Shown here in pieces: positions 1 through 38,057 of a stretch of 38,057 nucleotides of DNA (the first letter of the stretch is position 1; the number at the start of each line of letters is the position of its first letter). This stretch comes from Lutibacter sp. GTDB taxonomy: Bacteria > Bacteroidota > Bacteroidia > Flavobacteriales > Flavobacteriaceae. The stretch is from assembly GCF_013139515.1 (NCBI RefSeq), contig NZ_WTAR01000120.1:1-38057 (forward strand). Reading direction: 5' to 3'. A model generated the notes under the pieces. The model worked only from the letters and a program-made list of their open reading frames with translations, did not search any database and was not told the DNA's origin. Both the position numbers and the translations under genes were made by a program.

Positions 1-371
1 ATACCACCTCCAACATCGATAGTTTTTGGAACATTCTTAACCTGTGTCAATGCGAATTGAGCTGTATCAATAAATTGAATTAACGCTTCTCCATCTGCAG
101 TATATTTTCCTGTTACTTTTTTATGTGCCACTTCAGCATCACGAAGTAATTTCAGATTCTCAATTACCTTAGCATATTTAATCTTTTTCTCTTTGTTAAA
201 TTGTACAGGTTTTTGTATTTCAAAGTTTATTTTGTAAACTAACAATGCCGCTAGAGCAATTAATATAATCGAAATAATCCAATGAAATTTCCTTGGAATA
301 AAATTAACAATAGCGTATGCTAAAAAACCAGTAACTGCAATACTAGCAATTATAATCAAAAATGTTATCAT
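1..371 (-). CDS. Small membrane protein, truncated by window edge
   Basis: An open frame runs from an ATG at 371 to the left edge without a stop, so only the N-terminal 123 or so residues are visible. The start reads MITFLIIIASIAVTGF. Two hydrophobic segments (about residues 1-24 and 29-48) flank a short basic turn (PRKFHW). They are followed by a soluble, lysine-rich helical stretch and a part reading ALIQFIDTAQF. A -7 element (TAGATTTG, 406 to 399) sits just upstream on the same strand, which supports the start. I do not recognise a named family. It resembles conserved flavobacterial envelope proteins with a short N-terminal anchor and a cytoplasmic or periplasmic tail. It is divergent from the helicase gene at 475. 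Confidence 0.7.
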   Translation of the reverse strand, partial: MITFLIIIASIAVTGFLAYAIVNFIPRKFHWIISIILIALAALLVYKINFEIQKPVQFNKEKKIKYAKVIENLKLLRDAEVAHKKVTGKYTADGEALIQFIDTAQFALTQVKNVPKTIDVGGG

Positions 372-398
372 TTGTATTTGTCTTTTTATGTGATTACG

Positions 399-406
399 CA
401 AATCTA
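399..406 (-). promoter_or_regulatory. Bacteroidetes -7 promoter element
   Basis: On the minus strand the bases read TAGATTTG, an exact match to TAnnTTTG, 28 bases before the ATG at 371. No convincing -33 TTTG was found at the expected distance. Confidence 0.5.
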
Positions 407-451
407 CAAATTTTTTTTAATGAGAAAAACTTTTCAGCATAAATCAATTTG

Positions 452-459
452 TATATTTG
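452..459 (+). promoter_or_regulatory. Bacteroidetes -7 promoter element for the helicase gene
   Basis: TATATTTG matches TAnnTTTG exactly and lies 15 bases before the ATG at 475, which implies a very short leader of about 10 bases. Together with the element at 399-406 it makes the 372-474 gap a divergent promoter region. Confidence 0.5.
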
Positions 460-474
460 AATTTTATTTGAAAT

Positions 475-1899
475 ATGACAAAAAATGCGCCAGAATTTTA
501 TCAAGATATACTAAAAAAGTTTCCTTTTGAACCAACTGCGTCACAAGATATGTTGCTTGAAAAACTGTCAAACTTTATTTTTGACACTAATAAAGATGCC
601 CTTTTTTTAATAAAAGGGTATGCAGGTACTGGTAAAACAACATCAATTAGTACTGTTGTAAATAATTTATGGAATGCTGGCAAAAAGGCTGTTTTATTGG
701 CGCCAACTGGTAGAGCTGCTAAAGTTATTTCTAGTTATTCTAAGAAACAGGCGTTTACAATTCATAAAAAAATATATTTTCCAAAGAAAAATAAAGGAGG
801 CGGCGTAGATTTTACGCTTCAAACAAATAAACATACAAATACATTGTTTATAGTTGATGAGGCTTCCATGATTCCAGATTCACCTTCAGCATCAAAATTA
901 TTTGAAAATGGATCTTTATTAGATGATTTAATTTCATACGTTTATTCAGGTGCTAATTGTAAGCTTATTTTAATAGGTGATACAGCTCAACTTCCACCAG
1001 TAAAGTTAGATATAAGTCCAGCACTTGATTCTCATAAGTTGGCTTTAAACTATAATAAGGATGTTGTTGAAATAGAATTAAGTGAAGTGATGCGTCAACA
1101 CGCAGATTCTGGAATTTTAATAAACGCCACTGAATTACGTTTAATATTAGCAAATAATGGGTTTCATAATTTTCAGTTTCAATTAGGCTTTCCAGATTTA
1201 ATTCGATTAATTGATGGATATGATATTGAAGATGCAATAAATTCAGCGTATGATAATATTGGAGTAGAAGATACCGCTTTTATTGTGCGTTCAAATAAAC
1301 GCGCAAATCAATATAATAAGCAAATAAGGCAAAAAATTAGAGGTCAGGAAAATGAAATTTCTACCGGAGATTTTGTAATGGTTGTGAAAAATAATTATTT
1401 CTGGCTAAAAGATTCAAGTGAAGCAGGCTTTATTGCCAATGGTGATATTTGTGAAATTTTAGAAATTTTTAATACTAAAGAATTATACGGATTTAGGTTT
1501 GCGGAAGTTAAATTAAGAATGATTGATTATCCAAATCAAAAACCATTTGAAACTGTTTTATTATTAGATACACTTGCCTCTGAAACACCATCATTATCAT
1601 ACGAAGATTCAAATAAGTTATACCAAGAGGTGGGTAAAGATTTTGCACACGAAAGTTCTAAATATAAGCAGTTACTGGCAATTAAAAAAAGTAAATATTT
1701 TAACGCATTACAAGTTAAATTCTCGTACGCAGTAACCTGTCATAAATCACAAGGTGGACAATGGAAAACAGTGTTTATTGAGCAGCCGTATTTACCTGAC
1801 GGGCAAAATATAGATTATTTGCGTTGGCTGTACACTGCACTTACAAGAGCGCAAGAAAAAGTCTTTTTAATTGGTTTTAAAGATGATTTTTTTAACTAA
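475..1899 (+). CDS. RecD-like superfamily 1 DNA helicase (AAA family ATPase)
   Basis: A 474-residue SF1B helicase of the RecD/Dda type, expected to unwind DNA 5'-3' with ATP. Motifs appear in order: Walker A GYAGTGKTT at residues 48-56 (K54), GRAAK, Walker B IVDEAS with D128-E129, motif III LIGDTAQLPPV, motif V VTCHKSQGGQW, and motif VI YTALTRAQEKV near the C-terminus. It lacks the N-terminal extension of true RecD and RecD2, and no recB or recC lies nearby. It is therefore a stand-alone helicase of the kind often labelled exodeoxyribonuclease V subunit in flavobacteria. The ATG at 475 follows a -7 element. It is probably monocistronic, since a separate promoter precedes the next gene. Confidence 0.9.
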   Translation: MTKNAPEFYQDILKKFPFEPTASQDMLLEKLSNFIFDTNKDALFLIKGYAGTGKTTSISTVVNNLWNAGKKAVLLAPTGRAAKVISSYSKKQAFTIHKKIYFPKKNKGGGVDFTLQTNKHTNTLFIVDEASMIPDSPSASKLFENGSLLDDLISYVYSGANCKLILIGDTAQLPPVKLDISPALDSHKLALNYNKDVVEIELSEVMRQHADSGILINATELRLILANNGFHNFQFQLGFPDLIRLIDGYDIEDAINSAYDNIGVEDTAFIVRSNKRANQYNKQIRQKIRGQENEISTGDFVMVVKNNYFWLKDSSEAGFIANGDICEILEIFNTKELYGFRFAEVKLRMIDYPNQKPFETVLLLDTLASETPSLSYEDSNKLYQEVGKDFAHESSKYKQLLAIKKSKYFNALQVKFSYAVTCHKSQGGQWKTVFIEQPYLPDGQNIDYLRWLYTALTRAQEKVFLIGFKDDFFN

Positions 1900-1988
1900 A
1901 AAAAGAGTTTTTTGTGTTAATTAGCATAAATTTTTATTAAAATTATACAAGTCTTCAAAAATAAAAGATTATTTGTTAACAAATAAAC

Positions 1989-1996
1989 TACTTTTG
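1989..1996 (+). promoter_or_regulatory. Bacteroidetes -7 promoter element for ptrB
   Basis: TACTTTTG is an exact TAnnTTTG match 20 bases before the ATG at 2017. No -33 element at the usual 19-20 base spacing was obvious. Confidence 0.55.
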
Positions 1997-2016
1997 CGCC
2001 CTAGAAATTATTTAGA

Positions 2017-4083
2017 ATGATAAAAAACAATATAAAAGCTCCAAAAGCTACAAAAATTGAGCATAAATTAGAAATTCATGACGATGTAAGAATTGATAAT
2101 TATTATTGGTTAAATGAAAGAGAGAATCCTAAAGTTGTAGATTATTTAACTACTGAAAATGAATATTATAGTAAAATAACAGCACATACAAATCAATTTC
2201 AAGAAGATTTATTTGAAGAGATGAAATCTCGGATTAAAGAAGATGACGAGTCTGTTCCCTATAAAAAAAATAATTATTTTTATATTACTAGGTTTGAAAC
2301 TGGTAAGCAATATCCCATTTATCTTCGAAAAAAAGATAGTTTAAATGCGAAAGAAGAAATTATGTTTGATGTAAATAAACTTGCAGAAGAACATAGTTAT
2401 TTCAAACTCTCAGGATTATCAGTAAGTCCAAATAATAAAATTGTTTCATTTGGAATAGATACTGTTAGTAGAGGACAATATACGTTACAGTTTAAAAACC
2501 TAGAAACTGGTGAAATTTACGAAGATAAAATTGAAAACACCACCGGAAATGCATCTTGGGCAAGTGACAATAAAACTATTTTTTACACACTAAAAAATCC
2601 GGTAACATTACGAAGTGAAAAAATTATTAGGCACGTTCTAGGTTCAGATTCAGCAAATGACATAGAAATTTATGTTGAAGAAGAAGAAGCGTTTAGCACA
2701 TTTGTTTATAGAACTAAATCTAAAAAATATATAATTATAGGTTCTACAAGTACAGTTTCTTCTGAATATAGAATTTTAGAAGCTGATAATCCAACAGGTG
2801 ATTTCAGAATATTTCAGCAAAGAGAACGTGATTTAGAGTACAGTATAGCGCATTATAATAATTCATTTTACATATTAACAAATAAAGACAAAGCCACAAA
2901 TTTTAAGTTAATGAAAACTTCAGAAGAGAAGACATTAAAAGAAAATTGGTTTGATGTTATTGCGCATAGAGATGATGTTTTGTTAGAAGATATTTCAATT
3001 TTTAAAGATTTTTTAGTTCTTGAAGAAAGAACAAATGGATTGACCAAAATTAGAATTATGCGTTGGGATGAATCAGAAGATTTTTATTTGCCTTTTAGTG
3101 AAGAAACATATTCAGCAGGTGTTTATTACAATCCTGAATTTGATACAAATTGTATTCGTTATGCATATAATTCTATGACTACTCCAAGCTCAGTCATTGA
3201 TTTTAATGTAAACACAAAAACAAAAGAAGTAAAAAAAGAGCAACAAGTATTAGGAGGTAAATTTAATAAAGAAAATTATAAAAGTGAACGATTATGGGCA
3301 ACTGCTAGTGATGGAACTAAAATTCCAATATCATTAGTTTATCATAAAAACACAGCGCTTACAGAAAAAACACCATTACTTTTATACGGTTATGGTTCTT
3401 ACGGAATTACTATAGATGCTGGATTTAGTACAACTCGTTTAAGTTTGTTAGATAGAGGCTATGTATTTGCAATTGCACATGTGAGAGGAAGTGAATACTT
3501 AGGAAGAAAATGGTATGAAGACGGGAAATTATTAGCCAAAAAAAATACATTCACAGATTTTATTGATTGTGCTAAATTTTTAATTGAAAAAAATTATACA
3601 TCAGCAAAACATATATATGCAAGTGGAGGATCGGCTGGTGGTTTATTAATGGGAGCTGTAATTAATATGAGTCCAAATTTATTTAATGGGGTTTTAGCAT
3701 CTGTACCTTTTGTAGATGTTGTAACAACTATGTTAGATGATAGCATACCGCTAACAACTGGAGAATATGATGAATGGGGAAATCCAAATACTAAAGAATA
3801 TTACGAATATATGAAGTCATATTCACCGTATGATAACGTAATAGAACAAAAATATCCTAATTTGTTAATTACAACAGGAATAAATGATTCTCAAGTGCAG
3901 TATTTTGAGCCAGCAAAGTGGGTTGCTAAGCTAAGAGAATTAAAAAAAGATAAAAATATTTTACTAATGCATATTAACATGGATGCAGGTCACGGTGGGG
4001 CTTCAGGAAGATTTGATTCTTTAAAAGAAGTGGCAAGAGATTATAGTTTTATATTAGATTTAGAAGGTTGCATAAAAATTTAA
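2017..4083 (+). CDS. ptrB: Oligopeptidase B (S9 prolyl oligopeptidase family)
   Basis: This 688-residue serine peptidase cleaves short peptides after basic residues. The N-terminal part (about 1-405) is a beta-propeller that screens substrate size. The C-terminal part is an alpha/beta hydrolase. The catalytic triad can be read directly: S539 in ASGGSAGG, D624 in GINDSQVQYFEPAKW, and H659 in DAGHGG. The segment EYLGRKWYEDGKL ahead of the serine is typical of oligopeptidase B and prolyl oligopeptidase. Length matches the family (about 680-710). No signal peptide is visible, so a cytoplasmic location is likely. It has its own promoter, and the next gene has another, so it is probably a single-gene unit. 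Confidence 0.92.
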   Translation: MIKNNIKAPKATKIEHKLEIHDDVRIDNYYWLNERENPKVVDYLTTENEYYSKITAHTNQFQEDLFEEMKSRIKEDDESVPYKKNNYFYITRFETGKQYPIYLRKKDSLNAKEEIMFDVNKLAEEHSYFKLSGLSVSPNNKIVSFGIDTVSRGQYTLQFKNLETGEIYEDKIENTTGNASWASDNKTIFYTLKNPVTLRSEKIIRHVLGSDSANDIEIYVEEEEAFSTFVYRTKSKKYIIIGSTSTVSSEYRILEADNPTGDFRIFQQRERDLEYSIAHYNNSFYILTNKDKATNFKLMKTSEEKTLKENWFDVIAHRDDVLLEDISIFKDFLVLEERTNGLTKIRIMRWDESEDFYLPFSEETYSAGVYYNPEFDTNCIRYAYNSMTTPSSVIDFNVNTKTKEVKKEQQVLGGKFNKENYKSERLWATASDGTKIPISLVYHKNTALTEKTPLLLYGYGSYGITIDAGFSTTRLSLLDRGYVFAIAHVRGSEYLGRKWYEDGKLLAKKNTFTDFIDCAKFLIEKNYTSAKHIYASGGSAGGLLMGAVINMSPNLFNGVLASVPFVDVVTTMLDDSIPLTTGEYDEWGNPNTKEYYEYMKSYSPYDNVIEQKYPNLLITTGINDSQVQYFEPAKWVAKLRELKKDKNILLMHINMDAGHGGASGRFDSLKEVARDYSFILDLEGCIKI

Positions 4084-4093
4084 AAAAAATTAT

Positions 4094-4101
4094 TAAATTT
4101 G
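4094..4101 (+). promoter_or_regulatory. Bacteroidetes -7 promoter element for the PLP synthase gene
   Basis: TAAATTTG matches TAnnTTTG exactly, 10 bases after the ptrB stop and 65 bases before the ATG at 4167. The implied leader is about 60 bases. Confidence 0.55.
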
Positions 4102-4166
4102 CACGTTATACAATATTATTCATAATTCATTTTTGAATATCTCATTATTGAATTAAACTTTAAAAA

Positions 4167-5204
4167 ATGACTAAAAATACAGGTATAAGTAACAACATTT
4201 TAGACCTTATTGGTAATACGCCATTAATTAAGTTAAACAAAATCACTAAGAACCTTATTGGTAATTTTTATGTAAAGTACGAAGGATTTAATCCTGGACA
4301 TTCTATGAAAGATAGAATTGCTATGCATATTATTGAAGAAGCCGAAAGACAAGGCGTGTTAAAAAAAGGAAGTACAATTATTGAGACTACTTCAGGTAAC
4401 ACAGGATTTAGTATTGCTTTGGTAAGTATTATAAAAGGATATAAATGCATATTGGCTGTTAATTCTAAAGCTTCATCAGGAAAAATAAACATGTTGAAAG
4501 CTATGGGTGCAAAAGTATATGTTTGTCCAGCACATGTTGCAGCAGATGATCCAAGATCATACTATGAAGTTGCTAAAAGATTGCATGCAGAAACTGCAAA
4601 TTCAGTTTATATCAATCAGTATTTTAATAAATTAAACTTAGATGCTCATTACAATTCAACGGGCCCAGAAATTTGGAAACAAACAAATGGTGAAGTTACG
4701 CATCTAATAGCAGCAAGTGGTACAGGAGGTACAATTTCAGGAGTTTCAAAATATTTAAAAGAACAAAATCCAAGCATTAAAACATTGGGTGTTGATGCTT
4801 TTGGTTCAATTTTAAAGAAATTTCACGAAACAAAAGAGTTCGATAAAAATGAAATTTATCCTTATAGAATTGAAGGTTTAGGTAAAAACTTAATTCCAAC
4901 AGCTACAGATTTTGATGTAATTGATGTTTTTGAAAAAGTAACTGATGAATCTGCTGCACATAGAGCAAGAGAATTAGCGCTTACTGAAGGGTTATTTACA
5001 GGTTACACAAGTGGAGCAGTAGTACAAGCAGCAATACAATATGCAGAAAAAGGCTTTTTTGATGAAAATTCAAAAGTAGTGCTAATATTACCAGATCACG
5101 GTTCTCGCTATATGGAAAAAATATATAGTGATGATTGGATGAAAGAACAAGGTTTTTTTGACACTCAAAAGCAAGGGCATTTAGAAGTAGAGTATATAAA
5201 ATAA
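4167..5204 (+). CDS. CBS/cysteine-synthase-fold PLP enzyme, probable cysteate synthase
   Basis: A 345-residue fold-type II PLP enzyme. The opening [13 protein letters not shown], the PLP lysine K48 in HSMKDR, the substrate loop TSGNTG (75-80) and the phosphate-binding SGTGGTISG near 183 are all present. The segment around [13 protein letters not shown] resembles cystathionine beta-synthase more than CysK, but there are no C-terminal CBS domains. On sequence alone it could be a cysteine synthase, a CBS or a cysteate synthase. I favour cysteate synthase (O-phosphoserine plus sulfite to cysteate) because the next gene looks like the acyltransferase that condenses cysteate with a fatty acyl group in Bacteroidetes sulfonolipid synthesis. 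A strong terminator and a new promoter separate the two genes, so they are neighbours but not simply co-transcribed. Confidence 0.75.
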
Positions 5205-5227
5205 ATAGAATAACCTACATATTTAAA

Positions 5228-5263
5228 AGAGGCTAAAAATCAATTTTTAGCCTCTTTTTTTTT
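5228..5263 (+). terminator. Rho-independent terminator after the PLP synthase
   Basis: A perfect 12-bp stem (AGAGGCTAAAAA at 5228-5239 with TTTTTAGCCTCT at 5244-5255) has a 4-base loop and is followed by a T tract to 5263. It lies 24 bases past the stop at 5204. Confidence 0.88.
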
Positions 5264-5275
5264 GTATAATTAACA

Positions 5276-5307
5276 TTTGATTAGCATAAAAAAAATACCG
5301 TACTTTG
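5276..5307 (+). promoter_or_regulatory. Probable promoter of the acyltransferase gene
   Basis: TTTG (5276-5279) lies 20 bases before GTACTTTG (5300-5307). This fits the Bacteroidetes TTTG-N19-TAnnTTTG layout, with departures at the first two bases of the -7 box. The ATG at 5361 follows 53 bases later. Confidence 0.45.
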
Positions 5308-5360
5308 CAGTCTTAAATAAATGTAACTAAAAAATACATTTTGCCATAAATAATTAAAGA

Positions 5361-6608
5361 ATGAAAGATATATTTGAAAGAATAATAAAGGATAAAGGCC
5401 CATTAGGTAAGTGGGCAAAACAAGCTGAAGGGTATTATGTTTTTCCAAAATTAGAAGGTGAAATTTCTAATAGAATGAAATTTAATGGTAAAGAAGTAAT
5501 TACTTGGAGTATTAATGATTACTTAGGTTTAGCAAATCATCCAGAGGTTAGAAAAGCGGATGCTGAAGCAGCTGCAGATTATGGAATGGCGTACCCAATG
5601 GGTGCAAGAATGATGTCTGGACATACAAAATACCACGAACAATTAGAAGAAGAATGTGCTAAGTTTGTTGAAAAAGAAGCAGCGTATTTAGTGAATTTCG
5701 GATACCAAGGAATGGTATCAGCAATTGATGCTTTAGTAACGAAGCACGATGTAATTGTTTATGATATTGATTCTCACGCTTGTATTATTGATGGTGTTAG
5801 ATTACATCACGGTAAAAGATTTACATACCAACATAATGATATTGAAAGTTTAGAAAAAAACTTACAAAGAGCAACAAAAAATGCAGAAGAGACAGGTGGT
5901 GGGATTCTTGTAATTTCTGAAGGCGTTTTTGGAATGCGTGGTGAACAAGGAAAATTAAAGGAAATAGTTGAATTAAAAAGTAAATTTAATTTTAGATTAT
6001 TAGTTGATGATGCTCATGGGTTTGGAACTTTAGGCGAAAATGGAAAAGGAACAGGTGTAGAACAAGGAGTACAAGATGATATAGATGTGTATTTTGCTAC
6101 TTTCGCAAAATCAATGGCTGGTATTGGAGCATTTTTTGCTGCAGATAAAGATATTATTCAGTATTTACAGTATAATATGCGTTCTCAAATGTTTGCAAAG
6201 TCTTTGCCAATGCCAATGGTAAAAGGTGCTTTAAAGCGTTTAGATATGCTTAGAACAATGCCTGAACTTAAGCAGAAACTTTGGGAAAATGTGAATGCTT
6301 TACAAAATGGATTAAAAGATAATGGTTTTAATATTGGTAAAACAAATACCTGTGTAACTCCAGTATTTTTAGAAGGTGATATTCCAGAAGCAATGGCAAT
6401 GGTAAATGATTTGAGAGAAAATTACGGTATATTTTGTTCAATAGTTGTGTATCCTGTAATTCCAAAAGGATTGATAATATTAAGACTAATACCAACTACA
6501 ACTCATACGTTAGAAGATGTTAAAGTGACTATAGAATCTTTTTCAGCAATGCGCGCTAAACTTGAAAAAGGGATTTATAAACGCTTAGCTGAAGCTATAA
6601 TGAAATAA
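5361..6608 (+). CDS. PLP alpha-oxoamine synthase, probable cysteate fatty acyltransferase (sulfonolipid/capnine synthesis)
   Basis: A 415-residue fold-type I enzyme of the KBL/AONS/serine palmitoyltransferase family, which joins an amino acid to an acyl thioester with loss of CO2. The PLP lysine is K250 in TFAKSMAGIGAF. D216 and H219 of VDDAHGFG hold the cofactor ring. WSINDYLGLANHP near residue 50 is the usual substrate-binding start. Family members in flavobacteria are often annotated as glycine C-acetyltransferase or 8-amino-7-oxononanoate synthase, but no bio or kbl/tdh genes lie here. Homologues in Flavobacterium johnsoniae and Alistipes (SulA) have been shown to use cysteate to make the sulfonolipid base capnine, needed for efficient gliding in the former. 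The preceding PLP synthase supports that reading. Serine palmitoyltransferase remains the main alternative. Confidence 0.78.
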   Translation: MKDIFERIIKDKGPLGKWAKQAEGYYVFPKLEGEISNRMKFNGKEVITWSINDYLGLANHPEVRKADAEAAADYGMAYPMGARMMSGHTKYHEQLEEECAKFVEKEAAYLVNFGYQGMVSAIDALVTKHDVIVYDIDSHACIIDGVRLHHGKRFTYQHNDIESLEKNLQRATKNAEETGGGILVISEGVFGMRGEQGKLKEIVELKSKFNFRLLVDDAHGFGTLGENGKGTGVEQGVQDDIDVYFATFAKSMAGIGAFFAADKDIIQYLQYNMRSQMFAKSLPMPMVKGALKRLDMLRTMPELKQKLWENVNALQNGLKDNGFNIGKTNTCVTPVFLEGDIPEAMAMVNDLRENYGIFCSIVVYPVIPKGLIILRLIPTTTHTLEDVKVTIESFSAMRAKLEKGIYKRLAEAIMK

Positions 6609-6630
6609 ATTAAAATTATTTTAATTAATA

Positions 6631-6660
6631 AAACCTTTTAGACTTTCTAAAAGGTTTTTT
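6631..6660 (+). terminator. Rho-independent terminator after the acyltransferase gene
   Basis: A perfect 12-bp stem (AAACCTTTTAGA at 6631-6642, TCTAAAAGGTTT at 6646-6657) with a 3-base loop runs into a T tract, 22 bases after the stop. Confidence 0.85.
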
Positions 6661-6794
6661 GTTTTTACTAAAGGTCTTAAAACTTAAAGTATTCGTAAAG
6701 ACACTAAAAAAATAAACCAATTAATAAGCTATAAATTTTACCATGAAATTTTAGTTAATTTCACGTATATTCGCAATTCATAAACTATTATTAA

Positions 6795-8153
6795 TTGAAG
6801 CTTAAAAAGTACACTTCCGAATTTAAAAACAATCTAAAATTAGCAACTCCAATTATGATGGGCTCATTGGGTCATCTACTTGTAGGATTAATTGATGATA
6901 TTATGGTTGGAAGGCTAGGACCTGTTGAATTAGCAGCAACTTCACTTGGAAATAGTTTAATTTTTATAGCACTTTCTATTGGTATTGGTTTTTCGTTTGC
7001 AATTACACCATTAATTGCTGAATCTGATGGTGAAGGAAATAAAGAAAAAGGTAGAAGTATTTTTCAGCATGGAATTATATTAATGACTATTCTAGGAATT
7101 GCTGTTTTTATAATGTTGCTTTTAATTAAGCCTATTTTATATCATTTAGATCAGCCAGATGAAGTAGTTGCTTTAGCAATTCCATATTATGAAATTGTAG
7201 CAATATCTATGATCCCATTAATGATTTTTCAAGGCTTGAAACAATTTACTGATGGTTTATCTGAAACAAAATATGCGATGTATGCCACAATATTAACCAA
7301 TATTGTAAATGTATTATTAAACTTTGCTTTAATTTATGGCTATTGGATTTTTCCTAGATTAGAGATTGTGGGTGCTGCACTTGGAACATTGTTTTCAAGA
7401 GTTGTAATGGTAGTTTTTCTTTTTGTTGTACTTCAGAAGAAAGAAAAATTTGCGATGTACATGAAACGCTTACAACTTCATGAATTACAAAAAAAAGTAT
7501 TTAAAAAAATAATATCGCTTGGTTTTCCAACAGCCCTGCAAATGTTGTTTGAAGTAGGCTTATTTACAGCTTCTGTTTTATTGGCAGGAACTTTAGGTGC
7601 TTTACCTCAGGCGGCGAATCAAATAGCGTTAAAATTAGCGTCAACAACGTTTATGATAGCAGTTGGTATAGGTGTTGCTTCAACTGTGAGAGTAGGAAAC
7701 CAAAAAGGATTAAAAAATTATGTTGAGTTAAAACGAATTGCCTTTTCAAATTTTCTGCTAATTTTAATTATAATGTTTGCTTTTTCAATTGGGTTTGTGG
7801 TTTTAAAAGATACTTTGCCTTTACTGTTTACCAATAATTTGGAAGTAATAGCAATGGCTTCAAGCTTATTAGTTGTTGCAGGATTGTTTCAGCTTTCAGA
7901 TGGTTTACAAGCAGTTATTTTAGGTGGATTAAGAGGCTTGCAAGATGTAAAATGGCCATCAATATTATCATTTATTGCCTACTGGATTATAGGTTTTCCA
8001 ATTTGTTATTTTTTGGGAAAAGAAGATGCTTTGGGAACTTTAGGTATTTGGATTGGACTATTAACTGCTTTAACGAGCTCAGCTATAATGCTATTTTTTA
8101 GATTTAATTATTTGTCGAATAAATTAATAAAAGAAAAAAATGAACTTACCTAA
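6795..8153 (+). CDS. MATE family multidrug efflux transporter
   Basis: A 452-residue integral membrane protein with about 12 hydrophobic segments in the two-bundle arrangement of MATE exporters (NorM/DinF type), which use Na+ or H+ gradients to expel cationic compounds. Family signatures include ATPIMMGSLGHLLVGLIDDIMVG at the first helix (shown only to locate it, residues 18-40), and VGAALGTLFSR and QAANQIALK later. The start is TTG at 6795 (MKLKKYTSEFKNN); no upstream in-frame ATG fits. A weak -7 element (TATATTCG, 6766-6773, one mismatch) lies 21 bases before it. The gene overlaps the next by 14 bases. The substrate cannot be inferred. Confidence 0.9.
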   Translation: MKLKKYTSEFKNNLKLATPIMMGSLGHLLVGLIDDIMVGRLGPVELAATSLGNSLIFIALSIGIGFSFAITPLIAESDGEGNKEKGRSIFQHGIILMTILGIAVFIMLLLIKPILYHLDQPDEVVALAIPYYEIVAISMIPLMIFQGLKQFTDGLSETKYAMYATILTNIVNVLLNFALIYGYWIFPRLEIVGAALGTLFSRVVMVVFLFVVLQKKEKFAMYMKRLQLHELQKKVFKKIISLGFPTALQMLFEVGLFTASVLLAGTLGALPQAANQIALKLASTTFMIAVGIGVASTVRVGNQKGLKNYVELKRIAFSNFLLILIIMFAFSIGFVVLKDTLPLLFTNNLEVIAMASSLLVVAGLFQLSDGLQAVILGGLRGLQDVKWPSILSFIAYWIIGFPICYFLGKEDALGTLGIWIGLLTALTSSAIMLFFRFNYLSNKLIKEKNELT

Positions 8154-8370
8154 ATTTTTAATAGGAGATAACACTGAATACAATTCAGCAATATTTGTTA
8201 TCCATACAGAATTTCCAAGATTCATCATTAATTTAGTTGATGATGAAATTGAATGGCTTGAAGATTTTGATGGTGCAGATCAAGAAGAATTAGAAACACA
8301 AGTTGCTGTACTTATTGAAGAAACTTCAGCTTTTTATGATAGTGAAATGGAGAGTTATAAGGAAGACTAA
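8140..8370 (+). CDS. Small acidic conserved protein of unknown function
   Basis: This 76-residue protein is rich in Asp and Glu, especially in its second half (WLEDFDGADQEELE and the C-terminal ESYKED). No membrane segment, signal peptide or metal motif is visible. It starts with ATG inside the last codons of the MATE gene (14-base overlap), so the two are almost certainly translationally coupled. I recognise the general type as a short conserved flavobacterial protein but know no function. Confidence 0.72.
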   Translation: MNLPKFLIGDNTEYNSAIFVIHTEFPRFIINLVDDEIEWLEDFDGADQEELETQVAVLIEETSAFYDSEMESYKED

Positions 8371-8379
8371 ATAATTATT

Positions 8380-8883
8380 TTATTCATCGTTATTTAATAA
8401 GCTAAACGCTTGTCCAACCCAATCGTCACGCTCAATTCTACCTGGAAAAAACTTTATTAATTCAGTTACTTTAACAATATCTTTACTGTTAAAATTACTA
8501 ATTTGTTTGAAAGTGAAAATTTCAATATTGTTTAAATTCTTTTCAATTGAAGTGCCAATTCCCTTAATTAATTGCAAATCATCTTTATTTTGTAAGGTTG
8601 CAATTCCAATTCTACTAAAATTTAATCCTTCATGAGTATCTACAGGCACCGTTTTTATCATTTCTTTGCCGCCACGTTCAAATGTTTTGGTAGCTCTAAT
8701 TTTTGAAATGTCATCATTAAGGTTTAATTCTTCATGCGTGTAGAAATCTACTGATTTATTTCCTTTCTTAGTTGTTTTACTAAAACGACCAAAATAAAGT
8801 CCAATTAAAAAAGTGCCCAACATCCAGCAAAAAATTTCAATTAAATGGATTATGTGAACGTCAGAAAATATTGATAAATGCAT
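8380..8883 (-). CDS. Membrane-anchored protein with helix-hairpin-helix (H3TH-like) domain
   Basis: A 167-residue protein. One N-terminal hydrophobic segment (about residues 10-30, FCWMLGTFLIGLYFGRF) is followed by a variable linker. The C-terminal domain (about 100-167) contains DDLQLIKGIGTSIEKNLN and FTFKQISNFN. This KGIG pattern is typical of the H3TH/helix-hairpin-helix domain of COG3743 proteins (described as flap-endonuclease-like, with no nuclease active site visible here). The start is 9 bases beyond the stop of the OmpA-family gene upstream, so they form an operon. A non-specific nucleic-acid-binding or structural role is possible; the function is unknown. Confidence 0.8.
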   Translation of the reverse strand: MHLSIFSDVHIIHLIEIFCWMLGTFLIGLYFGRFSKTTKKGNKSVDFYTHEELNLNDDISKIRATKTFERGGKEMIKTVPVDTHEGLNFSRIGIATLQNKDDLQLIKGIGTSIEKNLNNIEIFTFKQISNFNSKDIVKVTELIKFFPGRIERDDWVGQAFSLLNNDE

Positions 8884-8892
8884 AGATATAAG

Positions 8893-9753
8893 TTAGTTTA
8901 TTTTTAGTTCAATTCTTTTATTTATAGCTCTTCCTTTTTCAGTAGTTTTATTAGCAATTGGTTCAGATTCTCCTTTTGTTCGCGTTTCAATTTTAGTACT
9001 ATCAATACCATGAATCACAAAATAATCTTTCACTTTGTTGGCTCTAATTAATCCAATAATTAAATTATCTTCAAAATATCCAAGATTATCAGTATGTCCA
9101 ATTATTTCTATTTTTTTATCAGTGTATTTATTTAAATATTGCTTTAAAGAGGGTGTGAATTTTATTAAATTTTTATTTACTAATAAAGTGTCATTATTAA
9201 ATTCAATATAAAGTGTTTTGTTTTCAATACTATTTTCTAAACTATCAATAGTTGATTTTCTTAATGTGTTGATTTTTAAATAAATACCGTTATTGTAAAA
9301 ACCTTCATAGCTATATGTAAAGTTTGAGATTTTGCTATTAACTTTAATTTTTAATTCAGATAAATTAGTAGTAATTAGTTCATTTTTAACAATTTTAGCA
9401 CGTTTCAATCCTAAATTAGGTGTAGTTTCTTCTTGCAAATATTTTCCGGTAATTAATAGCTCTTTTGAATAATCATTAGTTAATATAGATATAATACTAT
9501 CTTTTAACAAAGGAAGCTTTTCAATACTAGAAACAGTTATACTACCTTTCTGAATAGTTAAACCTTCAGAATAATTATATAAAATAGTTTGTGCAGCATC
9601 AGTAACTAAAAATAAAGAATCGTTACGTATGCTTACTGTACTTGAGTCTAAATTACAGGTGTCAAAAGTTTTGAAACTAATAAAATGATGAAATGATAAG
9701 GCTATTAATACCCAAATAAAAAAAACGGTAGTAGCTTTAAAATAGTGTAGCAT
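8893..9753 (-). CDS. OmpA family protein (peptidoglycan-binding C-terminal domain)
   Basis: A 286-residue envelope protein. The N-terminus has one hydrophobic segment (TTVFFIWVLIALSFHHF) that could be an uncleaved anchor or signal peptide. The middle region (30-180) is unfamiliar and may pack as a BON-like fold (two similar beta-rich stretches). The last 100 or so residues are the OmpA domain. It contains IEIIGHTDNLGYFEDN, with the conserved D and the later R of RANKVKDYF that hold diaminopimelate, and RAINKRIELKIN at the end. It is the first gene of a two-gene minus-strand unit with the H3TH protein. Confidence 0.85.
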   Translation of the reverse strand: MLHYFKATTVFFIWVLIALSFHHFISFKTFDTCNLDSSTVSIRNDSLFLVTDAAQTILYNYSEGLTIQKGSITVSSIEKLPLLKDSIISILTNDYSKELLITGKYLQEETTPNLGLKRAKIVKNELITTNLSELKIKVNSKISNFTYSYEGFYNNGIYLKINTLRKSTIDSLENSIENKTLYIEFNNDTLLVNKNLIKFTPSLKQYLNKYTDKKIEIIGHTDNLGYFEDNLIIGLIRANKVKDYFVIHGIDSTKIETRTKGESEPIANKTTEKGRAINKRIELKIN

Positions 9754-9843
9754 GATTTATTTTTAGCACGCTAAATTTAATAATAAAAATTAATGAGCGC
9801 AAATAAAAAATACGTTAACTAACTATTTTATAGTATTAAGTTG

Positions 9844-12045
9844 CTATTTTGCTGCGGAAACTAACTCAAGTTTACTTAAAGTTGTTTTAGTTGTAAAGAC
9901 ACCATAATTAATAAAAACATTCTTTTTTTCAATTTTATCAATAGTTCCATGTGCGTTACTACCAATAATTTTAACGGTATCATTAATTTTAAAAATATAG
10001 TTTGCCTTTTGTTTTGCCACTTTATGAGCTTCACTTTTTTTAATTTCTCTAACTTTAGTAACTTCAACTAATACTTCAGTTTCAATAGTTTTAAGTTTTG
10101 TTTTTACCTTTTGCTTTTGAATTTTAACTTGTTTCTTTTCAACTTTAGTTTTTGCTAGTGGAGGATTCTTTTTTAGGTGTTTAGTTTTTTCAATTGTAAC
10201 CCAAGCATTAAAATCGGCTATCAATTGTTTTTTATTATTGGTTTGAAAATATTTATGAACTAATTCATTTGTTTTTCTTCCAAAAACAAGCATTTTTTGG
10301 TTACTATCATATAATTCTTGAAAACCTTCTAATTTTTCTTGAATTTTAAGCTGTTTCACCGATAAACTATCGGTTTGTTCAACTGCTTTTGATTTTTCTT
10401 TTTCTAAAGTTTCAGCGTTTTTTTGAAGTTTATTTCGTTCTTTTTGAAGTTTAGAAATAGTTTTATCTAATCGTACCTTTTCCCCATCAACTCGTTTTTT
10501 AGCCTTGTTAATTAAGCTAAATGGAATTCCATTTTTTTGTGCAACTTCAAATGTAAAAGAACTACCAGCTTGTCCAATAAATAACTTGTATAGTGGCATT
10601 AATGTTTTCTCATCAAACTGCATATTGGCATTAGAAACATTTTCTAATTCACTTGCCAACACTTTTAAATTAGCATAGTGTGTGGTAATAATTCCAAAAG
10701 CACCTTTTGTATAAAACTCTTCTAAAAATATTTCAGCCAAAGCACCTCCTAATTCAGGGTCACTTCCAGTTCCAAACTCATCAATTAAAAATAAGGTATT
10801 GTTGTTACAACTCCTTAAAAAATTACGCATATTTTTTAAACGATAACTATATGTACTTAATTGATTTTCAATGGATTGATTATCGCCAATATCAGTTAAA
10901 ATTTTATCAAAAAAACATGTTTTTGAGCGTTCTTCAACAGGGATTAATATGCCGCTTTGCAACATAGTTTGTAGTAAGCCAATTGTTTTAAGCGCAATAC
11001 TTTTTCCACCAGCATTAGGTCCAGAAATGACTATAATTTGTTGTTGCTTATTTAATTCAAGAGTTTGTGGTACCGTTTTTAACTTTTTTAAGTTGTTATT
11101 AATTAATAATATTGGATGATATGCATTTTTAAAATAGACTCTTTTTTCTGAAGTAATTTCAGGTAATAAACCACTAATTTTATGTGCATATTTAGCTTTT
11201 GAAGCCACAACATCTAATGTTGTTAAATAAGTTTGATAACTTATAATATTTGGAATATATGCTCTTAAAATGTTCGTTAAATCTTTTAAAATCCTAATAA
11301 CTTCTTGATGTTCTTCATACATCAAATTTTGAAGCTCTCGGCTAAATTGTAGTGTGGCTTCGGGTGCAATAAACACAATACTTCCTGTTTTAGAACTTCC
11401 AACCAAACTACCTTTTACTTTTCGTCTGTGCATAGCAGCAACAGCTAATACACGTTGGTTGTCAATAACAGATTCTCGTATTTCATCTAAATAGCCTGCG
11501 CTACTGTATTGGCTTAACGCTTTTGAAAAACTACCACCAATTTTAGACCTTATGGAATGTATATTGCTTCTTATTTGTTTAAGTAGTGCTGATGCATTGT
11601 CATTAACCTCACCAAATGAGGATATTTTTTTCTCTATATTTTCAACTATTGGTTTTTGATATTCAATTTCTTCAGAAAAAGAAAATAGAGTAGGGTAATA
11701 AAATTTAAACTTTTTTAAAAATTGAAGTAATTCAAAAATGGTTGTTGTATTGTTTACTATTTTTAAAAACGAAGGGGGTTCTAGATAACTGTTTTCAATA
11801 TTAAGCAAATGAATTTCCTTTTGAATATCATCAAAATAATGATTAGGAATTTTATTTTCGTTAATAAAGCTAGTTAAATACTCGTTTACTTGCAATAATT
11901 CAGGTTGAAGCGTTTTTAAACTCTTAAAGGGTTTAATTTGTAACACGTTACTTTTACCTAAATCAGAAATACAAAATTCACTAACTGAATTTAATACAGT
12001 CGCTAATTCTAAATCTAACAATGTTTTTTCTGAAATATTACTCAT
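9844..12045 (-). CDS. mutS2: MutS2 family DNA mismatch/recombination protein without an Smr domain
   Basis: The frame is open from 12105, but I place the start at the ATG at 12045 (MSNISEKTLLDLE), which matches the usual MutS2 beginning. A TAnnTTTG promoter element (12080 to 12073) lies between the two candidates, so an upstream start would not be transcribed. That gives 733 residues. The protein shows the MutS core and lever region, Walker A SGPNAGGKS near residue 340, and IDEFGTGSDPELGGALAE as Walker B and signature. A long coiled coil follows (about 490-580). The C-terminus is lysine-rich and ends in an SH3/KOW-like segment (INDTVKIIGSNAHGTIDKI). The Smr nuclease domain with its LDLRG motif is absent, so the common label 'endonuclease MutS2' may not hold. 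Confidence 0.88.
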   Translation of the reverse strand: MSNISEKTLLDLELATVLNSVSEFCISDLGKSNVLQIKPFKSLKTLQPELLQVNEYLTSFINENKIPNHYFDDIQKEIHLLNIENSYLEPPSFLKIVNNTTTIFELLQFLKKFKFYYPTLFSFSEEIEYQKPIVENIEKKISSFGEVNDNASALLKQIRSNIHSIRSKIGGSFSKALSQYSSAGYLDEIRESVIDNQRVLAVAAMHRRKVKGSLVGSSKTGSIVFIAPEATLQFSRELQNLMYEEHQEVIRILKDLTNILRAYIPNIISYQTYLTTLDVVASKAKYAHKISGLLPEITSEKRVYFKNAYHPILLINNNLKKLKTVPQTLELNKQQQIIVISGPNAGGKSIALKTIGLLQTMLQSGILIPVEERSKTCFFDKILTDIGDNQSIENQLSTYSYRLKNMRNFLRSCNNNTLFLIDEFGTGSDPELGGALAEIFLEEFYTKGAFGIITTHYANLKVLASELENVSNANMQFDEKTLMPLYKLFIGQAGSSFTFEVAQKNGIPFSLINKAKKRVDGEKVRLDKTISKLQKERNKLQKNAETLEKEKSKAVEQTDSLSVKQLKIQEKLEGFQELYDSNQKMLVFGRKTNELVHKYFQTNNKKQLIADFNAWVTIEKTKHLKKNPPLAKTKVEKKQVKIQKQKVKTKLKTIETEVLVEVTKVREIKKSEAHKVAKQKANYIFKINDTVKIIGSNAHGTIDKIEKKNVFINYGVFTTKTTLSKLELVSAAK

Positions 12046-12054
12046 AAAAAATAG

Positions 12055-12062
12055 TACTTTTG
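12055..12062 (+). promoter_or_regulatory. -7 promoter element for ung
   Basis: TACTTTTG is an exact TAnnTTTG match 41 bases before the ung ATG. It lies inside the upstream region of mutS2 and points toward the opposing mutS2 promoter. Confidence 0.55.
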
Positions 12063-12072
12063 AAAAGTTAAG

Positions 12073-12102
12073 CAAAAGTATAAATTTAAGCCGAATAGCA
12101 AT
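12073..12102 (-). promoter_or_regulatory. Promoter for mutS2, face to face with the ung promoter
   Basis: On the minus strand ATTG (12102-12099) is followed 18 bases later by TACTTTTG (12080-12073), close to the Bacteroidetes consensus. The two -7 boxes (12055-12062 and 12073-12080) form a perfect 8-bp inverted repeat with a 10-base spacer. Confidence 0.55.
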
Positions 12103-12103
12103 C

Positions 12104-12769
12104 ATGAAATTGATAATAGCTGATAGTTGGAAAATCCGTCTAAATACTGAATTTGAAAAGCCTTATTTTAAAGAACTTACACATTTTGTAGCAAATGAAT
12201 ACGAAGTAAATACATGTTATCCTCCTGAAAAACAGATTTTTGAGGCATTTAATTTATGTTCTTTTGAAGATTTAAAAGTAGTAATTATTGGACAAGATCC
12301 ATATCATGGCGAAGGACAAGCTAACGGATTGTGTTTTAGTGTTAATAATGCTATTACGCATCCACCTTCATTAAAAAACATATTTAAAGAAATTAAAGCT
12401 GATATTAAAATTCCAAATCCAGAAAGTGGAAATTTAGAACGTTGGGCAAAACAAGGCGTCTTGCTTTTAAATGCTACTTTAACAGTAAAAGCACATGAAG
12501 CAGGCTCGCATCAAAAAAAAGGATGGGAACAATTTACCGATGCAGTAATATCTTTAATTTCTGAAGAAAAAGAAAATGTAGTGTTCTTACTTTGGGGAGG
12601 TTATGCACAAAAAAAAGGTAAAAAAATTGACAGCAAGAAGCATTGCGTTTTAACAAGTGGACATCCATCTCCATTAAGTGCTAACAGAGGCTTTTGGTTT
12701 GGAAACAACCATTTTAGCACTACAAATAACTATTTAAAAAGTAAAGGGATAAGCACCTTAGAATGGTGA
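12104..12769 (+). CDS. ung: Uracil-DNA glycosylase, family 1
   Basis: This 221-residue enzyme removes uracil from DNA in base excision repair. The water-activating motif GQDPYHG places the catalytic aspartate at D65. The minor-groove loop HPSPLS starts at H187 and is followed by RGFWFGNNHFS. PPSLKNIFKEI is the other conserved family segment. Length is normal (E. coli Ung has 229). It is divergent from mutS2, with only 58 bases between the two chosen start codons, so two repair genes share one compact promoter region. Confidence 0.97.
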   Translation: MKLIIADSWKIRLNTEFEKPYFKELTHFVANEYEVNTCYPPEKQIFEAFNLCSFEDLKVVIIGQDPYHGEGQANGLCFSVNNAITHPPSLKNIFKEIKADIKIPNPESGNLERWAKQGVLLLNATLTVKAHEAGSHQKKGWEQFTDAVISLISEEKENVVFLLWGGYAQKKGKKIDSKKHCVLTSGHPSPLSANRGFWFGNNHFSTTNNYLKSKGISTLEW

Positions 12770-12830
12770 TAATTGTCATAAAGAAATTATGTAATTAATG
12801 TTACTTTTACTTCAAATTAAATTATAAAAA

Positions 12831-13550
12831 ATGAAAAATAATATACAATTTTTTGCAGTAATTTTTAGTGTTTTAGTACTAGTGAGTTGTAAAGAAAAAG
12901 AAAACTATAAAAAAATGCCTTTAAAAGAGGCCAAAGCAACATCTAATGTGCATAAAATAGTTGTTAAAGAAACTTTAAATGGTGGCGGTTATACCTATTT
13001 AAATGTTAATGAAGAAGGAAATAGTTACTGGATGGCAATTCCAAATACACCCGTAACAATTGGTGAAACTTATTTTTATGAAGGTGGAATGGTTATGAAA
13101 AATTTTGAAAGCAAAGAATTGAATAAAACTTTTGATTTTATAACTTTTAGTGAAGGTATTAGAACAACGGAAGTTGCTAAAGTTGTAAAACAAAAGAATC
13201 CACACACAAACTCTGAGGTTTCTAAAGTTGAAGAAGTTATTAAGATTGAAAAGCCAAAAAATGGAACTTCATTAAATGAATTATTTTCAGCAAAGAAAAC
13301 TTTTTCTGCAAAAACAATTATAGTAAAAGGGAATGTTATAAAAGTAAATAATGGAATTATGAGTAAAAATTGGGTTCATATTAGTGATGGCACTCAGTTT
13401 GAAGGTGAAAAAAGTTTAACCGTAACTACGCTTGAAACCGTTAAAGTTGGTGATGTTATTACTTTTAAAGGAATCATAATTTTAGATAAAGATTTCGGCC
13501 AAGGATATGTATATCCTATCTTAATGGAAGAAGGTGAAATAATAAAATAG
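12831..13550 (+). CDS. Lipoprotein with C-terminal OB-fold-like domain
   Basis: A 239-residue predicted lipoprotein. The signal peptide ends in the lipobox LVSC with the acylated cysteine at residue 20, followed by KEKEN. The middle region (40-110) holds a GY-containing beta segment. The C-terminal part (about 150-239) reads VIVKGNVIKVNNGIMSKNW-like, then VHISDGT, VKVGDVITFKGI and a final strand. That pattern is typical of small OB-fold domains found in periplasmic and lipid-anchored proteins of Bacteroidetes. A near-consensus -7 box (TACTTTTA, 12802-12809) precedes it. Ligand and partner are unknown. Confidence 0.8.
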   Translation: MKNNIQFFAVIFSVLVLVSCKEKENYKKMPLKEAKATSNVHKIVVKETLNGGGYTYLNVNEEGNSYWMAIPNTPVTIGETYFYEGGMVMKNFESKELNKTFDFITFSEGIRTTEVAKVVKQKNPHTNSEVSKVEEVIKIEKPKNGTSLNELFSAKKTFSAKTIIVKGNVIKVNNGIMSKNWVHISDGTQFEGEKSLTVTTLETVKVGDVITFKGIIILDKDFGQGYVYPILMEEGEIIK

Positions 13551-13576
13551 GATTTAGTACAGTTTGTTAATTTAAT

Positions 13577-13616
13577 AAAAGACTGGTTAAGAATTTAAAA
13601 TTTAACCAGTCTTTTC
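13577..13616. terminator. Bidirectional terminator between the lipoprotein gene and ftcD
   Basis: A perfect 14-bp stem (AAAAGACTGGTTAA at 13577-13590, TTAACCAGTCTTTT at 13602-13615) has an A tract on one side and a T tract on the other. It lies between convergent genes, so it can serve both. Confidence 0.8.
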
Positions 13617-13637
13617 ATGTTTTTAAATATAGAATGT

Positions 13638-15329
13638 TTACATTTTTTTATCAATAAAAATCATCACATCTCTTTCTATTGCAATGGTTTTTGTATAAAT
13701 AGCTTTTGCACGTGTTAAAATAGCATCCGCAAAAACTCTATCTTTAATATCTTTTGCATTTATACGAACATTAAAATAAGCACCAATAACAGCTGTTCTA
13801 GCGCATAAAACACCAACACCAGTGTCTGAGAGTGAACTTTGCAAACCATCTTTTAACATGGCTTGCATAACTTCCATTGAATTAAATGCTGTTTCCATCA
13901 CTTGAAATGGTATTTCAGTAGCATATTTGGTAGCGTTTTCAACGGCTAGTTTACGAGCTTCTACTTCTTCAGGGTTAGATTTTGGCATTCTAAAACCTTC
14001 AATAATTTTATTAAACGCATTGGTATCTTCATCAACTAAATACAACAGTTTATTTTTATATGCTTGTCCTTTTTCAGCCCAATTAGAGTAAAATTCCCAT
14101 TTATCATCCCAACCAGCTTTATGAGCTGATAAATTAGCAACCATAGTTCCCAAAGAAACACCTAAAGTACCAACATAGGCAGCAATTGAACCACCTCCAG
14201 GAGCCATAGATTCACCTGCAGTTTCTTCAGCAAAGCCACTCATAGTAAAATCAACTAATTTTTTAGTATCGTCTTTTAATAAATATTCAATGATTTTTTC
14301 TTGTGGATTGAACGGTTTTAAATCATCCAAACCTAAAGATTTTACAGCAATTTTAATTTTCTCCTCTTCTGAAATTCCTAGTGAACGTTCTTGTTTACGT
14401 AAAAAATAATCTCCAGCATCTAACATGGCTTGTAAAGGAATTAAGCCAATTAATTCAGAACCCGTAACACGTAAACCTCTTTCAATGGCAGATTTAACAG
14501 TCTCATCAAAAGCAACGTGCATGGAAGTAATATTTATATTGGTTAAATTGTATGAGATTTGTGCAATTCCATATTCATCAATATACCAACCAATACCTTT
14601 TACCGCTTTTAATTTTCCTGGAATACGAATAGGTTCTCCATTAGTATCTAATAATTTTTTTCCAGTAGCAGGATTTCCTTCACGTTGTACTCTCCCAGCT
14701 TCACGAATGTCAAACGCAATAGCATTGGCTCTTCTGGTTGAAGTTGTGTTTAAATTTACGTTGTAAGCAATTAAAAAATCACGTGCAGAAATAGCTGTAC
14801 AACCAGATTTAGCAATACTTGCATTAAATTGAGAAGGACCAAAGTCTGGTTTCCAAGCAGGATTTATTAATTTTTCTTTCAATCCTTCATATTCACCTGA
14901 ACGGCAATTCGCTAAGTTGATTCGCTTTGGTTCTTTTGCTGCGTTTTCGTAAAAATAACCAGGAATACCTAGTTCTTTTCCAACGCGTTCACCTAATTGA
15001 TGTGCAAAAACAGCCGTTTCTTCTAAAGTTATTCCAGAAATTGGGACTAACGGACAAACATCAGTTGCTCCAAAGCGTGGATGTTCACCACTATGTTTGC
15101 TCATATCAATTAATTCAGCCGCTTTTTTAATTAATTTAAAGGCCGCATCAATCACATTTTTTGGTTCGCCAACAAAAGTAATTACAGTTCTATTTGTTGC
15201 ATTTCCAGGATCAATATCTAACAGTTTAATGCCTTCAACAGTTTCAACAACGGCTGCAATAGCGTTAATTTTTACCAAATCTCTTCCTTCACTAATATTT
15301 GGGACACACTCAATTAATTGTTTGTTCAT
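13638..15329 (-). CDS. ftcD: Bifunctional glutamate formimidoyltransferase / formimidoyl-THF cyclodeaminase
   Basis: A 563-residue fusion that moves the formimino group from formiminoglutamate (histidine breakdown) to tetrahydrofolate and then deaminates it. The formiminotransferase part (about 1-330) opens with LIECVPNISEGRD and carries H83 in HSGEHPRFGATD. The cyclodeaminase part (about 350-560) contains SMAPGGGSIAAYVGTLG. I start it at the ATG at 15329; the frame extends three codons to a TTG at 15338, but ATG-N-K-Q matches the family. A -7 element (TAAATTTG, 15357 to 15350) is suitably placed. Other hut genes are absent from the window, so the rest of the pathway must lie elsewhere. Confidence 0.95.
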   Translation of the reverse strand: MNKQLIECVPNISEGRDLVKINAIAAVVETVEGIKLLDIDPGNATNRTVITFVGEPKNVIDAAFKLIKKAAELIDMSKHSGEHPRFGATDVCPLVPISGITLEETAVFAHQLGERVGKELGIPGYFYENAAKEPKRINLANCRSGEYEGLKEKLINPAWKPDFGPSQFNASIAKSGCTAISARDFLIAYNVNLNTTSTRRANAIAFDIREAGRVQREGNPATGKKLLDTNGEPIRIPGKLKAVKGIGWYIDEYGIAQISYNLTNINITSMHVAFDETVKSAIERGLRVTGSELIGLIPLQAMLDAGDYFLRKQERSLGISEEEKIKIAVKSLGLDDLKPFNPQEKIIEYLLKDDTKKLVDFTMSGFAEETAGESMAPGGGSIAAYVGTLGVSLGTMVANLSAHKAGWDDKWEFYSNWAEKGQAYKNKLLYLVDEDTNAFNKIIEGFRMPKSNPEEVEARKLAVENATKYATEIPFQVMETAFNSMEVMQAMLKDGLQSSLSDTGVGVLCARTAVIGAYFNVRINAKDIKDRVFADAILTRAKAIYTKTIAIERDVMIFIDKKM

Positions 15330-15349
15330 TTGTATCAAAATTTTATGTT

Positions 15350-15357
15350 CAAATTTA
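15350..15357 (-). promoter_or_regulatory. -7 promoter element for ftcD
   Basis: The minus strand reads TAAATTTG, an exact TAnnTTTG match 20 bases before the ATG at 15329. Confidence 0.5.
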
Positions 15358-15440
15358 AGGTGTTAATTTGATTTTAGATGCTACTATTTTTAAATAATTG
15401 CTGCAGATATTAACTGATTGTATTATTTAATGCTATTTTT

Positions 15441-15532
15441 GATGAGTTCTCGATACGCTTTGCTACTCGAACTCACGAATAAAGTTAAAACGTCACTTCG
15501 AGTGATTTTTGAAAAAAAGTGTATCGAGAAGT
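15441..15532. repeat. Nested palindromic repeat, copy 1 upstream of the GIY-YIG gene
   Basis: Outer arms TTCTCGATAC (15447-15456) and GTATCGAGAA (15521-15530) are perfect 10-base inverted repeats. Inner arms ACTCGAACT (15465-15473) and ACTTCGAGT (15495-15503) pair with one mismatch. The inner loop carries GAATAAAGTTAAAAC, which recurs in copies 2 and 3. Confidence 0.85.
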
Positions 15533-15536
15533 AATG

Positions 15537-15627
15537 ATGAGTTCTTAATATGCTGAGCTACTTGAACTGATGAATAAAGTTAAAACGTCACTTCGAGTGG
15601 TTTTTGAAAAAAATTGTATCGAGAAGT
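15537..15627. repeat. Nested palindromic repeat, copy 2 upstream of the GIY-YIG gene
   Basis: A direct repeat of copy 1 at a 96-base offset; both begin with GATGAGTTCT. The right half is conserved (GTCACTTCGAGTG at 15587-15599, GTATCGAGAAGT at 15616-15627). The left outer arm has decayed (TTCTTAATAT) and the inner left arm has one change (ACTTGAACT). It ends 16 bases before the GIY-YIG start codon. Confidence 0.85.
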
Positions 15628-15643
15628 ATTTTGAAACTAAATT

Positions 15644-15940
15644 ATGATAAAAAAAAGCTATGTATATATGCTTAAATGTTCAGATAATACTTATTATACA
15701 GGAGTTACTAGTAATTTAGATATACGATTAAGTCAACATGAATCAGGTTTTTATAAAAACAGTTATACCCATCAAAGGAGACCCGTAGAATTAGTTTTTT
15801 ATGCTGAGTTTACAGATATAACTATTGCAATTGAGAAAGAAAAACAATTAAAAAAGTGGTCTAAAGAAAAAAAAGAAGCTTTAATCAATAATGAATATGA
15901 TAGTTTAATTAATTTAGCAAAAAAGAAGTTCAAAAAGTGA
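15644..15940 (+). CDS. Small stand-alone GIY-YIG nuclease
   Basis: A 98-residue single-domain protein of the UvrC/YhbQ-like GIY-YIG superfamily. Visible motif parts are YVYMLKC at residues 6-12 (GIY equivalent), YYTGVT at 17-22 (YIG equivalent), the conserved arginine at R28 in LDIRLSQHE, and the metal-binding glutamate among E64/E66 in IEKEKQLKKW. The C-terminus is lysine-rich. There is no extra DNA-binding domain, so specificity would have to come from the fold itself or a partner. It is wrapped on both sides by copies of one palindromic repeat. Members of this family often occur in several copies in flavobacterial genomes. A role in nicking or maintaining these repeats is an attractive inference but not shown. 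Confidence 0.9.
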   Translation: MIKKSYVYMLKCSDNTYYTGVTSNLDIRLSQHESGFYKNSYTHQRRPVELVFYAEFTDITIAIEKEKQLKKWSKEKKEALINNEYDSLINLAKKKFKK

Positions 15941-15950
15941 AGTGTTCTCG

Positions 15951-16062
15951 TTCTCGATACAATTTTAAAACAAATGCTATTTGTTTTAAAATCACTCGAA
16001 CTGACGAATAAAGTTAAAACGTCACTTCGAGTGATTTTTGATGAAAAATTGTATAGAGAAGT
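15951..16062. repeat. Nested palindromic repeat, copy 3 downstream of the GIY-YIG gene
   Basis: Arms are TTCTCGATAC (15951-15960), ACTCGAACT (15994-16002), ACTTCGAGT (16024-16032) and GTATAGAGAA (16051-16060). The order and orientation match copies 1 and 2. The left interval is longer than in copy 1 because it holds an extra perfect hairpin (15962-15992). Confidence 0.85.
15962..15992. repeat. Perfect 14-bp hairpin inside repeat copy 3
   Basis: ATTTTAAAACAAAT (15962-15975) and ATTTGTTTTAAAAT (15979-15992) are exact reverse complements around a GCT loop. It lies 21 bases past the GIY-YIG stop. No T tract follows, so it is not a standard terminator. Confidence 0.85.
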
Positions 16063-16103
16063 GTTTAAAATAACATGTTGAATATTTTATAAAATTAAAA
16101 AAA

Positions 16104-17150
16104 TTGAAAAAAGTACTTATTACAGGAATGGCTGGTTTTATTGGTCATCATTTAGCAAAATTATTGGTTGCTTCAAATTTTGAAGTTGTTGGTTTAGATA
16201 CTATAAACGAGTATTACAATCCGAAATTAAAATTGGCTAGGTTGCAAGATTTGGGTTTTAATACTGAAGAAATTGAATATAATAAATTATTGAAAATAGA
16301 AAATAATTCATTTATAAAATTAGACTTAACAGATTTAACAAATTTAAAGGCACTGTTTGAAGAACAACAATTCGATTTTGTAGTTAATTTAGCAGCACAA
16401 GCAGGAGTGAGGTACTCTTTAGAAAACCCACATTCGTATGTAGATAGTAATATCACTGGTTTTTTAAACATTTTAGAAAGTTGTAGAGCATTTCCTGTAG
16501 AGCATTTAATATTTGCTTCATCAAGTTCTGTGTATGGTTTAAGTGAAGAAATTCCTTTTCAAGAAGACAATTGTACAGATCATCCTTTAGCAATGTATGC
16601 TGCAAGTAAAAAAGCAAATGAAATGATGGCACATTCGTATGCTAATTTGTATAATATTCCTTCTACAGGTTTACGTTTTTTCACAGTGTACGGCCCTTGG
16701 GGAAGACCAGATATGGCGCTACATATTTTCACAAAAGCTATTGTTGAAGATAGAGAATTTGAAGTGTTTAATCACGGAAATATGAGCCGGGATTTTACCT
16801 ATGTAGGTGATATTGTTGAAAGTATTAAGCGATTATTACCAAAACCACCAAAGGAAAACAGCATTGAATTTAATGCTAAAAAACCAGTTCCTTCAAAAAG
16901 TTCGAAAGCATATCAACTATTTAATATTGGGAATAACAGTCCAGTTGCATTAATGGATTATGTAAAAGCTATTGAAAAAGCATTGGGTAAAAAGGGTAAA
17001 ATTGTTTTTAAACCAATGCAGCCAGGTGATGTACAATCAACGTACGCAAATGTGGAAAAGTTATACAATTATATTAATTTTAAGCCACAAACTAAGTTAG
17101 AAGATGGTATAAAAGCCTTTGTTGATAAATACCTTGAATTAAAATTATAA
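16104..17150 (+). CDS. NAD-dependent epimerase, probable UDP-glucuronate 4-epimerase
   Basis: A 348-residue extended short-chain dehydrogenase. The NAD site is GMAGFIGHHLA near the start. The catalytic set is SSSSVYG and Y165-x3-K169 in YAASKKA. TGLRFFTVYGPWGRPDMA and DFTYVGDIVE are typical of UDP-glucuronate/UDP-galacturonate epimerases used for capsule, O-antigen or exopolysaccharide precursors. Substrate choice rests on similarity to that subgroup; other UDP-sugar 4-epimerases are possible. The start is TTG at 16104, giving the expected MKKVLITG; there is no better ATG. It follows the palindromic repeat directly and is not part of a polysaccharide cluster in this window. Confidence 0.88.
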   Translation: MKKVLITGMAGFIGHHLAKLLVASNFEVVGLDTINEYYNPKLKLARLQDLGFNTEEIEYNKLLKIENNSFIKLDLTDLTNLKALFEEQQFDFVVNLAAQAGVRYSLENPHSYVDSNITGFLNILESCRAFPVEHLIFASSSSVYGLSEEIPFQEDNCTDHPLAMYAASKKANEMMAHSYANLYNIPSTGLRFFTVYGPWGRPDMALHIFTKAIVEDREFEVFNHGNMSRDFTYVGDIVESIKRLLPKPPKENSIEFNAKKPVPSKSSKAYQLFNIGNNSPVALMDYVKAIEKALGKKGKIVFKPMQPGDVQSTYANVEKLYNYINFKPQTKLEDGIKAFVDKYLELKL

Positions 17151-17153
17151 GCG

Positions 17154-18329
17154 CTATTTTTTTAGTGTAGCTAAATACCAATAACGAAAACCCAACGCTA
17201 AAATTAGTGGTAAAATAGCAAAATTAAAGATCTGAATTTTAGCAATCCACACAATAATAGTTAGGGCTAAAAGAAACATTAGTAGGTAGTTATATTGTTT
17301 TACCCAATTTGGAAGTTTAAGTTTAAACATGTAAAATGAGACTAGCAAATTTGGAGCAAAAGCCCATAAGAAATTTAAATTTTTATACGTTGCTGTGTGA
17401 GAAGTTGCAAACCACAACAGCAATACCACAATTCCAATAATTCCTGTACTAAAGAAGATTGAAAAATCTAACCATTTTGTTCTTTTAGAAGTTTTGTTTT
17501 TAAAAGTGATAAAAATAAGCAGCAAACTAATAAATAGTAATACAAAAAAAGGTCTACTAACTATTGAGTTTTTGCTCTTTAATAAATTTTTGTTAACCGT
17601 TAAAATAGTTCGTTCTTTTTTTACAATTGGTTGTATGCCATTTTTAGTTTTAATAGTTGCGTTGTTAAAAGCTTCAAAAACATAATCAGGTAAAAATTTG
17701 TACTCATCTTTCGTTGCTTTGTCATCAATTACAGAGCCCAACGCTAAATCTATTCCAAATTTCGACCATTTTTGTTGAACTGTATAATCTGTAATTAAGT
17801 CTCTGTGTGTTTTGTTTGAAGAGATATGAGAATTACTAAAAGTAACTTTATCATTTAAAATATGTTTTAGAATATCTTCAATTTTAGTAGAACAATTATC
17901 ATAAAAAAAATCATATTGATAATCTCTATTTTCAGGTGTTGCATTGTTTTCTAAAAAGTTGAAGGTAGCCTGAACTTCAGTAGAAGTTAAGTTTAATTCT
18001 TGCGTTTTTACCCAACGATTTTCGTATTGATAGGCTCTTAAAAAACGGCTAAAACTAGAAGTTGATAATTGATATGTTAGTTGTCCTTTTGCAAAATTTA
18101 GGTAAAAATTAGGCGCATTAAAGTCAAAAGTCCCATAATTATAAACTTTATCAATTCCTAAACTAGCATCATGTATTCTAAAAGCACTATGTCCAAAAGT
18201 TGAGTATAATTCATTTCCAGGGCCACAAGTTATAACGCTTACTGTTGCTTTTGAAGATAATTGTTGCTGTGCTTCTATGTGAAAAGAATTGAAAAGAAGT
18301 AATCCAAAAAATAAAAATAATTTATTCAT
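17154..18329 (-). CDS. DUF4105 membrane protein (Lnb-like N-terminal periplasmic domain)
   Basis: I start this gene at the ATG at 18329 (MNKLFLFFGLLLFNSF), giving a clear signal peptide ending near EAQQ and a length of 391. The frame extends to a TTG at 18347, which would overlap the upstream gene. After the signal, residues 25-190 form the DUF4105 domain: ITCGPGNELYSTFGHSAFRI, VYNYGTFDF and FFYDNCSTKIEDIL carry the conserved His, Asp-Asn-Cys and Gly positions expected of a cysteine-dependent fold. The C-terminal 130 or so residues contain about five membrane segments. It begins 1 base after the PorV-like gene's stop, so the two are co-transcribed. The function is unknown. Confidence 0.85.
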   Translation of the reverse strand: MNKLFLFFGLLLFNSFHIEAQQQLSSKATVSVITCGPGNELYSTFGHSAFRIHDASLGIDKVYNYGTFDFNAPNFYLNFAKGQLTYQLSTSSFSRFLRAYQYENRWVKTQELNLTSTEVQATFNFLENNATPENRDYQYDFFYDNCSTKIEDILKHILNDKVTFSNSHISSNKTHRDLITDYTVQQKWSKFGIDLALGSVIDDKATKDEYKFLPDYVFEAFNNATIKTKNGIQPIVKKERTILTVNKNLLKSKNSIVSRPFFVLLFISLLLIFITFKNKTSKRTKWLDFSIFFSTGIIGIVVLLLWFATSHTATYKNLNFLWAFAPNLLVSFYMFKLKLPNWVKQYNYLLMFLLALTIIVWIAKIQIFNFAILPLILALGFRYWYLATLKK

Positions 18330-18330
18330 A

Positions 18331-19395
18331 TTATCTAAAATTATCAAATGCTATTTTAATTGAAAACACATTAGAGTATAACGCATTTCCAACGTTAGCA
18401 ATATTTGTAAGTGCATAATCAATTTGAATTCCTCTATAGTTAAAACCAACTCCAAAGTTTGGTTGAAAAACAAATTCTTTTGAAGCATCAAACTGTAACT
18501 CATTTTGAAAATTACCTAATCCACCACGTAAAAAAACCGTATTTAAATAATCAATTTGAAAACCTAAAGCAGGATCAATACTTACAATGTCACTTGAAAT
18601 AATATCATTTGTTTTTGCAAATCGAAGGTTTAAATCAACTTCAGTTAACAACTTAAAATCTCTTGAAATTGCAAATTGTTTAGCAACACCTAGCTGTGCT
18701 TTTGGTAATGTTATTTCAGTACTTTCGGGTAATTCTTGATTTTCACCTGGAATTGCATCTTTAATTTTATCAAACTCATCTTCATTAATATTCCAAGTGT
18801 TAAACGTAGTTGTAATATCACGAAGCATTAACCCAAATTTCCAATTATTTCTTTCGTATTGAATCCCTGCATCAATTCCAAAACCCCAAGAAGTGGCGAA
18901 ATCACCAATTATTCGACGAACAATTTTAGCATTTGCACCAAAATTTAATCCTTCAATACGTGATTTTCTTGCATAAGCAATATTAAAAGCATAATCAGCT
19001 GCTGAAAATAAACGAATACGATTGTAATCTATATTTCCTTCATTATCAATAAGTTCAGTAGTGTTTAAAATATCATCAACACCAAAACGAATTAAAGAGA
19101 TACCTAATGCACTTTGTAAATCAATTGGCATTGCAAATCCAACGTAATCATATTTGGCAATGCCAGCAAAATATTCAGCGTGCATAATTGCTCCTTCATA
19201 CTTTTTAATATTGGTTAAACCAGCCGGATTCCAATACATTGCATTTACATTGTTACTAGTAGCAACAACGGCTTTTCCCATACCAAAAGCAGCTGCATCA
19301 ACACCAATATTTAAAAATTCATTTGAATATTTTCGAACGGATTGGCTAAAAACAAGCTGACTAGCAAAAAATAGAATGAATAGGCTTTTTTTCAA
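18331..19395 (-). CDS. PorV/PorQ family outer-membrane beta-barrel protein
   Basis: A 354-residue FadL-type barrel. It has a signal peptide (MKKSLFILFFASQLVFSQS), then the family-defining start FLNIGVDAAAFGMGKAVVA and NAMYWNPAGL, followed by alternating beta strands ending in a terminal aromatic-rich strand (FSIKIAFDNFR). PorV and PorQ are parts of the type IX secretion system, but this family also has many members of unknown role, and no por/gld genes are adjacent. The start is a TTG at 19395 (the plus strand shows CAA there). A one-mismatch -7 box (TACATTCG, 19422 to 19415) lies upstream. It heads a two-gene unit with the DUF4105 gene. Confidence 0.87.
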   Translation of the reverse strand: MKKSLFILFFASQLVFSQSVRKYSNEFLNIGVDAAAFGMGKAVVATSNNVNAMYWNPAGLTNIKKYEGAIMHAEYFAGIAKYDYVGFAMPIDLQSALGISLIRFGVDDILNTTELIDNEGNIDYNRIRLFSAADYAFNIAYARKSRIEGLNFGANAKIVRRIIGDFATSWGFGIDAGIQYERNNWKFGLMLRDITTTFNTWNINEDEFDKIKDAIPGENQELPESTEITLPKAQLGVAKQFAISRDFKLLTEVDLNLRFAKTNDIISSDIVSIDPALGFQIDYLNTVFLRGGLGNFQNELQFDASKEFVFQPNFGVGFNYRGIQIDYALTNIANVGNALYSNVFSIKIAFDNFR

Positions 19396-19449
19396 TGTAT
19401 CGTAATTTTAAAAGCGAATGTAAAAAAACTTTGTTAGTTAATTGTTGAT

Positions 19450-20421
19450 TCATTCATAAATAATATGATTAATAAATGATAAAATACGGTTTTCGCTCCA
19501 TAATATATCTTTTCCAAAGAAGGAAGTATTAAACCCAACATGGCCTCCATATGTTGGTAATTCTAAATTAAAATTTGAATTATTTTCAGCTTCACTTATT
19601 GGAAAACAACTTTTAGATAAAAACGAATCATCTAACGCATTAATTAATAACGTAGGTTTATCAATTGCAGGTATAAATTGTTTGCTGCTACAAGTTTCCC
19701 AGTAATCTTCAGCATTTTTATAGCCAAATAAAGGCGCAGTTACTGCATTGTCAAAATCTTCAAAAGAGTTGGCATTTTGCGCTTTATAAATGTCAATGGT
19801 GTTTTTAGGAAATTTATGAATCTTAAAAAGTGTTTTTTCTTTTAAGGTTTTTAAAAACTTATTCATATAAATTGAATTGCTCCAACTAGCCAAAGCGTAA
19901 GATGAGCCTCTTAAATCGCAAGGGACAGAAACTGCAATCGCTCCTTTAATTTTTGAATTTATAGCAGCTGTTTCACCCATATATTTCAATGTAATATTTC
20001 CGCCCATACTATATCCCAAAAGAACGATGTTTTTATAATTGTAATTCTCTAATAAATAGTTAATTACAGTTTCTAAATCATCCGTCTTACCACTATGATA
20101 GGAGTATAATTGGTTGTTGTCTTCACCACTACATCCTCTAAAATTAACTGCTACACAATCCATATTTTTTGAATTCAAATAATTAATTACAGAAATTAGA
20201 TAGCTGGATTGTGAACTTCCTTCTAAACCATGCATCGCAATGACCATAGTTTCTGAACCTACTGTTGAAAAATCTAAATCCAAAAAATCATCATCAGGTG
20301 TATCAATCCTTTTTCTATGATAGTTGATGGTGTGTTTATAAAATAGTGTTTTATAAACAGTATTTAAATGCCCATTTTTAAAAAGAAAAGGAGCTTGGTA
20401 AGAAGACTTAATTAGTGGCAT
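19450..20421 (-). CDS. Alpha/beta hydrolase of the YheT family
   Basis: A 323-residue serine hydrolase of COG0429. The oxyanion region is MHGLEGSSQSSY. VNFRGCSGE is a typical YheT segment. The nucleophile is S138 in GYSMGGN, the acid is D264 or D265 in NALDDSFLS, and the histidine is H294 in YGGHVGF. Length fits the family (about 320-340). No signal peptide is seen, so it is probably cytoplasmic. The natural substrate of this family is not established. It is divergent from pssA, with a 79-base AT-rich gap that must hold both promoters, though no clean TAnnTTTG is visible there. Confidence 0.9.
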   Translation of the reverse strand: MPLIKSSYQAPFLFKNGHLNTVYKTLFYKHTINYHRKRIDTPDDDFLDLDFSTVGSETMVIAMHGLEGSSQSSYLISVINYLNSKNMDCVAVNFRGCSGEDNNQLYSYHSGKTDDLETVINYLLENYNYKNIVLLGYSMGGNITLKYMGETAAINSKIKGAIAVSVPCDLRGSSYALASWSNSIYMNKFLKTLKEKTLFKIHKFPKNTIDIYKAQNANSFEDFDNAVTAPLFGYKNAEDYWETCSSKQFIPAIDKPTLLINALDDSFLSKSCFPISEAENNSNFNLELPTYGGHVGFNTSFFGKDILWSENRILSFINHIIYE

Positions 20422-20500
20422 TTAGCAATAAATTATAAAAATTGAATAAAATTAAATTGTAGTAAAAACAATTCACTAAATTTAACAAAATTTTACTAAA

Positions 20501-21277
20501 ATGACTTTTAAAAAGCACCTTCCAAATTTAATTACGCTACTTAACTTATTATCAGGTACAATAGCAGTTTACTTTGCGGTAAAAGAGCAATTGGTATTAG
20601 CCGCTTTTTTTGTTTTTTTAGGTGTATTTTTCGACTTTTTTGATGGTTTAGCTGCACGTTTACTAAATGTACAGGGTGAATTAGGAAAACAGTTAGATTC
20701 TTTGGCTGATGTTGTTACAAGCGGAGTAGTACCCGGAATTGTACTATTTCAATTAATTTCAAAAGTATTAACGAAAGGAAGTTGGGATTTGAAGAATGTA
20801 ATAAATATTAAAACACCAATGTGGGAGCATTTCAACTCCACTTTTTTTATTGCAATTATTGGCCTAATTGTTACACTAGCAGCAGCTTACAGATTGGCTA
20901 AATTTAATATTGATGAACGCCAAACAAGTTCATTTATAGGTTTACCAACACCTGCAGCTGCATTGGTAGTTTTATCTTTGCCTTTAATTTTAGCGTATAG
21001 TAACAATCAATTTTTTATAAATTTAATTGAGAATGTTTGGTTTTTAATTGGACTAGCAATGCTTTTAAGTTATTTAATGAACGCTGAAATACCATTATTT
21101 TCTTTAAAATTTAAAGATTATACTTGGAAAAATAATAAAGTGAAGTTTAGTTATATTTTAATAACAGTAGCGTTGTGTGTTTTTCTTCAATTTATTGCAA
21201 TACCAATAGTTATTATTGTGTATGTACTTTTGTCTTTAGTTGATGTAAAATTGAATCGTAAAAAAGTTAAAAAATAG
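20501..21277 (+). CDS. pssA: CDP-diacylglycerol-serine O-phosphatidyltransferase
   Basis: A 258-residue integral membrane enzyme that makes phosphatidylserine, the precursor of phosphatidylethanolamine. The CDP-alcohol phosphotransferase signature is complete: D45-x2-D48-G49-x2-A52-R53-x8-G62-x3-D66-x3-D70, read from DFFDGLAAR to LDSLAD. There are about eight hydrophobic segments. It ends 11 bases inside the convergent glsA gene, so the two tails overlap. No decarboxylase (psd) gene is in the window. Confidence 0.95.
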   Translation: MTFKKHLPNLITLLNLLSGTIAVYFAVKEQLVLAAFFVFLGVFFDFFDGLAARLLNVQGELGKQLDSLADVVTSGVVPGIVLFQLISKVLTKGSWDLKNVINIKTPMWEHFNSTFFIAIIGLIVTLAAAYRLAKFNIDERQTSSFIGLPTPAAALVVLSLPLILAYSNNQFFINLIENVWFLIGLAMLLSYLMNAEIPLFSLKFKDYTWKNNKVKFSYILITVALCVFLQFIAIPIVIIVYVLLSLVDVKLNRKKVKK

Positions 21278-22181
21278 AAGCTTCAGTTTCAGTTGTAAAT
21301 TTTTCTAAAAACTGAATTCCTTTAAAAGAATTTCCTTTTTTGTTAAGTTTCGGACTCCAAACTGCAATTACATATTTATTGGGGTAAATGGCTACAATTC
21401 CTCCGCCAACGCCACTTTTACCAGGCAAGCCAACTTTAAATGAAAATTCACCTGCTTCATCGTAAAAACCACATAACTGCATAATTGCATTGATCCGTTT
21501 AGAGTTACTTTTACTTAAAACTCGTTCTTCAGAATACGGTGAGACGCCATAAGTTGCTAAAAATAGAAATGTTTGAGAAAGTTCTTTGCAAGTCATTTCA
21601 ATTGAGCATAAATTAAAATAGAAATCCATCACCACATCAATATCATTTTTAATATTTCCAAAAGATTTCATTAAATTAATTAAAGCGGTATTTCTATACC
21701 CAGAAGCTTTTTCAGAATTCGCAATTCGTGGGCAATAATCAATAGTTTCAATGCCAGAAATTTTCCTTACATAGTTGATAAAATCTTCTTTAGGATTTTT
21801 TAAATGACTCACTAAAATATCAGAAATTACCAAAGCACCCGCATTAATAAGCGGGTTACGAGGTATTCCAATATCGGTTTCTAATTGTATCAATGAGTTA
21901 AAAGCGGTTCCTGAAGGTTCAACCCCAACACGTTTCCATAATTTTTCATCTTCAAGTTGATATGCCAAAGATAAAGACAATACTTTTGAAATACTTTGTA
22001 TTGAAAATTTCTCATTAGCATTGCCAAAATTGAAATGTCTGTTCTGAATTGTTGTTAAATGAACACCAAATTTAGAAGAATCTATGGTGCTTAATTCAGG
22101 AATATAGTTTGCAACTTTCCCTTTATTTGGTGTGTTTTCTAGCTCTTTGGCTATTTTAGTAACTATTTTTTTATAGTTCAT
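21267..22181 (-). CDS. glsA: Glutaminase
   Basis: A 304-residue glutaminase of the serine-dependent beta-lactamase-like fold, which converts glutamine to glutamate and ammonia. Visible family blocks are FSIQSISKVLSLSLAY (the S-x2-K catalytic pair), VGVEPSGTAFNSL, GIPRNPLINAGALV, and GLPGKSGVGGGIVAI near the C-terminus. Length is normal (about 300-310). It is the last gene of a five-gene minus-strand run starting with kpsF, with a 14-base gap after lptB. Its placement with envelope genes is probably positional only. Confidence 0.95.
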   Translation of the reverse strand: MNYKKIVTKIAKELENTPNKGKVANYIPELSTIDSSKFGVHLTTIQNRHFNFGNANEKFSIQSISKVLSLSLAYQLEDEKLWKRVGVEPSGTAFNSLIQLETDIGIPRNPLINAGALVISDILVSHLKNPKEDFINYVRKISGIETIDYCPRIANSEKASGYRNTALINLMKSFGNIKNDIDVVMDFYFNLCSIEMTCKELSQTFLFLATYGVSPYSEERVLSKSNSKRINAIMQLCGFYDEAGEFSFKVGLPGKSGVGGGIVAIYPNKYVIAVWSPKLNKKGNSFKGIQFLEKFTTETEASIF

Positions 22182-22195
22182 GCCTTAAAAAAACA

Positions 22196-22930
22196 TTAGA
22201 ATTTACGTTTTTTTAATTCAAAGTCTTTTCCTAAATAAACACGTCTAACCGTTTCATCTTCAGCCAGTTCTTCAGGTGTTCCTTCTTTTAAAATACCACC
22301 TTCAAACATTAAATATGTTTTATCAGTAATAGCTAAAGTTTCCTGTACATTGTGATCGGTAATTAGAATACCAATATTTTTATCTTTTAAATGTGCTACA
22401 ATATTTTGAATGTCTTCAACAGCAATTGGGTCAACACCTGCAAAAGGTTCATCTAATAAAATAAATTTAGGATCTGAAGCCAATGCACGTGCAATCTCCG
22501 TTCTTCTTCGCTCACCACCAGATAATAAATCTCCACGATTTTTACGCACATGACCTAAGCTAAATTCGTCAATAAGCGATTCTAATTTTTTCTTTTGATC
22601 GAAGGTAGATAAATCTGTGAATTGCAACACTGAAAGAATATTGTCTTCAACAGATAATTTTCTAAAAACAGAGGCTTCTTGTGCTAAATAACCAACACCT
22701 TGTTGCGCTCTTTTATACATTGGGAATGAAGTTATAGGCTTATTATCTAAATAAATTTGACCTTCATTGGGTTTAATCATACCAACAATCATGTAAAAAG
22801 AAGTTGTTTTCCCTGCTCCGTTCGGGCCTAAAAGTCCAACAATTTGACCTTGTTCAACTTCTAAAGAAATTCCTTTTACAACGTATCTACTTCCGTATTT
22901 CTTCTTAATATTTTCAGCTCTTAAAATCAT
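22196..22930 (-). CDS. lptB: LPS export ABC transporter ATP-binding protein
   Basis: A 244-residue ATPase that powers lipopolysaccharide extraction by LptFG. It has Walker [10 protein letters not shown] (K41), the Q-loop in [12 protein letters not shown], the signature [15 protein letters not shown], Walker [14 protein letters not shown], and the switch histidine in [22 protein letters not shown] and the following NILSVLQ are characteristic of LptB rather than other ABC proteins. It sits in an operon with kpsF, whose product feeds Kdo for the same LPS. Confidence 0.96.
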
Positions 22931-22944
22931 TATAATTTAACAGT

Positions 22945-23304
22945 TTATTTATGTTGACTATTGGTTGTTTCTAATTCTTCCCAAAATTCGTAGGCTCTAC
23001 GCAAATGTGGAATTACAATGGTTCCACCCACTAAAGTTGCAATAGAAAGTGTTTCCATCACTTCTTCTTTTGTGACGCCTTCTTTAAATGAGGTTTCTAA
23101 ATGATATTTTATACAATCATCGCAACGTAAAACAGCTGATGCAACTAAGCCTAATAATTCTTTTGTTTTAACATCTAAATGCCCCTTTGTAAAAGCGTTG
23201 GTGTCTAAATTAAATATTCTTTTAATTAATTTATTGTCTTCTGCTAAAATTTTATCGTTCATTTTAACACGATACGCATTAAATTCTTCCACTTGATTAG
23301 GCAT
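22945..23304 (-). CDS. Carboxymuconolactone decarboxylase family protein (AhpD-like)
   Basis: A 119-residue all-helical protein. The redox motif C61-D-D-C64 followed by H68 (CDDCIKYHLE) is the AhpD-type peroxidase signature. It lacks the residues needed to call it a true decarboxylase. A cytoplasmic thiol-peroxidase or disulfide-related role is likely. Its start overlaps the end of tatC by 8 bases, and lptB follows after 14 bases, so it is fully embedded in the operon. Confidence 0.9.
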   Translation of the reverse strand: MPNQVEEFNAYRVKMNDKILAEDNKLIKRIFNLDTNAFTKGHLDVKTKELLGLVASAVLRCDDCIKYHLETSFKEGVTKEEVMETLSIATLVGGTIVIPHLRRAYEFWEELETTNSQHK

Positions 23305-24124
23305 TTTGCTGTTCTTTTTTGAGTTCGTTTTTAATAACCATTTTAGAAATAAAAATACTTACTTCATATAAAATCATAATAGGAATACCAACAATTACTT
23401 GACTAATTATATCGGGTGGTGTAATAATTGCTGCTAAAATTAAAACAACGACTAATGCATGTTTTCTGTATTTTTTTAAAAATTCTGGAGTTATTAAGCC
23501 CATTTTAGTTAAAAAATACATGACAATTGGCAATTCAAATATAAGACCTGAAGCTAGTGATGACGAGCGCACTAACGAAATATAAGATCCTAATGTAATG
23601 TTACGCTCAACAATATCACTTACTGAATAGTTTCCTAAAAAGTTAACGGATAATGGCGTTACTAAATAGTACCCGAATAAAACACCTATAAAAAATAAAA
23701 GTGAAGATATTATAATAAAAATAAAAGCCCCTTTTCGCTCTTTTTCATACAATCCCGGACTTATAAACTTCCAAAATTCCCAAATAACAAAAGGAAAAGC
23801 AATAATAAATCCTACGGTTATAGAGGTCCAAATATGAACACTAAATTGCTCAGCCATTGCCAAACTTTGAAATGTAAAAGGTATTTCTGTAATGCACAAT
23901 CCTTCTGTTCCAAATAGTTTAGAAACTTCACAAAAAAAGCGATACGTAATAAAGCTAGCTTCTTTTGGTGCGAATAAGATTGTATTAAAAATAAAATCTT
24001 TCATAACAAAAGCAACAATTGCAAAGGTGAATATAGCACCTGATGAACGTACTAAATGCCATCGTAGTACTTCTACATGGTCTAAAAAAGACATTTCTTT
24101 TTCTTGTTTTATTTTTCTTGCCAT
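23297..24124 (-). CDS. tatC: Twin-arginine translocase subunit TatC
   Basis: A 275-residue membrane protein with six hydrophobic segments. The N-terminus MSFLDHVEVLRWHLVRS is the conserved LxELRxRL-type region that binds twin-arginine signal peptides. FVIWEFWKFISPGLYEKERK is the other hallmark. I keep the ATG at 24124 (MARKIKQEKEMSFLDH), which starts 1 base after the kpsF stop; an internal ATG ten codons later is possible. No tatA is adjacent, which is common in Bacteroidetes. Confidence 0.96.
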   Translation of the reverse strand: MARKIKQEKEMSFLDHVEVLRWHLVRSSGAIFTFAIVAFVMKDFIFNTILFAPKEASFITYRFFCEVSKLFGTEGLCITEIPFTFQSLAMAEQFSVHIWTSITVGFIIAFPFVIWEFWKFISPGLYEKERKGAFIFIIISSLLFFIGVLFGYYLVTPLSVNFLGNYSVSDIVERNITLGSYISLVRSSSLASGLIFELPIVMYFLTKMGLITPEFLKKYRKHALVVVLILAAIITPPDIISQVIVGIPIMILYEVSIFISKMVIKNELKKEQQNA

Positions 24125-24125
24125 T

Positions 24126-25091
24126 TTAAAAAATTCCTTCTTTTAATAAATCATGTAAATGTACAACACCTGCATACGTTATGGTATCTTCAACTAAAAT
24201 TTGAGTAATATTGTTGGCTTCCATGGTTTCTAAAGCAGTGATTGCCATTTCATCAATTTGAATTGTTTTTGGGTTTTTACTCATAACATCTAATGCTGTT
24301 AAAGTGCTAATATCTGAATTATCTTTTAACATACGCCTTAAATCTCCATCAGTAATAATCCCCACAATTTTTTTATTTTCAGTAACTGCGGTTGTCCCTA
24401 AACGTTTTTTTGAAATTTCAATAATTACATCTTTAATAGGTGTTGTTGTTAAAACTTCTGGTATTTCATTATTTTCAATTAAATCTCGAACTCTTAAATA
24501 TAATTTTTTACCCAAAGCGCCTCCAGGATGGTATTTAGCAAAATCTTTACTAGAAAAATTATTTAATTCTAATAAACAAACCGCAAGCGCATCTCCAATA
24601 ACTAACTGAGCTGTTGTACTTGTTGTAGGTGCTAAATTATTAGGACAAGCCTCTTTTTCTACATACGAATTTAATGCATAATTGGCATTTGTACCTAAAT
24701 AAGATTCAATATTACCTGTAATTGCTATAATTTTATTTCCATAATTTTTAATTAATGGAACTAGCACTTTAATTTCAGGAGTATTTCCACTTTTTGATAT
24801 GCAAATAACCACATCATTTTTTTGAATGATTCCTAAATCGCCATGAATAGCATCCGCAGCGTGCATAAAAATTGCAGGCGTACCCGTAGAATTAAATGTG
24901 GCAACAATTTTAGTTGCTATATTTGCACTTTTACCAATTCCGGTAACAATAACTCTACCATTAGAAGAATGAATGAAGTTTACTGCATTTTTAAAATCAT
25001 TATTTAAAAAATTTGTTAAATTAGCAATAGCATCACTTTCAGCTAAAATAGTTTGCTTGGCAGTTTCTATAATTGTATTTTTATTTTTCAA
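24126..25091 (-). CDS. kdsD: D-arabinose 5-phosphate isomerase, KpsF/GutQ family
   Basis: Converts ribulose 5-phosphate to arabinose 5-phosphate, the first step to Kdo in LPS. The SIS domain (about 35-170) contains VIVTGIGKSANIA and ISKSGNTPE. KYHPGGALGKKL follows. Two CBS domains occupy about 200-321. The frame opens at a TTG at 25139, but a -7 element (25148-25141) would put the transcript start after it. I therefore choose the TTG at 25091 (MKNKNTIIETAKQTIL), giving 321 residues, the usual length. It is the first gene of the kpsF-tatC-AhpD-like-lptB-glsA operon. Confidence 0.92.
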   Translation of the reverse strand: MKNKNTIIETAKQTILAESDAIANLTNFLNNDFKNAVNFIHSSNGRVIVTGIGKSANIATKIVATFNSTGTPAIFMHAADAIHGDLGIIQKNDVVICISKSGNTPEIKVLVPLIKNYGNKIIAITGNIESYLGTNANYALNSYVEKEACPNNLAPTTSTTAQLVIGDALAVCLLELNNFSSKDFAKYHPGGALGKKLYLRVRDLIENNEIPEVLTTTPIKDVIIEISKKRLGTTAVTENKKIVGIITDGDLRRMLKDNSDISTLTALDVMSKNPKTIQIDEMAITALETMEANNITQILVEDTITYAGVVHLHDLLKEGIF

Positions 25092-25140
25092 AAGAATATA
25101 TTTTTTTGAATGAAAAAATGTTTTATTTTGTATTAGCAAA

Positions 25141-25148
25141 CAAAAATA
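25141..25148 (-). promoter_or_regulatory. -7 promoter element for the kpsF-tatC-lptB operon
   Basis: The minus strand reads TATTTTTG, an exact TAnnTTTG match 49 bases before the TTG at 25091. It decides against the upstream TTG at 25139. Confidence 0.5.
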
Positions 25149-25278
25149 AAGTTATTTAGTTAGAAATTAGAAAAACTTTTAAAAATAAAAGTCAAATGTG
25201 TATTTTTTTTTTAACTTTAATGCTAAATACTTATTTAGTCCCTATAATTAAAATTTGTTTTAATAATTTAAAAGCATA

Positions 25279-27477
25279 ATGAGCAGTAAAAATATTGATT
25301 TACACGAAGCTTTGAAAAAGAATTTTGGATTTAATAAATTCAAAGGGTTGCAAGAGAAAGTGATACGATGTATTATGGATGGACATGATACTTTTGTAAT
25401 TATGCCTACAGGTGGTGGTAAATCTTTGTGTTATCAGTTACCAGCATTGATGAAAGAAGGTACAGCAATTGTTGTTTCACCTTTAATTGCATTAATGAAA
25501 AACCAGGTTGATGCTATAAGAGGAATTTCATCAGAGTATGGAATAGCGCATGTTTTAAACTCTTCATTAAATAAAACGGAAGTAGCACAGGTTAAAAACG
25601 ATATTGAAAGTGGCATTACAAAATTATTATATGTAGCTCCAGAATCTCTTATTAAAGAAGAGTATGTAGCGTTTTTGCAACAACAAACTATTTCATTTGT
25701 AGCTATTGATGAAGCGCATTGTATTTCAGAATGGGGACATGATTTTAGACCAGAATATAGAAATCTTCGTACTATTATTGAAAAAATAGATAAAGTTCCA
25801 ATTATTGGCTTAACGGCTACAGCAACTGAAAAAGTACAGGAAGATATTTTAAAAACCCTTGGTATGTCAAATGCCAAAACGTTTAAAGCATCTTTTAACC
25901 GTCCTAATTTATTTTATGATGTTCGTCCTAAAACAAAAAATGTTAATTCAGATATTATTCGATTTATCCGTCAACACCAAGACAAATCAGGTATTATTTA
26001 CTGTTTAAGCAGAAAAAAAGTAGAAGAAGTAGCACAAGTATTGCAAGTTAACGGTGTAAAAGCGGTTCCATATCATGCGGGTTTAGATGGTAAAACTAGA
26101 GCAAAACACCAAGATATGTTTTTAATGGAAGATGTAGATGTAGTTGTTGCAACTATCGCTTTTGGGATGGGAATTGACAAGCCTGATGTTCGTTTTGTAA
26201 TTCACCATGACATTCCAAAAAGTTTAGAAAGTTATTATCAAGAAACTGGTAGAGCCGGTAGAGATGGAGGAGAAGGCTACTGTTTAGCGTATTATGCATA
26301 TAAAGATATTGAAAAGTTAGAGAAATTTCTTTCAGGAAAACCTATTGCTGAACAAGAAATAGGAAATTCATTATTGCAAGAAGTAGTTGGTTATGCAGAA
26401 ACCTCCATGTCTCGACGAAAGTATTTACTGCATTATTTTGGTGAAGAATTTGATGATATTAGCGGTTTAGGAGCTGATATGGATGATAATATGAAAAATC
26501 CTAAGAAGAAACACGAAGCCAAAGAGGATTTATTAAATTTATTAGAAGTTGTTCAAAAAACAAAACAAAAATACAAAGCAAAAGAACTTGTAAACACATT
26601 AATAGGAAAAATAAATGCGTTATTAAAATCTCATAAAACAGATGATCAATTATTTTTTGGTTGTGGGATACAACATCCAGATAAATATTGGATGGCGCTA
26701 ATTAGACAGGCTTTGGTTGCAGGTTTTATAAGAAAAGAAATTGAACAATATGGTGTTATAAAAATAACAGAACTAGGAGTTGCTTATACAAAAAAGCAGA
26801 CCTCTTTTATGATGACTGAAGATCATATTTACGATGAAGATGATGATACTACTATTGTAACAAACCAAAAGGGTAGTGGTGCAGCCGCAGATGAAATGTT
26901 GGTTAAATTATTAAAAGATTTGCAAAAATCTGTAGCCAAAAAGAATGGAGTGCCACCTTATGCTGTTTTTCAAGAAACTTCATTGGAAGATATGGCGTTA
27001 AAATATCCTATTTCAATGGATGAATTGACAAATATTTTTGGTGTTGGTGAAGGGAAAGCGAAAAAATTTGGGAAACCTTTTGTTGAATTAATAGCTAAAT
27101 ACGTTGAGGAAAATGAAATTTTAAGACCTGATGATTTTGTTGTTAAAAGTACTGGAGTTAACTCTGGATTAAAATTGTACATCATTCAAAATACGGATCG
27201 GAAAATTCCATTGGAAGACATTGCAAAATCTAAAGGTTTAAAGTTTGAAGAGTTAATTGAAGAAATGCAACGTATTGTGTATAGCGGAACAAAAATTAAT
27301 ATAAACTATTGTATTAATGAGCTTTTAGACGAAGAGCAACAAGAAGAAATTTTCGACTATTTTATGGAATCTGATACCGATAAAATACAAGATGCCATGG
27401 ATGAATTTGATGGAGAATTTGATGATAATGAGTTGCGTTTAATGCGTATAAAATTTATTAGCCAAGTAGCAAATTAA
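25279..27477 (+). CDS. recQ: RecQ family DNA helicase with degenerate zinc-binding site
   Basis: A 732-residue 3'-5' helicase. Motifs: Walker A MPTGGGKS (K48), DEAHCISEWGHDFR with D144-E145, GLTATAT, ATIAFGMGIDKPDVR, and YYQETGRAGRDG. The RQC region begins at S378 (SMSRRKYLLHYFGEEFD). The four zinc cysteines of classical RecQ are missing: the first is serine, and the CxxCxxC block is replaced by an Asp/Gly/Asn stretch. An HRDC domain lies at about 540-612, and an acidic C-terminal extension runs to 732. It ends 4 bases inside the convergent ZIP gene. I recall this cysteine-free form as a recurrent flavobacterial RecQ type, usually beside a second classical RecQ elsewhere. Confidence 0.94.
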   Translation: MSSKNIDLHEALKKNFGFNKFKGLQEKVIRCIMDGHDTFVIMPTGGGKSLCYQLPALMKEGTAIVVSPLIALMKNQVDAIRGISSEYGIAHVLNSSLNKTEVAQVKNDIESGITKLLYVAPESLIKEEYVAFLQQQTISFVAIDEAHCISEWGHDFRPEYRNLRTIIEKIDKVPIIGLTATATEKVQEDILKTLGMSNAKTFKASFNRPNLFYDVRPKTKNVNSDIIRFIRQHQDKSGIIYCLSRKKVEEVAQVLQVNGVKAVPYHAGLDGKTRAKHQDMFLMEDVDVVVATIAFGMGIDKPDVRFVIHHDIPKSLESYYQETGRAGRDGGEGYCLAYYAYKDIEKLEKFLSGKPIAEQEIGNSLLQEVVGYAETSMSRRKYLLHYFGEEFDDISGLGADMDDNMKNPKKKHEAKEDLLNLLEVVQKTKQKYKAKELVNTLIGKINALLKSHKTDDQLFFGCGIQHPDKYWMALIRQALVAGFIRKEIEQYGVIKITELGVAYTKKQTSFMMTEDHIYDEDDDTTIVTNQKGSGAAADEMLVKLLKDLQKSVAKKNGVPPYAVFQETSLEDMALKYPISMDELTNIFGVGEGKAKKFGKPFVELIAKYVEENEILRPDDFVVKSTGVNSGLKLYIIQNTDRKIPLEDIAKSKGLKFEELIEEMQRIVYSGTKININYCINELLDEEQQEEIFDYFMESDTDKIQDAMDEFDGEFDDNELRLMRIKFISQVAN

Positions 27478-28145
27478 GCTAAAAAGGCAACAAACATACC
27501 TGTTAATATTGCAATAAACTTTAAGAGATTAAACGTATGGTTTTTTGATGTTTCAAATAAAATTATAGTAGAAATATGTAAAAATATTCCAATAATAATG
27601 GCTGTAATTTCAGTTTTATACGTCATTACTACTTGAATATGTTCTCCTGCCAAACTTCCTAACGGTGACATTAAAGAAAAAAGTATTAAAAATAACAATG
27701 CTTTAGATTTAGCAATGTTAGAATTCACAAAAAAGGTACCCAATATTATTGCAATAGGAATTTTATGTACCACAATTGCCCATAATAAATAGTCATGGTG
27801 GTGGTTATGTGCCAAAGGAATGCCTTCCATAAATGCGTGAATACTTAAACTTACAAATAATGCCCAAGGAAAAGTACTGTTTTCTTGTATATGAATATGA
27901 CCGTGTTCAGCACCTTTAGAGAAAAAATCTAGGATTAGTTGAAATAACAATCCAATTAAAATAAATAGACCAATATTAGAAACTTTACTTGTATATACTT
28001 CTGGAAATAAGTGAAGTATGGTAATAGATAATAAGTAAGCACCACTAAAAGCTAATAACAATTGTGCTATTTTGTTGCTTGGTTTTAAACCAAAAACAAT
28101 TAGAATTCCTACTAAAACAGATACTATAAGTGCAATGTATGTCAT
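27474..28145 (-). CDS. ZIP family metal transporter
   Basis: A 223-residue transporter, short for the family, with about eight hydrophobic segments. The binuclear metal site is visible as H103-x3-E107-G in SIHAFMEGIPLAH, and H127-K-I-P in VVHKIPIAI. A histidine-rich loop (GAEHGHIHIQ, and HNHHHD between helices) probably captures Zn2+ or Fe2+ for import. It overlaps the upstream methyltransferase gene by ATGA (28142-28145), so the pair is translationally coupled. Confidence 0.92.
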   Translation of the reverse strand: MTYIALIVSVLVGILIVFGLKPSNKIAQLLLAFSGAYLLSITILHLFPEVYTSKVSNIGLFILIGLLFQLILDFFSKGAEHGHIHIQENSTFPWALFVSLSIHAFMEGIPLAHNHHHDYLLWAIVVHKIPIAIILGTFFVNSNIAKSKALLFLILFSLMSPLGSLAGEHIQVVMTYKTEITAIIIGIFLHISTIILFETSKNHTFNLLKFIAILTGMFVAFLA

Positions 28146-28870
28146 TCTAAAACTAAAATTAATCGATCAGAGGTAGTTTCGTTAAAAGGGGCTAGTTGAT
28201 AATTACCAAAAGTATGTTTTATTTTAAAATTAACAGCTGCTAAGTACGAATTAATTTTTGGTAAATCTAAGCATTTTACTTTCTCAAAATAGGTGTGATG
28301 CTTGCCATCAGCATCAAAATTTATTTCTTTAACAACAAAACCATCTTTAATATATCTAGTAATGTTAAACGTAATTCCTTCAATTAATTGTGTTTCTTTA
28401 GCAACTAAATTAGCCATCACTTTTTTCACATTCATAAAGTCAATAATAGCTATACCTTCAGGTTTTAAACTATTCTTTATATTTTGAAGTATGGTAATAT
28501 CTTCAGCATCATCTTCAAAAAAACCAAAACTAGTAAACAAATTTAAAACTGCGTTATAACTGTCTTTAAACGGGTTACGCATATCTTGCTCCATAAAATG
28601 TAAACGCTCATTTTCAAATTGTTTTGCTTGCTGAATACTATTTTTAGATAAATCTGCTCCAACAACGTTAAATCCTAAAGAATTTAAATAAATTGAGTGA
28701 CGTCCTTTACCACAACCTAAATCTAGCAAAGTAGCTTCTTTTTTAAGCGCTAAATAAGAAATAATATTTTGCATAAACTCCTGAGCTTCCGTATAATCTC
28801 TATGCGAATATAAAATATGATAATAATTTGTATCAAACCAAGATACAAACCAGTCGTTGTTTTGAGTCAT
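28142..28870 (-). CDS. Class I SAM-dependent methyltransferase
   Basis: A 242-residue Rossmann-fold methyltransferase. Motif I LDLGCGKGRHS spans residues 49-59, and GADLSKNSIQQAKQ is the acidic ribose contact. MEQDMRNPF and INFDAD follow as later family segments. The substrate is not apparent; the small size and C-terminal hydrophobic strands resemble small-molecule methyltransferases. The -7 element TATTTTTG (28895 to 28888) precedes the ATG. It forms a two-gene operon with the ZIP transporter. Confidence 0.88.
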   Translation of the reverse strand: MTQNNDWFVSWFDTNYYHILYSHRDYTEAQEFMQNIISYLALKKEATLLDLGCGKGRHSIYLNSLGFNVVGADLSKNSIQQAKQFENERLHFMEQDMRNPFKDSYNAVLNLFTSFGFFEDDAEDITILQNIKNSLKPEGIAIIDFMNVKKVMANLVAKETQLIEGITFNITRYIKDGFVVKEINFDADGKHHTYFEKVKCLDLPKINSYLAAVNFKIKHTFGNYQLAPFNETTSDRLILVLE

Positions 28871-28887
28871 AATTGTTGAAATGCATG

Positions 28888-28895
28888 CAAAAATA
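28888..28895 (-). promoter_or_regulatory. -7 promoter element for the methyltransferase-ZIP operon
   Basis: The minus strand reads TATTTTTG, an exact TAnnTTTG match 17 bases before the ATG at 28870. Confidence 0.5.
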
Positions 28896-28992
28896 GCAAA
28901 TAGTTTTAGTTTAATGCATCAATTTTAATGTCAATTAGAGGGACGGTTTATTTCTAAACAAATTGAAAAGGCTTTTATCGAAAATCTTTCTG

Positions 28993-29000
28993 TATTTTTG
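28993..29000 (+). promoter_or_regulatory. -7 promoter element for the THUMP methyltransferase gene
   Basis: TATTTTTG matches TAnnTTTG exactly, 16 bases before the ATG at 29017. An AGGAG (29009-29013) just before the ATG is one of the few Shine-Dalgarno-like sequences in the window. Confidence 0.55.
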
Positions 29001-29016
29001 CAGAAAATAGGAGAAT

Positions 29017-30198
29017 ATGAATCGTGATTTTAGAATGGTTGCAACCACAATGTTTGGTTTTGAAGAATTATTAGAAACTGAACTTAAAAATTTAGGAGCT
29101 CAAGATGTTGAAGTTGGTATTAGAAGCGTGTCTTTTAGAGGTGATAAAGGTTTTATGTACAAAGCAAATATAGCTTTACGTACCGCAATACGAATTTTAA
29201 AACCAATTAAGCGTTTTAGAGTTGCTGATGAAGATGATTTGTACAAAAAACTAATGCAAATTGAGTGGGAACGAGTTATGACTGTTGATTCTACGTTTTC
29301 AATTGGTGCAGTTGTAAACTCTAATAATTTTACAACAAACTCTCACTATATCTCATTAAAATCTAAAGATGCCATTGCTGATTATTTTAGAAATAAATAC
29401 CATAAAAGGCCCAATGTAGATGTAAAACATCCTGATATTAAGATTCATGTGCATATACAAAAAGAAATGTGTTCGGTTTCTTTAGATAGTTCAGGAGATT
29501 CATTGCACAAGCGTGGTTATAGAAGTTCTACCAATATTGCACCTATTAATGAGGTTTTAGCAGCTGGTTTGGTATTGCTTTCAGGGTATACAGGCGATTG
29601 TAATTTTATTGACCCAATGTGTGGTTCAGGTACTATTTTAATTGAAGCTGCTATGATAGCGAATAATATTCCTGCAAATATCAACAGAAAAGAATTTGGT
29701 TTTGAAAAGTGGGAAGATTATGATGAAGATTTATATTTTACCATTCAAGATTCTTTATTGAAAAAAATTAGAAGCTCTCATTTTAAGATTATGGGATTTG
29801 ATAAAGCACCTTCAGCTGTAACAAAAGCACAAGAAAATATAAAAAATGCTAATTTAGAAGAGTTTATAGGTGTACATCATATCAATTTCTTTAATTCAGC
29901 AAAAGAAGTATTTGGGCAAACTACTATTTTATTTAATCCGCCTTATGGAGAGCGTTTAAATGTTGATGTTCAAGAATTTTACAAGAAAATTGGAGACACA
30001 TTAAAGCATGGTTATCCAGACTCTACTGTTTGGTTTATAACATCAGATTTTGAAGCATTGAAACACGTTGGATTAAGAACTTCAAGAAAAATACCCGTAA
30101 AAAATGGTGATTTAGATTGTAAGTTTGTACGTTATGACATGTATGCAGGAAGTAAAAAAGCTAAAAAATTACCTCCAGTAAATGAAAGTGAAAGCTAA
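29017..30198 (+). CDS. THUMP-domain 23S rRNA guanine-N2 methyltransferase, RlmL-like
   Basis: A 393-residue RNA methyltransferase. The N-terminal ferredoxin-like and THUMP parts occupy about 1-155. The catalytic Rossmann domain carries D199-P-M-C-G-S-G-T and the target-base motif N307-P-P-Y. E. coli RlmKL is about 700 residues with a second methyltransferase half; this protein matches only the RlmL half (m2G2445 type). It is probably cytoplasmic and acts on the large-subunit rRNA. The stop is 3 bases from the convergent CarboxypepD_reg gene. Confidence 0.92.
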   Translation: MNRDFRMVATTMFGFEELLETELKNLGAQDVEVGIRSVSFRGDKGFMYKANIALRTAIRILKPIKRFRVADEDDLYKKLMQIEWERVMTVDSTFSIGAVVNSNNFTTNSHYISLKSKDAIADYFRNKYHKRPNVDVKHPDIKIHVHIQKEMCSVSLDSSGDSLHKRGYRSSTNIAPINEVLAAGLVLLSGYTGDCNFIDPMCGSGTILIEAAMIANNIPANINRKEFGFEKWEDYDEDLYFTIQDSLLKKIRSSHFKIMGFDKAPSAVTKAQENIKNANLEEFIGVHHINFFNSAKEVFGQTTILFNPPYGERLNVDVQEFYKKIGDTLKHGYPDSTVWFITSDFEALKHVGLRTSRKIPVKNGDLDCKFVRYDMYAGSKKAKKLPPVNESES

Positions 30199-30201
30199 GC
30201 G

Positions 30202-31017
30202 CTATTTTTCTTTAATAGTACTTCCTTTTTTAATTGCTTTGTGGTTTTCGTAGCATAATAAAACGGCTTCAATTAACTGTAAATCACTGGCCGATTTTAT
30301 AAAATAGTCTGAATAATTACATTCGTTAAGTAATTCTGTGAGTTCATCGGCATCCAAATCCAAGTACTCCATCATCAGTTCTCTATTAAATTTGCCTTCT
30401 AACATGACACGCAAATGGTCGTCGCTACGTAATTTTTTTAGTTTTCTTAATTGCTTTGGTTTTTTCCCAAACATACTATACACAAAATCTATTGGTTTAA
30501 ACAAAGCATCAATAGGCGAGGTGTAGTTTCTTCGCGTTCTTGTGCCAACTTCATATGTTTGAGGCAAGCCTACAATGTGAATTCGAGCATATTTATCTTT
30601 TGGTACATTTTTAGCATCAATCTCTAAAACACCAACAAGTTTGTGCGATTTTACAACAACTTCTTTAATTTGTTCCGTTTTTTCATGCAATTCAATGACT
30701 AGTTCATTTCCTTTTAATAAATCGTTTGTAATTTTTAATTTTATGGATTGATACCCTAAGTAAGACACATAAATAGTATCGTTTGGTTGTGTAGCAATTT
30801 CAAATTTACCATCATCATTCGCAATAGTTCCAATAACTGAATTTAAATTGAATAAATGGGCTCCAGCTAATGGAGTCTTATTTATATTACTAACTATTTG
30901 GCCTTTTAAGAAAATAGCTAACGGTGTATTTTTTATAGAATCGTTATTCTTTATTTCTTGACTAAATGCTTTCATTGAAATTAAAATAAAAGCAACACAA
31001 AGTATCTTTTTTGTCAT
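30202..31017 (-). CDS. CarboxypepD_reg-like domain protein, secreted or periplasmic
   Basis: I start at the ATG at 31017 (MTKKILCVAFILISM), which gives a clean signal peptide ending at AFSQ. A TTG at 31023 is the only alternative. The product is 271 residues. Residues 35-115 form a carboxypeptidase regulatory-like (TonB-dependent receptor N-terminal type) beta sandwich: LKGQIVSNINKTPLAGAHLF, GTIANDDGKFEI and VSYLGYQSIKL. The remaining part (120-271) is helical and basic with no TonB barrel. Such stand-alone domains are common in Bacteroidetes; the role is unknown. Confidence 0.87.
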   Translation of the reverse strand: MTKKILCVAFILISMKAFSQEIKNNDSIKNTPLAIFLKGQIVSNINKTPLAGAHLFNLNSVIGTIANDDGKFEIATQPNDTIYVSYLGYQSIKLKITNDLLKGNELVIELHEKTEQIKEVVVKSHKLVGVLEIDAKNVPKDKYARIHIVGLPQTYEVGTRTRRNYTSPIDALFKPIDFVYSMFGKKPKQLRKLKKLRSDDHLRVMLEGKFNRELMMEYLDLDADELTELLNECNYSDYFIKSASDLQLIEAVLLCYENHKAIKKGSTIKEK

Positions 31018-31192
31018 ATGCAATAATACTAATTATTAGCGATAATTTTGTTAAAGAAAACTAAAAGAATCATTTAATGATTTGATTGATTACAGACTGC
31101 GAAAAAATAGAAACCAACCCGTTACTTTTAGAACTCTCAGTTAGCACTATTTATTTTTTTTGAACGCTTAACTTATAGGTGTTCTAGCAAAT

Positions 31193-31223
31193 AAAAAGAC
31201 TTGTGCCCCACACAAGTCTTTTT
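31193..31223. terminator. Strong bidirectional hairpin terminator
   Basis: A perfect 13-bp stem (AAAAAGACTTGTG at 31193-31205, CACAAGTCTTTTT at 31211-31223) with a 5-base loop, flanked by A and T tracts. It lies 176 bases past the lipoprotein stop on the minus strand, so the transcript could carry a long 3' tail. Confidence 0.82.
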
Positions 31224-31358
31224 GACATAAACTCCCTAAATAATACGAATTAGATACTGAATTTTAATCATTTTCTAAATCCGTACGTTCCTTTAATACC
31301 TTTTAATGAAATCATTTAATGGTTTATTTAATAACAACTATCAATTAAAATACCCTAC

Positions 31359-31381
31359 TTTTTAAACTGTTTTTTAATTGA
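31359..31381. repeat. 23-bp direct repeat, left copy, flanking the lipoprotein gene
   Basis: Five T, AAACTG, six T, then AATTGA. It matches 32168-32190 at 22 of 23 positions. The two copies bracket the lipoprotein gene at 31399-32103. Confidence 0.6.
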
Positions 31382-31398
31382 TGGTAGAAAGTTTCACA

Positions 31399-32103
31399 TT
31401 AATCTAGTACAATACTATCTTGTATTAATCCTAAGAAAATAGCAGCAATTTCACCGTTGCCATCATCGTTGTTTGGGTTTATTTCAATAATACCGTTTCC
31501 ATTTCTATCTGCTTTTTCAGGTGAAGTCCCGTTAAAACCAATGGTTTGTACAATTGTTAGCAGTGAATTTAAATCAAACTTAATAAGTGCATTCGCATTG
31601 TTTCCAAGAATACTTAATTCTAATGAATTGTTGAATTCAACTTCAACTAGGTTTTCAGTGTTGTGCCAAAACACAAAAGGAATGCCATCAATATCACCTG
31701 TAATTTCAACAGATTTTTGATCTAAAGCTAATTGACTATCTGTGTTTTTATGTAAGTTGAATTTTACTTTGTCATACGTATTATTTGGTACTGTAACTGT
31801 TGCAATATCTACTAAAGTATTATTATTTGACATGTTTAAATAGTAAGGTCCTTCAAAAACAGTATTTAAATAAGCATCATTTTGAATGCCTAATTGAATG
31901 TTTTTAATGTTTACTTCAAAAGTAGAAATAGTTGCTGTAAATTGACTTTTTGATGATGAATTGCCAATATTTGCGAGTGCTTGTATGGTCACTGTTCCTG
32001 TTTCACTTTCCAAAATTGTGTTGTCACTGTTTTGGTCGCAAGAAAAGTTGATACATAAAATTACTGCTAAAAATAATTTAGGGGCTGCTTTAAGAAGTCT
32101 CAT
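31399..32103 (-). CDS. DUF4382-like lipoprotein
   Basis: A 234-residue predicted lipoprotein. The lipobox INFSC places the acylated cysteine at about residue 22. Residues 35-165 form beta strands with VNIKNIQLGI, YYLNM, TVTVPNNTYDKVKFNLHK and VEITGDIDGIPFVFWHN, the pattern of DUF4382 carbohydrate-binding-like domains. Near the C-terminus DRNGNGIIEINPNNDDGNGE (residues about 199-218) looks like a calcium-binding, dockerin-type loop. It is divergent from the LytTR regulator gene and shares with it a 286-base upstream region containing a phased TAAACGT array. It is therefore a likely target of that system. Flanking 23-bp direct repeats are unusual. Confidence 0.78.
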   Translation of the reverse strand: MRLLKAAPKLFLAVILCINFSCDQNSDNTILESETGTVTIQALANIGNSSSKSQFTATISTFEVNIKNIQLGIQNDAYLNTVFEGPYYLNMSNNNTLVDIATVTVPNNTYDKVKFNLHKNTDSQLALDQKSVEITGDIDGIPFVFWHNTENLVEVEFNNSLELSILGNNANALIKFDLNSLLTIVQTIGFNGTSPEKADRNGNGIIEINPNNDDGNGEIAAIFLGLIQDSIVLD

Positions 32104-32167
32104 TTATACGTATGTTGTGGGTTACTAATAAAGTATAAATATACTATATAATTATAAAAAATACTTG

Positions 32168-32190
32168 TTTTTAAACTGTTTTTTTATTGA
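32168..32190. repeat. 23-bp direct repeat, right copy, flanking the lipoprotein gene
   Basis: Five T, AAACTG, seven T, then ATTGA. It differs from the left copy (31359-31381) at one position. Confidence 0.6.
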
Positions 32191-32232
32191 AAGGAATACA
32201 TTTTATCATAGTAACTATTACTTTAATAATTG

Positions 32233-32282
32233 TAAACGTAAACGTTTTATGAATAAACGTTATATTATTTGCTTTAAACGTT
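32233..32282. promoter_or_regulatory. Phased TAAACGT array, predicted LytTR operator
   Basis: TAAACGT starts at 32233, 32254 and 32275, exactly 21 bases apart (two helical turns). A fourth copy at 32239 overlaps the first. LytTR regulators are known to bind paired 9-base direct repeats with 12-base spacers, also 21 bases apart, with an [TA][AC][CA]GTT core; AACGTT here fits that core. The array lies about 110-160 bases upstream of the LytTR gene and 130-180 bases upstream of the divergent lipoprotein gene. Confidence 0.65.
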
Positions 32283-32389
32283 CAAATATATTTTCCTTTG
32301 AAATTATACATTTATCTATATAAAAGGGTATCTTTAAAATGAAAAAGAAGGTTACGTTTTTAGGAAACTGAGCTATTTAATAAAGAACT

Positions 32390-33145
32390 ATGATAACAGC
32401 AATAATAATTGACGATGAATTAAATGCTAGAGAATTTCTAAGAAAATTAATTCTAAGATATTTTTCAGAAAAAATTGTAATCTTAACAACATGCCAATCT
32501 GTTGAAGAGGGCGTAAATGCCATAAAATTATATGAACCAGAGTTGGTTTTTTTAGACATTCAAATGCCAAATGAAAACGGATTTGAATTATTTAAACATT
32601 TTAGTGCCCCTATCTTCAGCGTTATTTTCACCACCGCACATAAAAATTTTGCTATTGACGCTATTAGACATTCAGCGTTAGATTATTTATTAAAACCTAT
32701 TAATTATATAGATCTTCTTTCAGCAATTAAACGATTGGAAACAAAAAAATCTACACTACAACAAAAAACTAAAATTGAACTTTTACTGGATAATATAAGT
32801 GTAGCGCATAATACGTTTAATAAAGTAGCGTTGCCTACGCAACAAGGGTACGATTTAATAAAATTAAATAATATTGTTTATTGCCAATCTGAAAGTAATT
32901 ATTGTAAAATAACGTGTATTGATGGCAAACAAATTTTAATGGCAAAAACATTAAAGTTTGTAGAAGAATTATTGGGGAATCAATTATTTGTTCGTATTCA
33001 TAAATCATATTTAGTAAACTTAAATTATGTAATAAAATTTGATAAAGTTGATGATTTAAAAGTAACCCTAGCTAACGGAGAACAATTACCTGTCTCTATT
33101 CGGAAAAAAGAACATTTTATAAATGCCATATTGCAAAAAAAATAA
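32390..33145 (+). CDS. LytTR-family response regulator
   Basis: A 251-residue two-component regulator. The receiver domain (1-120) has the acidic pocket D8-D9, phosphoacceptor D56 in VFLDIQMP, and K102 in YLLKPI. The LytTR DNA-binding domain (about 150-251) contains IVYCQSESNYCKI, FVRIHKSYLVNLNYV and LPVSIRKKEHF. It overlaps the following histidine kinase gene by 23 bases in another frame, so expression is coupled and the two are a cognate pair. A weak -7 box (TACGTTTT, 32353-32360) lies before it, downstream of the phased TAAACGT array. It probably controls itself and/or the divergent lipoprotein gene. Confidence 0.95.
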   Translation: MITAIIIDDELNAREFLRKLILRYFSEKIVILTTCQSVEEGVNAIKLYEPELVFLDIQMPNENGFELFKHFSAPIFSVIFTTAHKNFAIDAIRHSALDYLLKPINYIDLLSAIKRLETKKSTLQQKTKIELLLDNISVAHNTFNKVALPTQQGYDLIKLNNIVYCQSESNYCKITCIDGKQILMAKTLKFVEELLGNQLFVRIHKSYLVNLNYVIKFDKVDDLKVTLANGEQLPVSIRKKEHFINAILQKK

Positions 33146-36100
33146 CTTTTTAATTTTACTTCTTTTCATAGTTGGCACTATAACAGCACAAATAGTTCCG
33201 TCTAAACAAGTAAGCACGCTAAATGGTTTACCTAACAACCAAGTAGAATCCATTTTTAAAGACTCTAGAGGTATTTTGTGGGTTGGTACAAATAATGGGG
33301 TATCTAAAATTGAGAATGGACAAATAACCAATTTTTATGCTTCAGATGGTTTGGCACATAACAGTGCTTGGAGTATAATAGAAGATGCCAATAATAATAT
33401 TTGGATAGGAAGTCATGGTGGAGGTGTTACAAAGTTTGATGGAAAAACTTTCACAATTTTTAACACCAAAAACGGATTGGTCAATAATTACATTCGAAAA
33501 TTATTTAATTATAAGAACTATATTTTTATTGGAACAGAAGATGGATTGTCTATAATTAACACTAAAAATGATAACATTTCAACTTTTGATGCGAGTGGTG
33601 TTTTAAACCGTAATGGGGTGAAGGATTTTCAAGTGATGGATTATTTTGTGTATAAAAATGAAATTTATTGTGCCACACTTGAATCGGGTATTTTTAAGTT
33701 GAATATAGAAGAAATGGCCGTTAAAAGAGTATTTAACTATCATGGAAATTTTCTTTTTTCGAATTATTTAAATAACAATACTATTTTTTACGCCATTGAT
33801 AATAGAGGAGGAGGGCATAGTGGATCGCTTAAAAAATTTAATATAGACAGCTTGTTAGCGGATAAAAAAGAAATTACATCATTTGGAAAATCTATTATTT
33901 GGGACTATGCAACAGACCACAAAAATAATTTATATGGAGCCGCTTGGGGTGTGCATTCAGATAATGGAGGAGTTTACCAAATTAAAGCGAATACATTTAT
34001 TGATAGATCTACTGATTTTGGTGTGGATAGTAAAAGTGTTAGATGCTTATATTTTGATAAAAAATTTAACTTTTTATATATTGGCACACAAGATAAGGGG
34101 TTTTATAAAGTAGATTTAAATGAAAATATTATTTTTTATAAAAATAATAAACTACATATTACCGATGTTTTATCCTTAAAGAAGAAATTCTATTTTTTAA
34201 CTAAAAAAGGATTAAAAATAACTCAAAATAATGCCATAATTAAGCATCAATGGAAACATGAATTTTATGATTATGCCTTACATAAATTAACACACATTCC
34301 TGAAACTCCTAAAGTTATCTTTCATTATTTTATCAATCAAAATTCTACGGAATACCTGTCTTTTAAAAAAATTATTTACAATAAAAACGGCATTTGGATT
34401 AGTACAAATATTGGCTTATTTCAGCTGAATACTCATGGTGATTTTTTAAATTATTACCCAATAATAACTAATGAGTTTGAATTTAATAAAAAAAATGAAC
34501 TTTTAAATCCAATTCCTTATTCTTCATTTGATGTGATAAGCAATCTCCAAAATTATACAACTAGTACGTTAGATTTTGAACCTAAAAGGTTTTTGGCAAC
34601 AAATCCAAATACCCCTGTAAATGTTAGTGCTTTTCAAAAATTAAACGAAAAAATAGTTGTAGCTACGCTATACAGAGGGCTGTTTATTTACGAAAACGAT
34701 ACTTTTAGTTCATTAAATGAAACAAATATTTTTAATGAATTAGAAATAGGTCATTTAGCATTTATTAAAGAATCAAATGCCTTAGTTATTGGTACAGTTT
34801 CAGGAGAAGTGTATTTAGCAGATGTTACAAAAGATTTCAAAATTATAAAGAAAATAGATCGAAAATTAATGAACGGAAATTCTATTGTATTTTTAGAAAC
34901 CTATAAAAATTATATACTAATAGGAACAAATGAAGGATTAACTATTTATAACGATGGTAAATTTCAATTTATAGACCACGATCAGGGTTTAGTAAAACAT
35001 CAATTAACTTCAAGTATCGTTATTGATGATGAATTAATAGTAGGAACAAATGAAGGCTATTATGTGTTTAATTTGCCTAAAATCATCAATCCAAATCCAG
35101 AAAATCTTAAACTTGAAATAAGTGATATTTCCATTAATAATAAGAAGGTGAGCAAAAACCAATACTATTGGTTTAACTATATGCCACAAAAATTAAATTT
35201 AAATCACAATCAAAATAGAATTAATATTAATTTTAAAGCTAATAACACTCCTTATCCCACTAAATTAAGATATAAATACAACATTAGTGGGTTAGATAGT
35301 ATTTGGAGTGATTATTCAACAAATACCAATATTTTTCTTCATTATGTACCTTCAGGAGTATTTAATATTGTTGTAAAAACAACTGATTTAAATTCAGGAA
35401 AAGAATATACAACTAACTTATTAACTGTAAAAGTTTCCCTTCCATATTGGAAAACGTGGTGGTTTAGAACGCTTTTTATATTTCAAATTGTGCTTATTAG
35501 TTATGTTATATATAGAATTAGAACACGTTTAATTAGAAATGTAGAAAATCAAAAGTCAGAAATTCAAAAACGATTGCTTGAAACCAAACTGGAAGCATTA
35601 CAATCACAAATGAATCCGCATTTTACCTTTAATGCTATGAATTCTATACAAAATTATATTATAGATAATGACACGGACAATGCCTTGATGTATTTAAGTG
35701 AATTTGCCAAATTAATACGTAAAACATTAGACAATTCAAGTCATCAAAAAATTTCATTAACAGAAGAAATTAGCTATTTAAAATCGTATATAACTTTAGA
35801 AAATATGCGATTTGAGAATAAGATTACTATCCATATTCATAAGAACAATCTTAATACCAATAGTGTTTTTATGCCACCTATGTTAATTGAGCCTTTTGTT
35901 GAAAACGTATTTATCCATGCGTTTGATGCTAAACATCCAAACCCTACGCTTACCATCAATTTTTCAATTAAAAATAACAGTTTACAATGTGAAATTATTG
36001 ACAATGGGAAAGGAATACAAAAATCAACTTTAGGAAAACTTCATAAATCAAAAGGATTAAAATTAGTAACTGAACGACTGTATTTATTAAATAAATCGGG

Positions 36101-36182
36101 TTTAAATAATTTTAATATTCGTTCCAATGCTCAAGGAACTACAGTGCTATTAAACTTACAGCTACAAAATACAAACGGTTAA
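33123..36182 (+). CDS. Two-component propeller histidine kinase (LytS-type kinase domain)
   Basis: A 1019-residue membrane sensor. A signal peptide (about 1-22, FLILLLFIVGTITAQ) exports the sensor part. Two-component regulator propeller repeats fill about 25-680; typical units read GILWVGTNNGVSKI and NIWIGSHGGGVTKFDG. A Y_Y_Y domain follows (about 690-770), then one membrane helix (about 779-800). The kinase is of the His_kinase (LytS/YpdA) class with H833 in QMNPHFTFNAMNSIQNYI, N-box EPFVENVFIHAF near 922, and IDNGKGI near 960. There is no receiver or AraC domain, so it is not a one-component hybrid; it should phosphorylate the overlapping LytTR regulator. Propeller sensors in Bacteroidetes often respond to extracellular polysaccharide fragments, but no sugar genes lie here. 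Confidence 0.94.
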   Translation: MPYCKKNNFLILLLFIVGTITAQIVPSKQVSTLNGLPNNQVESIFKDSRGILWVGTNNGVSKIENGQITNFYASDGLAHNSAWSIIEDANNNIWIGSHGGGVTKFDGKTFTIFNTKNGLVNNYIRKLFNYKNYIFIGTEDGLSIINTKNDNISTFDASGVLNRNGVKDFQVMDYFVYKNEIYCATLESGIFKLNIEEMAVKRVFNYHGNFLFSNYLNNNTIFYAIDNRGGGHSGSLKKFNIDSLLADKKEITSFGKSIIWDYATDHKNNLYGAAWGVHSDNGGVYQIKANTFIDRSTDFGVDSKSVRCLYFDKKFNFLYIGTQDKGFYKVDLNENIIFYKNNKLHITDVLSLKKKFYFLTKKGLKITQNNAIIKHQWKHEFYDYALHKLTHIPETPKVIFHYFINQNSTEYLSFKKIIYNKNGIWISTNIGLFQLNTHGDFLNYYPIITNEFEFNKKNELLNPIPYSSFDVISNLQNYTTSTLDFEPKRFLATNPNTPVNVSAFQKLNEKIVVATLYRGLFIYENDTFSSLNETNIFNELEIGHLAFIKESNALVIGTVSGEVYLADVTKDFKIIKKIDRKLMNGNSIVFLETYKNYILIGTNEGLTIYNDGKFQFIDHDQGLVKHQLTSSIVIDDELIVGTNEGYYVFNLPKIINPNPENLKLEISDISINNKKVSKNQYYWFNYMPQKLNLNHNQNRININFKANNTPYPTKLRYKYNISGLDSIWSDYSTNTNIFLHYVPSGVFNIVVKTTDLNSGKEYTTNLLTVKVSLPYWKTWWFRTLFIFQIVLISYVIYRIRTRLIRNVENQKSEIQKRLLETKLEALQSQMNPHFTFNAMNSIQNYIIDNDTDNALMYLSEFAKLIRKTLDNSSHQKISLTEEISYLKSYITLENMRFENKITIHIHKNNLNTNSVFMPPMLIEPFVENVFIHAFDAKHPNPTLTINFSIKNNSLQCEIIDNGKGIQKSTLGKLHKSKGLKLVTERLYLLNKSGLNNFNIRSNAQGTTVLLNLQLQNTNG

Positions 36183-36347
36183 TTTTATTTATTATACGGT
36201 TACTCTAAAAATTGTATCATTTACTAACTTACTAAGAAGCGTCTATTTGGTTATGTTACATTTACGGTATTGTTATATTAATTAAGCTAAAATTGCTTTG
36301 AAAAGGATGTCTAAGTCTGAAGCTTCCTGAAAAAGAAAGAGTTTTAG

Positions 36348-36380
36348 AAGCACTGTCAAAAAGATGGTGCTTTTTTTGTT
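36348..36380 (+). terminator. Weak hairpin terminator after the LytTR/kinase operon
   Basis: AAGCAC (36348-36353) pairs with GTGCTT (36367-36372) over a 13-base loop and runs into seven further T. It lies 166 bases past the kinase stop. Confidence 0.5.
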
Positions 36381-36386
36381 TTATAT

Positions 36387-36518
36387 GTCATTGCGACTAA
36401 AAGGAAGCAATCTGCTTCTTCAAAACACTCGTCATTGCGAGTGTAACGAAGCAATCTCATGAGTTGGAACTCCAATGTAACAGATTACTTCATTCCACTG
36501 CGTTACATTCGTAATGAC
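36387..36518. repeat. GTCATTGCGA palindromic repeats
   Basis: One nearly perfect palindrome: GTCATTGCGAGTGTAA (36431-36446) with TTACATTCGTAATGAC (36503-36518), two mismatches, both G-U compatible in RNA. Inside it, GAAGCAATCT (36448-36457) pairs with AGATTACTTC (36482-36491). A partial left copy with the same GTCATTGCGA and GAAGCAATCT blocks lies at 36387-36413. Such GTCATTGCGA...GAAGCAATCT repeats are dispersed widely in Bacteroidetes genomes. Confidence 0.8.
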
Positions 36519-36533
36519 TGGTTATTGTTAATT

Positions 36534-36731
36534 CCGTCATCCCGAACTTGATTCGGAATCTGCCCCAATCAAATTTAAATGCTACTTAGAACTCCTAAGC
36601 TACAGAGTATTGTTTCCCAGTCAGTTCGAGTGCCGAAACGTAGTGAAGGTGTATCGAGAACTTTATGGTAAGAACTTCTCGATACAATTTTATTCCGTTT
36701 CACTTCATAAAACCACTCGAAGTGACAGTGA
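36534..36731. repeat. Composite palindromic unit A of a tandem pair
   Basis: Starts with CCGTCATCCCGAACTTGATTC (a CCGAA/TTCGG hairpin; dispersed repeat type). It continues with an inverted pair of the same half-element that flanks the GIY-YIG gene: GTTCGAGTG (36624-36632) and GTATCGAGAA (36651-36660), then TTCTCGATAC (36676-36685) and CACTCGAAGTGAC (36714-36726). Confidence 0.85.
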
Positions 36732-36754
36732 CTACTGCAACCTCCTAAAACACA

Positions 36755-36952
36755 CCGTCATCCCGAACTTGATTAGGGATCTGCCCCAATCAAATTTAAA
36801 TGCTACTTAGAACTCCTAAGCTACAGAGTATTGTTTCCTAGTCAGTTCGAGTGCCGTAATGCAGTGAAGGTGTATCGAGAACTTTATGGTAAGAACTTCT
36901 CGATACAATTTTATTTCGTTTCACTTCATAAAACCACTCGAAGTGACAGTGA
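36755..36952. repeat. Composite palindromic unit B of a tandem pair
   Basis: A direct copy of unit A at a 221-base offset, separated by 23 unrelated bases. Only scattered differences are seen (for example ATTAGGGATCTG for ATTCGGAATCTG, and GTAATGCAG for GAAACGTAG), so the duplication is recent or kept uniform. Confidence 0.85.
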
Positions 36953-37124
36953 TATAACATACATATCGTTTGGTTCATGTTATTTTCAACCACAAATAAT
37001 GTGTATAAATGACCAATAATGGTGAATAACTTTAAAAACAGCACACTCCATGAACTCAATTTTTAGAAGGAAAAAAAGAATTTAGAGGTGTATATAGGGA
37101 GAGTTTTGGGTACTGAAGGCCATT

Positions 37125-37229
37125 TTTAACAAGATTTGAACTTATTTTAATAACTTCAAGAGATATTTGAATAAGATCAAGAGATAATTCAATATCATCA
37201 GAAGATAATCTCATATCTCTTGATGATAA
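37125..37229 (-). repeat. Five-unit 21-bp repeat tract
   Basis: On the minus strand five consecutive 21-base units run from 37229 to 37125. They read as seven-residue repeats of the form (L/I)SS-x-D-(I/M/L)-x: LSSRDMR, LSSDDIE, LSLDLIQ, ISLEVIK, ISSNLVK. They lie in an open frame from an ATG at 37313 to a stop at 37056 (85 codons). That start is inside or just past the HU gene terminator, so expression is doubtful. Confidence 0.7.
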
Positions 37230-37269
37230 TTTGGGTTTGCTTAGCAATAATAGCCCAAAAACAAGGCAT

Positions 37270-37302
37270 AAAAAATCCTCGACTGCCGAAACAATCGAGG
37301 AT
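37270..37302 (-). terminator. Rho-independent terminator of the HU-like gene
   Basis: On the minus strand ATCCTCGA (37302-37295) pairs with TCGAGGAT (37282-37275) over a 12-base loop and is followed by six T. It lies about 30 bases past the HU stop codon. Confidence 0.82.
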
Positions 37303-37331
37303 GTTATCAACATATTAAAAAGAAGTGCGGT

Positions 37332-37715
37332 TTATTCGCCACTCACCTTATACTCCAGTCCTTTCAGCATTTTACGCAAGCGTTTTGCAGGTCTAAAGTT
37401 CATATGTGCCTTTTTTACTGTGGCACTGTTCACCTCTTCAAGTGTTGCTTTTCCTTCAGCGTGCACACCAATGTGAAAGAGTCCTAAATCACCAAATTGT
37501 ACGGTGCGTCCTTGTTCTAGCTCATCCATCATATTGTGCTCTAAAGCACGTAATACGGCCAAACAATCTGCTTCACGAACAGTACATTGGTTGGAGACCA
37601 GATACGCCAGTCTTTCAAAATTAACCATTCCTGTAGTGGTTGCATACGCATAATATTTTGGTGCCGCAGCGTCATCCTGCGGGTTTTTACGGGCAATGCC
37701 CTTTAAATTTAACAT
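37332..37715 (-). CDS. HU family DNA-binding protein, Bacteroidetes-type
   Basis: A 127-residue protein of the Bacteroidetes HU-related family: an N-terminal IARKNPQDDAAAPKYYAYA strand pair, FERLAYLVSNQCTVREADCLAVLRAL helices (residues about 34-59), the turn VQFGDLGLFHIGVHAEG, and a C-terminal NFRPAKRLRKML arm contact. It should bend or coat DNA. The ATG at 37715 fits the family start. Three inner 60-base lines (37441-37620) count 79 G or C in 180 bases (44%), clearly richer than the AT-rich genes around it, so horizontal acquisition or a different codon history is possible. A perfect terminator follows. It sits next to the repeat region. Confidence 0.93.
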   Translation of the reverse strand: MLNLKGIARKNPQDDAAAPKYYAYATTTGMVNFERLAYLVSNQCTVREADCLAVLRALEHNMMDELEQGRTVQFGDLGLFHIGVHAEGKATLEEVNSATVKKAHMNFRPAKRLRKMLKGLEYKVSGE

Positions 37716-38057
37716 TCTTGAAATTTTTTATAATAAATGGATAACTTTAAGGCAGTTATACCGACGCCTTAACTACACACCTTTTATTTAACAAATCGAA
37801 GGACCCGTGAATTTTGGAAATTTGTAACGGTCATATAGTCTATTACCGTTTTGATTGGTTTAAAATACTTATGTCATTTTTTCCTGATCTAAAATTTTTA
37901 TTAAAAATCTTAGGTAGGCTAAAAGAAGTGATGTAGATTTGTAATGTAAAAAAAATCTGACGCTTCTTTTAGCGTTACCTTTTAAAAAAGTCTTAAAGCT
38001 CCAACTTTAAGGCTTTTGTTTTTATATTCAAAAAACAATTTTAATACTTCTAATTGT
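37716..38057. other. Non-coding window end with nested stem-loops
   Basis: No gene is recognised. AACGGT (37826-37831) and ACCGTT (37845-37850) form a small inverted repeat. A larger nested structure follows: CTAAAAGAAG (37919-37928) with CTTCTTTTAG (37963-37972), enclosing AGATTT (37935-37940) with AAATCT (37953-37958). Confidence 0.55.
37989..38018 (+). terminator. Hairpin with T tract, possible terminator of a plus-strand transcript
   Basis: AGTCTTAAAG (37989-37998) pairs with CTTTAAGGCT (38005-38014), one G-T wobble, over a 6-base loop and runs into T-rich sequence. No plus-strand gene precedes it, so it may end a small RNA that includes the stem-loops at 37919-37972. Confidence 0.5.

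Follow-up and report, generated by a model that had tools for sequence, protein, structure and literature searches.

The window, that is, the whole 38,057-nucleotide stretch of Lutibacter sp. DNA analyzed here, contains a small GIY-YIG nuclease gene that is enclosed by palindromic repeats and whose neighbors, as identified by eye, are an ftcD-like gene on one side and an epimerase gene on the other (Table 1). An earlier note, made from the letters alone, had described a 98-residue GIY-YIG gene between three same-orientation copies of a nested palindrome, and this description was borne out by Pfam and a repeat search. A 54-nt core is present in three copies of the same orientation, which start at 15465, 15560 and 15994 and are 93-94% identical to the first. 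The distances between gene and repeats given in that note were correct when counted on the window sequence, with 16 bases from GAGAAGT to the start codon and 10 from the stop codon to TTCTCGATAC.

Table 1. Features at the GIY-YIG locus and at the distant repeats of the window (dimer spans are approximate; z compares single-stranded DNA folding with that of shuffled sequence for the five dimers and pairs folded)
Feature	Position	Strand	Remarks
Whole insertion	15442..16061		two repeat dimers, gene and one dimer; 620 bp missing in congener G066
Repeat dimer 1	15446..15533	+	outer arms TTCTCGATAC/GTATCGAGAA, with the inner tags face to face; z -3.9
Repeat dimer 2	15541..15628	+	left outer arm decayed (TTCTTAATAT); z +0.5
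Small GIY-YIG nuclease gene	15644..15940	+	98 aa, catalytic residues intact, Pfam PF01541
Repeat dimer 3	15945..16064	+	best preserved; outer stem around side hairpins and central stem; z -7.6
Orphan half-element pair 1	36621..36740		tails facing, order as around the gene, gene-free; z -5.1
Orphan half-element pair 2	36842..36961		overlaps second copy of the 198-nt duplication; z -5.0

The copies and arms of the nested palindrome exist, but the basic repeat unit is smaller. It is a half-element in which a GTCAC/G tag is followed by TTCGAGTG, then by a variable stretch and finally by TATCGAGAA, and each nested palindrome is a dimer of two half-elements with their tags facing each other. The gene sits between tail-facing half-elements, with the tags outward. 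Recurrence of the half-element as inverted pairs about 20 kb away, also claimed in the note, was confirmed, and both pairs fold (Table 1); they overlap a 198-nt duplication (family D1, 36534-36731 and 36755-36952). The middle dimer, with its decayed left arm, folds no better than shuffled sequence, and a hairpin there was not supported. In the 2.83-Mb assembly there are 27 occurrences of the 11-mer TGTATCGAGAA and three of its reversed control. All three dimers carry a CGTC/TGTC tag within CGTCACTTCGAGTG, and ACTCGAACTGACG was found, among the window dimers, only on the left side of dimer 3. Next to the TCGATAC orphans there are further orphan palindromes with this class of tag, at 36387-36520, 36535-36562 and 36756-36783 of the window; they are of the GTCATTGCGA..GCAATCT type, plus CGTCATCCCGAACTTGATTCGGAATCTG / CGTCATCCCGAACTTGATTAGGGATCTG.

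The 98-residue protein belongs to the GIY-YIG superfamily (PF01541, E = 2.3e-16, 60.3 bits against a Pfam cut-off of 22.6). Residues Y8, Y18, G20, R28, H32 and E66 are invariant across an alignment of 24 sequences and are present in the window protein; we take Y8, Y18, R28 and E66 to be the catalytic tyrosines, arginine and glutamate of the domain. An AlphaFold model of the protein (mean pLDDT 86.2) was compared with solved structures, and the best fold matches were the UPF0213 structures 1zg2 (E 1e-5) and 1ywl (8e-4), followed by chains of the branched-DNA nuclease Slx1 with E values of about 0.01. The UPF0213 proteins are the closest solved structures by both sequence and fold; they differ from the window protein in that they are recorded as hypothetical proteins and no repeat partner is named there. 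Pfam assigned GIY-YIG only and NCBIfam assigned no family, and the search of the protein against both collections found no HUH tyrosine transposase in the window element. The genome has five small GIY-YIG genes, one of them with internal stop codons, and each adjoins a differing palindrome.

The window site was compared in 20 of 37 congeners, G076 lacking the upstream side. In congener G066, CTATTTTTG runs straight into TGTTTAAA, which constitutes an empty site, and the bounds of the insertion were read from this comparison; they essentially match those of the earlier note (15441-16062). No further ORF of at least 60 aa is present within the 620-bp insertion. A transposon with target duplication was considered, and comparison of the window insertion with G066 and the other, diverged, congeners revealed no clear target-site duplication. 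A plain intergenic region of 122-137 bp occupies the site in eight of the 20 congeners (G066, G081, G068, G060, G073, G078, G047 and G087). A window-type element is present there in G063 and G076, and G095 retains a remnant whose gene is not intact. The site is occupied by a different palindrome in G069 and G067 and by two GIY-YIG copies of another lineage, arranged in tandem, in G061; the remaining congeners differ in other ways, with 3.4 kb between the flanks in G084 and G085. Over the genus, four sets of congeners with common flanks around the window-type nuclease were distinguished (G000/G063/G076/G095, G060/G077/G081/G065, G065b/G067 and G073/G089), and the G095b and G075 copies have flanks in common with none. 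The sequence comparisons thus showed the window element as an insertion at a site empty in relatives and present at different sites in one genus. All 12 genus copies at least 69% identical to the window protein, itself counted, have window-type motifs within 300 bp. No such motifs were found within that distance of the copies at 45-54% identity (G069, G079, G085, G087 and G075b) or near the copy in G092 (68%), and some were detected at the broken copies in G075 (63%) and G095 (55%).

From the matches listed for 60 family genomes, 80 regions were taken, which cover part of the listed places with a small frame; together with the window and locus L001, these regions yielded 96 small GIY-YIG frames. 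Genes were scored for a repeat common to both 200-bp flanks at a local score of at least 18, five of the 96 being skipped because their flanks were short. A shared repeat was found at 56 of the 91 small GIY-YIG genes, the other 35 falling below the threshold, compared with 17 of 997 control genes from the same regions; the proportions were 12/360 for controls with intergenic flanks and 8/181 for short controls. The nearest motifs were GTCA upstream and TGAC downstream in 30/91 nuclease genes, against 48/997 controls and 25/360 of those with intergenic flanks.

The association extends beyond the family. A scan across phyla used one clade, type D, as the query, and the best 80 of at least 347 confirmed loci were kept. 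Among the matches listed, relatives were found in Bacteroidota, Proteobacteria, Chloroflexi, Spirochaetes, Elusimicrobia, Omnitrophota, Ignavibacteria and candidate phyla. Shared flanks were detected at 59 of these best 80 of at least 347 loci, compared with 10/443 controls, and, within the same 80, at 21 of the 34 loci whose titles do not name flavobacteria. A Gammaproteobacteria set of 30 type-D loci included two that were too short (L290 and L299); 21 of the 28 scorable loci had shared flanks, a count that becomes 19/26 minus two loci read on the wrong strand (L307 and L311). Among alphaproteobacterial genes, which were not chosen by clade, shared flanks were found in only 7 of the 21 analyzed (in the other nine of the 30 loci the motif missed the gene), and several others have a palindrome on one side only, as judged by eye. 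On sequence evidence, the association of GIY-YIG genes with repeats recurs in Proteobacteria, Chloroflexi, Spirochaetes, candidate phyla and Neisseria.

Two other lineages were noticed by eye. One adjoins tRNA genes, with duplicated parts of the tRNA and some copies in tandem (L123 9462-10361, L111 9808-10514, L113 9832-10514, L093 9830-10368 and L144 9893-10147), and resembles a homing element directed at tRNA genes. The other has its insertion site close to where NAD-dependent epimerase genes begin, at the GxxGF-IG codons, mostly with a truncated copy of the gene start before it and an intact one after (L099 4795-5124, L128 9820-10140, L106 9796-10191, L110 9923-10090 and L164, with two tandem copies).

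Flanks were labelled with seven motif types by regular expressions that were revised after reading the flanks and before tree building; the first expressions left 47/96 genes unlabelled, and the final ones labelled 57 of 88, genes shorter than 70 aa being omitted. On the protein tree, which has few columns and many weak forks, the seven repeat types required seven changes, when the minimum is six and the shuffled mean was 36.6, and none of 200 shuffles was as low. Label G alone was not clearly clustered, with 42/500 shuffles as low. The unlabelled genes include the tRNA-adjoining and epimerase-start lineages (by eye). A label-free comparison between genomes of protein similarity with flank-repeat similarity gave rho = 0.302, the largest value in 999 permutations being 0.093. 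The window type, with 10 genes, makes up one side of a branch that has support 93, and all 10 are flanked by its repeats. Genes of the same clade usually lacking flanking repeats would have spoken against the idea in the earlier note, and the opposite was observed, in 10/10 genes of the branch and 12/12 genus copies at or above 69% identity. These comparisons showed, at the level of sequence, a nearly one-to-one correspondence between repeat type and nuclease phylogeny. Since gene and flank may be inherited together, this co-diversification shows a lasting unit and not yet recognition.

Repeat number was also associated with the nuclease. In the family, TTCTCGATACA had a median of 13 copies in the nine genomes with a window-type nuclease among the matches listed and of two in the 51 others (p = 2e-5, kinship ignored). 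High numbers were also seen in genomes with no matching nuclease among the matches listed (G047, 33; G024, 22; G053, 16; G040, 12). Within the genus, the medians were 12 in 13 nuclease-positive genomes and two in 25 others (p = 4e-4, kinship ignored). The genus positives were hand-picked among the matches listed, at no less than 70% identity and 150 nt over the gene, and G092 was counted with them though no window-type motif is near its gene. For 229 genomes of Gammaproteobacteria, the pattern GTCATTCCYGCGNNNGCRGGAATCC was counted with up to two mismatches and a matching nuclease was accepted at E < 1e-20. Two or more copies were present in 33 of the 53 genomes with the nuclease and in 34 of the 176 without (p = 8e-9, kinship ignored), and the reversed control of the pattern gave no copies among the matches listed. 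At least one copy was carried by 47 of the 176 genomes without a matching nuclease, and 13 of the 53 with it had zero copies even at two mismatches. Repeats that were equally common in genomes lacking the nuclease, the other result named in the earlier note as adverse, were thus not what was found in the family, the genus or the Gammaproteobacteria.

Palindromic repeats with an unpaired CGTC or TGTC tag, the CGTC REPs, have been defined by the tag, an AT-initial stem of 8-9 bp and a loop of 4-5, with a CCA tail as a further mark; the survey by Di Nocera, De Gregorio and Rocco (2013, PMC3733652) reports them from five phyla, including Neisseria dRS3, Rickettsia RPE-4/RPE-6 and many alphaproteobacterial repeats, and states that they 'apparently lack a dedicated transposase'. 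Strict CGTC units were found beside type-D nucleases, with 135 units in 66 of the best 80 of at least 347 loci, and in 1.5% of shuffled flanks. Within these 80, a TGTC/CGTC tag was present in 131 units, an AT stem start in 127, a stem of 8-9 bp in 127 and a CCA tail in 87, and the tag was outward in 101 and inward in 34. Loops were mostly 3-4 by greedy stems, compared with the published 4-5. The stems vary and stay paired (complementarity 3.84 of 5 against 2.68 when shuffled between loci, with 18 distinct perfect stems). The repeats beside the type-D clade therefore conform to the published definition. In the family of the window, 20 of 96 genes have strict units (shuffled, 2.3%), and the other types are longer or imperfect. 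No short hairpin of the defined kind was found on the + strand between 15431 and 16100; the window palindromes have the tag but not the short hairpin and are therefore called relatives of CGTC REPs and not members. They are an elongated variant with a longer, imperfect stem-loop, outside the strict definition.

The published enzyme-less status of CGTC REPs in that survey contrasts with their position beside small GIY-YIG genes in this analysis. Taxa named there, namely Neisseriae, S. meliloti, A. lipoferum and N. aromaticivorans, carry the nuclease with shared flanking repeats. A match was found in 31 records, of which 10 were examined; eight of these have shared flanks, which were absent in those of Rhizobium tumorigenes and Photobacterium. 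The Neisseria gonorrhoeae nuclease has dRS3-like units on both sides, that of Novosphingobium aromaticivorans has a tag and hairpin on both sides with a stem that is not AT-initial, and that of Sinorhizobium meliloti has a shared flanking repeat with no strict unit. On plasmid AZO_p3 of Azospirillum lipoferum 4B, a GIY-YIG gene and CGTC repeats lie between sufB and sufC (L344 1483-1776), and records of Rhizobium, Shinella, Aeromonas and Planktothrix also have the nuclease and repeats. Three records filed as plasmids, NZ_CP119140.1, NZ_CP119142.1 and NZ_AP026896.1 (N. gonorrhoeae 2.17 Mb, A. caviae 4.94 Mb), are probably chromosomes.

REPtrons, which combine GTAG REPs with RAYT/TnpA-REP, are also among the nearest known systems. 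PMC3733652 and PMC8266576 describe a tag and hairpin, a single enzyme gene enclosed by inverted copies, enzymes specific for their repeats and many orphan repeats, and the latter also a contact of TnpA-REP with the GTAG tag. The GIY-YIG loci likewise have inverted repeats around the enzyme gene and a repeat class matched to the enzyme clade. The enzyme here is a GIY-YIG nuclease and not an HUH tyrosine transposase, so the chemistry of spread must differ, and the pair is REPtron-like in its working and not a REPtron. To our knowledge, GIY-YIG enzymes hydrolyze DNA, and we know of no strand-transfer chemistry for them. The earlier note knew of no description of GIY-YIG joined to REP-like palindromes, and none was found in the open-access literature searched. 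When the letters of the repeats were sought in paper texts, the matches listed looked like primers or chance text. Passages of PMC9465073 name a RayT gene and a GIY-YIG gene among the accessory genes of Moraxella catarrhalis and do not connect the two.

We consider it reasonably probable that small GIY-YIG nucleases and tagged palindromic repeats constitute two-part selfish elements, each clade with its own palindrome family, in which the nuclease cuts and repair spreads the repeat. The analogous nuclease-plus-repeat system suggested in the earlier note survives as a specific pair and as a likeness to REP/RAYT, but the window locus is one case among many such pairs, CGTC REPs included. The gene resides between inverted units with the GTC(A) tags mostly outward, and in the proposed mechanism the nuclease would recognize tag and hairpin on the extruded palindrome, either single strand or cruciform. 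The enzyme, with a fold nearest to UPF0213 and then Slx1, may nick or cut this structure, and repair templated by another repeat would multiply the repeat, sometimes with the gene. We infer recognition, cleavage and spread by break repair. If a structure-selective nuclease cut the extruded palindrome and another copy served as the repair template, the flanks, the co-diversification and the copy number would be accounted for.

The main rival is homing into ready-made palindromes, in which the repeats spread by other means and serve the nuclease only as a target; a palindrome that it has cut would receive a copy of the nuclease gene, and the nuclease would be a parasite of the repeats and not their engine. 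The tRNA-gene and epimerase-start lineages are flanked by duplicated target pieces (by eye), as expected of homing elements, and genomes with repeats and no matching nuclease are common, both in the family (among the matches listed) and in Gammaproteobacteria. This explanation would account for the higher repeat number with the nuclease only through survival on repeat-rich hosts, and the change of repeat type along with the nuclease clade also counts against it; we regard it as unlikely, if a serious contender. In free-standing GIY-YIG homing endonucleases, as in the window system, the site that has received the nuclease gene is related to the sequence on either side of it; the window system differs in having no intron or intein, and its flanks are palindromic multi-copy repeats. 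General background on such endonucleases is given in PMC1564403. A housekeeping role, with the enzyme resolving hairpins or cruciforms of the repeats and kept alongside them for host protection or repeat tuning, could draw on the Slx1 matches of the model. A window-type gene that is absent from many congeners and at different sites in others, and the several small GIY-YIG genes found in tandem, are unlike a housekeeping gene and make this role quite improbable. Passive association, by which intergenic DNA rich in repeats collects small mobile genes or the whole block depends on a separate transposase for its movement, would suit the several kinds of insert at the window locus in congeners and is scarcely credible given that control genes of the same regions, short and intergenic-flanked ones included, rarely have shared repeats, that repeat type tracks nuclease clade and that the insertion holds no second ORF of at least 60 aa.

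Returning to the two-part element, the same pairing with a differing repeat for each enzyme branch across many phyla makes the family a likely missing partner of a common repeat class. We propose that small GIY-YIG nucleases are the missing enzyme of the CGTC REPs, in pairs that resemble REPtrons and are based on an unrelated nuclease. The dedicated enzyme found wanting in PMC3733652 would then be supplied; that survey gave no answer as to how these repeats are mobilized. Because the enzyme is specific and intact, has one domain and co-diversifies with the repeats, the question of the mover becomes directly testable in vitro. A second, unrelated enzyme class would be added to the REP world, and genes annotated just as 'GIY-YIG nuclease family protein' would be given a function. 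More tentatively, and with rather less confidence than in the two-part element itself, it is quite possible that these nucleases drive selfish palindromes throughout bacteria, CGTC REPs and longer relatives alike, by hairpin cutting and repair copying, a transposition-like process free of a transposase. The family would then have repeatedly switched its target among palindromes, tRNA genes and epimerase starts, each time with a copy of the target as flank.

Some repeats were seen in other arrangements. The genome of the window has, at loci L018, L019, L025 and L037-L040, a longer repeat whose ends are close to ACCCGTTGTGCATTTTGA and which encloses a TCGATAC palindrome pair (by eye); several of these longer repeats are at contig ends, and they are apparently a composite MITE. 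Tandem arrays of TTCTCGATACA were observed on contigs C15, C18, C19 and C23 of genome G013, with spacings of about 180, 124, 152-154 and alternating 131/150 bp.
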